A stretch of 46,070 nucleotides of DNA, taken from the IMG/VR virus record IMGVR_UViG_3300009176_000019, positions 1 to 46,070 of that record; one strand, given 5' to 3'. The first letter of the stretch is position 1, and every line of letters begins with the position of its first letter. This document shows positions 1-46,070 of the stretch, in pieces. The notes under the pieces were generated by a model that saw only the letters and a program-made list of their open reading frames with translations, was not told the origin of the DNA and did no database searches. This DNA comes from a virus. The position numbers and the translations under genes are program-made.

Positions 1-123
1 TGTCCCCCCAGACTGGATCGACCACGACCACGACGATGGTCACCGTCACTGCGGCAGGTTGCGCTGTGCGGTCTTGCCAGTTCCAGGGATCAGCCTCGGC
101 GACCGCCTTCGTCACCACTGGAA
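1..123. repeat. Direct terminal repeat, left copy
   Basis: The first 123 bases are identical to bases 45948-46070. The repeat lies inside an open reading frame that stays in frame when the ends are joined. This shows a circular or circularly permuted genome assembled with a 123-base overlap. A short overlap of odd length is typical of an assembler k-mer, so it need not be a real packaged terminal redundancy. Confidence 0.95.
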
Positions 124-563
124 TCTCTCTGTCGTCTGCCGCCAACGATTTCCAGGCGACCGACAACACCGGATTTACGGTCACCGGAACGCCGACCGCA
201 TGGCTGGCGACGACGGGCACCGCCGCCGCTGCTCGTGTTCAGATCCTCAGGAACACGATCCGGTGGCTGATGTCTGGTGTTGCGGTGCCTGTCGTCGACT
301 TCACGTCGGGGTCAGGGACGGCCCCCGCCGACTGGGTCATCGCTGACAACTGCCTGTCGAATCTTACGGCTGCCTCCACGGTGGTCATCAAGGGCGTCGC
401 GTCCGCCACCGGACACATCGTCTTCAATTACCTGGAGACCGTCGCCGGTACCGCTGCTGCCGTGGCAATCACCACGCCCGGTGGAATGGTCATGTATCAG
501 AACTTCGTCGCGCAGGGCGGTAAGCAGGCCATCGCCATCACCACGGGTGGCAACTCGTCGTAA
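1..563 (+). CDS. Beta-helix virion protein, C-terminal part (continues from 45527)
   Basis: This is the 3' part of a gene that starts at 45527 and crosses the junction. Joined, it encodes about 327 residues. The fragment is rich in Val, Thr, Ala, Gly and Ser in short alternating strands, as in right-handed parallel beta-helix phage proteins. The N-terminal half carries a block (DRPMVSLADAL followed by DTIYVGPGHAENV) that reappears in the protein at 776-1594, so the two are paralogues. The gene directly follows the major capsid gene, which suggests a capsid decoration or appendage protein. No catalytic motif was seen. Confidence 0.8.
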   Translation, partial: SPQTGSTTTTTMVTVTAAGCAVRSCQFQGSASATAFVTTGISLSSAANDFQATDNTGFTVTGTPTAWLATTGTAAAARVQILRNTIRWLMSGVAVPVVDFTSGSGTAPADWVIADNCLSNLTAASTVVIKGVASATGHIVFNYLETVAGTAAAVAITTPGGMVMYQNFVAQGGKQAIAITTGGNSS

Positions 564-572
564 CGGGGCGTC

Positions 573-764
573 ATGCAGCACTTCAAGGTCGAATACCAAG
601 ACGGCTCGTCTCTCGGGTCGAACTACCCGCATACGCCTACCGACTTCGACGCGTCTCTCCAGGTCTACCTGGAAGATATGCTGTCGCAGGGGTACACGTT
701 CGCGAATGTCCTTCCTAACGGCAACCAGGCCGGTCACTTCATCTTCACGGTGACGGCGAAGTAA
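573..764 (+). CDS. Small hypothetical virion-region protein (63 aa)
   Basis: A 63-residue acidic and aromatic protein with no family recognised. It sits between two paralogous beta-helix genes, 9 bases after the first, with an AAGGAG ribosome site for the following gene just behind it. The compact mix of aromatic and polar residues suggests a small folded domain. Function unknown; position suggests a minor virion or assembly protein. Confidence 0.65.
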   Translation: MQHFKVEYQDGSSLGSNYPHTPTDFDASLQVYLEDMLSQGYTFANVLPNGNQAGHFIFTVTAK

Positions 765-775
765 GGAGATGGGGC

Positions 776-1594
776 GTGGCTTCGCCCAACCTCTACACCA
801 ACGGCTTCGGAGGCGCGTCAGGGTCAACCCTGGCAACCTCCAAGCCTACGTACGCCCTCAACGGCGGACACGTCTGGTACGTGCTCAGCACGACGGGGGC
901 GAACGCTGCCAGCCCAGCGGGACAGGACCGCGCCAAGCCGCTGGCAACGGCCGCTCAGGCCGTCACGAACGCCTCGGCAGGTGACACCATCGTGTTCCTG
1001 TCGGGGCATACCGAGAACCTGGCAGCCGCAATCGCCGCGTCGAAGCTGGGGCTGAAGTTCGTCTCTGAGGGCACCGGGGCGAATGCGGCCCGCTTCACCT
1101 GCGCGTCTACCGGCGGGTGCTTCAACATCACGGCTGGCACGGTTCTTTCGGGGCTGTACTTCCCGGCCTCGACGACGGCGGCGACTAACGCGCGGGTTGA
1201 CGTGGCAACCGCCGCGCCGTGTGACATCGAGAATTGTTACTTCGAGATGGGCGCCAGCGACACGACTGCTGCCATCCGCTGGGGATCGGTCGCATCGTCC
1301 GTTGGTCTCGACATCACCGGATGCACGTTCATCGCCACGGCTGCCACTCAGGCTGCCATCGGCATCAGCGTGGTAACGAACGCGGCTTCTGGACTGCGGC
1401 TTGCCGACATCACTCTCGACGGCGGCACGGTCGGGTTCTCTGACTTCGTCATTAAGCTGGCAGTGGCCGTCACGAACATCGACGCGCGCAACGTGCACCA
1501 GCTGAATAACTCGCACGTCAGCCTGGCGGCCGGGTGCACCGGCTCGTGGATCCCTGGGACAGTTTCCGGCGGGAGTCGTCTCGAACAAGCGTAG
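776..1594 (+). CDS. Beta-helix virion protein, paralogue of the junction-spanning gene
   Basis: A 272-residue protein with GTG start, chosen because AAGGAG lies 8 bases upstream at 763-768. Residues about 50-85 (DRAKPLATAAQ then DTIVFLSGHTENL) match the block in the gene at 45527, followed by repeated short beta strands with Asn, Cys and Gly turns typical of a parallel beta-helix. Probably a surface appendage or decoration protein. Two adjacent paralogues suggest a tandem duplication. No enzyme motif was seen, so it could equally be structural or glycan binding. Confidence 0.75.
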   Translation: MASPNLYTNGFGGASGSTLATSKPTYALNGGHVWYVLSTTGANAASPAGQDRAKPLATAAQAVTNASAGDTIVFLSGHTENLAAAIAASKLGLKFVSEGTGANAARFTCASTGGCFNITAGTVLSGLYFPASTTAATNARVDVATAAPCDIENCYFEMGASDTTAAIRWGSVASSVGLDITGCTFIATAATQAAIGISVVTNAASGLRLADITLDGGTVGFSDFVIKLAVAVTNIDARNVHQLNNSHVSLAAGCTGSWIPGTVSGGSRLEQA

Positions 1595-1597
1595 AAT
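1592..1597 (+). promoter_or_regulatory. -10-like element TAGAAT just before the HNH gene
   Basis: TAGAAT ends 6 bases before the ATG of the HNH gene and overlaps the stop codon of the previous gene. The same hexamer lies 8 bases before the minus-strand gene at 16833. No good -35 is visible at 16-19 bases, so it may be chance. If real, it would give the HNH gene its own leaderless transcript, as expected for a mobile gene inserted into a virion operon. Confidence 0.3.
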
Positions 1598-1603
1598 ACG
1601 GCC

Positions 1604-2047
1604 ATGGCTAAGAAGTATCTCTATCCATGCGCTGGCTGTGGGAAGGGGACGAAGAACGGCCTCAGGTCTCTGTGCATCGACTGCTGGCGCGCATACAACA
1701 CGATAGAGGCGAAGTTCTGGCGCAAGGTCGCCAAGTCCGATGGCTGCTGGATATGGACTGGCGCCAAGTATTCGAACGGTTACGGTCACCTGTGCGAGCG
1801 CGGCAGGAATTACCTTGCCCATAGGCTGGCATGGGAACTCGTCACAGGATCAGCTCCGCCTGCCGACAAGCTGCTGTGCCACACGTGCGACGTTCGCCAG
1901 TGCGTGAACCCCGCGCATCTTTTCGTCGGGACCTACAAGGACAACGCAGAGGACTGCAAGCGCAAGGGGCGGAATAACTCCGGCGACAGGAACGGGATGT
2001 GCGCTCGTCGCAGGGCAGAGAGGGCGCGTGTACACGAGGCCAATTAA
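1604..2047 (+). CDS. HNH endonuclease, probable homing endonuclease
   Basis: A 147-residue protein. Residues 9-27 hold two CxxC pairs forming a zinc ribbon. Residues 88-110 carry the HNH_3-type core: CHTCD, then CVNPAHLFVGT, with the catalytic His near 93, Asn102 and His105. This family makes sequence-specific nicks or breaks and often spreads free-standing genes between phages. It sits among virion genes with no assembly role and overlaps the next gene by 20 bases, as expected for an inserted homing gene. The AT-richer -10-like sequence before it may drive it separately. Confidence 0.85.
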   Translation: MAKKYLYPCAGCGKGTKNGLRSLCIDCWRAYNTIEAKFWRKVAKSDGCWIWTGAKYSNGYGHLCERGRNYLAHRLAWELVTGSAPPADKLLCHTCDVRQCVNPAHLFVGTYKDNAEDCKRKGRNNSGDRNGMCARRRAERARVHEAN

Positions 2048-3737
2048 ATTCGAGCCCGGCACGTTCCTTCGCTATTGCGAAATTTGCGGCATCCGCTTCC
2101 GCGCGAACGAGCTGGTACGGTCTACGGACGGCAAGTTTCGCTGTCTGCGGTACTGCGTCGAAGAGACCCAGCTGGACCGCGACCGTGCGTCAGCTGCTGC
2201 CAGTCGCCGCCGGGAAGCGCCCCCGCCTCCGTTCGGCGCACCGTACCTGTTCAAGGACATCTATTCGATCGAGGGCGTCCTGTTCGACTTCCTTGCGAAC
2301 AACAGGTACAGGGACACGTCGGGGCCGTCGGCTGGTTCTGGAGGTGTGAGATTCGGGGCGCCCCCAGAAATCACGTTCCGAAATCTAGGCCTCGCACCTG
2401 CGTTTAGCACGACGGTAAACTCTTTTACGTGTGCCGGCGAGGCGATGAGGTACCTGTACGGGCTGATCGTCGAGAACAAGCGGCCGTCGTCATGGATAGT
2501 GCGCTCCAAGGCGAAGTTGCGAGAACTTGCCGACTATCTCATCGCCGCTCAGGTTGGATTCGGGACACTCCCCGCCGAAACGAAGGCGAACTCTATTCGC
2601 TACGGGATGCTGTTCTCTGCGAACAATCCTACGACAAACGAGGCCGGGGCCTGCGGGCTCGGCCTTATGTATGCCTACCTCCTGTTCGGAGACGTAAAAT
2701 ACCTGACCAGTGCCCGAGCCGTAGCGGACTGGCTTACCAACATGCAGCAGGGCGGCCTGCTCACTTCGGCGTTTTCTTCTACCGACTCGACAGGCGCGAA
2801 CCGAATAAACTACGGCACATGGACTAGAGCGTGCGACAGGACGACGAACCTGAATTACGACCACGTCTATCGCCACGATTCCCTGGTGTGTCTGGAGTTC
2901 CTTAAGCTGCTCTATGCCACCGTCGGCGACGAGCTGCACGGGGCGGATTCGACGCTGTCCGGCGTGTTCACCCAGGCGCCGCAGCAACTTCTATCGACGT
3001 CTATTGCATCGGCGCGAGCGTTCTGGTCAGTCGGATGCTTCGACGCCGTGACGGGTTCAGCCATCAACGGCCTGTCGACGACGACACCGCGCGAGCTGTT
3101 CAACAGTTTCCCGACTACGAAAACTGGGTTCTCCAACGGGACCGGGTCCTGGGAATACCAGGATGGACCAAGCGCCAGCGGGACGCTCATTACCGCTGCG
3201 AACTACGCGATAGCGCTGCGAGCGCTATACGCTTACGAGGGCTATTCGTCGCAGGTCTCGAGCGTCTGGACTTGGCTCATGGGTTTTACGAGCAACCCGG
3301 CGTTCCAGCCGACGACGACCAGCATCGGGCAGGACGCTCCGACCGTTCTATCTCTCTCTGGGACCTACAAGCCGAAGTTGTGCCTATCGACGACGCTGCA
3401 AGTCCGCGCGACTGGTACACTTGCAACCGTGGCAATGAACGGGTCGAGTCAGTACGACTGGCAGTGCGTCGGACTCCTGGCGCCGATTCAGGGTGTCCAG
3501 GACCCTGGCTCGCTCGACACTGCGAAGGACTACATGTCCAATGGAACGAGCCGGCCTGAGGACTACGACCAGGGCACGAACGTCACAAACTATCTCATGT
3601 GCCAGGGTCTTTCCGGACTGTCCGGGCAAATCGCAGCGTCGCCGACCGCCGTTGTCGACTGGCGCGCCGATCTGGCCGCCAAGGCCGGCCAAGCCTTCCG
3701 CTACGGCAATGTCGTAACCCCAACCGTGCAGGTCTGA
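2028..3737 (+). CDS. Large virion-region protein with N-terminal zinc ribbon (569 aa)
   Basis: Unrecognised. The GTG start has a GAGAGGG ribosome site upstream and overlaps the HNH gene by 20 bases; a later start would lose the Cys cluster. Cys17, Cys20, Cys39 and Cys43 form a likely zinc ribbon, followed by a Pro-rich linker near residues 65-70. The remaining roughly 490 residues are aromatic and helix-prone with repeated Leu/Tyr/Trp helices, resembling an alpha/alpha toroid as in some glycan-active enzymes, but no catalytic motif was identified. Its place between capsid and tail genes suggests a structural or glycan-interacting protein. Confidence 0.7.
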   Translation: MYTRPIKFEPGTFLRYCEICGIRFRANELVRSTDGKFRCLRYCVEETQLDRDRASAAASRRREAPPPPFGAPYLFKDIYSIEGVLFDFLANNRYRDTSGPSAGSGGVRFGAPPEITFRNLGLAPAFSTTVNSFTCAGEAMRYLYGLIVENKRPSSWIVRSKAKLRELADYLIAAQVGFGTLPAETKANSIRYGMLFSANNPTTNEAGACGLGLMYAYLLFGDVKYLTSARAVADWLTNMQQGGLLTSAFSSTDSTGANRINYGTWTRACDRTTNLNYDHVYRHDSLVCLEFLKLLYATVGDELHGADSTLSGVFTQAPQQLLSTSIASARAFWSVGCFDAVTGSAINGLSTTTPRELFNSFPTTKTGFSNGTGSWEYQDGPSASGTLITAANYAIALRALYAYEGYSSQVSSVWTWLMGFTSNPAFQPTTTSIGQDAPTVLSLSGTYKPKLCLSTTLQVRATGTLATVAMNGSSQYDWQCVGLLAPIQGVQDPGSLDTAKDYMSNGTSRPEDYDQGTNVTNYLMCQGLSGLSGQIAASPTAVVDWRADLAAKAGQAFRYGNVVTPTVQV

Positions 3738-3739
3738 CC

Positions 3740-4681
3740 ATGGCGCAACCGCAGGGATACAACCAGTTCAGCAACTACAACATGGTCCCCGGACAGGGCG
3801 GTCAACAGGGCCAGGGCTTCGGTCCGCAGCGTCAGCGGTCGTCAAGCGACCTGAACCAAACGCCACCAACTGGCGATCCGGGCCGCCCGCAAAGCCAGTA
3901 CCCGTCCGGGACGTTTCAGCAGGGCCAGCAGTCGTACCCGTGGCAGCAGATGATGCAGCGGAACCAGTCGCAGTCCACGGCTCCTCAGTCGGCACCGCAG
4001 CAAGCCGGCGCTGCCGGTCAGACTGCTCCGGATACGCAGCAGCAGACATACGCGCCACAGACTCAGCGGCCGCCGCAGATGCCGGCGATGCAACAGCAGC
4101 CTTCCGGGCACATGGAGATGGGCGACTACAATGCACCTGGCGCGTGGTCCAACGGCTACAACCCGCACATGGTCTACGACCAGCCTGCGGCCATGGCCAT
4201 GCCTCAGCGCCCTGCGCAGTCGCAGTATCCTGCCGGCACCTTCCAGGGCGGACCAGTTACATCGCCGGCGATGCCTAGGACGCCAACGCCTGCGCCTGCT
4301 GCATCGCCAGCGGCCCCCGCGCTAACCAATGGCATCCCGACGTGGATGCTGGGACAGGCCGCCAGTGCTGCCGCTGCGCCACAGGGACCCGATCCGATGT
4401 CTGGCGAGGGCTGGAAGAACGGCATGAGCCCGCAGGCGTTCCAGGCGCAGAACCAGTACTACGGGCAGACCGGGTACTACGGCGACCTCGGACAGGTTCA
4501 GGCGCAGATGGCAGGAGGCGCTCAGTCGGCCGGCATCCCTCAGGGTGTGCTCGGACCTGACTCATACACGCAGAATACCGCGAACTCCTACGCGGCCAAG
4601 TGGCAGCCTGCCGCGACTCCGCAGCAGCTCGTCTCGCAAGACCTGTCGAACTGGGAAGCCAACCGATGGAACCCTAGGTAA
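3740..4681 (+). CDS. Gln/Pro/Gly-rich disordered virion protein (313 aa)
   Basis: Begins at the ATG two bases after the upstream stop; an in-frame upstream extension is only antisense-like sequence inside the previous gene. Composition is dominated by Gln, Pro, Gly, Ala, Met and Tyr, with recurring SQYPxGTFQ-like segments near residues 53-58 and 155-160, so most of it is probably disordered. The stop overlaps the next start as TAATG, giving translational coupling to the gp4-like joining protein. Likely a minor head-tail or internal virion protein; no family recognised. Confidence 0.7.
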   Translation: MAQPQGYNQFSNYNMVPGQGGQQGQGFGPQRQRSSSDLNQTPPTGDPGRPQSQYPSGTFQQGQQSYPWQQMMQRNQSQSTAPQSAPQQAGAAGQTAPDTQQQTYAPQTQRPPQMPAMQQQPSGHMEMGDYNAPGAWSNGYNPHMVYDQPAAMAMPQRPAQSQYPAGTFQGGPVTSPAMPRTPTPAPAASPAAPALTNGIPTWMLGQAASAAAAPQGPDPMSGEGWKNGMSPQAFQAQNQYYGQTGYYGDLGQVQAQMAGGAQSAGIPQGVLGPDSYTQNTANSYAAKWQPAATPQQLVSQDLSNWEANRWNPR

Positions 4682-5430
4682 TGGCCGTTCCAGCGACGTC
4701 GACATACAACCCGAACCGGGCTCGCATCGTTCAGCTCGCCTTGACGAACGTCGGGGCTATCGGCCCTGGCGCGGTCAATCCTGCACAGGATGCCGCTCAG
4801 CTCGTGGCGCACGCCAACGATGTGCTGAACATCCTGGTCAAGTCGATGGACGCAGACGGGATCATGCAGTGGCGCTCGGGGCCGCGCACGTTCACGACGG
4901 TCGCCGGACAGGTCGCTTACACGCTCCCCGAGGACGTCTACGACATTGACCAGCCGGGGAGGTACACCATCTCGGGATACACAACCGGCACACAGGTCCA
5001 GCCGATGAGCCAGGACATGTGGATGACGCTCGGAGACCGCACGCTGACGGGAATCCCGATTCAGTACTACCTGCTCAAGAATCTCAACGCGAATGGCCTC
5101 GAGCAGAACACGTTGTACTTCTACCCCATCCCACAGAACACTGGCGACTCGTTCGAGTACAACGCCGTGACGAAGGCCCGCGACCAGAGCACCGACGCGG
5201 ATACGATGGACGTCCCGCAGCTATGGGTGCGGTGCCTCGTGTATGGGCTGTCCGCTGACCTGGCTCCTGGGTACGGGTTGGACATGAACCGCGTGCAGTA
5301 CTTCCAGAAGCTCTTCGAAGACGAGCGGCAGCGGTGCTTGGAGCAGGACGTGCTGCATGCTGACATTCAGGTGGCCCCCTGGGGAAGCTACTACGGCGGC
5401 GGCGTAGGCCGCACCGGAAACTACCGATAG
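4681..5430 (+). CDS. Head-to-tail joining protein, P22 gp4-like
   Basis: A 249-residue protein. The N-terminus (NRARIVQLALTNVGAIGPG, then a helix with LNILVKSMDADG) followed by a beta-rich middle and a helical C-terminus matches the adaptor or tail-accessory family of P22 gp4 and T7 gp11. Such proteins form a dodecameric ring under the portal. The context agrees: a tailspike follows, then a gp10-like hub protein. Translation is coupled to the previous gene by a 1-base overlap. Confidence 0.75.
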   Translation: MAVPATSTYNPNRARIVQLALTNVGAIGPGAVNPAQDAAQLVAHANDVLNILVKSMDADGIMQWRSGPRTFTTVAGQVAYTLPEDVYDIDQPGRYTISGYTTGTQVQPMSQDMWMTLGDRTLTGIPIQYYLLKNLNANGLEQNTLYFYPIPQNTGDSFEYNAVTKARDQSTDADTMDVPQLWVRCLVYGLSADLAPGYGLDMNRVQYFQKLFEDERQRCLEQDVLHADIQVAPWGSYYGGGVGRTGNYR

Positions 5431-5439
5431 GAGCATGAG

Positions 5440-6900
5440 ATGGCAGCTGGCGCGCGACTGATTGACTCAATGTACCTGTCAGGGGCGGGCAGCGCAGCCG
5501 CATCTGGCACCGTTAACTTCTACGGCGTCGGGACGCTCGTGCCGGCCATCGTGTACGCCGACGACACGCTGTCGACTCCGCTCACGCAGCCCATTACGCT
5601 CGACGCAAGCGGAAAGCTACCGTCCCCCGTCTACACCGCGACGCCGCTGCGCATGATAGTGAAGTCGTCTGGCGGGACGACGCTGTACGACGTCGCGCGG
5701 CTCGACGGCGACAGGGCCGAACTCGTGGGCGTGTCGAACGCTGCGTGGACCGCGACCGACCTGAACAGCGTCTTGACGGCGGTGCAGTCTAGTCTTGGCG
5801 GCACTGACGCGCGGTTCCTCGCGGCCTCGGCCGGCGCAGTCGCCAGGAACGTACAGGCGAAGTTCTCCGAGGTGCAGCTTTCGGTAAAGGACTTCGGCGC
5901 CGTCGGTAACGGCATCGCCGATGACACGGTTGCTATCCAGGCCACGATCACCTCCGTCAGGACCGCGGGCGGCGGGACGGTGTACATCCCTCCTGGTACC
6001 TACAAGATCACGTCTACGCTGACGCTCAGCACGAACAGCGTCATCATCGCGGGCGCCGGGATCGGGACGTCCATCATCAGCAACGCCGGTACAGGCGCGG
6101 TAATCACGCTGTCCAACGGGACATACCGGGCGGCCATCAGGGACCTGCAAATCTCCGGTGGCTCTTCTGCTGGGTCTGCCATTTCTGTCGCCGGTGGGAC
6201 AGCTACGTACCTTGAGAGGATCTATATCGACGGCATCGCCAAGGCGGTTTCGGGAGCAGGCGGCACGATCTACATGTATTCGTCGACGCTCATCGGCACG
6301 ACGACTGCCGTTGACACCACGGGCCCAGTCTATGCCATGGCGACGTCATTCACCGGCGCTAGTACGTACGGGCTCACCGTGGTCGGAAGCGTCCAGGTGT
6401 ATCTAACCGGCTGCACGCTTGGCGGCCCGACGGCGGGACTGAACATCGGAGCCGGCGCATCGCTTACGGCGGCTGGATGCGTGTCCGGATTCGGTAGCCC
6501 TGGTCTCAACATCGCCGTCGGTGCGGGCGAGGTACTAAGCGGCGGCTGCGACTGGGGAACCGTCACGGACGGCCGAACTGGCGCCCCGGTGAACTACGTG
6601 TTCGCTGGCGCCAACAACATGACGCCGCTCCCGAATCAGGCCGACGTAATCCGCGTCGAGCAGCAGACGGGCGGCGTCGTGACGACCATCAACAACATCT
6701 CGACGATGTACATGGGCAAGGAGTTCACGCTTGTCTGCACGAACACGTCGGGCGGCGCGTCGAACTTCACCTTCGGGGCCGCCTACGTGCTGTCTGCTGC
6801 GGTCGCACCTGCGGCGGCCAATCGTGTAGCGCTCAAGCTGTACTACGACCCGAGGACGTCAAAAGTGTACGAGGTTGGACGAGCGGCGACAGCGAACTAG
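5440..6900 (+). CDS. Tailspike with pectate-lyase-type beta-helix
   Basis: A 486-residue protein with TAGGAG 6 bases before its ATG. Residues 1-95 form a head-binding style domain (ARLIDSMYLSGAGSAA, FYGVGTL and a YDVARLDGD end), typical of podovirus tailspike N-termini. Residues 149-163 (VKDFGAVGNGIADDT) are the signature that opens pectate-lyase-3 beta-helix domains, followed by about 300 residues of Gly/Thr/Ser-rich strands. It should bind and probably cleave or deacetylate a host surface polysaccharide. Catalytic residues cannot be fixed from sequence alone. Confidence 0.85.
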   Translation: MAAGARLIDSMYLSGAGSAAASGTVNFYGVGTLVPAIVYADDTLSTPLTQPITLDASGKLPSPVYTATPLRMIVKSSGGTTLYDVARLDGDRAELVGVSNAAWTATDLNSVLTAVQSSLGGTDARFLAASAGAVARNVQAKFSEVQLSVKDFGAVGNGIADDTVAIQATITSVRTAGGGTVYIPPGTYKITSTLTLSTNSVIIAGAGIGTSIISNAGTGAVITLSNGTYRAAIRDLQISGGSSAGSAISVAGGTATYLERIYIDGIAKAVSGAGGTIYMYSSTLIGTTTAVDTTGPVYAMATSFTGASTYGLTVVGSVQVYLTGCTLGGPTAGLNIGAGASLTAAGCVSGFGSPGLNIAVGAGEVLSGGCDWGTVTDGRTGAPVNYVFAGANNMTPLPNQADVIRVEQQTGGVVTTINNISTMYMGKEFTLVCTNTSGGASNFTFGAAYVLSAAVAPAAANRVALKLYYDPRTSKVYEVGRAATAN

Positions 6901-6930
6901 CTCTGTGGTAGCCTAGTAAGGCAACGAGCC

Positions 6931-6959
6931 CGAGCCGTGGGGTAGCCGCCCCGGCCTCG
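6931..6959 (+). other. Possible RNA hairpin before the gp10-like gene
   Basis: The 80-base gap between tailspike and hub genes contains a stem: 6931-6936 pairs with 6953-6959 (one bulge) and GGGG at 6939-6942 pairs with CCCC at 6949-6952, leaving a 6-base loop. No U-run follows, so it is not a typical terminator. It could be a processing or translation-control site. There is no obvious ribosome site before the GTG at 6981. Confidence 0.35.
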
Positions 6960-6980
6960 TGATCTGGCGACGGGTCACGC

Positions 6981-8489
6981 GTGCCAACAGGCGTCATCGA
7001 CATCTCAAACGGGCAGGTCGCATCAGCCGAGGACACTCCCGGCCGTGCTCGCACGGTGACGAACTTCCTTCCCGATGTGCTCGGGAATAACGTGGTTCGC
7101 CCTGGCATCTCCAACGCCACGTTCGACCCGACGAACAGCCGGGTCGCGTCCGGCACGAATGCCGACGTCATCGGCGCGTACGTCTGGACGAACCCAGTCG
7201 ACCGCACGGACTACCTGATTTACGTCCGCCGCGACCGTACCATCTGGGCGAAGAATCTCCTGACGCTGGTCAAGACGGCTCTCTCGAGCGCGGTCATCAC
7301 GACTCAGCTCGACGGCAACGCTGGGCGGGTTACCTTCGCCGAAGATTCTGGCCGCCTCATCCTGGCCGGCGGCGGACAGCTTCAGACGTGGGCGGGCGTC
7401 ATCGGCGTACTGTCGTCTCGGCTCGCGGCGTTCACTCTTGGCGTGAATCAGCCGCCGCTCGGCTGCACGCACGTCGTGAAGCTGGCGAACTACGTCGTTG
7501 CGAACAATCAGTACCCCGGATCGCTGAACCAGTTCATATGGTCGGCCATCGGCGACGGGTCGGACGGCACGTGGCCACCGCTGAACTTCAACACGGCAGA
7601 CGCGCGCCCTGACCCTGTCATCGCCGTCTGGGAGAACCTGCGCGAGCTGTACATCTTCGGCACGCAGACGATCCAGACCTACGGCATCACGGCTGATTCG
7701 GCGCTGCCGTTTCAAGCGTCGGCGTCGGTTGGTCTAGGCACGACGTCGCCATACTCCATCATCCGCCTGGATACTACGTTCGCGCTGCTCGACAACCAGA
7801 AGCGTTTCGTGTCCACCGACGGGCGCGGGTTCGACGTGATGAGCGACGCCATCGCGAAGACGATCCAGGACATCTCGACCGTCTCGGACTGCTGGGGATT
7901 TCGCGCCATCATCGGCCACTGGGATCTGCTCGTGTGGGTCTTCCCGGCGGCGAAGACGGCCTACTACTACGAGCAGAACCAGAAGAAGTGGGGCACGCTG
8001 CGCGGCTGGAACGGCACCGACGACTTCACCGCCATCCGCATCGGGGCGTACGTCTACTGGCCCGGCGGCGGGATGCACATGATCGGTGACTCGCTGTATG
8101 ACAACATCTTCACCTGGGAGCCGTCGGTGACGACGGACGTCTCTCCCGCCGGTACCGCCACGCTGCCCATCGTCGCCGAGCGCATCACCGGCAGAATCAG
8201 CTACGACACCACGAAGCGGAAGCGGCGCAACGGCGTGCGCGTGACGCTTCGTCGCGGGTCGGCAACGCAGGTCGGCTCGTCCATCGAGATCGCCAAGGCC
8301 GACGACGATGGGCCGTGGAGTTCGCCGACGACGCTCGACTTGGGGACGACGGCTGGCGACCTGTCCAGCTCGCGTCCGTGGTACCCGGATGGCGTGTACC
8401 GTCGCGCCCAGTATCGGTTGCGCTACTCCAACGCGGCCGAAAACACGGTGGTAGGCATCGAAGAGGACTACTCGGTGATGGCAAGCTAA
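6981..8489 (+). CDS. Tail hub / DNA stabilization protein, P22 gp10-like
   Basis: A 502-residue beta-rich protein with GTG start. It has the long run of propeller-like strands (ENLRELYIFGTQTIQTYG; LLDNQKRFVSTDGRGFDVMS; YYYEQNQKKWGTLRGW) seen in P22 gp10-type packaged-DNA stabilization proteins, which form the hexameric tube below gp4 to which tailspikes attach. The C-terminal third (about 385-500) is another beta domain. Gene order gp4-like, spike, gp10-like supports the call. It overlaps the next gene by 1 base. Confidence 0.75.
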   Translation: MPTGVIDISNGQVASAEDTPGRARTVTNFLPDVLGNNVVRPGISNATFDPTNSRVASGTNADVIGAYVWTNPVDRTDYLIYVRRDRTIWAKNLLTLVKTALSSAVITTQLDGNAGRVTFAEDSGRLILAGGGQLQTWAGVIGVLSSRLAAFTLGVNQPPLGCTHVVKLANYVVANNQYPGSLNQFIWSAIGDGSDGTWPPLNFNTADARPDPVIAVWENLRELYIFGTQTIQTYGITADSALPFQASASVGLGTTSPYSIIRLDTTFALLDNQKRFVSTDGRGFDVMSDAIAKTIQDISTVSDCWGFRAIIGHWDLLVWVFPAAKTAYYYEQNQKKWGTLRGWNGTDDFTAIRIGAYVYWPGGGMHMIGDSLYDNIFTWEPSVTTDVSPAGTATLPIVAERITGRISYDTTKRKRRNGVRVTLRRGSATQVGSSIEIAKADDDGPWSSPTTLDLGTTAGDLSSSRPWYPDGVYRRAQYRLRYSNAAENTVVGIEEDYSVMAS

Positions 8490-10780
8490 TGGCAGTTACC
8501 TCTGAAGTAACCAACCCTGACGGCTCGGTCACGCGGAAGTACTCCGACGGGGCAGAGACCACCTATCGCGCTGACGGCACGATGGCGTCGGTGACCATCG
8601 GCGGGATCACTACGCAATACGACCCGTCCGGGCAGGTGACGTCGAACACGAAGGCGGACGGCTCGACTGCGACCGCCGCCGACGCCGCTGCGTACAACGA
8701 CGCCAACAACAAGATCGACTGGCGCGCCGCCGCTCGCACTGGCCTGGAGAGCGCCAAGACGCTGTCCGAGAAGGCAAATCTCGTCGGCATGGCCACCGGC
8801 AGTCAGGCTCCCGGATTCGACAACAACGCCATCAACAGCCAGATCGACAAGACTCTCGGCGGAAGCGGCTCGACCTTCGGAGGTGTTCCCATTCCTGGCA
8901 CAAGCGGAAGCGGAGGAAGCGGGAGCCTGTCCGGGGCGGTAAACGACATCGCGAACAAGGCGTACGGATACGCCACCGAGAACCGAGACTTTCAGCTCCA
9001 AGGGATGAACCAGGCGAACGCGGCGCTTCAGCCAGCGGCGCAGTCCTATGCCGGGATGTTCGGCCCTGGCGGCTCGATGACGACGCCTGGCACCGGCGAG
9101 CAGGCGTTCAACCAGTACGGGCAGAATCTCATCGCGCCGACTGCGCAGTCCAAGGCGCTCGCCACTGCATCGCCGTTCCTGTCAGGCCAGTCGCCTGGCA
9201 TGCAGGCGTACGGCAACGTAGCCGGACAACTCTCCGGTCCGACGCTGTCTCAGCAGACCTATGGGGCGTATGCCGGCCTGCTCGACCAGCCAAGCCAGGG
9301 AGAGAATTACTTCAACCAGACGTCTGGGCAGTACGGGTCTAACAAGCTCGGCGACGCCTACTCTGGCCTGAATGCCAAGTACGACGCCCCGACGAACCTC
9401 CAGGACAACCTTGGCAGCATCGCCAACGGCTACGCGCAGCCATCTGCCAGCCAGCAGCGCTACGACCAGACGTCCGGCAAGTACGACTCCAACCTCCTGT
9501 CGAGCAACTACGGCTCGCTGGCGTCGAACTTCACCGGGCCGACTAATCTCCAGTCGAATCTCGGCAGCATCCAGGGCGGCTACGCTGCTCCGAGCGCGTC
9601 ACAGTCGACATTTCAGCAGCAGTCCAATCAGCTCGGCGGCCCTGGCTCGCTCGAGAAGTTCGCGGCGTCTGACTTGGCGGGGGACAACCCGTACTTCAAG
9701 CAGCTTCAGGAGCAGCAGTCGGCAGACATCGACGCTAGCTTCAACGCTCGCGGGGCGTACAACAGCGGCGCGGCGATGAAGGCTCAGGCGCTCGGGGCGT
9801 CCAACCTTCGTGCGCAGCAGTACCAGCAAGAGGGGCAGCTCCAGGGCGCCGCGCAATCTGCCATGCAGTCGCGCCTAGGGCAGCAGCAGGGCGCTGCGGG
9901 CGCCTCGGACGCGGCTCGCTACGCCGGGCTGGCGGGTCAAACCGGCGTACTGTCCACGGCGGATCAACAGAAGCTTGCCAACGCGAACAGCCTTGTCGGG
10001 CTGACGGGCGCTGCGTCTGGCATGGATCTTTCGTACCTCCAGGGCGGACAACAGGCAGCGGGAGCATCAGACACGGCCAGGTACGCCGGGCTTTCCGGGC
10101 TTACGAACTCGCTCAGCACGGCCGACTCTCAGCGCCTGGCGGCTACGAACGCACAGGCCGGCCTAGCGAATAGCGCGTCAGGGATGGACCTGTCCTATCT
10201 TCAGGGCGGCCAGAACGCGGCTAACGCCGCCGGTCAGGCCGGTCTCGCTCGCACGCAGGCTGGTATCAACCTCACGCAGGGCACGGACGCCACGAATCTG
10301 GCGCAGAGTCTCGGGTACGTCGGCGCCGCGAATCAGTCCGGGGCCGGCCAGGTCTCCCAATACAGCGCCCTCGGTAACATGGCGCAGGGACAGGATGCCG
10401 CCACGCAGGCCGCATACATGAACTACATGAACCAGGCGGCGGCCATGCAGGGGCAGGCACAGCAGCGGCAGCAGATGGGCTTCCAGGACGCGTCTGGCCT
10501 AGGCGCCATGCAGTCCGGGAACATCATGGCCGGCTACAACAACGCTGGAAACCAGTATGCCAGCATGATCAGCGCCGGCATGGGCGCCCAGCTCAACGCC
10601 GCGCAGCTCGCGGCGCAGCAGCAGCAGAACAGCGCGAATAACAATCTCGCCCTCGGCAACCTGCTCATCAACGGGTACAAGGCGTATGCGACAGGCGGCG
10701 CAAGCGCGGTTCCGGGTGGCGTCGGAGGCAGTGGCGGCGGCGTTACCTATGGAACCGGCGGCGTTCCGATCGTGGAGTAA
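8489..10780 (+). CDS. Large Gln/Ala/Gly-rich virion protein, probable ejection protein (763 aa)
   Basis: Starts at the ATG overlapping the upstream stop (TAATG). Residues 1-65 are a YD-like beta segment (NPDGSVTRKYSDG, YRADGTMASV). The rest is very rich in Gln, Ala, Gly, Ser and Asn, with repeats such as NLGSIxxGYAxPSASQ and two tandem 54-residue units near the C-terminal half. Large repetitive low-complexity proteins after the tail hub are often internal virion proteins that leave with the DNA. This is by position and composition only; no family was recognised. Confidence 0.65.
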   Translation: MAVTSEVTNPDGSVTRKYSDGAETTYRADGTMASVTIGGITTQYDPSGQVTSNTKADGSTATAADAAAYNDANNKIDWRAAARTGLESAKTLSEKANLVGMATGSQAPGFDNNAINSQIDKTLGGSGSTFGGVPIPGTSGSGGSGSLSGAVNDIANKAYGYATENRDFQLQGMNQANAALQPAAQSYAGMFGPGGSMTTPGTGEQAFNQYGQNLIAPTAQSKALATASPFLSGQSPGMQAYGNVAGQLSGPTLSQQTYGAYAGLLDQPSQGENYFNQTSGQYGSNKLGDAYSGLNAKYDAPTNLQDNLGSIANGYAQPSASQQRYDQTSGKYDSNLLSSNYGSLASNFTGPTNLQSNLGSIQGGYAAPSASQSTFQQQSNQLGGPGSLEKFAASDLAGDNPYFKQLQEQQSADIDASFNARGAYNSGAAMKAQALGASNLRAQQYQQEGQLQGAAQSAMQSRLGQQQGAAGASDAARYAGLAGQTGVLSTADQQKLANANSLVGLTGAASGMDLSYLQGGQQAAGASDTARYAGLSGLTNSLSTADSQRLAATNAQAGLANSASGMDLSYLQGGQNAANAAGQAGLARTQAGINLTQGTDATNLAQSLGYVGAANQSGAGQVSQYSALGNMAQGQDAATQAAYMNYMNQAAAMQGQAQQRQQMGFQDASGLGAMQSGNIMAGYNNAGNQYASMISAGMGAQLNAAQLAAQQQQNSANNNLALGNLLINGYKAYATGGASAVPGGVGGSGGGVTYGTGGVPIVE
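9902..10225 (+). repeat. Two tandem 162-bp coding repeats
   Basis: Units 9902-10063 and 10064-10225 each encode 54 residues beginning ASDxARYAGL and ending MDLSYLQGGQ plus four residues. By eye 37 of the 54 residues are identical. The period is exact and in frame. The divergence suggests an old duplication now held as a structural repeat. Confidence 0.85.
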
Positions 10781-10783
10781 TCG

Positions 10784-12316
10784 ATGCAACTACCCTGGGT
10801 AACAGCCCCCGAGAACCGAACGCCCGAACTGCTCGGGTCCATCGGCGAATCGCTCGTCGGCGCCGCCAAGGCGCGCGAAGAGAAGCAGCGCTACGCCGCC
10901 GCCCAGCTCCGTCAGCAGAAGCTCGACGAGCAGCAGGCGCAGCTACATGCTGCCCAGATCGCAAACTACGAGAGCGAGGCTGCCCAGCGTGCGGCACAGG
11001 CCGAGGAGCAGAAGAAGCTGCGTCAGGCCGCTGCGGTCAAGGATATCCAGGCCAGCCTCGACGCCGGCAAGATCGACGAAGCTAAGCTAAAGGCCGCTCA
11101 GTACAAGATTGAGTTGGGAGACGCGCCGCAACCAATCTCGCAACAGCCTGGCAACACCGTCATGGCGCCGACGAATCGCGACCTGACGGCGCCTCCAGGC
11201 GAAGGCGAGGCGACGACCGACGTCATGGCGGCGAATCAGGCTGCCATCGCGCAGAACCAGCCTCTTGCGCCGAAGAAGGCCCCGTACATCATCGGCGGCC
11301 AGAAGTACGACCCGGAGCAGACGAAGGCCGCCGAGCAGGCACAGCGCGAGGAGACCGCTGCGCGCGTCGGCAAGGCGTACGAACCGCTCGGGTACGGGTC
11401 GCAGGCATCGGCGCTGGCACTCGGCGACACCGGCAAGGCAGCCGACATCGACACGCTCATCGCCCAGCGCATGAAGGCCGACCAGTCCGACAAGGAGCGG
11501 CGTGAGCTTCTTGGCCTCAAGAACACGTTCACGACCGAGCGGGACGAGCGCAACAAGCTCACGCGCCAGGAGCAGATCGACATCGCGGCCGCGCACGATA
11601 GGGCGAAGATTGCCGGCGGAATCGCTGCTGGCGGTGGCGCCAGGACAGATCAGGCAAACCTCGCCGCGTACAAGTACGCCGACAACCTGGTCAAGGACGG
11701 AGCGAAGGAACTCGGTCTCCCGAAGCTGAATGAGACGCTGAACCTGTTCGACATCGCGCAAGAGGAACTCAAGAAAGACAGCGGCGCGGCTCAAATCGGC
11801 GCCCGCATGGTGGCCGAGCGCGCTCTGCGTGGCGGTCCGCCTACCCAGTACATGGACCAGCAGGAAGCGAGCCACCTCGGCGGCCTATGGGCGCGGTTTA
11901 CTGGGGCCATCCAAACCGCGGCAAACGGCCAGCTCGGCGATGAGCAGCGGGCAGCCATCTCGCAGGAGATCGACGCCGCCAGGCAGCAGTACATCGCCGC
12001 CCGTGACCGACGTCTGGCCGCTATTCGCGACCGCATCCAGAGCGAGCCAGGGCTGGAGAACCTCCACGGCACGGCGAACGCGCGTTTCAAGCAGACCGCC
12101 GAGGGCATGGGCGCGAAGGCCGAAGACATCTTCCCCGGCGAGGGCAACGCCCTGCCGCCCGTTGGTGCCGGGTCGGTTGCGGCTACGAAACAAGCGGCTC
12201 CGAAGGCCAAGCCGACCGTCGGCGACACGCTGAAGTCGGCCGGCAAGAAGAAGTCAGGTGGCGAGAGCGACGAGGCGCGTAAAAAGCGTCTGCTTATGGA
12301 GTTGAGCGATGGCTGA
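10784..12316 (+). CDS. Coiled-coil internal virion / ejection protein (510 aa)
   Basis: Residues about 25-115 are a strongly charged Ala/Gln/Glu/Lys heptad region and likely a coiled coil; helical segments continue to about residue 420, and the C-terminus is Lys-rich. It lies second in a run of three large helical or low-complexity genes after the tail hub, the position where P22 gp7/gp20/gp16 or T7 gp14-16 ejection proteins are found. It overlaps the next gene by 8 bases. The specific role is inferred. Confidence 0.65.
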   Translation: MQLPWVTAPENRTPELLGSIGESLVGAAKAREEKQRYAAAQLRQQKLDEQQAQLHAAQIANYESEAAQRAAQAEEQKKLRQAAAVKDIQASLDAGKIDEAKLKAAQYKIELGDAPQPISQQPGNTVMAPTNRDLTAPPGEGEATTDVMAANQAAIAQNQPLAPKKAPYIIGGQKYDPEQTKAAEQAQREETAARVGKAYEPLGYGSQASALALGDTGKAADIDTLIAQRMKADQSDKERRELLGLKNTFTTERDERNKLTRQEQIDIAAAHDRAKIAGGIAAGGGARTDQANLAAYKYADNLVKDGAKELGLPKLNETLNLFDIAQEELKKDSGAAQIGARMVAERALRGGPPTQYMDQQEASHLGGLWARFTGAIQTAANGQLGDEQRAAISQEIDAARQQYIAARDRRLAAIRDRIQSEPGLENLHGTANARFKQTAEGMGAKAEDIFPGEGNALPPVGAGSVAATKQAAPKAKPTVGDTLKSAGKKKSGGESDEARKKRLLMELSDG

Positions 12317-13970
12317 TTACGTCGTCGAGCCCATCAAGCCGCAGCGTTCGCTGGCTGAAATCATCAGTGAGGCGGTCGACGCTGGCCTGTCTGACGCCGA
12401 GATCAAGGCCGCCGTGGCGAAGAGGAAGGTCACAGCAATGCCTGCCGGTCACGGGCGCGGAGACGAGCTGTTCCAGCCCGACCCGTCCCCGGCTGACGTC
12501 AAGACGGTCGGCCGTCGCCTGCCGAAGCAAGACATCACGGAGACCGGCGACGTCGACCTTGGAAAGCTCGGCCTTGGGCCTGCCGCCGCGGGGTCGAATC
12601 TTGTAGCCGGGACGTCGTTCCCTGGCGCGCCGTCTGCCAACGGCCCAGCCGAGGCACGCGGCTTCCTACGCTTCGCAGCCGGCGGCGTGGGCGGGATGGC
12701 TGCCGGCGGCGCTGCGCGCGCCCTAGGGGCTCCCGGGGCCGTCCAGAACATCGTAGGCGGTGCCGCAGCCGGCGCGGCTCCGTCGGCCATGCAGGGCGAC
12801 GCACCTGGCGAGATTGCCAAGAACGCGGCCATCGCCGCCTCCGTGCCAACCGTGGGAGCGCTGTTGGAGCGTGGAGGCCAGCACATCATGGCGTCCCGCG
12901 GTGCTAAGGCACGCGCGCTGCTCGAGAAGAACGGCGCGAACGTCGGCATCGGCGACTCCGGGTCTGGCCTGCCTGAACTCGACGCCGTGCCGGGAAAGGT
13001 CACGGACGCCGATATCGGAGCTCAGGCCCGCCGGTCAGGAGAGGCGCTGCTTGCCGAGAATGACAAGCGGTTCGATGCCGAAGGTCGCCAGCCGTACAAG
13101 GCTTCGATCGGGCAGATAGACAAGGGCCAGGGGCGCAACCTAGTCGATATACAGCCGTTTCGCAGGAAGATGGTCGACGTCGCCCTGGACCCCTCCACTG
13201 ACCCGGCTACGGCCAGTTTCCTAAAGGGACAGATCGCCGAGATCGATGCGCAGTACCCGTCTCAAGGAACTGGAAAGCGGTACGCCCCTGAGTCGTGGGT
13301 CAACGGCAAGACGTCGATGCTTTGGGACCGGGCGAACCCGTCGAAGCTGGCAGTCGGCGCCGGGTCGGTCCAGGACGCCAAGCTCGCGGACGTGGCAAGC
13401 GTCGGGCAGGCGATGCGCGAGCAGGGTCCCTACGCAGAGGCCAACGCCAAGTACAGAGAGGCAAAGCGAGAATCTGGCGAGTTCCGCAAGGCGCTAGGCC
13501 TGAAGCCGACGCCGTCGTCTGATGAGTCTATCGACGAGCGGAGGGCGGCGAACACCCTGGCTAGGCGCGGGCAGAAGACGACCACGGCCGGCATCCAGAA
13601 CGGCGACGAGCGGCTGGCTAAGCTCATCGAGAACAATCCCGAACTAGAACGTGTAGCGATCGCTCCCGAACTTCTGCGCGCCAAGGCCGACCTGCAGTTC
13701 GGTGTCCCGATGCACGGCGGCCTCATCCCGCAGATGGGCGTCCACTCGGCCATCGTCCACAACGTCAACCCACTGGCAGGCCGCGTTCTCTACAACCCTG
13801 CGCGCGCCGCGATGCCGCTCGGCCAGTCGATGCAAGGCGCCGGGGCGCTAACGTCGCAATTCTCAGCGATGCAGGCGGCAATGGACATGAAGCGACAGCG
13901 TGACGCCGCCGCAATTCAAACGCTCTTCGGTAAGAAAGCCGAGGAGAAACGCCCCGGTGAGGTACCATAG
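12309..13970 (+). CDS. Probable membrane-active ejection protein (553 aa)
   Basis: Residues about 115-180 form a long Gly/Ala-rich hydrophobic region (FAAGGVGGMAAGGAARALG onward) that could insert in a membrane; the flanks are charged and helical. Residues 380-430 are strongly helical. Third in the run after the tail hub, it fits an internal protein helping DNA cross the envelope, like P22 gp16. No lytic transglycosylase motif was found. ATG start overlaps the end of the previous gene. Confidence 0.6.
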   Translation: MADYVVEPIKPQRSLAEIISEAVDAGLSDAEIKAAVAKRKVTAMPAGHGRGDELFQPDPSPADVKTVGRRLPKQDITETGDVDLGKLGLGPAAAGSNLVAGTSFPGAPSANGPAEARGFLRFAAGGVGGMAAGGAARALGAPGAVQNIVGGAAAGAAPSAMQGDAPGEIAKNAAIAASVPTVGALLERGGQHIMASRGAKARALLEKNGANVGIGDSGSGLPELDAVPGKVTDADIGAQARRSGEALLAENDKRFDAEGRQPYKASIGQIDKGQGRNLVDIQPFRRKMVDVALDPSTDPATASFLKGQIAEIDAQYPSQGTGKRYAPESWVNGKTSMLWDRANPSKLAVGAGSVQDAKLADVASVGQAMREQGPYAEANAKYREAKRESGEFRKALGLKPTPSSDESIDERRAANTLARRGQKTTTAGIQNGDERLAKLIENNPELERVAIAPELLRAKADLQFGVPMHGGLIPQMGVHSAIVHNVNPLAGRVLYNPARAAMPLGQSMQGAGALTSQFSAMQAAMDMKRQRDAAAIQTLFGKKAEEKRPGEVP

Positions 13971-13978
13971 GAGGCAAT

Positions 13979-14323
13979 ATGGCGTTCGCAGGAAAAGCAG
14001 CACAACGCTTGGAGCGGTCGACGAAAGGCATGGGCGCCGATCGTACCGTAACGAGCAACGACGTGGAGATGGTCAAAATGGGCAAGAGCAGACCGGACCT
14101 GACTGGTGGCAGCCTCAACCGTGGCGGTGGCAAGGGCGTGCCGTGGGGCAAGGTCGGTAGCGGCGAAGGAAAGACGCTGTACGGCTCTCTCGGCAAGGAC
14201 GGCGGCTCGACCTATAAGCGGTCGACAATGACGTCTGACAGCTCGTACACCAAGTCCAACACCACGCGCGAGAAGCTGGGGCGTACGGGAGAGACCTTCT
14301 CGCCGAAGACCCGCGGCAAGTAA
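13979..14323 (+). CDS. Small basic Gly/Ser/Lys-rich protein (114 aa)
   Basis: A strong TAGGAGG site precedes the ATG. The protein is basic, rich in Gly, Ser, Thr and Lys, with little hydrophobic core (GGSLNRGGGKGVPWGKVG, TSDSSYTKSNTTREK). It is probably disordered and may bind DNA or another virion protein. No family recognised. It lies between ejection-protein candidates and minor virion proteins. Confidence 0.65.
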   Translation: MAFAGKAAQRLERSTKGMGADRTVTSNDVEMVKMGKSRPDLTGGSLNRGGGKGVPWGKVGSGEGKTLYGSLGKDGGSTYKRSTMTSDSSYTKSNTTREKLGRTGETFSPKTRGK

Positions 14324-14326
14324 GCC

Positions 14327-14752
14327 ATGCTCCTCCAGGCAACCAACAGGCCGATCTGGATTGCGCGCGGCGTGCTCGTCCCCGCGACAGGGTCGGGCGA
14401 GCAGTCACCACCTGGCAGCGGCGCGACCATCACAATCTACGACTCGACGGCGAACGCCAACGCATTGCAGTTCAACACCGAGGTTCCGTTTTCTCGGCTC
14501 GTGCTGCATATCGACGCCGACGCGAATAGCGCCGCGAGCGGCGTGATCATCGAAGGGTCGACCAACAACGGCGCGACCTGGACTGTGATGCAGGCGGCAC
14601 AGACGTACCTGACGGCGAGCGGCCCGACTGACTATGACATTCTTGTCACGATGCCGCAGGTGCGCTTGCGCTACACGAACACCGCCGCCGTGCTGACCCG
14701 CTGGAACATGTCGCTCGAGGGCATCATGGGCGACCGGTCTAAGGGGACGTAA
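14327..14752 (+). CDS. Small beta-sandwich virion protein (141 aa)
   Basis: Beta-rich with the pattern FSRLVLHIDADANSAASGV, IEGSTNNGATW and VRLRYTN, which resembles the jelly-roll or discoidin-like domains found in phage decoration or fibre proteins. It abuts the next gene directly (stop then ATG). Function inferred from composition and place. Confidence 0.6.
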   Translation: MLLQATNRPIWIARGVLVPATGSGEQSPPGSGATITIYDSTANANALQFNTEVPFSRLVLHIDADANSAASGVIIEGSTNNGATWTVMQAAQTYLTASGPTDYDILVTMPQVRLRYTNTAAVLTRWNMSLEGIMGDRSKGT

Positions 14753-15226
14753 ATGCCGTCATATGTAGCGCTTCCTGGACCGTTCATAGACGAGAGAACG
14801 CAGACCGGCACATCGTACACATCGCCGACGTGGGCCGCCGGAACATACCGGCAGATCGCGTTTGAGATAATCTTCACTGCCGGCGGCGCTGGCGGCGTTG
14901 CAACGATCACGCTGGCAGGCGGGCTAGTCGGCTCTTATGACTCATTCACTGTCCTGGCGTCAGGAGCATCAGCGACGCCGCTCGGCGTGCTCCAGGCATG
15001 GGCGTGCGCGACCGATGTTAAGGCCGCATGGTCTGGCACGATCGACGTTCGCACGGCAGGTCCGAAGCTGCTCAAGTCGTCGTACGTCAACGGCATTGGC
15101 GGCACCCCAATCCGCGCCCTCATGACAGGTGACCACCCGGATACGTCCAATCCTGTCACGGGGTTCGTGGTTACGTGTTCAGTCTCAAGCACGTTCACGG
15201 TCACGCTGTCTGGGGTCCCGGCGTAG
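14753..15226 (+). CDS. Small beta-rich virion protein (157 aa)
   Basis: Begins immediately after the previous stop. Short strands rich in Thr, Gly, Ala and Val (YRQIAFEIIFTAGGAGGV, TFTVTLSGVPA at the end). The opening PSYVALPGPF resembles the PPLYVPLPG opening of the next protein, so the two may share a docking segment. No family recognised; a minor virion or fibre component is likely. Confidence 0.6.
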   Translation: MPSYVALPGPFIDERTQTGTSYTSPTWAAGTYRQIAFEIIFTAGGAGGVATITLAGGLVGSYDSFTVLASGASATPLGVLQAWACATDVKAAWSGTIDVRTAGPKLLKSSYVNGIGGTPIRALMTGDHPDTSNPVTGFVVTCSVSSTFTVTLSGVPA

Positions 15227-15229
15227 ACA

Positions 15230-16456
15230 ATGCCACCGCTCTACGTACCGCTTCCGGGAACCACGGACTACTCGGCGCAGACGGCGTGGAGCATCGACGA
15301 GAGCAACGTAACTGGAGTTGCGAACGACTCGAACAGTGGCGCCGACGATGCCCACCCGCTGCTATCAGCCGACGAGCTAATCCGTCGAGTCGGCCGCTGG
15401 AACATCCCCGCTGGATCTACGGTTGTCGTGCGCTGGCTCAGCGACACCACCCACTCGACTCTGAACCTTAGCGCCATCGCTCCCGCAAGCTTGGCCACGG
15501 GAGGCGTCGCGCCGTCTCTCATCTTCCTGGGTGTTCCGACGGTCATTCGCTCGGGAACGCTAACCGGTGTCAGCGACGCGCCGTGGACGGTGGCTGACTC
15601 GTCGCTTGCTACTTCATGGTCTGCGGCTGGGTGCCTGTCTACGTCGTCTGGCGTGCGCATCATCCGCAAGACCGACGGAACAAAACACGCCTTCATGGGA
15701 TACGAGAACGTAGCCAAGACGGCGCAGACTAGCCCTACGACCGGATACACGGCGTCTCCGGTGGCCGCTCCCGGCACAGCCGCTGCATCGTTCGTCAACG
15801 GGGAGTCGTATGAGGTTATTTCGGTCCCTAAATTCCCGCGCGTAACGTGCCCGCAGCTCGCGGCCGGGTTCAACGGGACATATTTCATCTACCTAGATGC
15901 CGCTGGGTTCACCGGCGGTCGCGCGAACGTAAGGCTAAGCGGATTCCGCAACTTCGCCTCAATCGCCGGGGACAACGTGGCTGGAGCGACGTCCGTTCTC
16001 GGCGGCGCTTGGATCTCTGGAGGCGCATTTTCCGCCTCTGGCGGAGCAACCGGATTCGACAGGTGCATCGTACTTGGCTCAGCACTTCAGTGCGGTCCGT
16101 GGCCAGGCGACAACAACAGCTTTGTCAACGTCATCGCCAAGGCCGGCCAGCTGCGCATGTCACACGATGCATTCGGCCGACTCGGCACACTGTACGCCTA
16201 CGACTGCACGGGCACGGCTATCCAGCTTGATAATCTTGCCAACTGCACCATCGATGCCATCCACGGCTCCGGTAACGCAGGCACAATCGTCGACGTCCGC
16301 GACTCTGGCTGCTCGGTCAACTCAGCAAGTACCATCGCTTCGTTTGATGCGACAACCGGCGCTGCGAACCCAGTGACCATCGTCGGCGTCGGCAAGGCAT
16401 GGGCAGCGTTGCCGTTCTGGTCTGCGACGCAGAACGCCGGGTTCGTGACGAACTAG
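15230..16456 (+). CDS. Beta-helix fibre or appendage protein (408 aa)
   Basis: Opens with PPLYVPLPG, then a block (DSNSGADDAHPLLSADELI) related in layout to the DRxxPxxxLxxA block of the beta-helix proteins at 776 and 45527. Residues about 230-400 are repeated Gly/Ala/Cys/Asn strands typical of a parallel beta-helix. A third candidate receptor- or glycan-interacting protein besides the tailspike. Its last 4 bases overlap the end of a convergent minus-strand gene. Confidence 0.65.
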   Translation: MPPLYVPLPGTTDYSAQTAWSIDESNVTGVANDSNSGADDAHPLLSADELIRRVGRWNIPAGSTVVVRWLSDTTHSTLNLSAIAPASLATGGVAPSLIFLGVPTVIRSGTLTGVSDAPWTVADSSLATSWSAAGCLSTSSGVRIIRKTDGTKHAFMGYENVAKTAQTSPTTGYTASPVAAPGTAAASFVNGESYEVISVPKFPRVTCPQLAAGFNGTYFIYLDAAGFTGGRANVRLSGFRNFASIAGDNVAGATSVLGGAWISGGAFSASGGATGFDRCIVLGSALQCGPWPGDNNSFVNVIAKAGQLRMSHDAFGRLGTLYAYDCTGTAIQLDNLANCTIDAIHGSGNAGTIVDVRDSGCSVNSASTIASFDATTGAANPVTIVGVGKAWAALPFWSATQNAGFVTN

Positions 16457-16833
16457 TACGTATATCCAAGATACGACCACGTTCCGCTGACAGTTATCCC
16501 GGCTCCTGTCGTGTTGCGGACCTGCATCGTGAGAGTACCTGGCGACGCAACGAACGCATAGTCGACCTGGATGCCGGACGGGATCGACGCTGGAGGTGAT
16601 ACCGTTACGTACATGCCGGTCACGGTGTTGTCAAAGCCTGTGTCAGACCCGCCGACGGTGACGTCGGTGAATGTAACCCTGCCGACGGTCCCTGCCGCAA
16701 TGAGCTGCGTCCACGAGAACTGACCCGCTCTGAACTTCTGCGCCCGCTCCCACATTCGACGCGCCGTGCGAAACGTCTCGACCGGGTTGCGTGAGTTTTC
16801 GTTGGGGAACGGATATGGCCAAATCAGCGGCAT
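16453..16833 (-). CDS. Isolated minus-strand beta-rich virion-like protein (126 aa)
   Basis: The start is the ATG giving MPLIWPYPFPNEN; a longer reading frame upstream has a different, Arg/Asp-rich composition and is antisense to the holin candidate. The N-terminal helix (VETFRTARRMWERAQKF) is followed by a beta domain (GRVTFTDVTVGG, TLTMQVRNTTGAGI). It looks like a minor virion protein yet is the only minus-strand gene in the virion region. It converges on the gene at 15230 and is divergent from the lysis cassette. Confidence 0.65.
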   Translation of the reverse strand: MPLIWPYPFPNENSRNPVETFRTARRMWERAQKFRAGQFSWTQLIAAGTVGRVTFTDVTVGGSDTGFDNTVTGMYVTVSPPASIPSGIQVDYAFVASPGTLTMQVRNTTGAGITVSGTWSYLGYTY

Positions 16834-16837
16834 TTGG

Positions 16838-16847
16838 TGATATTCTA
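16838..16847. promoter_or_regulatory. Overlapping divergent -10 elements
   Basis: On the plus strand an extended -10, TG-A-TATTCT (16838-16846), ends 8 bases before the ATG at 16855. On the minus strand TAGAAT (16847 to 16842) ends 8 bases before the ATG at 16833. The two hexamers overlap by 5 bases. Neither has a good -35. The geometry predicts two leaderless transcripts from one AT-rich core in an otherwise GC-rich region. The plus one would start the lysis cassette. Confidence 0.45.
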
Positions 16848-16854
16848 ATTGAAA

Positions 16855-17070
16855 ATGACCGATCAGGGGCGCCACCTGACCGCCATTTCCATCGCCGCAG
16901 CGGTGGCAGTCGCGGCGTCCATCTTCAAGGTCTGCGACCAGCAGCTGTACATGATCGCGTCGGGCATCATCGCCGGTGAGTACGCCCTGGCGCGCTCTGC
17001 TCCGTCGGTGACGAGCAACAACAACCATCCCGTCACCATCAACCAACAGGAGCCGCGTGGAGCCCCATGA
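16855..17070 (+). CDS. Small membrane protein, holin candidate (71 aa)
   Basis: Residues about 8-26 (TAISIAAAVAVAASIF) and possibly 31-48 (LYMIASGIIAGEYALA) are hydrophobic, giving one or two membrane segments, followed by a polar tail. It opens the operon that encodes the lysozyme and ends in an ATGA overlap with the next gene. Size, topology and place fit a holin or pinholin. There is no visible ribosome site, and a -10 element ends 8 bases before the ATG. Confidence 0.55.
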   Translation: MTDQGRHLTAISIAAAVAVAASIFKVCDQQLYMIASGIIAGEYALARSAPSVTSNNNHPVTINQQEPRGAP

Positions 17071-17261
17071 TAGGAGACGACTCGCCGGGGGTGATGCTGC
17101 AACGGGTGCGGGAAGTGATAGTCAGGCAGAGACTCGGCGAGAAGGGCGCTACGGCTGCTCCGACCTCGGCGTTATCGTCGGAACGGTTGGGCCTGCTCTT
17201 GTCGAAATGGAACGCTATCTTGGTCGACCTGAGGACTCTTCGCTCATCGAGCGAGCGGTAG
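17067..17261 (+). CDS. Small hypothetical protein in the lysis cassette (64 aa)
   Basis: Starts at ATGA overlapping the upstream stop. The protein is charged and helical with no membrane segment (LQRVREVIVRQRLGEK; LLSKWNAILVDLRTL). Possibly a soluble partner of the holin candidate; no family recognised. Confidence 0.5.
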   Translation: MIGDDSPGVMLQRVREVIVRQRLGEKGATAAPTSALSSERLGLLLSKWNAILVDLRTLRSSSER

Positions 17262-17263
17262 CG

Positions 17264-17368
17264 ATGGACAAGCTGCTCAAGCAGCTCAGCGAGGCGGCAG
17301 AGGAGACGCGGCGGTACCTGCACGACTGCGTGGTTGATGCGGTGGCGAGGGGAGCCGGCGGTGGGTGA
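17264..17368 (+). CDS. Very small helical protein (34 aa)
   Basis: ATG two bases after the previous stop gives a short amphipathic helical peptide (MDKLLKQLSEAAEETRRYL) with a Gly tail. It overlaps the next GTG start by 8 bases. The dense packing supports expression, but the length makes it uncertain. Confidence 0.4.
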   Translation: MDKLLKQLSEAAEETRRYLHDCVVDAVARGAGGG

Positions 17369-17708
17369 CACCGACGAGGAGTACGTGCTCGAGTACGACG
17401 ACGCGCATGAGCTGCCGTTCGCCGAAGAGCAGACGCCGACGAAGCCCGAAGACCCCGGTGCGTGCTGGCGGTGCTGGCGAATCATGCCGGTGCAAATCGT
17501 TGCGCCTGCCCCCGGCTCGACGCATGAGGCGATGCGGTTCCACACGTGCATCGCTTCGGCCGGTGGCGGCTGGTCAGTATGTGCGGTCCATATGGTTCTG
17601 CGCCTCGGCGAATGGGAGCTGTATTTCGGACCGGAGCGGCGCGCGGCGAAGCTGCCGCCACCGCACGCCGAGCGGCGGCGCTTCCCTCCGCGAAAGGACG
17701 ACGTATGA
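17361..17708 (+). CDS. Hypothetical Cys-containing protein (115 aa)
   Basis: The GTG start is chosen because GAGGGGA lies about 9 bases upstream; an ATG 24 bases earlier lacks a ribosome site. The N-terminus is acidic, followed by CWRCW and a His/Cys pattern (FHTCIAS, VCAVHM) that could bind zinc, then a basic tail. It ends in an ATGA overlap with the lysozyme gene. No family recognised. Confidence 0.55.
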   Translation: MGDTDEEYVLEYDDAHELPFAEEQTPTKPEDPGACWRCWRIMPVQIVAPAPGSTHEAMRFHTCIASAGGGWSVCAVHMVLRLGEWELYFGPERRAAKLPPPHAERRRFPPRKDDV

Positions 17709-18259
17709 CCGACGCATCGAAGTTCGTGGCCGACCTGATTCGATGGGAAGGCAGCGTGTCGCACATGTACCGCGATACGCTCGGGTACGTGACCGTCGGC
17801 GTTGGCAACCTTGTTCACGACGGCCTCGATGCTGTCTCGCTGCCGTTCCTTGTCGACGGGGAGCGGCCGGCGACGCCGAAGGAGATTGGCGACGACTTCC
17901 TGCGTGTCATCGCGCTCGCCAAGGGCATGCCCGCCCGCGCCTACCGGTCCCCGAATCCGCCGCACATCGAGCTGTCGCAGGCGTCGATTGGCGACCTGCT
18001 TCGCAACCGACTTGACCGCGAGTTCCTGCCCGGCATCCACCGCCTGCTTCCCGACTTCGACGGTTACCCGGTGACAGCACAATCGGCGCTGGTCGATATC
18101 GCCTTCAACTGCGGCGTATCAGGGCTGTCGACGTTCTCGCACCTGCTGGAGGCGTGCCGTAAGCGCGATTGGAAGATGGCGGCGTATGCCTGTCACAGGA
18201 AAACGAGCAGGGTCGAGCGGAACCAGTGGACGGAGAACAAGTTCCTGGAGGCTGCATGA
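17705..18259 (+). CDS. Endolysin, T4-type lysozyme (GH24)
   Basis: A 184-residue muramidase that cuts the MurNAc-GlcNAc bond of peptidoglycan. Glu15 in RWEG, Asp24 in YRDTLG and Thr30 in YVTVG have the same spacing as the T4 lysozyme triad Glu11-Asp20-Thr26. The helical lobe ends with residues about 115-160 (TAQSALVDIAFNCG, then the ACRKRDWKMAA helix). No signal peptide is present, so export would depend on a holin. It is joined by 4-base overlaps on both sides. Confidence 0.92.
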   Translation: MTDASKFVADLIRWEGSVSHMYRDTLGYVTVGVGNLVHDGLDAVSLPFLVDGERPATPKEIGDDFLRVIALAKGMPARAYRSPNPPHIELSQASIGDLLRNRLDREFLPGIHRLLPDFDGYPVTAQSALVDIAFNCGVSGLSTFSHLLEACRKRDWKMAAYACHRKTSRVERNQWTENKFLEAA

Positions 18260-18384
18260 CCCGCTGGCGCTGCATCCTGCTCCCGTGGCATCGGCCGGTG
18301 ATGCGCTGGTTCGGCGACAGGTGGCACAGGCACGGAATCATCGTGACGTGCTCGTGCGGCAACACCTACGAGGCGCTGCCATGA
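18256..18384 (+). CDS. Small Trp/Arg/His-rich protein (42 aa)
   Basis: Starts at ATGA overlapping the lysozyme stop. The sequence is MTRWRCILLPWHRP followed by a basic His/Trp region and a CSC pair. Perhaps membrane-associated or metal-binding. Overlaps on both sides support it; function unknown. Confidence 0.5.
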   Translation: MTRWRCILLPWHRPVMRWFGDRWHRHGIIVTCSCGNTYEALP

Positions 18385-18905
18385 CCCGCCTTATCCTCGC
18401 CGTCCTACTCCTCGCCTCCTGTCGCCAGCAAGTCAACTGGCTGCCCGATCCTCCGTGGTCAGCGGTGCCCGTCACCGTGCGGTGGGACGGCATCGATCCG
18501 GTGTTCGACGGCTCGCTGCACTACGCGGTCGACGCCTGGAATCACGCCGCTGGCTGCGACGTGCTGCGTGAAGCTGCCGATGCGCGGGTGACGGTTTCGA
18601 CGTACGACGGGACGGCATGCGGCGCACCGGCTCAGCTCGAGCGGGCCCTTGGCGCGACGGCTGGAACCTGGCGGTGCTCGGCGAACTCGGCCGAGGTACG
18701 CTTTCAGGTGATGTCGGACATCCGCAGCGTCTACGTCATCGCGGCGCACGAACTCGGGCACGTCCTAGGGCTGGGACATGACCGCAGCGCCATCATGCAG
18801 GAGGCGCCGACGCTTTACGACTCTGCGGCGGGGCACAACTTGGCCGCGCTCCCGTGGCCGTCCGACGCTGACGGGGCTGCCGTCGGCAAGAGGTACTGCC
18901 GATGA
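18381..18905 (+). CDS. Lipoprotein zinc metalloprotease (matrixin-like)
   Basis: A 174-residue protein. Residues 1-13 are a signal peptide ending in the lipobox LASC, with Cys14 as the lipidated residue and Arg, not Asp, next to it. Residues 123-133 (HELGHVLGLGH) are the full metzincin zinc site, with His123, Glu124, His127 and His133, and Met139 fits the Met-turn. It is therefore likely an active, membrane-anchored protease facing the periplasm or cell surface. It lies between lysozyme and spanin-like genes, so a role in envelope breakdown or in cutting envelope proteins is plausible. A paralogous N-terminus occurs at 35860. Confidence 0.85.
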   Translation: MTRLILAVLLLASCRQQVNWLPDPPWSAVPVTVRWDGIDPVFDGSLHYAVDAWNHAAGCDVLREAADARVTVSTYDGTACGAPAQLERALGATAGTWRCSANSAEVRFQVMSDIRSVYVIAAHELGHVLGLGHDRSAIMQEAPTLYDSAAGHNLAALPWPSDADGAAVGKRYCR

Positions 18906-19105
18906 ACGACGATGAGGTGCTCACGCTTCACGCCGAGATTCGTGGGCTGAGAGAGAAGTTGTCAAGGGCCGAACGCTGCCTCGCGTTCACCGTCGAGCAC
19001 GTCAAGGCGCTGATCGTCGTCAAGTCCGTGGCCGAATTGCGTCAGGTGCGAGGCGGCGCCGAAAACTGGCTGGCCAAGCTTGAGGAGGCTGGCAAGCCAT
19101 GCTGA
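18902..19105 (+). CDS. Small helical protein (67 aa)
   Basis: ATGA overlap with the protease gene. A charged helical protein (LHAEIRGLREKLSRAERCL) likely to form a short coiled coil, overlapping the next gene by 7 bases. No membrane segment. Function unknown. Confidence 0.55.
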   Translation: MNDDEVLTLHAEIRGLREKLSRAERCLAFTVEHVKALIVVKSVAELRQVRGGAENWLAKLEEAGKPC

Positions 19106-19656
19106 CTCGCACGCGCCTCATCCTGGCCGGAGCCCTCGTCATGGCCCTCTGCGGCTCGTTCGCAGCCGGACGCTATACGCGCACCGTGCAGACCCGCGAT
19201 GTCGTCCGCACAGAGACGCAGTGGAAGGACCGCGAGGTGGTGAAGGTCGTCCACGACGTGCAGACCGTCCACGACGTGGCGACCCAGACGCGCACGGTGA
19301 CAGTCACGAAATGGGCGAAAGCTCCCGACGGCTCGCCCGTGGTCACGCAGGAGACGCACGCGGAGCGCGACCAGCAGGCCGAGACAAAGCGCCAGGATCA
19401 CACGCAGGGCACGCAGGAGCGGCGGAGCGAGGCGCACCAGGCGACCGTCAAGACGCATACGACCGAATCACGGCCGAATTGGTCCGTGTCAGTCTTTGCC
19501 GGCGTTCAGGACGGCGGAAAGCGGCTGGTCGCCGCGCTACCAGGGCCGCTTGTCGTAGGCGTATCCGCCGAGCACCGTCTCATTGGTCCGCTCTCCGCCG
19601 GCATCTGGGGAACTACCGGTCGCGCGGCTGGTATCTCGGTGCGCCTGGATTTCTGA
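19099..19656 (+). CDS. Spanin-like membrane-anchored protein (185 aa)
   Basis: Residues about 6-23 form one N-terminal membrane segment. Residues 25-130 are Thr/Val/Gln/Arg/Glu-rich and probably extended or coiled. Residues about 130-185 are beta strands ending in Phe (PLVVGVSAEHRL; AAGISVRLDF), like the end of an outer-membrane strand. An inner-membrane anchor with a periplasmic rod and an outer-membrane-type end is what a one-piece envelope-spanning lysis protein would need, but it differs from known u-spanins, which begin with a lipid anchor. Its last 120 bases overlap a convergent minus-strand gene. Confidence 0.6.
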   Translation: MLTRTRLILAGALVMALCGSFAAGRYTRTVQTRDVVRTETQWKDREVVKVVHDVQTVHDVATQTRTVTVTKWAKAPDGSPVVTQETHAERDQQAETKRQDHTQGTQERRSEAHQATVKTHTTESRPNWSVSVFAGVQDGGKRLVAALPGPLVVGVSAEHRLIGPLSAGIWGTTGRAAGISVRLDF

Positions 19657-19965
19657 CAGCTGCACCCTGAGCGGGTCCGGGCGAGGCTGCGGTTCCAGCG
19701 CTGGCGCATCGACTCGCTTGTACCGCGGCCCGCAGAGCGTCTCGGCAGCGCGCGCAAACATGCGTCCGACGCGCGTCACCTGGCCGTTTCCACCTTGCGC
19801 GTGGAAGTGGAAGTTCCCGGTGCCACCGCCACCGGCGCCTAGGACCATCTCTCGATGGTCGGACGGGAACGCCAGCCCGCACTTGAGGCAGACCCATACG
19901 TCCGTAGTCGGGCCAACCTCTCCTGGTCCTCGGCGCTTTCCCTTCCCCTTGCCGTGAAGTCCCAT
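19537..19965 (-). CDS. Last gene of the minus-strand early operon, zinc-finger-like (142 aa)
   Basis: A perfect-looking AGGAGG site precedes the ATG on the minus strand. Residues 1-15 are basic (HGKGKGKRR). Residues about 26-34 (CLKCGLAFP) with following His residues may bind zinc, and FHFHAQGGNG follows. The C-terminal 40 residues lie antisense to the spanin-like gene, an unusual 120-base convergent overlap. The stop is natural, but the tail may be a readthrough into junk. No family recognised. Confidence 0.6.
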   Translation of the reverse strand: MGLHGKGKGKRRGPGEVGPTTDVWVCLKCGLAFPSDHREMVLGAGGGGTGNFHFHAQGGNGQVTRVGRMFARAAETLCGPRYKRVDAPALEPQPRPDPLRVQLSEIQAHRDTSRATGSSPDAGGERTNETVLGGYAYDKRPW

Positions 19966-19974
19966 TCGATCCTC

Positions 19975-20265
19975 CTATCCTAGCGCCCCGACCGCCCGGA
20001 GCGCATCTTCCTCGGTCAGCACGACGACGAAGCTTTCGGGGAATCGCTGCCGCATCCACTCTTCTGAGTCGGTAAGCTCGCGCTTCGAAGGCGGCTTGCT
20101 AGGGTCCTTTACCTCAATGAACACCGGCGCCCCTGTCTTTCGGTGCCGCGCCAGGAAGTCGTAGCCGACTCCGCCATGTTGTCGCATATCCTTGGCTACG
20201 GTGACCTTGCGCAGCGCCTTGCCGATGGCCGAGTGGTTACCGTCGACATTCGATGCGTACCTCAC
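19975..20265 (-). CDS. Small PD-(D/E)XK nuclease, VRR-NUC-like (96 aa)
   Basis: GTG start forming a GTGA overlap with the upstream stop. Asp36 in GYDFLAR, Glu51 and Lys53 in FIEVKD give the PD-(D/E)XK catalytic pattern, and the N-terminal HSAIGKAL with GGVGYDFL matches small VRR-NUC or resolvase-like nucleases of phages. It may act as a structure-specific nuclease in replication or recombination. The spacing and completeness make an active site likely. Confidence 0.75.
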   Translation of the reverse strand: MRYASNVDGNHSAIGKALRKVTVAKDMRQHGGVGYDFLARHRKTGAPVFIEVKDPSKPPSKRELTDSEEWMRQRFPESFVVVLTEEDALRAVGALG

Positions 20266-20969
20266 TTGGGCGCCGGCTTCCCGTCGCGGATGGCCTCGGC
20301 GATGTCCGCCTCGTCGAACTGGTCGCGCCGGTGTGCCAGCTTGAACTTTAGCAGTTCTGCGCACGCGACACGGACGCACCGCTCGCGCTCGGCAGCGACC
20401 GCCTGCTTTACCGATACCAGCGCCTCGTCGCGCTCCGACGTCAGTACGGACAATTCGGCTTTCAAGCGCGCGTTTTCATCGCGGTCGGCCGTGGCGAGCC
20501 TGCGTGCCTCGTCACGCTCGCGTCGGTACTTCTCTCGGTCGCACCTCACGCGCTCGATGGCATCGCTGTACGCCTCGCGCTCCCGTTCGGCGGCGGCGAG
20601 CCGCGCTTCGAGGACAGTGACCTCGTCGGCAAGCTTCTCGACGCTAGCGCGGCGCTCGTCTTTCCGGTCCCATGCCCAACGGATTCTCCTGATCCTCGCG
20701 CTCAGCGGCTCGGCGGGTGCGCCCTGGGCCGGCGCGGGCGGCAACGGGTTGGTCGGGTGCTCTGCATTCCAGCGGTCACGGGCGCCAGCTTCTAGCGCGG
20801 AGGTGATTTGCGCGTCCGTGATGACTGGATATGCAGCGCGCTCCTCGGGAGACAGGCTACGCAGGACCGACGGCACCTCATCAGCCGCTCTTGCAGGTTG
20901 CTCGGCGGGCGGCTCGACCTTGACGATGCGCATACCGGCTTCCCATCCAATCATGAACTCGCTCTTCAT
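20262..20969 (-). CDS. Coiled-coil protein (235 aa)
   Basis: Residues about 105-195 are an almost unbroken Glu/Arg/Ala heptad region (LEARLAAAEREREAY onward), so a long coiled coil. The N-terminus has MIGWEAGMRIVKVEPP and a Pro/Ala linker around residues 70-85. Linked by 4-base overlaps to both neighbours. No family recognised; perhaps a scaffold for other early proteins. Confidence 0.65.
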   Translation of the reverse strand: MKSEFMIGWEAGMRIVKVEPPAEQPARAADEVPSVLRSLSPEERAAYPVITDAQITSALEAGARDRWNAEHPTNPLPPAPAQGAPAEPLSARIRRIRWAWDRKDERRASVEKLADEVTVLEARLAAAEREREAYSDAIERVRCDREKYRRERDEARRLATADRDENARLKAELSVLTSERDEALVSVKQAVAAERERCVRVACAELLKFKLAHRRDQFDEADIAEAIRDGKPAPK

Positions 20970-21517
20970 GCCGCCACGTTAAGCACGGCGAAGACCCCTC
21001 GCAGTTCCTTGGCCGCCACGTCCCTCGCGGACACTGCTTCGGCGAAGTCATCGAAGTACTCGATCCAAACCGGCCTCCCGCTTGAGTCCTGAATCCTGGC
21101 CCTCCACTTTCGCATGTCCTTCCTCCAGTCGACGCCAATCGCTCCGCTTGTGTTCCTGGTCGTGATGCGCCGATTCCACGAGTTCGTTTTCGGCGTCGCC
21201 GCGCGCAGATTGTCCTCTGCGTTGTTTAACGGCTGTCCGTCAGCGTGGTCGAGCAGCTTAGCGCTGGCGTTCCCCATCAGCGCCCATACGAGCTGATGCA
21301 ACATCAGTCCCTTCCGGCGCTTGCGCTTGCCACACGCGCGCAGGCCCCCGTCGGGATGCGGGATCCATGTCCTCGCCATCAGCCGCCTTCCTTCGGCGCG
21401 GTGGTCGCAATAGACAAGCGACCATGAGTGTTTCTCTATCTCATCACGGAATCTCTCCGGGGCGATCACGGATACAGTTCCAAACCGTGCGCTCACTATT
21501 TCGAACGTGAAATTCAC
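20966..21517 (-). CDS. HNH endonuclease with AP2 DNA-binding domain
   Basis: A 183-residue protein. His74 in MLHQLVW, Asp90-His91 and the NNAEDNLR segment near 98-105 form the HNH core. Residues about 123-176 (NTSGAIGVDWRKDMRKWRA, DFAEAVSARD) match AP2-type DNA-binding domains that often follow HNH in homing endonucleases. This kind of gene spreads between phages by cutting genomes that lack it. It nevertheless shares 4-base overlaps with both neighbours, so it is integrated in the operon. Confidence 0.88.
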   Translation of the reverse strand: MNFTFEIVSARFGTVSVIAPERFRDEIEKHSWSLVYCDHRAEGRRLMARTWIPHPDGGLRACGKRKRRKGLMLHQLVWALMGNASAKLLDHADGQPLNNAEDNLRAATPKTNSWNRRITTRNTSGAIGVDWRKDMRKWRARIQDSSGRPVWIEYFDDFAEAVSARDVAAKELRGVFAVLNVAA

Positions 21518-21882
21518 GGCGTTCCACCGACTGGCACGATCGCGCCCATCTCGACGGCGTGGACCGCGCAGGATCTTGGTTCACTTCCGTGGCGATACCC
21601 GTACCTAGGATGACCTGGACAACGCGCATCCCTCGTGCAGGTGTCATCGTCTTCGACGCCGTCAGTCGTCCACCCATCCGCCAACTTGTACCCCGGCGGG
21701 ATAGGTCCGGCAGCGGCGGGCGTGGCTTTCGGCTCCGTAGCAACAGGCTCCGTTTCCGCCGCTGCCGAAAATTTGGTGACCGCCGTCTCCAGCTTCGCGA
21801 TTCGGTCGGCCATGCGGTGGATGACCGAGTTGTGCACTTCCCTGCCCAGGTCTCCCATCTCGCAGATTTCGCAGTAGCTCAT
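21514..21882 (-). CDS. Hypothetical protein with Cys/His motifs (122 aa)
   Basis: N-terminal CEICEMGD and C-terminal CPGHPRYGYRHGSEPRSCAVH could bind zinc. Between them is a helix (residues about 20-40) and an Ala/Pro/Glu linker. Overlaps both neighbours by 4 bases. No family recognised. Confidence 0.6.
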   Translation of the reverse strand: MSYCEICEMGDLGREVHNSVIHRMADRIAKLETAVTKFSAAAETEPVATEPKATPAAAGPIPPGYKLADGWTTDGVEDDDTCTRDARCPGHPRYGYRHGSEPRSCAVHAVEMGAIVPVGGTP

Positions 21883-22067
21883 CGTTCAACTCCAGGCTTC
21901 GCGCTGTTTTCCAGGTCCCACAGCTTCGCCGCGATCCACTTGATATCGCTGCCGTGGTACCTGTACTGATCTCCACCTTCAAGGGCAGCGAGACGCGCCT
22001 CCATCTCGGCCTTTAGCACGGCAATACGTTGTCCCCGCGGCATGTTCTTTTCTTCCTCCGGGGTCAT
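21879..22067 (-). CDS. Small hypothetical protein (62 aa)
   Basis: The ATG giving MTPEEEKNMPRGQ is preceded by GGGAGGAG and overlaps the upstream stop as ATGA; the longer frame upstream is basic and Arg/His-rich and unlikely. Two helices and an aromatic C-terminal part (YRYHGSDIKWIAAKLWDLE). Function unknown. Confidence 0.6.
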   Translation of the reverse strand: MTPEEEKNMPRGQRIAVLKAEMEARLAALEGGDQYRYHGSDIKWIAAKLWDLENSAKPGVER

Positions 22068-22414
22068 GTCTCCTCCCCTCCGAGCGCCAAGGCGCGCCGG
22101 GCAATGCGCTCGATGTAATCGAGGCCTCGGCAATTGCGATATCCGGCGTGTAGATTGTGTTCGCAGGCGCCAAGGTCTGAGCAGTCCTTGGCCTCCGCGA
22201 CGTCACGCAGCAGCTGCTCCAGCGCCGCCTTGTACCTCAGCGCCTCGGGGCACGAGCAGCGCTCGACGGGGCGCGGGTCCGGGTTCAGCGGCTTCCGTGC
22301 TTCAGCGCATCCAGGCGTGCAGTAGTACACGCCTGTCGCCAGATGCTCGCACCATTCCAGCGAGCCACATGTCGGCTCGCACGTCCGCCCCGCCTCGGGC
22401 TTGTCGGCGGTCAT
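22064..22414 (-). CDS. Cys-rich hypothetical protein (116 aa)
   Basis: The ATG giving MTADKPEAGRTCEP overlaps the upstream stop. Cysteines occur in pairs (TCEPTCGSLEWCEH, YYCTPGCAEA, CSCPEA, CSDLGACEHN, NCRG), suggesting one or two zinc sites or disulfides, with a helix in the middle. No signal peptide, so zinc binding in the cytoplasm is more likely. Function unknown. Confidence 0.6.
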   Translation of the reverse strand: MTADKPEAGRTCEPTCGSLEWCEHLATGVYYCTPGCAEARKPLNPDPRPVERCSCPEALRYKAALEQLLRDVAEAKDCSDLGACEHNLHAGYRNCRGLDYIERIARRALALGGEET

Positions 22415-22830
22415 GGAGTTCCCCTCAGCTTCGCGACCATGGCGAGACGCTTGTGCTCCACGCACGTCCCGTACTCAGGGAGCCATCCGCATGATCCGTC
22501 CTCGTTCGGAAGGCACGCGCGGTCAACTTCCTCGCTGCCAAGGTCAAGATTCTCAAGCAGCTCCAAGCACTCGGCGCGCTCCTTCGCCGCGACCGCGATG
22601 ATGTCGGTCACCTGCGCGTTGCGGCCGTCAAGCTCGGCTCGCAGCGTGATTTCCGTCGTCTGCCGAACCAGCGCGTCGGCCATCAGCTTCTCGTTCTCCG
22701 CTCGCAGCCGCTCGTTTTCGTCGGCGATGGCGACGATGACCGCGGCGTGAGGCGGCTCCGGGTATCGGCCGATCCTTGACCGCGCCCATGCAACTTGCGC
22801 CGCAATCTCCTCCTTGCTCGGCGCGCTCAT
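22411..22830 (-). CDS. Coiled-coil hypothetical protein (139 aa)
   Basis: ATG at the 4-base overlap with the upstream gene. Residues about 40-85 are helical (ADENERLRAENEKLMADAL). The C-terminal part has CGWLPEYGTCVEHKRL, possibly metal-binding. The N-terminus (SKEEIAAQVAWARSRIGRYPEPPHAAV) resembles other small phage proteins of unknown function. Confidence 0.6.
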   Translation of the reverse strand: MSAPSKEEIAAQVAWARSRIGRYPEPPHAAVIVAIADENERLRAENEKLMADALVRQTTEITLRAELDGRNAQVTDIIAVAAKERAECLELLENLDLGSEEVDRACLPNEDGSCGWLPEYGTCVEHKRLAMVAKLRGTP

Positions 22831-23096
22831 GGCCTGACCTCGATGTGCGATAGGTGAACGCCGCCGGTCACGCCAAAGACCTTCACTATCACCGAACCAT
22901 CTCCGATCGCCCACGCCTCTGATCGCGTCGTTGTATCAAGCGGCGGAACGCCGTCGATCGGTGGATAGATCGGCCAGTACCTGACCGAGGTCCCTATCGG
23001 ATGCGCGGCGTTCCACGACTCGGCGGTATGGCCGGCACTCAACTGGCGTCGCCGCGCGTTCCGCTTCCTGTCCATGCTCTTCCCGACGTACGGCAT
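22827..23096 (-). CDS. Small basic/beta hypothetical protein (89 aa)
   Basis: ATG preceded by GGGAGGGAAG. The N-terminus is basic (GKSMDRKRNARRRQL), then a beta domain (YWPIYPPIDGV, DGSVIVKVFGVTGGVHL). The upstream stop overlaps its start as TGATG. Function unknown. Confidence 0.6.
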   Translation of the reverse strand: MPYVGKSMDRKRNARRRQLSAGHTAESWNAAHPIGTSVRYWPIYPPIDGVPPLDTTTRSEAWAIGDGSVIVKVFGVTGGVHLSHIEVRP

Positions 23097-23206
23097 CACT
23101 TCCCTCCCATCAGCCAGACGACCAGGTCCAACGGCCCGGCCAGCAGTCCCCACGCGCCGCACACGATGACGGCGAACTCCAGCGGGCGAATGCGCGAAAT
23201 GTTCAT
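23096..23206 (-). CDS. First gene of the minus-strand early operon: 36-aa membrane peptide
   Basis: A clear ATG-to-TGA frame with GGAG upstream. Residues about 9-33 are hydrophobic (LEFAVIVCGAWGLLAG then LDLVVWLM), so one membrane helix or a hairpin. It starts right after the divergent control region at 23207-23259 and overlaps the next gene by 1 base, so it should be the first product made from this operon. Possibly a small inner-membrane early protein acting on the host envelope or on superinfection. Confidence 0.6.
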   Translation of the reverse strand: MNISRIRPLEFAVIVCGAWGLLAGPLDLVVWLMGGK

Positions 23207-23213
23207 GACTCCG

Positions 23214-23243
23214 GTTGTACCCGATTGACCGATGCTTACGCAA
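23214..23243 (-). promoter_or_regulatory. Weak minus-strand early promoter
   Basis: On the minus strand a TTGCGT (23243-23238), 18-base spacer and TACAAC (23219-23214) end 7 bases before the ATG at 23206. The -35 is poor. It lies across the palindromic box of the divergent plus promoter, so one repressor could control both. A GGAG sequence before the ATG means leaderless translation need not be invoked. Confidence 0.35.
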
Positions 23244-23253
23244 GCGCTATTTT
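23225..23253 (+). promoter_or_regulatory. Leaderless early promoter with operator box
   Basis: TTGACC (23225-23230), a 17-base spacer and TATTTT (23248-23253), with ATG only 6 bases later at 23260. The spacer holds GATGCTTACGCAAG (23231-23244), a near-palindrome repeated almost exactly in the next promoter at 23463-23491. A start about 6-7 bases after the -10 would fall on the ATG. No ribosome site can fit. Confidence 0.7.
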
Positions 23254-23259
23254 GAACCA

Positions 23260-23466
23260 ATGACAACCGCATCGTCCATCAAGAAGAAGAAAGCAGTCAG
23301 CGCCGCCGCGAGTGCCATGGCGAAGGCCAGGGCGAAGAAACTCAGCCCGAAACGCCGCGAAAAAATAGCCCGCGACGCGGCTAACGCGCGATGGCAGAAG
23401 GTCAAGCTGGACGCGTCTCTGACTCCCGGCGACTGGACATCAGACGAGCCTGACGAAATTCCTTGA
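23260..23466 (+). CDS. Small basic protein, first gene of the plus-strand early operon (68 aa)
   Basis: Residues 5-35 are Lys/Ala-rich (SSIKKKKAVSAAASAMAKARAKK), followed by LSPKRREKIARDAANARW, a motif common in small phage or plasmid DNA-binding proteins, then an acidic tail. It is the first gene after the divergent control region and probably leaderless. Candidate early DNA-binding regulator, perhaps binding the nearby box; this is inference. Confidence 0.65.
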   Translation: MTTASSIKKKKAVSAAASAMAKARAKKLSPKRREKIARDAANARWQKVKLDASLTPGDWTSDEPDEIP

Positions 23467-23491
23467 CGATGGATGCTTGCGCAAGTAAGGT
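23463..23491 (+). promoter_or_regulatory. Second leaderless early promoter with the same operator box
   Basis: TTGACG (23463-23468), 17-base spacer, TAAGGT (23486-23491), ATG 7 bases later at 23499. The spacer holds GATGCTTGCGCAAG (23472-23485), which differs from the box in the previous promoter at one position and contains the perfect palindrome CTTGCGCAAG. The promoter overlaps the stop of the preceding gene. Confidence 0.65.
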
Positions 23492-23498
23492 CTTAGTC

Positions 23499-23681
23499 AT
23501 GACGAACGAACACGAGGCCCGCTGTGAATGCGGCCACCTGCTCTGGCAGCACGAGGATGGCATCGGCTGCCTCATCCCGGACTGCCCGTGTGCAGAGTAC
23601 GAATGGGACCGCGCCTGCTCGCACTGCGGCAACGTTCACGACCCGGACATCAGCGCCGACATCGCGGAGGACATGAAATGA
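23499..23681 (+). CDS. Small zinc-binding protein (60 aa)
   Basis: Cys/His pairs are visible: CECGHLLWQH, CLIPDCPC and CSHCGNVHD, which suggest one or two zinc knuckles in a very small protein. An acidic tail follows. Probably translated from its own leaderless mRNA. The stop overlaps the next start. Function unknown. Confidence 0.6.
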   Translation: MTNEHEARCECGHLLWQHEDGIGCLIPDCPCAEYEWDRACSHCGNVHDPDISADIAEDMK

Positions 23682-23821
23682 AGCTCGCACCACTTGTTCC
23701 CGAGCCAGAGCCTATCTCGGCGCTCATCGCAGCAATCGTCAGATTCGAGTCAGCGCCCGTCGACGAGTTCGAGGCGCCTACCAAGGTTGAGCGGCCGTGC
23801 GCCGCGGAAGGGATGGAGTGA
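23678..23821 (+). CDS. Small acidic peptide (47 aa)
   Basis: ATGA overlap with the previous gene. Composition is Glu/Pro/Ala-rich (VPEPEPISALIAAIVRFES). Function unknown; could be a mimic of a nucleic-acid surface or an unstructured partner. Confidence 0.45.
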   Translation: MKLAPLVPEPEPISALIAAIVRFESAPVDEFEAPTKVERPCAAEGME

Positions 23822-23824
23822 ACC

Positions 23825-24007
23825 ATGTTGACCAACAAGAAGCGAGCCATTCAGAAGACCAGCAACATCAAGCCTGCTCCGGCTGGTCATCACGTGACGC
23901 CGGAGATGCGCAAGGCGCACGCGGTGTCCATCGCGAACCGTGACGACGCGCGATACATGCACGCCGAAGACTGCACGTGCGGAAACCATAAGCGAAGGTC
24001 GGCCTAG
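23825..24007 (+). CDS. Small basic protein with C-terminal Cys/His motif (60 aa)
   Basis: Begins 3 bases after the previous stop. Basic N-terminus (TNKKRAIQKTSNIK), then HVTPEMRKAHAVSIANRDDARY and a CTCGNHKRRSA tail that may bind zinc. Function unknown. Confidence 0.5.
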   Translation: MLTNKKRAIQKTSNIKPAPAGHHVTPEMRKAHAVSIANRDDARYMHAEDCTCGNHKRRSA

Positions 24008-24009
24008 CC

Positions 24010-24141
24010 GTGCGCTCCTACGTTCTCCTCATCGGTTCCTGGCTCGGCGTCGACAACCGTACCGCCGTCCAACTGCTCACCGCCGACGAGGTCGAGTGCC
24101 TGCTGGTCGAGGCGATGTGCCGAAAGGCGGTGTGGTCGTGA
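24010..24141 (+). CDS. Very small protein (43 aa)
   Basis: GTG start 2 bases after the previous stop; the frame runs MRSYVLLIGSWLGVDN then an Ala/Leu/Glu-rich helix and stops inside the next GTGA overlap. The chain of close overlaps supports it. Function unknown. Confidence 0.45.
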   Translation: MRSYVLLIGSWLGVDNRTAVQLLTADEVECLLVEAMCRKAVWS

Positions 24142-24533
24142 TTGGAATGGGCGCGATGATTCGCATGCTCGGCGGACAAAACGACGCTGCCAAGCTCGTG
24201 GAGTCGGTCGGCAAGAAAATCGCATCTGTCAAGGTCGACGGAGACGTGCTTCGGTTCGACATGGAAGACGGATCTACCTTCGGCCTGACGGACATGGCGC
24301 AGTCGTGCTGCGAGTCGAGGCACATGAGCTGTGACGACGACCTGACGAAGTTCACGGGCGCCGAGTTCAGAGGCGCACGCATCGCCGACGGTCCGCGAAA
24401 GGACGACGAATACGGATACTGCGATGACAGCCAGTTCCTGATCGTCGAGACAAGCCTCGGCGAGTTCACCGTCGTCAACCACAACGAGCACAACGGCTAT
24501 TACGGTGGGTTTTCCATGGAGGTCGTCCCATGA
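24138..24533 (+). CDS. DUF7448-like phage protein (131 aa)
   Basis: GTG start in a GTGA overlap. The middle (SCCESRHMSCDDDLTKFTGAE) and end (NHNEHNGYYGGFSMEV) are the conserved segments of a phage protein family that I recall as DUF7448. The two adjacent Cys and nearby Asp/His residues may form a metal site. Function of the family is not known to me. An early, non-virion role is implied by position. Confidence 0.65.
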   Translation: MIGMGAMIRMLGGQNDAAKLVESVGKKIASVKVDGDVLRFDMEDGSTFGLTDMAQSCCESRHMSCDDDLTKFTGAEFRGARIADGPRKDDEYGYCDDSQFLIVETSLGEFTVVNHNEHNGYYGGFSMEVVP

Positions 24534-24763
24534 CCATCGACGAGAAGCTGACCGAGGTGACCCGTCGGGCCATCGAGAGCCTTGACCTGACCGGCGCGTT
24601 TAAGGCCGACCACCCGAGCACGCTCGGCCTGCACGTCTACAATCACGACGGCTACTGGACTATCGAGCGGATTCGAGATGGCGAGGTCGTCGACGTCTAC
24701 GTCGGTGCGCCCGATCTGGCCGACGCACTGAACCACATCGCACACTGGCTGAGGACGGCGTGA
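24530..24763 (+). CDS. Hypothetical protein (77 aa)
   Basis: ATGA overlap on the left and GTGA overlap on the right. Alpha/beta composition with HVYNHDGYWTIERI and a C-terminal helix (DALNHIAHWLRTA). Function unknown. Confidence 0.6.
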   Translation: MTIDEKLTEVTRRAIESLDLTGAFKADHPSTLGLHVYNHDGYWTIERIRDGEVVDVYVGAPDLADALNHIAHWLRTA

Positions 24764-24984
24764 TCATCATGGACCTTACGGACGCGGACAAGCGGCAGCT
24801 CGACATCTTGCAGGGCCGCGACAAGGACAAGGATGCCATCGCGCAGCACTACCGCGAGTGCGGCGCCGCTGGGTACTTCGCGCGGCGGGCGCTTCAGTAC
24901 GTGCGCGTCGCCGGGCACCCGCCCGCACAGCTGGTCCGGATGCTCGAGGAGTTCGCGTTGGAACTCGGAAGGACGGGAGATTGA
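24760..24984 (+). CDS. Helical hypothetical protein (74 aa)
   Basis: GTG start at the GTGA overlap; an ATG 9 bases later is an alternative. Mostly helical and charged, with ADKRQLDILQGRDKDKD and RALQYVRVAGHPPAQLV. Function unknown; lies just before recombination genes. Confidence 0.55.
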   Translation: MIIMDLTDADKRQLDILQGRDKDKDAIAQHYRECGAAGYFARRALQYVRVAGHPPAQLVRMLEEFALELGRTGD

Positions 24985-24987
24985 AAC

Positions 24988-25464
24988 ATGCCTCACTGGA
25001 GATCGATGATGGATTCGGAGTGGCTGCGCGCGTGCGACCTTGCAGGGCGCGAGCCGACGGTGATTATCTCGAAGGTCGTTGGCGGCCAGGTAGTCGGCGA
25101 GGGTGGCAAGAAGAGCAAGAAACCGATCCTCTTCTTCAGGGGGAAGGACAAGCCGCTAGCCATAGGCGCGACCATCGGTAAGACCATTCAGGGGCTCTAC
25201 GGGCCCAAGACAGAGGACTGGGTCGGCAAGGCTGTCACGCTCTACACGACGACGACCAACTCGACGGGTGGCGAGACGGTAGAGTGCATTAGGGTACGTA
25301 ACGTCGTTCCAAACGCTGCCCGCGCATCGACGAGCTCGCCTGCCAAGACAGAGACGCCGCCGACGGCTGGCTTCCCGGTTGACCGCGAGTCTGGCAGCGA
25401 CGACGGGTATGACGACGATGCGGCGCGAGCTGCTGCGGCTCCTGGACCTGGAGAGACGCCATGA
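24988..25464 (+). CDS. Phage early protein found beside recombination nucleases (158 aa)
   Basis: The N-terminus MPHWRSMMDSEWLRACDL and the later KPILFFRGKDKPLAIG and LYGPKTEDWVGKAVTLY segments match a conserved early phage protein that usually precedes PD-(D/E)XK exonuclease and SSB genes. The beta-rich core resembles nucleic-acid binding folds, but its biochemical role is not established to my knowledge. The C-terminal 50 residues are acidic and disordered. ATGA overlap with the exonuclease. Confidence 0.65.
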   Translation: MPHWRSMMDSEWLRACDLAGREPTVIISKVVGGQVVGEGGKKSKKPILFFRGKDKPLAIGATIGKTIQGLYGPKTEDWVGKAVTLYTTTTNSTGGETVECIRVRNVVPNAARASTSSPAKTETPPTAGFPVDRESGSDDGYDDDAARAAAAPGPGETP

Positions 25465-26285
25465 TCGACGAGGCGGTTACGGCGCGGCCGATGCTCGATG
25501 CCGATGGAGTCAGGTTCAGCCGATTGAAGCTCTTCGCAGAATCGCCCATGCACTACCTGGCCAACGTACGGCCGAAGTCGTCCGTGCTGGACGGCGGCAC
25601 GGCGGTCCATTCCATTCTGCTCGGAGGCAAGCGAGTGACGTACTACGCCGAGGAGACGGCGTCAGGTGCGTCATCCCCGCGGCGGGGCGCCAAGTGGGAG
25701 TCGTTCAAGGCGGACAACTCCGACGCGGTCATTTTGTCGCGCTCCGAATACGACTCGGCGAACCGCATCGCCGAGGCCGTCCGGTCGAACGAGCTGGCCA
25801 TGATGGCGCTGACGGGCGTCAAGGAACAGACGCTGCGGTTCGACTGGCAGGGTCTCCAGGCACGCACGACTCCGGACTGCCGAGCGAATGACCACACGTT
25901 CGTCACCGAACTCAAGACCTGCCGCTCGTCGCGTCCTGGCCGCTTCGCATCGCAAGCGTTCTGGATGTACTACCATGCGCAGATGGCGTTCCATATCGAG
26001 GGGATGAAGGCTAACCGGCTAGTCAAGCTCAAGCAGACGCCGATCGCATACATCGTCGCCGTCTGTTCGGCCGAGCCGTATCCGGTCACCGTCTTCAAGC
26101 TGACCGACAAGGCGCTGGAACAGGGACGCAAGTCGCTGGTGCTATGGACAGAGCAGCTTCGCGGGTGCATCGCCTCGCGGCACTTCCCGGCGTACTCGCA
26201 GGCCGTCGTGGACCTGGACGTACCTGAAGGTGACGAGCTGGTGTTCGCTGATGGCGAGACGGAGAGCGAAAACATTCCCTTCTGA
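25461..26285 (+). CDS. RecE-like PD-(D/E)XK exonuclease (274 aa)
   Basis: Matches the phage exonuclease-VIII-like domain: SPMHYLA near 28-34, GTAVHSILLG at 46-55, Pro138-Asp139 and Glu150-Leu-Lys152 forming the PD-(D/E)XK site, then the FWMYYHAQMAFH helix near 167-178. Such nucleases chew one strand of duplex ends for single-strand annealing. No annealing protein of the Bet/RecT type was recognised next to it, so the SSB or the preceding protein might cooperate. Confidence 0.85.
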   Translation: MIDEAVTARPMLDADGVRFSRLKLFAESPMHYLANVRPKSSVLDGGTAVHSILLGGKRVTYYAEETASGASSPRRGAKWESFKADNSDAVILSRSEYDSANRIAEAVRSNELAMMALTGVKEQTLRFDWQGLQARTTPDCRANDHTFVTELKTCRSSRPGRFASQAFWMYYHAQMAFHIEGMKANRLVKLKQTPIAYIVAVCSAEPYPVTVFKLTDKALEQGRKSLVLWTEQLRGCIASRHFPAYSQAVVDLDVPEGDELVFADGETESENIPF

Positions 26286-26303
26286 TCGAAAGGACCGGGC
26301 AAA

Positions 26304-26708
26304 ATGGGTAGCGTTAACAAGGTGATTCTCGTCGGCAACCTTGGTGCCGACCCGGAGCTGAAATACACACCGTCGAACAAGGCTGTCTGCAACCTCCGTG
26401 TCGCCACGCAAGAGGCGTGGAAGGACAAGAGCGGCGCGAAGCAGGAAAAGACCGAGTGGCACCGCGTGACCGTCTGGGGCGACATGGGCGAGAACTGCTC
26501 GAAGTACCTTGCCAAGGGCCGGTCGGTCTACGTCGAGGGGCGCTTGCAGACCCGCAGCTACGACAAGGACGGGCAGAAGCACTACGCCACGGATATTATC
26601 GCCGAGAAGGTCGTGTTCCTTGGCGGTGCTCGCGGCGAAGGTGCTGCCGGAGGCAAGTCAGACGATGCGTCGCCGCCTCCCATCTCCGACGAGGACGTGC
26701 CGTTTTGA
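26304..26708 (+). CDS. ssb: Single-stranded DNA-binding protein
   Basis: A 134-residue SSB. Residues 1-110 show the OB-fold signature: [52 protein letters not shown] and [11 protein letters not shown]. The tail ends DEDVPF, the acidic tip that binds host replication and repair proteins. An AAAGGA site precedes the ATG. The stop TGA overlaps the TTG start of the next gene. Confidence 0.95.
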
Positions 26709-27010
26709 CACGGGCAAGCGCGCACGAGGTCGTGAGGCAGGTCGCTCTGCTGCGAGGCGTCCCTGTCCATCACGTCCTGGGGCCGCGCAAGTGGACTAAC
26801 CTGGTCAAAGTCCGCTTCGAGATCGCGTCAATCCTGCGCGGTATGGGAATGAGCTACCCAGAGATCGGACGCGCCATGAACCGCGACCATTCTACAATCC
26901 ACGTCCTGCTCAACGGCAAGGCGCGCAACCCTAAGCTGTACATCAACGACGACGCACGCATGACGTTCGCCAGGCTAGTAGCCGGAGGCGACTGGAGGCC
27001 GACCACATGA
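26705..27010 (+). CDS. Stand-alone DnaA domain IV-like DNA-binding protein (101 aa)
   Basis: TTG start in a TTGA overlap with ssb. The layout [22 protein letters not shown], helix about 35-47, then [20 protein letters not shown] (50-69) follows domain IV of DnaA, whose GRDHTTV-type loop reads DNA boxes. Here it is RDHSTIH. Domains I-III, including the ATPase, are absent. It could bind the phage origin or compete with host DnaA for its boxes. Lone domains of this kind occur in some phages. Confidence 0.75.
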
Positions 27011-27102
27011 ACCGCCGCCCACTCACACCCGTCCGCTGGCTGAATCTCCTGGCCGTGATGCTCGGCATGCTGGCCGTGCTGGTCGCGAAAGGGCTGCCGT
27101 GA
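27007..27102 (+). CDS. Very small membrane peptide (31 aa)
   Basis: ATGA overlap on the left and GTGA overlap on the right. After a basic start ([11 protein letters not shown]) comes one membrane helix (LNLLAVMLGMLAVLVA). The perfect overlaps on both sides support expression. Function unknown. Confidence 0.5.
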   Translation: MNRRPLTPVRWLNLLAVMLGMLAVLVAKGLP

Positions 27103-27302
27103 TCATCCAGCGCAACATCGAGCTGGACGAACGCCGATGCTACGACTGCGGCAGGTTCTGCGCGACAGAACGCGGCATCTCGTACACGTGCCCGTACTGC
27201 GCCGACAGACGTGCTGACGAGCGAATCGAGAACATGGAGGCCATGCGCCGGTCGATGGCCGCGCTCCGGGGCGCGCTCACGAAGGCGAAGGCACGTCGAT
27301 GA
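27099..27302 (+). CDS. Zinc-ribbon protein (67 aa)
   Basis: GTG start. CYDCGRFC near 14-21 and CPYCADRR near 31-38 form a four-Cys zinc ribbon, followed by a basic helix (MRRSMAALRGALTKAKARR). Likely a nucleic-acid or protein adaptor. ATGA overlap with the dUTPase gene. Confidence 0.65.
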   Translation: MIIQRNIELDERRCYDCGRFCATERGISYTCPYCADRRADERIENMEAMRRSMAALRGALTKAKARR

Positions 27303-27742
27303 CGACCCTCCGCTACAAGCTACTCGCCGACGTGCCGCCACCCGCGTACCAAACGGCCGGCGCGTCAGGCATCGACCTGTGCGCGGCTGTCGCATTCTCG
27401 CTTCGCCAGGGACAAAGGGTCAAGGTGGCAACCGGCCTGTGCGTCGAAATACCAGTCGGTTTCGAGGGTCAAATCAGGCCGCGGTCGTCGATGTCTGCGG
27501 AGGGTGTCGACGTCACTCTCGGCACGATCGACTCTGACTATCGAGGAGAAATTTCGGTCCTCCTGACGCGCCTTACGGATGCCAATCCGCTTGCCATGTT
27601 CGATGCTCCGATTGAGTTCGCAAGGGGCGACCGCATCGCCCAGCTCGTAATCGCACCGGTCGAGCGCGTCGAACTGGTCCGCGTCGAGCAGCTTAGCGAG
27701 ACGGCGCGCGGTAGAGGGGGCTTCGGCTCTACTGGCCGATGA
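27299..27742 (+). CDS. dut: dUTP diphosphatase
   Basis: Trimeric-type dUTPase, 147 residues, converting dUTP to dUMP and diphosphate to keep uracil out of DNA. All five motifs are present in order: GASGIDLCAA, GQIRPRSSMS, GTIDSDYRGEI, GDRIAQLVIAP and the C-terminal RGRGGFGSTG. It is placed between a zinc-ribbon gene and the adenine methyltransferase, in the replication operon. Confidence 0.95.
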   Translation: MTTLRYKLLADVPPPAYQTAGASGIDLCAAVAFSLRQGQRVKVATGLCVEIPVGFEGQIRPRSSMSAEGVDVTLGTIDSDYRGEISVLLTRLTDANPLAMFDAPIEFARGDRIAQLVIAPVERVELVRVEQLSETARGRGGFGSTGR

Positions 27743-28233
27743 GCGGTCCCAGAGTCACATCGGGCCGCGATTCTGAGCAGACCGTGCGCACGCCGCGCGA
27801 TCTGCTCGATGCGGTCGAGCGCCGCTTCGGGAAGATGGACTTCGACCTGGCGGCGACACTCGATAACTGCATTGTCGAGCGCGACGGTGACCACCACTTC
27901 GGTCCTGGGTCTGCGCTTGCGACCGACTCGATGCTGACCGACTGGTCCGCTGACGTCGACGGCAGGCTGTGGCTCAACCCGGAGTTCGCGGACATCGGCA
28001 AATGGGCCAAGAAGTGCTCGGAGACGATCTGCGATGGAGACAAGCGCGTGTTCTTGTTCGTCCCTCTTACGACCGCTAACTGGGCTTGCGACTACGTGCA
28101 CGGCAAGGCTCTTGTGCTCGGTCTTAACCCGCGCATTACCTTCGTCGGCCACACGTCGGCATACCCGAAGGACATGATGCTAGCCGTGTACGGCGAACCG
28201 CCTCGATTCGAAACGTGGCGGTGGAAGCGATGA
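27739..28233 (+). CDS. Phage-type DNA N6-adenine methyltransferase
   Basis: Matches the Dam family of phages (164 residues): RTPRDLLDAVERRFG, FDLAATLDNC (S-adenosylmethionine-binding), ATDSMLTDW, LWLNPEFADIGKWAKKC and the end PKDMMLAVYG. It should methylate adenine in a short site to evade restriction or mark the origin. Oddity: the catalytic motif IV is NPEF at 80-83, where NPPY or NPPF is usual, so activity needs testing. A GATC cluster at 29234-29287 in the same operon is a possible target. Confidence 0.8.
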   Translation: MSGPRVTSGRDSEQTVRTPRDLLDAVERRFGKMDFDLAATLDNCIVERDGDHHFGPGSALATDSMLTDWSADVDGRLWLNPEFADIGKWAKKCSETICDGDKRVFLFVPLTTANWACDYVHGKALVLGLNPRITFVGHTSAYPKDMMLAVYGEPPRFETWRWKR

Positions 28234-28319
28234 TCCGCATCACGCTCGTCAAGTGCTACGCGTGCCGTCACAGCTTCTTCCTGTTCGGTCGCGGCGTGTG
28301 CCCAAGGTGCGGCACTTAG
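28230..28319 (+). CDS. Tiny zinc-ribbon peptide (29 aa)
   Basis: ATGA overlap with the methyltransferase stop. The peptide has CYAC at 9-12 and CPRC at 24-27, a complete four-Cys zinc ribbon in 29 residues. Function unknown; like several others in this operon it could be a small partner of DNA or RNA enzymes. Confidence 0.5.
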   Translation: MIRITLVKCYACRHSFFLFGRGVCPRCGT

Positions 28320-28462
28320 TCAGTGCGGACGTTACCGGACGCTCCCTAGTTCGAGTCATGTAGGTAACTGTGTAGTTTCGTGGGGCGGACTTTTCTCTTG
28401 ACGTGAAAGCAACAATCTGCGACTGTGGTTGTGTCTAGGTCAGGGGGATTCATCCATGCACA

Positions 28463-28544
28463 AGAGCCCTTCAGAGCTGCCCGTTCCTCCTCGTGACCTA
28501 GACAATCGCGTGGGTGACCGGGACGGTCAGCTCCGAGGGGCTCT
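28463..28544 (+). other. Long RNA hairpin ahead of the HNH gene
   Basis: Bases 28463-28472 pair with 28535-28544, 28474-28479 with 28528-28533, and 28481-28487 with 28520-28526, giving about 23 pairs with two single mismatches (28473/28534 and 28480/28527) and a few G-T pairs, around a 32-base loop. It is followed by CTTTCCGTTTT and by the GGAGG of the HNH gene. This could be a terminator or attenuator, or an RNase III processing site separating the operon in two. A weak TTGACG-like -35 lies at 28398. Confidence 0.65.
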
Positions 28545-28563
28545 TTCCGTTTTGGAGGCAGAG

Positions 28564-29094
28564 ATGGCAAAGAAGCCGTCCTACTCGGACTTGCTTAAGG
28601 ACCCCAGGTGGCAGCGCAAGCGTCTCGAGATCCTTGACCGCGATGGCTGGACGTGCCGCGAATGCTCCTCCAGGGAAAAGACGCTGCACGTACACCACAG
28701 GTCGTACGACGGTCGCAAGCCGTGGGAGTACGAAGAGGATCTTCTGCTGACTCTGTGCGAGGACTGCCATGGCTCGGTAACGGAGGCAGCTAAGGCTCTT
28801 AAGCAGGTACTCTCTGAGATCTGGCCAGGAGACCTTGAAGTTGTCCTTGGATTTGCTGCTGCATTGCTGGCAACTAAGCGAGGTGGTCGACAGGAAATCG
28901 GAAGCCTGTGTCAAGCCACTGGCGCAGCCGCCTATTACGGGCTTCTGCCCGATGAAGTCATGGCATCTTCGGAGAACGGATCCGTCGACGCTCAACGTCT
29001 GGAGCTAGTCGGAGCTGCCAGGTCTACCGCCTTTGTCGACGCCAGGCTGATGGGGATTGAGTCAATTATCGGTAAGCGCGGAGAGGGTAAGTGA
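28564..29094 (+). CDS. HNH endonuclease (176 aa)
   Basis: The ATG preceded by GGAGG at 28554 is chosen; in-frame upstream starts would run through the hairpin. Residues 14-70 are a classic McrA-like HNH: WQRKRLEILDRDGWTCREC, LHVHHRSY at 41-48, WEYEEDLLLTLCEDCHG at 54-70, with two CxxC zinc pairs. The rest is helical and unrecognised. It may be a homing enzyme or a replication or packaging nuclease. Its GTGA overlap with the next gene ties it to the replication protein. Confidence 0.85.
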   Translation: MAKKPSYSDLLKDPRWQRKRLEILDRDGWTCRECSSREKTLHVHHRSYDGRKPWEYEEDLLLTLCEDCHGSVTEAAKALKQVLSEIWPGDLEVVLGFAAALLATKRGGRQEIGSLCQATGAAAYYGLLPDEVMASSENGSVDAQRLELVGAARSTAFVDARLMGIESIIGKRGEGK

Positions 29095-29744
29095 ACGTGT
29101 TCTGCCCTCACTGCGGATCCGAGTTCGCTCTGACCATGCTCAAGGGCGGCGCCGCCGATGTGACGCAGCAGGATAAGCAAATCAGCACGACTACTACGCA
29201 AATCTGCACGAGCAACACTGCAGTTTTGCGCATATCTGGATCCGATCCGGATCTTAATTCTTCCCTGATCGGATCCGGATCCAGATCGCGCAAATTTGCT
29301 TACTCGACGGAATTCCTGACATTTTGGGCGGTGTACCCGAAGCGGCGCAACAAGGGCGACGCCTGGAGGGCATGGTGTGCAGCAAAACCGCTGCTTGCAG
29401 ATTTGCTTAACGCGCTGTCCTGGCAGTGCAATTCTTCTGAGTGGCTGAAAGACGGTGGCCAGTACGTTCCGTACCCAGCCACGTACATTAGGGCCAGGGG
29501 GTGGGAGGACGAACCTACGAAGATCGTCGCTCCTGTCGCAAATGGAAGCGTTCCAGCGGCGTCCCAGTCGGACTACTGCGACTGGCACCTGACGCAGCGG
29601 AACAACGGTAAGGCGAGCTTCAAGCCGCGCGATACGTGCCCCGAGTGCAAGCACGTAAAGGCGCTGAACGGCACGCGAGTGTCGGACGTGTACCAGGAGG
29701 ACCCGATGGTAACCGACATCAAGAGGCGCCGTGGACTTCTCTAG
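29091..29744 (+). CDS. Replication protein carrying a candidate origin (217 aa)
   Basis: GTG start at a GTGA overlap. The N-terminus FCPHCGSEF may be half a zinc ribbon. Residues about 25-68 are a Thr/Ser/Asp/Gly linker encoded by DNA full of repeats. Residues 75-145 (FLTFWAVYPKRRNKGDAWRAW, then GGQYVPYPATYIRARGWEDE) match the C-terminal domain of phage replication or helicase-loader proteins. A second CPEC lies near 184. The arrangement recalls lambda O, whose gene contains the origin. Confidence 0.75.
   Translation: MNVFCPHCGSEFALTMLKGGAADVTQQDKQISTTTTQICTSNTAVLRISGSDPDLNSSLIGSGSRSRKFAYSTEFLTFWAVYPKRRNKGDAWRAWCAAKPLLADLLNALSWQCNSSEWLKDGGQYVPYPATYIRARGWEDEPTKIVAPVANGSVPAASQSDYCDWHLTQRNNGKASFKPRDTCPECKHVKALNGTRVSDVYQEDPMVTDIKRRRGLL
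29175..29408. other. Candidate replication origin with iterons and a GATC inverted repeat
   Basis: Five copies of a 12-mer close to RMGCAAAWYWGC: 29175-29186 and 29196-29207 direct, 21 bases apart; 29220-29231 inverted; 29288-29299 direct; 29397-29408 inverted. A weaker sixth is at 29380-29391. Between the third and fourth lies an inverted repeat, 29234-29253 against 29267-29286, with an AT-rich 13-base loop and seven GATC sites in about 55 bases. All of it sits in a linker-coding part of the replication gene. Confidence 0.7.
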
Positions 29745-30153
29745 GGTCACGTCGCGCTCGAGCGTTCCTGTATCAAGGTGCCACGAGATGCCAGCGGCGA
29801 TGCGGGCGAACCTGGCCGAGGCAGAGAAGATGCTGCCTGTCGCCGAGGACAGGCTTCTACAGGCGAACGACGCCGTGCGCGACTGGACTGAGCAACTCGG
29901 CAAGATCGAGCTCGCCAAGCGTCGCGAGCAGGTCGACTACTGGCGTAACCAGATCTGGCGTAACCAGTCCGACCGCCGTCATTGGCTCGTCCAGGCGCAG
30001 GCGTGGCGCGACTGCCTTGCCATCCACCCGGAGATGGCCGACGTCGCTGCCGGTTCGAAGTGCTCGCACGGCTACTCGACGCCGATGTGCGTGGTTGTCG
30101 AGCCGGAACTTAAGCGAGCTCGCGACCGCGTGCCAGGGGAGGACGACGAATGA
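29731..30153 (+). CDS. Helical hypothetical protein (140 aa)
   Basis: GTG start overlapping the replication gene by 14 bases, with GAGG upstream. Residues about 20-85 are helical and rich in Ala, Glu, Trp and Arg (LAEAEKMLPVAEDRLLQAN; RREQVDYWRNQIWRNQ). The C-terminus has KCSHGYSTPMC. Function unknown; possibly a partner of the replication protein. Confidence 0.6.
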   Translation: MDFSRVTSRSSVPVSRCHEMPAAMRANLAEAEKMLPVAEDRLLQANDAVRDWTEQLGKIELAKRREQVDYWRNQIWRNQSDRRHWLVQAQAWRDCLAIHPEMADVAAGSKCSHGYSTPMCVVVEPELKRARDRVPGEDDE

Positions 30154-30368
30154 GCACCGTCAAGCACCGACCGATGATTCGCACGAAGGCGCTGTGCTAC
30201 CGACTGCCGCCAGGGCCGATTGTTAGGTGGCGCAACTCGCCGCGAGTTCCTGGCCGGCAGACGTGCGCAGTTTGCCAGGGTCGCGGCTGGCACGGAAACA
30301 AGTCAGGTGCGCTGTGCCGTAACTGCGACGGCGATGGGTTCAGGTGGATCGACGAAAGGAAGCCATGA
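30150..30368 (+). CDS. DnaJ-type zinc-knuckle protein (72 aa)
   Basis: ATGA overlap. CAVCQGRGW and CRNCDGDGF near 39-63 are CxxCxGxG repeats as in the DnaJ cysteine-rich domain, here without a J domain. Likely a small zinc protein that binds unfolded protein or nucleic acid. Function unknown. Confidence 0.6.
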   Translation: MSTVKHRPMIRTKALCYRLPPGPIVRWRNSPRVPGRQTCAVCQGRGWHGNKSGALCRNCDGDGFRWIDERKP

Positions 30369-30778
30369 AATCGTCACGTGACACTCCGCCGCGCGTCGGC
30401 ATGCAGGTACGCCTTGGCGACGGAGAATCGAAGAAAATCGCGAAGATCGACCACGGCAAAGGTTGCGCCATTGTAACGGCCGACGAATGCAGCTGGTTTG
30501 CTCCATGGCAGAGAGCCGAGGGAGAGCCTTGCTACTGGAACGACGGGGACGTGACCATCGAGTGGACGCCGCCCACCGACGCCGAGCGGCGGCTGTTCAT
30601 GGAGGCGGCTCGGCACTGCGCTAGCGCAGGGGCGGATGGCTGGTGTACGGGGTATTGCGACTGGTGCAACGACACGATGCAAATGGACCCGGGAGTACAG
30701 TACGAAATCGCCGAAAGCCTCGCGCTCGACGGTGCCGACTACGACGATATGCCCGACTTCGAGGAGCTGGAGCGATGA
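30365..30778 (+). CDS. Hypothetical protein (137 aa)
   Basis: Start at the ATGA overlap. The N-terminal half is beta-rich (MQVRLGDGESKKIAKIDHGKG), the C-terminal half has a CTGYCDWC motif and a long acidic tail (GADYDDMPDFEELE). Function unknown. Confidence 0.6.
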   Translation: MKSSRDTPPRVGMQVRLGDGESKKIAKIDHGKGCAIVTADECSWFAPWQRAEGEPCYWNDGDVTIEWTPPTDAERRLFMEAARHCASAGADGWCTGYCDWCNDTMQMDPGVQYEIAESLALDGADYDDMPDFEELER

Positions 30779-30852
30779 CGCGCGTGACGGACGAGGACCT
30801 GAAATGGCTGGCGGCTGAAATCCGCGCGCTGCCAACGGAGCCGACGAAATGA
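30775..30852 (+). CDS. 25-aa peptide frame
   Basis: An ATG-to-TGA frame with 4-base overlaps on both sides: acidic start and an amphipathic helix (DEDLKWLAAEIRALP). It bridges the neighbours exactly, the main reason to list it. It may serve translational coupling. Confidence 0.4.
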   Translation: MTRVTDEDLKWLAAEIRALPTEPTK

Positions 30853-31103
30853 CCGCCGCGGACGCACTTCGCCGGTTGCTCGCGGACGTCGAATCAGGCC
30901 GTACATGTGAAGGCATCTTTCGTCCGCTGTATGGGATGGACGACGTGCTCGACTACCTCGAACGCCTGGCGCTCGACGGGCTGGCGGGGGAGGCGACTGG
31001 TACATGCCAGAACTCGTTTATGGGTGGCGTTCACGGGCCAGCCAATCCGATCGTGGTCAACGGCATTTGCGAGACGTGCGCCGCAAAGCAGGATGGCTAC
31101 TAG
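30849..31103 (+). CDS. Hypothetical protein (84 aa)
   Basis: ATGA overlap. Helical N-terminus (TAADALRRLLADVESG) and a Cys-containing C-terminus (GTCQN, GICETCAAKQ) that may bind zinc. Function unknown. Confidence 0.55.
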   Translation: MTAADALRRLLADVESGRTCEGIFRPLYGMDDVLDYLERLALDGLAGEATGTCQNSFMGGVHGPANPIVVNGICETCAAKQDGY

Positions 31104-31123
31104 CCAACCGAGAAGTCCAAGCC

Positions 31124-31246
31124 ATGAACGCGTCAACGAAGCAGAAGGCATGCAGTCAATGTGGGCGTTCGTTTCGCGCCAGGCCGTGCGGATTCAGCCA
31201 CGCGGCGATCGGCGGATGGTGGCCGAAGAATACGAGGAAGAAATGA
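31124..31246 (+). CDS. Small zinc-finger-like peptide (40 aa)
   Basis: Basic peptide with CSQCGRSF and a later Cys/His pair (PCGFSH), ending in Lys/Arg. The stop overlaps the next ATG. It begins 20 bases after the previous gene without a strong ribosome site. Confidence 0.45.
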   Translation: MNASTKQKACSQCGRSFRARPCGFSHAAIGGWWPKNTRKK

Positions 31247-31569
31247 CGCGCGACCCGTGGAAGCTGGTTACGAGCGTCGATGAACTGCGCGATGGTATGA
31301 CGGTGGAACTGCGTCCGTGCGTGACGTCAGGAAGGAACGAGCGCGTCGTTTTGCTACGGAGCGATGACGAGCCAGGCGTGTGCGGCGGATGCATGCTTAA
31401 GCCAACGAGCCCATTCGACTGGGTATCGGCGGGATGGAGCGATGACACACTGTCGGACGTGCTGTGCGCCAAGGGAGCCATTCAAGACCGCCGCCTCTAC
31501 GCGCTCATCGACGACGACACCGCGGCCGACGAGACGACGGTGACGCGGAGACGGGAGATGGTTGAGTGA
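31243..31569 (+). CDS. Hypothetical protein (108 aa)
   Basis: ATGA overlap. Beta-rich N-terminal half (DPWKLVTSVDELRDGMTVEL) with a CGGCM motif, then an acidic C-terminus. Function unknown. Confidence 0.55.
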   Translation: MTRDPWKLVTSVDELRDGMTVELRPCVTSGRNERVVLLRSDDEPGVCGGCMLKPTSPFDWVSAGWSDDTLSDVLCAKGAIQDRRLYALIDDDTAADETTVTRRREMVE

Positions 31570-31757
31570 TGGGCGACGACAAACGGACCGAAAGCGAGCG
31601 CGCCGACGACCTGCTCAACAGTCTGTCAGCAGGACGTAGCCTGAAGGCACGGCAGCGCAACCGTCGTCTGATCCACGAGGCGATGCGGAAGCTCGCATGG
31701 GACGCCGGATACATCGGATGGCGCACGGCAAATGAAATGCAGGAACGGAAGCCGTGA
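31569..31757 (+). CDS. Basic helical protein (62 aa)
   Basis: ATG overlapping the previous stop by 1 base (a GTG 3 bases earlier is possible). Two helices with a basic middle (SLKARQRNRRLIHEAMRKLAW). Could bind nucleic acid. GTGA overlap with the next gene. Confidence 0.5.
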   Translation: MGDDKRTESERADDLLNSLSAGRSLKARQRNRRLIHEAMRKLAWDAGYIGWRTANEMQERKP

Positions 31758-32080
31758 AGGCCAAGCGCGCGAAGCCGACGCGGGTCTACCCGGCTGAGTC
31801 GGACCCGCGACATGTGAACGGGAAAGCCCTGCGCGACTTCGTAGACAGCGGAGCATGGCGACCTGAGTGGCCCCCGAAGCCGGCGCCGCCGCTAATCCTG
31901 TCGCCGCGGTCCGCGGAAATCATGAAGAACCTGGCAATGGACGAGCGCCACGCCATCGAGCACGCCGAGTTCATGCGCGCCAACACGACCGAGGCGCTGG
32001 CACGCGAGTTCGGCCCGTGGGTCAAGGCGGCCGATGGGTCGTGGTTCAGGGATAGGTCGAAGAGGAGGAGGAAACGATGA
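31754..32080 (+). CDS. Hypothetical protein with basic ends (108 aa)
   Basis: GTG start. Basic N-terminus (KAKRAKPTR), a Pro-rich stretch near 40-50, a helical part (EIMKNLAMDERHAIEHAEF) and a basic C-terminus (RDRSKRRRKR). Function unknown. Confidence 0.55.
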   Translation: MKAKRAKPTRVYPAESDPRHVNGKALRDFVDSGAWRPEWPPKPAPPLILSPRSAEIMKNLAMDERHAIEHAEFMRANTTEALAREFGPWVKAADGSWFRDRSKRRRKR

Positions 32081-32307
32081 GTATCGACTACGGACGGCTG
32101 ACCGCGCAGGACAGGCGGGAGATACGGGAGGCGGCCAATGTGCTGCGCGAGAGCCTGACTCGACTAGGGCCAGGCCCTTTCTTGCCACCGTGGGCAGTAG
32201 CAGCCGCGACGGAGTTCGACGACGATGATGACTTTCCGTTCGTGAGATGCGCCGTCGCCACCCACATCCTCGAATCGCTGCTCATGACCGACAGGCGGTT
32301 CCGGTGA
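32077..32307 (+). CDS. Hypothetical protein (76 aa)
   Basis: ATGA overlap. Helical N-terminus (TAQDRREIREAANVLRESL) and an acidic patch (EFDDDDDFPF). GTGA overlap with the next gene. Function unknown. Confidence 0.55.
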   Translation: MSIDYGRLTAQDRREIREAANVLRESLTRLGPGPFLPPWAVAAATEFDDDDDFPFVRCAVATHILESLLMTDRRFR

Positions 32308-32522
32308 CCGCGCCTCGCCCCGGCCCGCGACACTACCGCAACGGCCCTGACATCGACGTCGCCATGTGCGGCCAGCGCGGCGCCATGCTGCCGTTCGCTC
32401 GGGCCATCGGTAACGTGACGTGCCAGGACTGCAAGGACAGGCTCGACAAGGTCATGCCCAGGCGAAGGAACAGGCGCGAGTTTCTGGCGATGGTTCAGGC
32501 TACGAGTCGAGCGCAGCGGTAG
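32304..32522 (+). CDS. Small Cys-containing protein (72 aa)
   Basis: GTG start at the overlap. CGQRG and CQDCKDRLDKV near the middle suggest a zinc site like those of short phage proteins with NVTCQDC motifs. Basic C-terminus. Function unknown. Confidence 0.5.
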   Translation: MTAPRPGPRHYRNGPDIDVAMCGQRGAMLPFARAIGNVTCQDCKDRLDKVMPRRRNRREFLAMVQATSRAQR

Positions 32523-32535
32523 GATAGGAGGAGCC

Positions 32536-32934
32536 ATGAAGACTCACGAACTCGCGAAACTGCTACTGACTCTGCCTGATCTGCCGGTTGCCACGTCCGC
32601 GTGTGGCCACCAGTACATGACGAGACTCATGAGCCAATCGCACGGACCGCTCAAGGTCGGCCTGCTCAAGACCTACGGCGGCGACCACATCGTCATCGGC
32701 AACATCCTCGAGATGAACATGAACAGGCCGAATTGGTTCGTGTCCGAGATGCTGCACGGCACGGCTCCATGGAGGGGATGGAGGACAGGCGAGTCGCTCG
32801 ATGCAGGGAAGCCCGAGAACAACGCCGAGGAGATCAAGTGCGCCGTGGAGGAGAACGCCAAGCACCTGGCTGACACGGCGGCGTACCTTAAGCGATGCGA
32901 AGAGACAGGAGAGCGGCCTACATGGACACTGTGA
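32536..32934 (+). CDS. Hypothetical protein (132 aa)
   Basis: Good ribosome site (AGGAGG) and ATG. The opening KTHELAKLLLTLPDLPVATSACGH resembles small phage proteins of unknown function that begin with TxxELAxxLLxLPDxPV. The rest is mixed alpha/beta. Overlaps the next gene by 13 bases. Confidence 0.6.
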   Translation: MKTHELAKLLLTLPDLPVATSACGHQYMTRLMSQSHGPLKVGLLKTYGGDHIVIGNILEMNMNRPNWFVSEMLHGTAPWRGWRTGESLDAGKPENNAEEIKCAVEENAKHLADTAAYLKRCEETGERPTWTL

Positions 32935-33227
32935 CGCCTGAGCCAACCTGCGACGCGCCCATCAAGACAGCCGACGGCACGGTCGTCGCCACCTGCAACC
33001 TGCGGCCAGGCCATCTCGGGAAGTGCCGAGAAGTGTGCTGGGAGATTGCGGGGCCGAAGCTGATGGAGGCTAAGTCAGCTGTGCTAGCCAACTCAATGCG
33101 TGGCGGATGGAAATCTGCTCCGATATGCGAGATGTGTGGGATGACAAGGAAACAGGGTCCGCATGGCGATGAAGAAGGAGCTCGGCACGACTTCGTAGTT
33201 CCCCGTGAGATTGCGGGGCGACCGTGA
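32922..33227 (+). CDS. Cys-rich hypothetical protein (101 aa)
   Basis: ATG inside the end of the previous gene. CDAPI, CNLRPGHLGKC and CEMCGMTRKQGPHGDEEGARH look like zinc-binding parts; the last is a pattern common in small phage proteins. Overlap with the next GTG. Function unknown. Confidence 0.55.
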   Translation: MDTVTPEPTCDAPIKTADGTVVATCNLRPGHLGKCREVCWEIAGPKLMEAKSAVLANSMRGGWKSAPICEMCGMTRKQGPHGDEEGARHDFVVPREIAGRP

Positions 33228-33427
33228 CGCCTGACGAGTTCTTCGAGAAGTGGCGCACGGCGTGGGACAGGCACATGCGACGATGCAAGACGATGCAATG
33301 CGAGCCGTGCCCTGAGCATGCGGAGTTCGGCGGCTCCGCTGCGTGCAGAGCATGCAAGTGGACGAGTGACGAGCCAAGGCCGACCACGTCTCCCGCCAGC
33401 GACGAGCCTCCGATCGGCCGCACATGA
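33224..33427 (+). CDS. Small Cys-containing protein (67 aa)
   Basis: GTG start at a GTGA overlap. CEPCPEH and CRACKW suggest a zinc site, followed by a Pro/Ser/Asp tail. Function unknown. Confidence 0.5.
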   Translation: MTPDEFFEKWRTAWDRHMRRCKTMQCEPCPEHAEFGGSAACRACKWTSDEPRPTTSPASDEPPIGRT

Positions 33428-33440
33428 CGCGAGGCGATTC

Positions 33441-33656
33441 ATGACCGACGAGGCGGATGGCGAGTTGCACCCGTCGGAGTCAGAGGTCGCCAGCAGGCTC
33501 ATAGCGGCCTTCGGTTCGTTCGAGGCAGCCGAGGACGCCAGGCGACGACTCCTTGAAGTCGCGCGTCAGAGGAAACGAGCCGATGCGCTCCTGACGCTCA
33601 TGCGAGCCGAGACGTGGATCGCGTTACGTGCTCGGTTAAGTGAAAGGCGCACATGA
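33441..33656 (+). CDS. Helical protein (71 aa)
   Basis: ATG 13 bases after the previous stop. Helical and Ala/Arg/Glu-rich (ASRLIAAFGSFEAAEDARRRL). A 15-base repeat, GCACATGACGCGAGG, occurs at 33420-33434 before it and at 33649-33663 at its end. Function unknown. Confidence 0.5.
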   Translation: MTDEADGELHPSESEVASRLIAAFGSFEAAEDARRRLLEVARQRKRADALLTLMRAETWIALRARLSERRT

Positions 33657-33687
33657 CGCGAGGTACTACTGGAGCGAGGGAGGACCG

Positions 33688-33975
33688 ATGACCAGTGAAG
33701 ACGAGGCAGCACTGAAGGCAGCGCTAGACGCGATGTTCGCTGATTTCGTAGACAACAGGCGACGAGCCAACCAGCAGTCTGGGTTCGTGTCGGACAAGCC
33801 CAGCGAGACGCGCGTGCTGTGCGAGGGCATCTTCGAAGGCCCGAGGTTTGACGTGCACTGCAAGACGTGCGGCAAGCAGATCTACGAGGGCTTCGCGAAC
33901 AAGGATGGAGACTGCTACTGCATGGACCACGGCAAGCTGGGCCCCCGCGCCTCGCTCATTCAGCTGCCCAAGTGA
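33688..33975 (+). CDS. Last gene of the plus early operon, zinc-ribbon protein (95 aa)
   Basis: ATG preceded by GAGGGAGG. Helical N-terminal half and a zinc ribbon in CKTCGKQIYEGF with DCYCMDHGKL. Function unknown. Followed by a pair of inverted repeats that probably end transcription. Confidence 0.55.
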   Translation: MTSEDEAALKAALDAMFADFVDNRRRANQQSGFVSDKPSETRVLCEGIFEGPRFDVHCKTCGKQIYEGFANKDGDCYCMDHGKLGPRASLIQLPK

Positions 33976-33994
33976 CTGTGGCATTTTGCCCCGC

Positions 33995-34039
33995 ACTGGG
34001 GAGATTTGACCCAGTAGAGATAATAAACACCCGTTTATT
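33995..34039. terminator. Two tandem inverted repeats between convergent transcription units
   Basis: ACTGGG (33995-34000) pairs with CCCAGT (34010-34015); AATAAAC (34022-34028) pairs with GTTTATT (34033-34039). They lie between the end of the plus early operon and the stop of the minus-strand recombinase. The second has A/T-rich flanks on both sides and may act as a bidirectional terminator. Recombinase binding sites are an alternative. Confidence 0.5.
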
Positions 34040-34638
34040 TAGATCGTAGGTGCGCTGATTCGCGTCCATTTCAGGCTGCGGTCACGAGGCGACGGGTTTG
34101 GGTGCTTCTGCGGTCCGCGAACCTTGCCCTTGTCGCTGCGTGGCTTGCGTGGCCTATCGTCAACCCTGCCCATGGGACGACCAAGCACCTTGCCGCCCGA
34201 TGCAAGGGCAGCCAGCGCCGCCTTTGTGCGGAGTCCGATCATGCGCCGTTCGAATCTAGCTACGACGTCAAGGATTCCGCGCATAAGCTCAGCGCCGGGG
34301 TCGTCGCCATCGGAGCCGTCACAGCAGACAAGTGTCGCACCAGCTCTCTCGAGCTCCCTCTCGGTAAGCAATGCAACCAGCGGGTCTCGAGCCAGGCGGT
34401 CACGCTTGGCGACGATCAGGTGAGCGGCGCGCAGGTCCTTGACCGCTGCGATAGCCTCGGCGAGGCCGTACCTATCTTCAATTGGAGCTCCACCAGAGAC
34501 TACCTCGGTGACTATTGAAAGGACGTCAATCCCGCGCCCAGCGGCAGCCTTGCGAATGTCAGCTTCCTGAGCCTCCAACCCGAGCACCTGGTCGGACGTG
34601 GAAACCCGAATCAACCCGATCGCAGTTGGATTTGCCAT
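34039..34638 (-). CDS. Serine recombinase (resolvase/invertase catalytic domain)
   Basis: A 199-residue protein. Arg11 and Ser13 in IGLIRVSTSDQ are the catalytic motif; AHLIVAKRDRLARD near 72-85 and the long helix near 115-145 complete the fold. Serine recombinases cut four strands through a phosphoserine link. The C-terminus (residues about 150-199) is basic and Pro-rich with no clear helix-turn-helix, so DNA recognition may differ from Tn3-type resolvases. It may resolve genome dimers, invert a segment or integrate. It is the only minus-strand gene between two plus operons. Confidence 0.82.
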   Translation of the reverse strand: MANPTAIGLIRVSTSDQVLGLEAQEADIRKAAAGRGIDVLSIVTEVVSGGAPIEDRYGLAEAIAAVKDLRAAHLIVAKRDRLARDPLVALLTERELERAGATLVCCDGSDGDDPGAELMRGILDVVARFERRMIGLRTKAALAALASGGKVLGRPMGRVDDRPRKPRSDKGKVRGPQKHPNPSPRDRSLKWTRISAPTI

Positions 34639-35156
34639 GGCTCAAGATGTATCACGATTGATAAGGAGTTGGATAGATTTATTTGCTCGTATATATCTTA
34701 CGCAACTGTTCAGTGTGTCAGCGCGCCACACGTGCGCCGGCCCACCGTGCTACGTGGCCCGTGCTACCGAGCCTGCCGTGGCGCTGGACGTGGCCGACCC
34801 GGCGAACCCGGACCCCCAAAACAGCCCCGCCCCTCTGCGTGGGTGTACTCCTCTGCATACGAAAATTCACCCCCACGATTCACGTGTAGCGGTCATGTGC
34901 AGGGCATGCTACTGTCCCGTTCAGCCATCCCGTGCTCGAGAGACGTATCGCCCCAATGACGACCAGGCCAGGCGAAGGTCACGCGAGCAATCGCGGTAGG
35001 GCACGGGGTGGCGCCTGGCACTATCTGCCGACGCCGTCGTTCCGTGGTACTACTGGGTTGCGCGGGTTTCGGTTGGGTGCCCCATTCTCGACGTCGCGAG
35101 GCGAAGAGAGATGCCGCAAGGCGAACCGATGACAGCCTGGAAAGACAGGCAGATTC
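34639..35156. other. Non-coding stretch upstream of the recombinase
   Basis: No convincing gene. The first 80 bases are AT-rich compared with the rest of the genome and contain the inverted repeat at 34650-34663. The remainder is GC-rich with reading frames of Pro/Arg-rich low-complexity composition and no ribosome site. It may hold recombinase sites, the recombinase promoter and regulatory RNA. Confidence 0.5.
34650..34663. promoter_or_regulatory. Inverted repeat TATCA-CGAT-TGATA before the recombinase
   Basis: Perfect 5-base arms with a 4-base centre, about 11 bases upstream of the recombinase start codon. The place overlaps any -10 region, so it could be an autoregulatory or crossover site for the recombinase. 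Confidence 0.45.
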
Positions 35157-35234
35157 GCCGACGTAAGCTCAACTGGTAGAGCGGGCCGTGGCAGCACAAG
35201 CGGCGGGTTGCTGGTTCGAAGCCAGCCGTCGGCA
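35157..35234 (+). tRNA. tRNA-like gene with non-canonical anticodon arm
   Basis: Acceptor stem GCCGACG/CGTCGGC is a perfect 7 pairs. The D arm is GCTC-AACTGGTA-GAGC and the T arm GCTGG-TTCGAAG-CCAGC is perfect, both with the usual conserved bases. Three bases, not two, join acceptor and D stem, and the anticodon arm (35184-35204) is about 4 bases too long, with only GCCG/CGGC pairing clear, so no anticodon can be read safely. No CCA is encoded. Either a degenerate tRNA, a tRNA mimic, or a tRNA with a modified arm. Confidence 0.6.
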
Positions 35235-35265
35235 CATCGTATAGCGCAAGCACCGAACCATTCTG

Positions 35266-35281
35266 AGATCCGGATCTGATC
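35266..35281. repeat. AGATCCGGATCT palindrome with three GATC sites
   Basis: A perfect 12-base palindrome at 35266-35277, followed at once by TGATC, giving three GATC within 15 bases. The same word pattern fills the candidate origin at 29234-29287. It lies upstream of a promoter for a replication-type protein. Confidence 0.6.
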
Positions 35282-35315
35282 TATGCACTATGCTCTCTGC
35301 TATCTGTAATCTCTT

Positions 35316-35356
35316 GTCACGTTACGGTTGACTCACCCGTCACGTTACGTAACAAT
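35316..35356 (+). promoter_or_regulatory. Leaderless promoter with repeated GTCACGTTACG
   Basis: TTGACT (35328-35333), 17-base spacer, AACAAT (35351-35356), ATG 8 bases later at 35365. GTCACGTTACG occurs at 35316-35326 and 35339-35349, flanking and within the promoter 23 bases apart, and the second copy merges into the palindrome GTTACGTAAC. Looks like a repressor-controlled promoter. The -10 matches consensus at four positions. Confidence 0.6.
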
Positions 35357-35364
35357 GACTGTCC

Positions 35365-35856
35365 ATGGCTGGTTACGTGAAGCTGGATTCGGGGATGCTC
35401 AACTCGACCGTGTGGTTGGACCGTGACGTCCGTGACGTGTTCATCACGGCGCTACTAATGGCCGAGCTGCGTGAGCTACGGGAGCCGACGCCGCAGATCG
35501 AGGTTACGTCGCTCAAGCAGACCGGTTGGATGGTGCCGCCGGGATGGTACGGTGTGGCACATGCTGCCAGTTCCGGCATCGTTGCTCGAGCCGGCGTCCC
35601 GCTTGCTGACGGCATAGCAGCGCTGGTCAAGATGGGCAGCCCAGAACTCGACAGCCGGTCGGGTGACTTCGAGGGCCGGCGCCTGGTCCGCATCGACGGC
35701 GGCTTCGTGGTCCTGAACTACATGCGGTATCGAGAGAAGGACTACAGTGCCGCCGAGCGCATGGCCAGGTATCGGGCTCGAAAGGCAGCGGCAGCGATCG
35801 ACCCAGGCGAGGTTGCGCGGCTGGCACGTATGGCGATTCGTGAACGCAAGGACTGA
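35365..35856 (+). CDS. Phage replication-type DNA-binding protein (163 aa)
   Basis: The N-terminus GYVKLDSGMLNSTVWLDRDVRDVFITALLMA has the LxxSxW layout of phage replication initiator N-terminal winged helices. The later VVLNYMRYREKDYSAAERMARYRARKAAA is the basic linker found in the same proteins. A C-terminal helicase-loading part is absent, so it may bind DNA only. It is under its own leaderless promoter and begins a separate plus transcript far from the other replication genes. Confidence 0.7.
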   Translation: MAGYVKLDSGMLNSTVWLDRDVRDVFITALLMAELRELREPTPQIEVTSLKQTGWMVPPGWYGVAHAASSGIVARAGVPLADGIAALVKMGSPELDSRSGDFEGRRLVRIDGGFVVLNYMRYREKDYSAAERMARYRARKAAAAIDPGEVARLARMAIRERKD

Positions 35857-35859
35857 CCG

Positions 35860-36315
35860 ATGAAACTCCTACTCGCCACCGTTCTCTTCCTGGCCTCCTG
35901 CGGTCGCCTCGAGGTGCATCACGAGTGGGTGGTCGACCCGCCGCCGAACGCTGACGTGGCTGCCCAGGCGGTCTTCCAGTCTTACGGCATGAAGTCCATG
36001 CCAATCGTGTACTGGTACGGGCCTGAGCACCTGAATTGCGCTGGCGGATACGGCTGGATCAGTCAGACCGGCGACTGCGTGTCGGGTGAGCAGGAAGACG
36101 GCGTAGTGATCCTGCCACTGTGGGACGGGATGCGATTCAGCGTGCCGGCTGTCGGCGGATTCCCGGCGTGGGTGGCCGACCTGCCCCATGAGTTCGCCCA
36201 CGAGGCGTCTGACCAGCTCGGCGAGGGCGGCTGCGCTGACCACAACTGCCACTGGTTCGCGCACGGCGGCGAGGGCGAGCAGGCAACGGCCGCTCTCGCC
36301 CTTCTCGGCCTCTGA
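35860..36315 (+). CDS. Lipoprotein with HExxH motif, putative metallopeptidase
   Basis: A 151-residue protein, 3 bases after the previous gene. Residues 1-13 form a lipoprotein signal with lipobox LASC and Cys14 followed by Gly. His110-Glu111-Phe-Ala-His114 is a HExxH zinc motif, with further possible ligands in GGCADHNCHW at 123-132. The start LLLATVLFLASC then WVVDPPPN resembles the lipoprotein protease at 18381 (LILAVLLLASC then WLPDPPW). Its promoter suggests early expression, so envelope modification or superinfection exclusion is possible. Activity is not proven. Confidence 0.65.
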   Translation: MKLLLATVLFLASCGRLEVHHEWVVDPPPNADVAAQAVFQSYGMKSMPIVYWYGPEHLNCAGGYGWISQTGDCVSGEQEDGVVILPLWDGMRFSVPAVGGFPAWVADLPHEFAHEASDQLGEGGCADHNCHWFAHGGEGEQATAALALLGL

Positions 36316-36334
36316 CGCGGCATAGAAACAGCGG

Positions 36335-36381
36335 GTAGCGCACGCTACGCGTTGACAGTGACCATACACGTATCGTATCGT
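36335..36381 (+). promoter_or_regulatory. Leaderless promoter with upstream GTAGCG-CA-CGCTAC repeat
   Basis: TTGACA (36352-36357), 18-base spacer, TATCGT (36376-36381), ATG 8 bases later at 36390. An inverted repeat, GTAGCG-CA-CGCTAC (36335-36348), ends 3 bases before the -35. It may be an operator, or a terminator for the previous gene. This is the best -35 in the set. Confidence 0.6.
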
Positions 36382-36389
36382 CACTTCAC

Positions 36390-36593
36390 ATGGCCAATTG
36401 CGCTGACTGCGGCCAGAACCCGAAGCGCGGGTGCAAGCCGGACTGCCCGCGGGACAAGACGCGGTCGGTGTGGGCGCGCTACCGGGCGCGAAAGAAGGCC
36501 AAGGCGCAGGAAGTTATTAGAGCGCTTCCAGGCGGGTCCTGGGGCGGCCCGCATGACTTCTGCGTCGGGAAGACGAAGTGCTCCTGTGCCTGA
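36390..36593 (+). CDS. Small Cys-rich basic protein (67 aa)
   Basis: CADCGQNPKRGCKPDCPRDKT at the start gives a likely zinc site, then a basic helix (WARYRARKKAKAQEVI) and a CVGKTKCSC tail. Probably nucleic-acid binding. No ribosome site because the promoter -10 ends 8 bases before the ATG. Confidence 0.6.
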   Translation: MANCADCGQNPKRGCKPDCPRDKTRSVWARYRARKKAKAQEVIRALPGGSWGGPHDFCVGKTKCSCA

Positions 36594-36873
36594 GTCGTCG
36601 CAGCCGAACACGCGCGTCATGCCGCCGATCGTGTGGGGCGAGGGCTACCGACAGCCGTGCCTACGTCCTGGCTGTGACAATGTTTTGTGCATTGACCAGC
36701 TGGAGGATGGCGACATCTGGGGATGTGTGAAGTGCCGAGCCGCCCACGAATTTTACACGGCGTACTCGTCCGTGACGCGTGCTGGCGGGGTCAAGTACGG
36801 CATGGTCCGCCTGCTCATCGGCGACCACCGGCGGGACAAGGGCGAGCCCGGCATCGCGGAGTTCGTCGAATGA
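36586..36873 (+). CDS. Zinc-ribbon protein (about 95 aa)
   Basis: The GTG start overlaps the previous stop; ATG codons at 36553 and 36619 are alternatives. CLRPGCDNVLC and CVKCRAAHEF form a zinc ribbon; the C-terminal half is beta/basic. ATGA overlap with the next gene. Function unknown. Confidence 0.55.
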   Translation: MPESSQPNTRVMPPIVWGEGYRQPCLRPGCDNVLCIDQLEDGDIWGCVKCRAAHEFYTAYSSVTRAGGVKYGMVRLLIGDHRRDKGEPGIAEFVE

Positions 36874-36962
36874 GCTTCGCCCAACAGCACCCGGTCCTGC
36901 TCATCTCGGCGGCGATTCTCATCTGCATGGTCCTTGGCCTGTCGCAGCCGAGGCCGCGCTGA
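36870..36962 (+). CDS. Very small membrane peptide (30 aa)
   Basis: ATGA overlap left and TGATG overlap right. Residues about 9-25 (VLLISAAILICMVLGLS) form one membrane helix. Function unknown. Confidence 0.5.
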   Translation: MSFAQQHPVLLISAAILICMVLGLSQPRPR

Positions 36963-37240
36963 TGGGTTACGGCCCTCCCCCGCTCGCCCGCGACGCCTAT
37001 CACGAGGAGCGCCTTTACTGGCAGCGCAACCCTCCTAAGCGGCCGGCTGGCTACATCACGACGAAGGAAGCGGCGATGGTGCTCGAGATGGCGCCAGCCG
37101 ACATGCTGAAGAAGAAATCGCTGCTCAAGCACGTCAAACGCGGCGGCCAGATTTGGTGGAACGCGCAGGAGGTTGCCGACCACAAGGCCATCCGCGACGA
37201 GCGAAAGGTGCTTCGGGAGGCAAAGAAGCGTGGCGGCTAA
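36962..37240 (+). CDS. Winged-helix/HTH protein, possible packaging or regulatory protein (92 aa)
   Basis: ATG overlapping the previous stop. YITTKEAAMVLEMAPADML followed by GGQIWWNAQEVADHK is the layout of excisionase/MerR-type helix-turn-helix domains. A small terminase subunit also needs a DNA-binding helix-turn-helix, and the large terminase is 570 bases downstream. Overlaps the next gene by 11 bases. Confidence 0.55.
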   Translation: MGYGPPPLARDAYHEERLYWQRNPPKRPAGYITTKEAAMVLEMAPADMLKKKSLLKHVKRGGQIWWNAQEVADHKAIRDERKVLREAKKRGG

Positions 37241-37589
37241 GTCCTACGGCGACCGGGCTGCCAGGGTGGCGCGCATGAGCGAGCGGACCCGCCTCGACGC
37301 GCTCAAGATCATGCGTCGGGTGTTGTCGGTGGCCTCGAAAGAGCCTGACAGGGTCGAGAAGGACGCGATGTTGCCGAAGATGGAGGCGCCTTTCTACCTC
37401 CATGCGGCCATGCAGTTCGGCGTGGACAGCGTACGCCGCGAGATCGACAAGCAGGAAGGACCCGGGACGACCCTGAACGTGCTCATCATGGGCCAGGCGC
37501 CGACGAATGAGGCGTGGTTGCAGGCCGTGAAGGACTCGCAGCAGCCGAAGCTCATCGATGCGACCGTCGAGGAGCCAAAGAAGTCGTGA
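37230..37589 (+). CDS. Candidate small terminase subunit (119 aa)
   Basis: GTG start with GGGAGG upstream. Mostly helical (RLDALKIMRRVLSVASKEP; YLHAAMQFGVDSVRREIDK) with a C-terminal LNVLIMGQAPTNEAWLQAV segment. Place just before the large terminase suggests TerS, but no fold could be confirmed. Confidence 0.45.
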   Translation: MAAKSYGDRAARVARMSERTRLDALKIMRRVLSVASKEPDRVEKDAMLPKMEAPFYLHAAMQFGVDSVRREIDKQEGPGTTLNVLIMGQAPTNEAWLQAVKDSQQPKLIDATVEEPKKS

Positions 37590-37816
37590 CCATCGAGGAG
37601 GTAGAATCCAGGTGGGGCGGTTACTGGCTTGAGACCGCGATGGTCGCGCTGTCCGTGCGAGTCAGGCCGGACGGTCTAATCGAGGCGCACCGTCCTACGT
37701 CTGACGAATTAGAGGCACACCTGTCAGAGCGGTTCGGATCTCCTGACAAGCTCCCGTTTAGGAACCTTACCTGCGAGTCGCCCGCGCTGGCATACGTCTT
37801 CACGGGGAAGACATGA
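37586..37816 (+). CDS. Hypothetical protein (76 aa)
   Basis: GTGA overlap on the left and ATGA on the right. Mixed alpha/beta (YWLETAMVALSVRVRPDGLIE). Function unknown, possibly linked to packaging. Confidence 0.5.
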   Translation: MTIEEVESRWGGYWLETAMVALSVRVRPDGLIEAHRPTSDELEAHLSERFGSPDKLPFRNLTCESPALAYVFTGKT

Positions 37817-39267
37817 TTTCGGAGGCCATCTGGAAGCCGACTCCGAAGCAGGGCCTCGCCCTGTCGTGTCCGGTGTTCGAGCTCCTATACGGCGGCGGTG
37901 TCGGGGGCGGAAAAACCGACTTCCTGCGCGTCGACTTCATCCCTCAGCTCGAGGTAGCTACCAAGAAGTGGCGAGAGACCGGAAAGAAGTCGCTCGGTAA
38001 CGCGCTGCTGGTTAGGAAAGAGTTCCCTCGGCTCAGGGACATCATCCGCCAGCAGCAAGAGCTGTTCCCGCAGATAGACGCAGGCGTTTCGTGGCGGGAG
38101 AACGAGCACGCTTTCAGGTTTTCGTGCGGCTACATGTTCGAGGTTGGCCACCTAGAGGGCCCGAACGACGAACAGAACTACCAGGGACGGCAATTCACCT
38201 GGCTAGGGTTCGACCAGCTTGAGGAGATCCCGAAGTACCAGTACGACTTCCTAAAGATGCGTGTCCGCAGCGCAGATCCGCATCTCCAGCCGCTTCACCG
38301 CGTCCGCAGCACCTGCAATCCGATGGGTCGGCACGTCGGGTGGGTCAAGGAACGGTTCTACGACCCCTGCAAACAGGGCTTCAAGATCATCAGCGAGACC
38401 GTAGAAACCTCGCAGGGCAAGAGGACGCTCGAGCGCGTTTGGGTGCCGGCTCTACTGCGTGACAACCCGCACATGCCGCCGGAGTACGAGGCTCAGCTTT
38501 TGCTGATGCCTGACCACTACCAGCGCGCATTTCTTTACGGCGACTGGGACGTCGTCCCTGGCTCGTTCTTCGGCGACGTGTTCGACCCGCGCATTCACGT
38601 GTGCGACCCGTTCGAGCTTCCGAAGAACTGGGAAGTGTTCCGCGCCGCCGACTGGGGATCGCGCGCGCCGGCCTGCTGCCTGTGGATCGCCGTCGACAAC
38701 GACAGCAACCTCGTGGTCGTCGAGGAGCTATACGGTCCTGGGCAGACTGGAACCATCTTCGGTAAGAAGATTCTCGAGATAGAAGAAGCCTGGGGCTGGA
38801 CCGACTCCAAGGGCTTCTCGAAGCTGCACGGCTACATGGACCACCAGGGCCGCCAGAGCTACGGCGCCGAAGGGCCGACGCCCACCGAAGCGATGATTGA
38901 GATGGGCATCTCGTGGTTCGACGCCGATAAGGAGCGAAAACTCGGCTGGACAGAGATTCGGCGCCGCCTGATGGAGCGCAGCGGCCCCGCCGGCAAGACG
39001 CCCGGACTGCGCATCTTCCGCAACTGCCGGAACCTCATCCGTACCTTGCCGAATCTTGTTGCCAAGCCGGAAGACATGGACGACATCGACAGCAAACAGG
39101 AAGACCACGCCGCAGACGCGCTCCGCTACGGATGCATGTCGCGGCCCATGTCTCGGTACGGAGAGGACACTGGCAAGACGGAGATGGACGCGTGGGAGCA
39201 GCTCATTGCCGCTCGCAAGCTTCACTCTGACATCAAGGGCGCTCGGAACCCTACGACGGGATACTAG
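37813..39267 (+). CDS. terL: Terminase large subunit
   Basis: A 484-residue packaging motor and nuclease. Residues 27-35 (GGGVGGGKT) are the Walker A; TWLGFDQLEE at 129-138 is Walker B with its catalytic acid. The nuclease part starts with RAADWGSRAP, continues with GYMDHQGRQ and ends in EDHAADALRYG, matching RNase H-type terminase nucleases. It should cut and pump the genome into proheads. Headful packaging is consistent with the circularly permuted assembly. Confidence 0.92.
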   Translation: MISEAIWKPTPKQGLALSCPVFELLYGGGVGGGKTDFLRVDFIPQLEVATKKWRETGKKSLGNALLVRKEFPRLRDIIRQQQELFPQIDAGVSWRENEHAFRFSCGYMFEVGHLEGPNDEQNYQGRQFTWLGFDQLEEIPKYQYDFLKMRVRSADPHLQPLHRVRSTCNPMGRHVGWVKERFYDPCKQGFKIISETVETSQGKRTLERVWVPALLRDNPHMPPEYEAQLLLMPDHYQRAFLYGDWDVVPGSFFGDVFDPRIHVCDPFELPKNWEVFRAADWGSRAPACCLWIAVDNDSNLVVVEELYGPGQTGTIFGKKILEIEEAWGWTDSKGFSKLHGYMDHQGRQSYGAEGPTPTEAMIEMGISWFDADKERKLGWTEIRRRLMERSGPAGKTPGLRIFRNCRNLIRTLPNLVAKPEDMDDIDSKQEDHAADALRYGCMSRPMSRYGEDTGKTEMDAWEQLIAARKLHSDIKGARNPTTGY

Positions 39268-39276
39268 GGAGGGACC

Positions 39277-39459
39277 ATGTACGACGTGAGAGTTGTGAAC
39301 GGCGAGGGTGAGAAGATTTTCGGGCCATACGAGCGCATGGAAGACGCCGCCACGGAGCGCGACCGCTGGGTTGCCACTGGCGGATGCTCGACCATCGAGA
39401 TTCGGCCCATCAAGGTCGCCTCTGAAGACCCGACCCCGCGCCCGGTGAAGAAGAAGTGA
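39277..39459 (+). CDS. Small hypothetical protein (60 aa)
   Basis: Between terminase and portal. Short alpha/beta protein (YDVRVVNGEGEKIFGPY; CSTIEIRPIKV) with a basic end. GTGA overlap with the portal gene. Function unknown. Confidence 0.6.
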   Translation: MYDVRVVNGEGEKIFGPYERMEDAATERDRWVATGGCSTIEIRPIKVASEDPTPRPVKKK

Positions 39460-41705
39460 ACGACCTTACCGGCGGCGCGATGACGCCCGAGATGGGCGAT
39501 GAAGACGGCGACGAGACCGTGTCGGTGAGCCTCAACGAGCCCGGGGAAGAAGCCGCGCCCGCTGTTCCGCCTCCCGCCGGACCGCCAGAATCCATCAACC
39601 TAGTCGAGTTCCTTCCGAAAGGCGAGGCCGACCGGATCGCTCAGCGCGTGGTGACCGACTTCACTGCCGACGTCGAGTCCGGCTCGAAGCACATGGAGCG
39701 GCTCAAGCGGTGGGCCGAACTCTACTCGTCGGTGATGAAGGCGAAGACGTGGCCATTCGACCGCGCCGCCAACGTCAACGTGCCGCTAGTCGAGTACACG
39801 GTGCTCCAGATTCAGGGCCGGCTGTTCGACATGATTTTGCCGGCCAAGGGCGAGCTTTTCCACTCGCTACCGCTCGATCAGCGCCCCGAGGAGTTGGACC
39901 GCGCCAACCGGACCGAACTCAAGCTGAACTACCTGTGCCGGCACGAGATCCCCGGCTTCATCCAGATTTACGACGAGCTTCTTTTCCAGATGTCGCTCTA
40001 CGGCTCGGCGTTCATGAGCTACATGTGGAACGAAGAGGAGGGCTATCCGCAGCCCGAGTGCATCTCGGCGGCTGACATGGTCGTTCCATTCGGCTCCAAG
40101 TCGAAGTCGCCGCAAATGAAGGGCGTCCCGCGCTACACGCGCATTCGCTGGATGACCTATTACGACCTGATGGAGAAGGGCGCCGAGGGCTTTTTCTACG
40201 GCACGGAGGAAATCAAGGCGGTCCCGGCGTCCGAGGGCAAAAACTCCGAGATGCAGGAGACGATTAACGAGATTTCTGGCATGGACAAGCCCGGTTTCTC
40301 GACGATCGAGGACGACGAGCGCGAAGTGCTCGAGATGCATATCCGCTGGCTAAAGATGCCGAACGCTCCGGACAAGCATCCGTCGTTTGACGGCAAGCCG
40401 CACGCCGTTATCGCCTGGGTGGACGCCGAGAGCGAGCGACTTTTGCGACTCGTGCTGCGCGAGGAGCCCGATCCGAAGGATCAACAGCGCTTCGACAAGG
40501 AGAAAGCTGCCGTAGACGCCGCTCGGCAGGCGCTCCAGCAGTTCATCGACGCGAACGGCGTCCAGGCGGACCCGATGACGGGTCAGCTCATCCCGATCCC
40601 GAAGCCGCCGCCCGTTCCTCCCGAGCCGAAGCCGGTACGTGTGCGCGAAGTGACGTTTTTCACGCACTACCGAGCCTTCCCGAGCGAGGGATTCTACGGG
40701 CTCGGCTACGGCGACATTTGCGGGCCGCTTAACGAGGCGATGAATACCATCGTCAACCAGTCCATCGACCGCGGCACCGTCAACAACGCGCGCGGCGGCT
40801 TCGTTTCGCGTCAGCTTCGCTTCAATCGCGGCGCCCTGACCCTCCAGCCAGGACAGTTCGTTGAGATCGACGCCCCGCCGGCCGCGATGAAGGACGGTTT
40901 GCAGCCGATGCCGGCGATTCCGGCCGACCCGACGATGATGGAGATCGCCGGGATGATCGAGCAGTGGGCGCAGCGTTCGGCGGGGTCTGGCGACACGCTC
41001 AGCGGCGAGCCCATCGGGTCGAACGAGACCGCCCGCGCAGCCATGTTGCGGAACGAGAACGCGCAGAAGCAAATCAACGTGCTCGGTTCGCGCGTCATCT
41101 CGTACATGAAGAACGACGTGGACATGATCTGGCGCCTGCTGTCGGTCTTCCTTCCCGAAGGCGATAATCAGAGCGTCTTGGGACAGGACGGTCAGCCGAC
41201 GAACATCCAGGTATCGCGCGCCGACTTCATCGCCGACCAGCGCGTCTTCCCTGCCGCTGACCCGCGCGTAACGTCACGCTCGCAGCGTATCAATGACGCC
41301 GCCGAGGCGATGCAGATGGCGATGCAGAACCCGATTCTCGCCCAGAACCCGAACGTCATCCGCGCCCTGACCGAGCGAGAACTGCACGCCCGCGACATGG
41401 CAGACATCATCACGCTCCTCGCGCCGAATCCGCCGCCTCCACCGCCCCCTGTCCCTCAGACGCAGGAGAACGCGGACTTCCTTCAGGGCAAGCAGCCGCA
41501 AGTCAACCCGCAGGACAACCATCGCCAGCACCTCGAAGAGATGGCGACGTTCAAGATGTCGCCCGAGTATCAGGCCATGACGCCAGAGCAGCAGCAGGCT
41601 TTCGAGCAGCACGGCCGCAACCACATCGGCGAAGCGATGAAACAGGAGCACGCGAATGGACAACCCCCAGGACCAGTTAACGTTCCTCCTCCTGTCGGAG
41701 GCTGA
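39456..41705 (+). CDS. Portal protein, P22-type
   Basis: A 749-residue protein with GTG start. The acidic N-terminus leads into WPFDRAANVNVPLVEYT, a conserved element of long podovirus portals, then long helices and a C-terminal Gln/Pro/His-rich tail. Portals form a 12-subunit ring at one capsid vertex. Size and place after terL support the call. Its last 50 bases overlap the next gene. Confidence 0.85.
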   Translation: MNDLTGGAMTPEMGDEDGDETVSVSLNEPGEEAAPAVPPPAGPPESINLVEFLPKGEADRIAQRVVTDFTADVESGSKHMERLKRWAELYSSVMKAKTWPFDRAANVNVPLVEYTVLQIQGRLFDMILPAKGELFHSLPLDQRPEELDRANRTELKLNYLCRHEIPGFIQIYDELLFQMSLYGSAFMSYMWNEEEGYPQPECISAADMVVPFGSKSKSPQMKGVPRYTRIRWMTYYDLMEKGAEGFFYGTEEIKAVPASEGKNSEMQETINEISGMDKPGFSTIEDDEREVLEMHIRWLKMPNAPDKHPSFDGKPHAVIAWVDAESERLLRLVLREEPDPKDQQRFDKEKAAVDAARQALQQFIDANGVQADPMTGQLIPIPKPPPVPPEPKPVRVREVTFFTHYRAFPSEGFYGLGYGDICGPLNEAMNTIVNQSIDRGTVNNARGGFVSRQLRFNRGALTLQPGQFVEIDAPPAAMKDGLQPMPAIPADPTMMEIAGMIEQWAQRSAGSGDTLSGEPIGSNETARAAMLRNENAQKQINVLGSRVISYMKNDVDMIWRLLSVFLPEGDNQSVLGQDGQPTNIQVSRADFIADQRVFPAADPRVTSRSQRINDAAEAMQMAMQNPILAQNPNVIRALTERELHARDMADIITLLAPNPPPPPPPVPQTQENADFLQGKQPQVNPQDNHRQHLEEMATFKMSPEYQAMTPEQQQAFEQHGRNHIGEAMKQEHANGQPPGPVNVPPPVGG

Positions 41706-41976
41706 CCTGTCCCGATGGCGGGAGGACCCGGTAACGGTCCTATTCCTGCGCCACCTGGACCGCCTCAGGGACCTCCACCAAGCTGAGTGCGTTAACCATG
41801 GCCTCGTCGCCCACCCGCAGACGCCAGCGTACGCTGGCCGCGCTGACATTGCAGATCGGCTACTAAGGGACTGCACCGAGCCGCGCATCAAGGAAGATTT
41901 GGTCACCACCGACAGCACATTCGTAGACCCCCGGCTCAAAAAGGTGAGAAAACATGGTCAAACCGACGCTCAATAA
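41656..41976 (+). CDS. Hypothetical protein overlapping the portal end (106 aa)
   Basis: ATG with AGGAG upstream, in another frame. Helical first half (LSEADLSRWREDPVTVLFLRH) and His/Arg-rich middle. Overlaps the co-chaperonin gene by 23 bases. Function unknown; may aid capsid assembly. Confidence 0.6.
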   Translation: MDNPQDQLTFLLLSEADLSRWREDPVTVLFLRHLDRLRDLHQAECVNHGLVAHPQTPAYAGRADIADRLLRDCTEPRIKEDLVTTDSTFVDPRLKKVRKHGQTDAQ

Positions 41977-42451
41977 CCCGGTAGTCCGCAGCGGCGCGAA
42001 GATTCCCCTCTACCCGACCGGCGACCGCGTGGTCGTCGAGAAGCTGGAGAGCGCCGAGGAGATGGTAGGCGGCATCGTCATCCCCGGCACGGAGAAGGCC
42101 GTCAGCTTGTACGCCACGGTCATCGCGGCCGGCCCGCTCGCAATGGACGTGCTCCGCGACGCATGCATCGGCATCGGCGACACGGTGTGCATTGGAAAGT
42201 ACAGCGGTGTCGCGTGGGAATGGCGTCCAGACGGAGGCGTTAAGTTCGAGCGCGTCGAGATCATCAACGTCAAGGACATCTACGGGTCAGTCGAGCTCTG
42301 CGACAAGATCATGACCGGCAAGCTCGGCATCGACCTGCACCAGGAGAGCGACGGCGTGACCCGTCACCGATTCTTCGAGGAACAAGAGTTCACGGTCGGG
42401 CCAGCGCTCGAAGAGTCTCCCAGGAATAGCGAGACGAAGGAGGTTGCGTAA
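41954..42451 (+). CDS. GroES-like co-chaperonin (165 aa)
   Basis: Residues 18-111 follow the Cpn10 fold: YPTGDRVVVEKLE, the mobile-loop region with GGIVIP (39-44, the I-V-I being the GroEL-binding tripeptide), TVIAAGP, IGDTVCIGKYSG and the end VEIINVKDIYG. A 55-residue acidic/His tail is extra. A phage Cpn10 usually replaces host GroES to fold the coat protein, as T4 gp31 does. Placement between portal and scaffold and before the coat gene fits this. Confidence 0.85.
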   Translation: MVKPTLNNPVVRSGAKIPLYPTGDRVVVEKLESAEEMVGGIVIPGTEKAVSLYATVIAAGPLAMDVLRDACIGIGDTVCIGKYSGVAWEWRPDGGVKFERVEIINVKDIYGSVELCDKIMTGKLGIDLHQESDGVTRHRFFEEQEFTVGPALEESPRNSETKEVA

Positions 42452-43333
42452 ATGGCACTCTCGAAAGAAGCCGCCAAGGATTCCGAGCTTCCCGAGGAAG
42501 TCGTCGCTGAAGTCGAGGCCGCTGAGGGCGGTCAAGACGCAGGCGGCGAAGATGAAGGAGAGCAGCAAGTCACCGTCCGCCTGTCGCGCCGAAAGAAAGA
42601 GCAGCAGGAGCGCGAGGAGCGCATGGCTGCGCTCGAATCTGACCGGACTGCCCGCGCGCAAGAGGCCGAACGACTGCGGCAGGAACTCGCCCAGACCCGC
42701 GAGGCTCAGGCTCGCATGCAAGGCATCCTCGAGCAGATGCAGCGCATGCCCGCCGGACGCGATGGCGGCCGAGAAGATGCGCCGGTCGATCTGCGCGACA
42801 AGCTTGACGAACTGCGAAGGCAGGCTGGCACGGCTCTCGGCAAGCAGGATCTCGAGGAGTACCACCGCAATCTAGAGGCGGTAATGGACGTCAAGGCCGA
42901 GATGAAGGCCCGCGCCATCGTCGCCGCCCAGCAGAAGAACATGCCGGCTCCGCAGCAGCAGGCGCCGCAAAAACCCGACTGGGTGCGCGCCATCGAGTTC
43001 CAGTATCCCGACGTGCTCACTGACCCGCGCGGTCAGCACACGGTAGGCATCTTCGACAGCCTCCTCGGTCAGTCGGAGCAGTTCGGGCCGCAGCGATTGC
43101 ACAAGGCTTTCCAGCGCGCCCGCACCGAGCTCGGCTTGGCTCAGGCGCCGGCCGCTTCGAACCAGGCGCGTCAGCTCCACACCGGCATCAGCTCCAGCTC
43201 CGTTGGACGCCGGACCGCGAACGGAGACAGCACGATCAAGATGCCTAGAGAGTCGCTGGATGTAGGCAGGAAAGCAGGCATGACCAGCGCGGAGTACGCA
43301 AAGGCTTGGCGCGATTCGTACGGCAGCGAATGA
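42452..43333 (+). CDS. Scaffolding protein
   Basis: Begins immediately after the co-chaperonin stop. Residues 1-45 are acidic; residues 45-110 a charged coiled coil (RRKKEQQEREERMAAL onward); then a Gln/Pro linker near 165-175 and a helical end. Acidic-helical composition, 293 residues, and place before the coat gene are those of scaffolding proteins. The C-terminal basic region may contact coat protein. Confidence 0.75.
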   Translation: MALSKEAAKDSELPEEVVAEVEAAEGGQDAGGEDEGEQQVTVRLSRRKKEQQEREERMAALESDRTARAQEAERLRQELAQTREAQARMQGILEQMQRMPAGRDGGREDAPVDLRDKLDELRRQAGTALGKQDLEEYHRNLEAVMDVKAEMKARAIVAAQQKNMPAPQQQAPQKPDWVRAIEFQYPDVLTDPRGQHTVGIFDSLLGQSEQFGPQRLHKAFQRARTELGLAQAPAASNQARQLHTGISSSSVGRRTANGDSTIKMPRESLDVGRKAGMTSAEYAKAWRDSYGSE

Positions 43334-43361
43334 AGCGTAACGTATAGCGGACGCAAACCGC

Positions 43362-43475
43362 TTGACATTGTTGGGCGGTTCAATTCACAATTCATCAACC
43401 GGACACAGTCCCTCGGCCAAATAGGTCACAGGTGGTCCACCAGCCCGAGTCGGCGAGAACGCTAAACCGACCTCG
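43362..43475 (+). promoter_or_regulatory. Putative late promoter and structured leader
   Basis: TTGACA (43362-43367), 18-base spacer and CACAAT (43386-43391) form a moderate promoter. Downstream the leader has a stem, 43446-43453 (CGAGTCGG) against 43467-43475 with one bulge and a 13-base loop. The gap between scaffold and the next head gene is 160 bases, long for this genome. It would drive coat-region genes separately from upstream packaging genes. Confidence 0.45.
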
Positions 43476-43496
43476 TGATGCAGCGGTGGATCATCG

Positions 43497-43997
43497 ATGG
43501 CATGGCCGAAAGGTAAGTCGAGAAAGCCGGTAGGCGGCGAAGTGCGGCAGGATGCCGCTCCCGCTCCAGTCCAGCAGGTCTGGCGCACCGACCAGACGAA
43601 CGAGCGCCCCGGGTTCAAGCGCCAGTTCATGCGCGAGAACGAGGTGAACGACCGGAGCCGTCCGAAGTCGGTCTTCAATCGCGAGACCGGTGAGATGGTC
43701 CGAGTCGCCCCCTGGGCCGTGGTGTCCGAGGCGGACGCCGGGCTCGTGCGCGAGCGCCCCGACCTGGCTCAGCCGGTCGATACGGTGGCCCGCATGGGTC
43801 CTCACGTTCTCATGGAGATCCCCGAGGACGACTGGAACATGTTGCAGCACGAGAAGGACGCCGTTGCCGATGCGCAGGCCGACCGTCTCATGGCGGGGCA
43901 GCACTTCGAGGCGACCGACGAATCGGTCGTCCGTATCAAGCAGAACAAGTTTGCAGTTCACCCCGCCTTGATGGGCGGCCTGGTCAACGGAGGGTAA
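43497..43997 (+). CDS. Head-region hypothetical protein (166 aa)
   Basis: Charged, Arg/Glu/Asp-rich protein with basic N-terminus (PKGKSRKPVGG) and long helical middle (DDWNMLQHEKDAVADAQADRL). No family recognised. Placed between scaffold and decoration/coat genes, it may be a head assembly protein. Confidence 0.6.
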   Translation: MAWPKGKSRKPVGGEVRQDAAPAPVQQVWRTDQTNERPGFKRQFMRENEVNDRSRPKSVFNRETGEMVRVAPWAVVSEADAGLVRERPDLAQPVDTVARMGPHVLMEIPEDDWNMLQHEKDAVADAQADRLMAGQHFEATDESVVRIKQNKFAVHPALMGGLVNGG

Positions 43998-44003
43998 CGT
44001 CAC

Positions 44004-44609
44004 ATGGCAAATGCAGCTCGTACCGGTTTCTGGCCCGTCCACAACCAGGGCGCCACGGCGACCCAGGAAAAGCGGGTCCGCGTCGCTTCGAACAACGGCA
44101 CCGCTGTCTTCCTCGGCGACTGCGTGACCCGCACTGCTGCTGGCGTCTGGGGCCTCGCGACGCCCGGCGCTGGCGTGTCCGGAATCTCGCAGGGGGCCAG
44201 CTACTACGACTCGTCCCAGCTCGTCCGCAAGGAGGGCGCGTACCTGCCAGCCTCGACGACCTACTCCTCGACGGCGTTCGACATGTACGGGGAGACTGAC
44301 CAGTCCTTCCTCCGCATCACGGCCGACCCGCTGAACGTTCGCTACGAGTGCCAGGCGAAGGCTTCCACCACGGGCGCCATCACCGACACCACGAAGAACG
44401 CCAACTTCTCGGCCGGCGCCGGCTCGACCACGACCGGTATCTCGGGACACCTGCTCGATACGCTGGCGACGACCGCCGCTCTCGACTTCTCCGTCATGGA
44501 CGTCAAGCGCAACGTCCTGAACGACCCGACAGCGGTGAACTTCAAGTTCATCGTCCAAATCAACATCCTGACCGTCCCGCCCGTCGCCGCTGGCGCGGCC
44601 GGAAACTAA
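44004..44609 (+). CDS. Putative capsid decoration protein (201 aa)
   Basis: Gly/Ala/Thr-rich beta protein with the opening RTGFWPVHNQGATATQEKRVRV and long runs of short strands, 6 bases after the previous gene. Small beta proteins just before the coat gene are often head decoration proteins. No motif clinches it. Confidence 0.6.
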   Translation: MANAARTGFWPVHNQGATATQEKRVRVASNNGTAVFLGDCVTRTAAGVWGLATPGAGVSGISQGASYYDSSQLVRKEGAYLPASTTYSSTAFDMYGETDQSFLRITADPLNVRYECQAKASTTGAITDTTKNANFSAGAGSTTTGISGHLLDTLATTAALDFSVMDVKRNVLNDPTAVNFKFIVQINILTVPPVAAGAAGN

Positions 44610-44620
44610 GGAGCCGACCG

Positions 44621-45517
44621 ATGCCGATGAATTCAGCCAGTATCTACAAGTCCATCGAGCCGGTGGTCCGCCACTTCTGGGGACTCTCGAAGCAGGAGGC
44701 CAAGCCGGTCTTCTCGCAGATCTTCGACACCGAAGAGACCGAAGAGCCGATTCTCGACGCCGTGGAGTACGGCGGCCCCGGAACGATGACCTACAAGCCC
44801 GAGAACGACCGCATCGTCTCGGACCAGATCATCCAGGGAGTCAACAAGCGGTGGGCGGCGCAGACCTTCGCGACGGCCATCGAAATTAGCCTGGAAGCCG
44901 TCGAGGACACGAAGTACGGCGCCATCAAGACGGCAGCCAAGTCCCTCGGCCGAGCTGCCAACCTGACCCCCGAGTACCTGGCCGCGCAGTTCCTCGACCG
45001 CGCGTTCAACACGTCTTACCCGGCGCTCGGCGATAACCTGACCCTGTGCAACACCGCCCACCTCATCCCCAAGGGCGGAACGTACAGCAACCAGCTCTCG
45101 ACCCCATACTCTCTGTCCGAGTTCGCGCTCGAGCAGATTTTCCAGAACCTCGCGGTCATCCCCTGGACCGACGGCATGATCATGCCGCTGACCCCGAAGA
45201 AGCTGGTCGTGCCGGTCGCTCTGGGGCCGCTGGCCTGGAAGCTCTCGGCGACCCAGCTTCAGGTAGGTTCGGCGAACAATGACCTCAGCTACATCGCCGG
45301 CAAGTTCGAGCCGGTGGTCTTCCCCTTCCTCGGGTCGAACACTCGGTACTTCGTGACCACGAACGCCGACGACGGTCTGTTCTGGAAGTGGCGTGTCAAG
45401 CCGCAGTTCATGCGTGACAACGTCGACATGCTGACCCAAGCGCTGTTCATCTCGCGGTTCCGAGCCTACTGGGGCTGCATCGACGGCCGCGGCATCTACG
45501 GCGTCAACGCGGTGTAA
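44621..45517 (+). CDS. Major capsid protein
   Basis: A 298-residue protein with AAGGAG upstream; longer in-frame starts would be antisense-like Arg-rich sequence inside the previous gene. Helix near N-terminus (EPVVRHFWGLSKQEAKPV), then a beta domain with MTYKPENDRIVSDQ, EISLEAVEDTKYGAIK and the C-terminal FWKWRVKPQFMRDNVDML, consistent with an HK97-fold coat protein. Gene order scaffold, head proteins, coat supports it. Related to phage coat families of about 300 residues. Confidence 0.8.
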   Translation: MPMNSASIYKSIEPVVRHFWGLSKQEAKPVFSQIFDTEETEEPILDAVEYGGPGTMTYKPENDRIVSDQIIQGVNKRWAAQTFATAIEISLEAVEDTKYGAIKTAAKSLGRAANLTPEYLAAQFLDRAFNTSYPALGDNLTLCNTAHLIPKGGTYSNQLSTPYSLSEFALEQIFQNLAVIPWTDGMIMPLTPKKLVVPVALGPLAWKLSATQLQVGSANNDLSYIAGKFEPVVFPFLGSNTRYFVTTNADDGLFWKWRVKPQFMRDNVDMLTQALFISRFRAYWGCIDGRGIYGVNAV

Positions 45518-45526
45518 GGAGCGACC

Positions 45527-46070
45527 ATGCCAGTGACCAATTTTCCAGGGGGAGCTAGTAGCTACGGCATCCCCCTTGTGGGACAGGGCACCGTCTATGA
45601 CATGCCGTGGGGCGCAACGTGGTTCGTCAACAACCGTACCGGCATCGTCAACGGCGACGGCACGAACAGGGATCGACCCATGGTGTCGCTGGCGGATGCG
45701 CTCGCTCGCGCGTCTGCGTATGACACCATCTATGTCGGTCCCGGGCATGCCGAAAACGTCACGGCGTCGAACACGTTCAGCGGTGCAGTCACCGGCGGGC
45801 CTAACACCGGCGCGCAGACCATCCCGCAGGGCGTTCGCATCATCGGGGAGGGCTCCGGGACAAACCGGCCGACCTTCACGCTGACGGCGGTTGCATCTAC
45901 CTTCGCCCTGGCGGCGGCGAACTCGTCGATCGAGAACGTGCGCATCCTGTCCCCCCAGACTGGATCGACCACGACCACGACGATGGTCACCGTCACTGCG
46001 GCAGGTTGCGCTGTGCGGTCTTGCCAGTTCCAGGGATCAGCCTCGGCGACCGCCTTCGTCACCACTGGAA
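45527..46070 (+). CDS. Beta-helix virion protein, N-terminal part (continues at base 124)
   Basis: ATG with AAGGAG upstream, 9 bases after the coat gene. The frame runs to the end and continues through the repeated 123 bases into 1-563. The block near residues 50-75 (RDRPMVSLADALARASAYDT then IYVGPGHAENV) is shared with the protein at 776. Probably a capsid-associated beta-helix. Total about 327 residues. Confidence 0.8.
   Translation, partial: MPVTNFPGGASSYGIPLVGQGTVYDMPWGATWFVNNRTGIVNGDGTNRDRPMVSLADALARASAYDTIYVGPGHAENVTASNTFSGAVTGGPNTGAQTIPQGVRIIGEGSGTNRPTFTLTAVASTFALAAANSSIENVRILSPQTGSTTTTTMVTVTAAGCAVRSCQFQGSASATAFVTTG
45948..46070. repeat. Direct terminal repeat, right copy
   Basis: Identical to bases 1-123; see the left copy. 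It closes the molecule into a 45,947-bp circle. Confidence 0.95.

Follow-up and report, generated by a model that had tools for sequence, protein, structure and literature searches.

The stretch of viral DNA analyzed here (the window; 46,070 bases) carries an exact 123-base direct terminal repeat, with positions 1-123 identical to positions 45948-46070. Because the same 123 bases stand at both ends, the record represents a complete genome of ~45,947 bp, circularly closing or permuted. Relatives of 46 to 47 kb match this size. The head module of the window has the order terminase, portal, small gene, Cpn10, probable scaffold, 166-aa gene, 201-aa gene and coat:

37813..39267, plus strand: terminase large subunit (phrog_979, E 6.4e-27)
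39456..41705, plus strand: portal protein, 749 aa, 83.4 kDa (tblastn to portal and head-to-tail connecting proteins)
41656..41976, plus strand: small gene, 106 aa, overlapping the end of the portal gene and the beginning of Cpn10; a small gene occupies this place in many relatives as well
41954..42451, plus strand: Cpn10/GroES-type co-chaperonin gene, ATG start, 165 aa (PF00166, phrog_3188, GroES in the PDB)
42452..43333, plus strand: probable scaffolding protein, 293 aa (position; hhalign 96.8%, E 2.6e-10 against the gene at the same place in 11 relatives)
43497..43997, plus strand: head-module gene, 166 aa, syntenic in relatives (hhalign 80.8%, E 1.3e-5)
44004..44609, plus strand: head-module gene, 201 aa, syntenic in relatives (hhalign 99.7%, E 3.9e-25)
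44633..45517, plus strand: major capsid protein, 294 aa, 32.7 kDa (PF25209 and the Mu gpT-like PF10124 over cut-off; phrog_371)

The coat protein is a member of the Mu gpT-like / Phage_capsid_4 group. The Cpn10 stop codon (TAA, 42449-42451) is followed without any gap by the ATG of the probable scaffold gene at 42452. A previous reading of the sequence alone had placed the co-chaperonin gene between a portal-overlapping gene and the scaffold gene, and it is indeed flanked by 41656-41976 on one side and by this ATG on the other. The scaffold label itself agrees with the position and the remote profile match to the relatives' genes, but no family hit was obtained, and 42452..43333 is thus a probable scaffolding protein. 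Elsewhere in the window, positions 5440-6900 encode a tail-spike-like protein, followed at 6981-8489 by a phrog_578 'head closure Hc3' protein, and 25461-26285 and 28429-29094 encode an exonuclease VIII-like protein and an HNH endonuclease. Most of the other window genes tested had no PHROG match.

The gene at 41954-42451 is a genuine phage Cpn10/GroES co-chaperonin. GroES is the lid of the bacterial protein-folding machine. The full Cpn10 pattern noticed in the sequence-only reading was recovered by PF00166 over residues 19-90 (E 2.5e-11; 43.9 bits with a curated cut-off of 21.1), by phrog_3188 'co-chaperonin GroES' over residues 21-113 (E 8.3e-10) and by solved GroES/Cpn10 chains (best E 1.4e-7). 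That reading had also staked its claim on the modelled fold. The single-chain AlphaFold2 model, built from 52 sequences with a mean pLDDT of only 69, matched GroES of the GroEL-GroES crystals 4pko and 1aon in Foldseek (probability 1.00, E 2e-4 to 7e-4). Furthermore, the barrel core differs from that of the 97%-identical relative L003 by 22 synonymous changes and 1 non-synonymous change, which indicates strong purifying selection on the gene. The protein could be divided as follows:

42008..42286, plus strand: Cpn10 barrel, residues 19-111 (Pfam and PHROG stretches; modelled strands 25-30, 53-59, 77-80, 86-90 and 99-105)
42050..42100, plus strand: mobile loop with GGIVIP, residues 33-49 (pLDDT <50; alignment to GroES loops)
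42134..42160, plus strand: roof region, residues 61-69 (short helix in the model where GroES has the roof hairpin)
42290..42379, plus strand: conserved C-terminal module, residues 113-142 (helix 113-120 and hairpin 124-130/136-142 in the model; alignment with relatives L004, L005 and L112)
42386..42448, plus strand: variable, disordered acidic end, residues 145-165 (pLDDT <50; largely absent in L004, L005 and L112)

The GGIVIP motif, proposed earlier as the mobile loop, was confirmed at residues 39-44, inside the stretch modelled as disordered (33-49), as expected of a mobile loop. By homology, it would be the GroEL-binding element. The loop has the same length as that of E. coli GroES and aligns with it without insertion. 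Bacterial GroES proteins (E. coli, alphaproteobacteria) share the family and the mobile-loop length with the window Cpn10, but they are encoded beside groEL, are ~95-105 aa long, and have a roof hairpin and no extension. Among the phage relatives, the Cpn10 of Alcaligenes phage QDWS535 (L013:3531-3872) was found without the usual GG-I/V-x mobile-loop motif, having KALGIDLSAS after an insertion; its GroEL binding may differ.

The textbook phage lid is T4 gp31, which is explained by an oversized coat protein. Like the window Cpn10, gp31 is a phage co-chaperonin with the GroES fold (1g31 match, Foldseek probability 0.97). However, T4 gene 31 is not beside capsid genes, and gp31 has no helix-hairpin extension of the kind observed here. 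In T4, gp31 caps GroEL to fold the coat protein gp23, which is far larger than the window coat (~56 kDa as opposed to 32.7 kDa), and its mobile loop is longer, with 22 residues compared to 16 (PMC6318259). The roof region of the window Cpn10 is ~4 residues shorter than that of E. coli GroES and was modelled as a helix rather than a hairpin. The same roof helix, together with the C-terminal helix and strands, was present in the model of L112 (48% identical). Roof loops do not define the Cpn10 family, because gp31 lacks them as well (PMC6318259).

The roof, and the large portal of 83.4 kDa, could be taken to mean that the window Cpn10 is a modified lid that enlarges the cage for an oversized client in the manner of gp31. 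We consider such an enlargement quite unlikely, since the mobile loop is of GroES length, the coat protein is only 32.7 kDa, and other members of the coat lineage have roof loops as long as those of GroES. The same loop length and coat mass mean that the gp31-style rationale of a larger cage cannot be transferred to this phage. The sequence-only reading had proposed that coat folding in the host requires a modified cage. Its co-chaperonin stands, and the linkage to the coat lineage points to the folding of a head protein, whereas the modified or enlarged cage is not supported, only the roof being different in the model. More plausible than a larger cage is a lid tuned to the coat protein by affinity, timing or roof chemistry, or one that guards against a shortage of host GroES.

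The C-terminal extension comprises 54 residues (112-165) and is net acidic, with 12 D/E, 6 K/R and a pI of 4.66. It had been described before as an acidic tail of 55 residues. The extension and its acidity were verified, but most of it is a conserved helix and hairpin in the model, and disorder and variability are confined to the last ~21 residues. Residues 113-142 are kept down to the 48%-identical L112, and because the same C-terminal elements were modelled there, the so-called tail is mostly a conserved folded module. In the Cpn10 of L112 (L112:5000-5548), the C-terminal hairpin carries a CPDCGG...HNC insertion, a possible zinc-binding loop.

The module might serve as a docking element for the scaffold or coat protein, through which the lid would hand the folded coat to the growing prohead. 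Its conservation in the window clade and the abutment of the Cpn10 and scaffold genes are in line with such a function. Other phages of the lineage, however, share the gene order yet do not have the module, and evolution is faster in the tail than in the core (dN/dS of 0.13 versus 0.01 between the window and L003); docking is therefore distinctly improbable in our judgment.

The coat and portal relatives identified in the phage collection were pelagiphages HTVC023P and HTVC027P, 023Pt_psg01, roseophages CRP-901/902, Caulobacter phages GB2A/RW/RLK/KcrB, Alcaligenes phage QDWS535, DSL-LC04, the 65-kb cyanophages Pag-Yong1/MinM2/Pra-JY27 and several Manatee Spring genomes. These phages showed the same gene order, with the GroES gene directly before the scaffold gene. 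The head-module GroES of HTVC023P/HTVC027P, CRP-901/902, Pag-Yong1, DSL-LC04, Caulobacter RW/RLK and QDWS535 has the Cpn10 fold as here, within the shared order of portal, small gene(s), Cpn10, scaffold, two small genes and coat, again with no GroEL. The sequences have nevertheless diverged, as the GroES of HTVC023P-type and related phages is only ~20-31% identical to the window Cpn10, and the 54-residue extension is present in the deep-branching window clade but not in the other head-module GroES phages. Cpn10 was annotated merely as hypothetical in RLK and GB2A and was found there by search.

All 19 complete genomes tested that encode a related coat protein contained Cpn10 (13 by the Pfam model and 6 by tblastn), and in 18 of them Cpn10 and the coat gene shared a strand, with Cpn10 ~2-3 kb upstream (12 judged from the annotated neighbourhood and 6 from match coordinates). 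The count leaves aside MW202604, an apparent twin of MW202601, and the 10.8-kb fragment MT836833, and the genomes are not independent of each other. Phage co-chaperonins had previously been summed up as T4 gp31 and a few others, which understates a Cpn10 found in every complete coat-lineage genome tested. The sole relocation seen was in ct7ZZ929, whose Cpn10 (L204:2200-2664, corresponding to MW202601.1 13699-14163) is near a single-strand-binding protein (SSB) gene outside the head module, so the operon position is not obligatory. This phage had been a candidate for a coat-lineage member without Cpn10, which was ruled out when a search of the whole record located the gene.

Searching IMG/VR with just one profile yielded at least 596 candidate stretches, and 80 viral contigs were kept. 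The coat gene was 1.97 to 2.24 kb downstream of Cpn10 in 54 of these, and in the other 26 the contig or locus stops within ~2.1 kb. The distance from the Cpn10 stop to the scaffold start, zero in the window, was -8 to +18 bases in 13 of the 15 phages compared. By contrast, no Cpn10 turned up in a control set of just six phages related by the terminase alone, in a search that recovered T4 gp31 as a positive control. The Cpn10 and coat tree distances were highly correlated (Mantel rho of 0.86 to 0.88, with 0 of 2000 permutations as high), the Cpn10 tree being based on 106 columns. These data show that Cpn10 has stayed within the capsid module and has been passed on together with the coat protein.

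The lid could instead serve a general take-over of the host folding machine, for early or bulk folding of phage proteins, with the scaffold adjacency reflecting only an inherited gene order. The SSB-gene neighbourhood of the ct7ZZ929 Cpn10 would fit this explanation, and gp31 can support the folding of every normal GroES client (PMC6318259). Yet the adjacency to the scaffold gene is kept in 18 of 19 genomes, Cpn10 is missing from the six phages sharing only the terminase, and it is co-inherited with the coat protein, so that we regard a general take-over as unlikely. The linkage of Cpn10 to the coat lineage points to head-protein folding. Since the portal and coat travel together, the linkage cannot tell which of the two is the client.

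A further explanation is that the phage captured a host GroES, which plays no particular part in the head. In tblastn, alphaproteobacterial GroES (E ~1e-7) indeed matched the window Cpn10 better than the known phage Cpn10s did, and in a quick 75-row tree the window clade, with long branches, came out near bacterial GroES. In a careful tree of a smaller set with the longest branches left out, all phage rows fell on one side of the branch from bacterial GroES with moderate, not decisive, support (83/90), and the window clade formed a long and deep branch. Host capture was not accepted, as the careful tree did not reject a single phage clade. In addition, the locus is the same as in the relatives, and the Cpn10 and coat trees are congruent. 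A captured host gene without a head role is thus very improbable, although with support of 83/90 the window-clade Cpn10 may derive from an old independent capture. A search of bacterial genomes for a close relative of the window Cpn10 found none. Cpn10 matches in unannotated 'phage' records were dropped as phage relatives because they look like bacterial groES (L010 has only bacterial-type genes). L009, L010 and similar records, filed under Enterococcus, Listeria or faecal phages, appear to carry bacterial groES and are likely contamination of the phage collection.

No GroEL gene was found in the complete 46,070-base genome, in relatives L002 to L004, or in 13 further related records, and the partner must therefore be the GroEL of the host. 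We consider it quite probable that the protein is a head-module co-chaperonin capping host GroEL while the coat (or portal) protein folds. Cpn10 would be made together with the head proteins and would form a heptameric lid that binds host GroEL via the GGIVIP mobile loop, competing with or supplementing host GroES. In this way it would drive the folding of a head protein by GroEL; the coat (32.7 kDa) is the most likely client, and the portal a possible one. The C-terminal helix and hairpin would lie on the outer face of the lid, where they could adjust the roof opening or the choice of partner. A bolder proposal, which we hold to be unlikely, is that a lineage with a coat of ordinary size needs a GroEL lid of its own whatever the host, the helix-hairpin (with the possible zinc-binding CPDC...C loop in L112) acting as a docking crown that couples the release of coat or portal from GroEL to scaffold-driven prohead assembly.

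The presence of GroES in such phages has been reported, as one of the 13 core genes of HTVC023P-type phages (PMC9599517) and in a figure of CRP-901-type phages (PMC10149686), and it is annotated in many of the related phage records. PMC7185714 cites Marine et al. 2017 on virioplankton chaperonins. Within the incomplete coverage of our literature search, we found no paper stating the lineage-wide link between Cpn10 and the coat protein. The window clade is a new, deep branch of a known head-module GroES, with its own unusual C-terminal module. The GroES beside this capsid points to a dedicated helper for building the shell, which extends something already known. In phages of SAR11, Roseobacter, Caulobacter, cyanobacteria, Alcaligenes and unknown hosts alike, a Cpn10 goes with a coat protein of normal size, and cage size is therefore insufficient as a general explanation of phage lids. 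With cultured systems in the lineage, it can be asked why a phage replaces the lid of its host.
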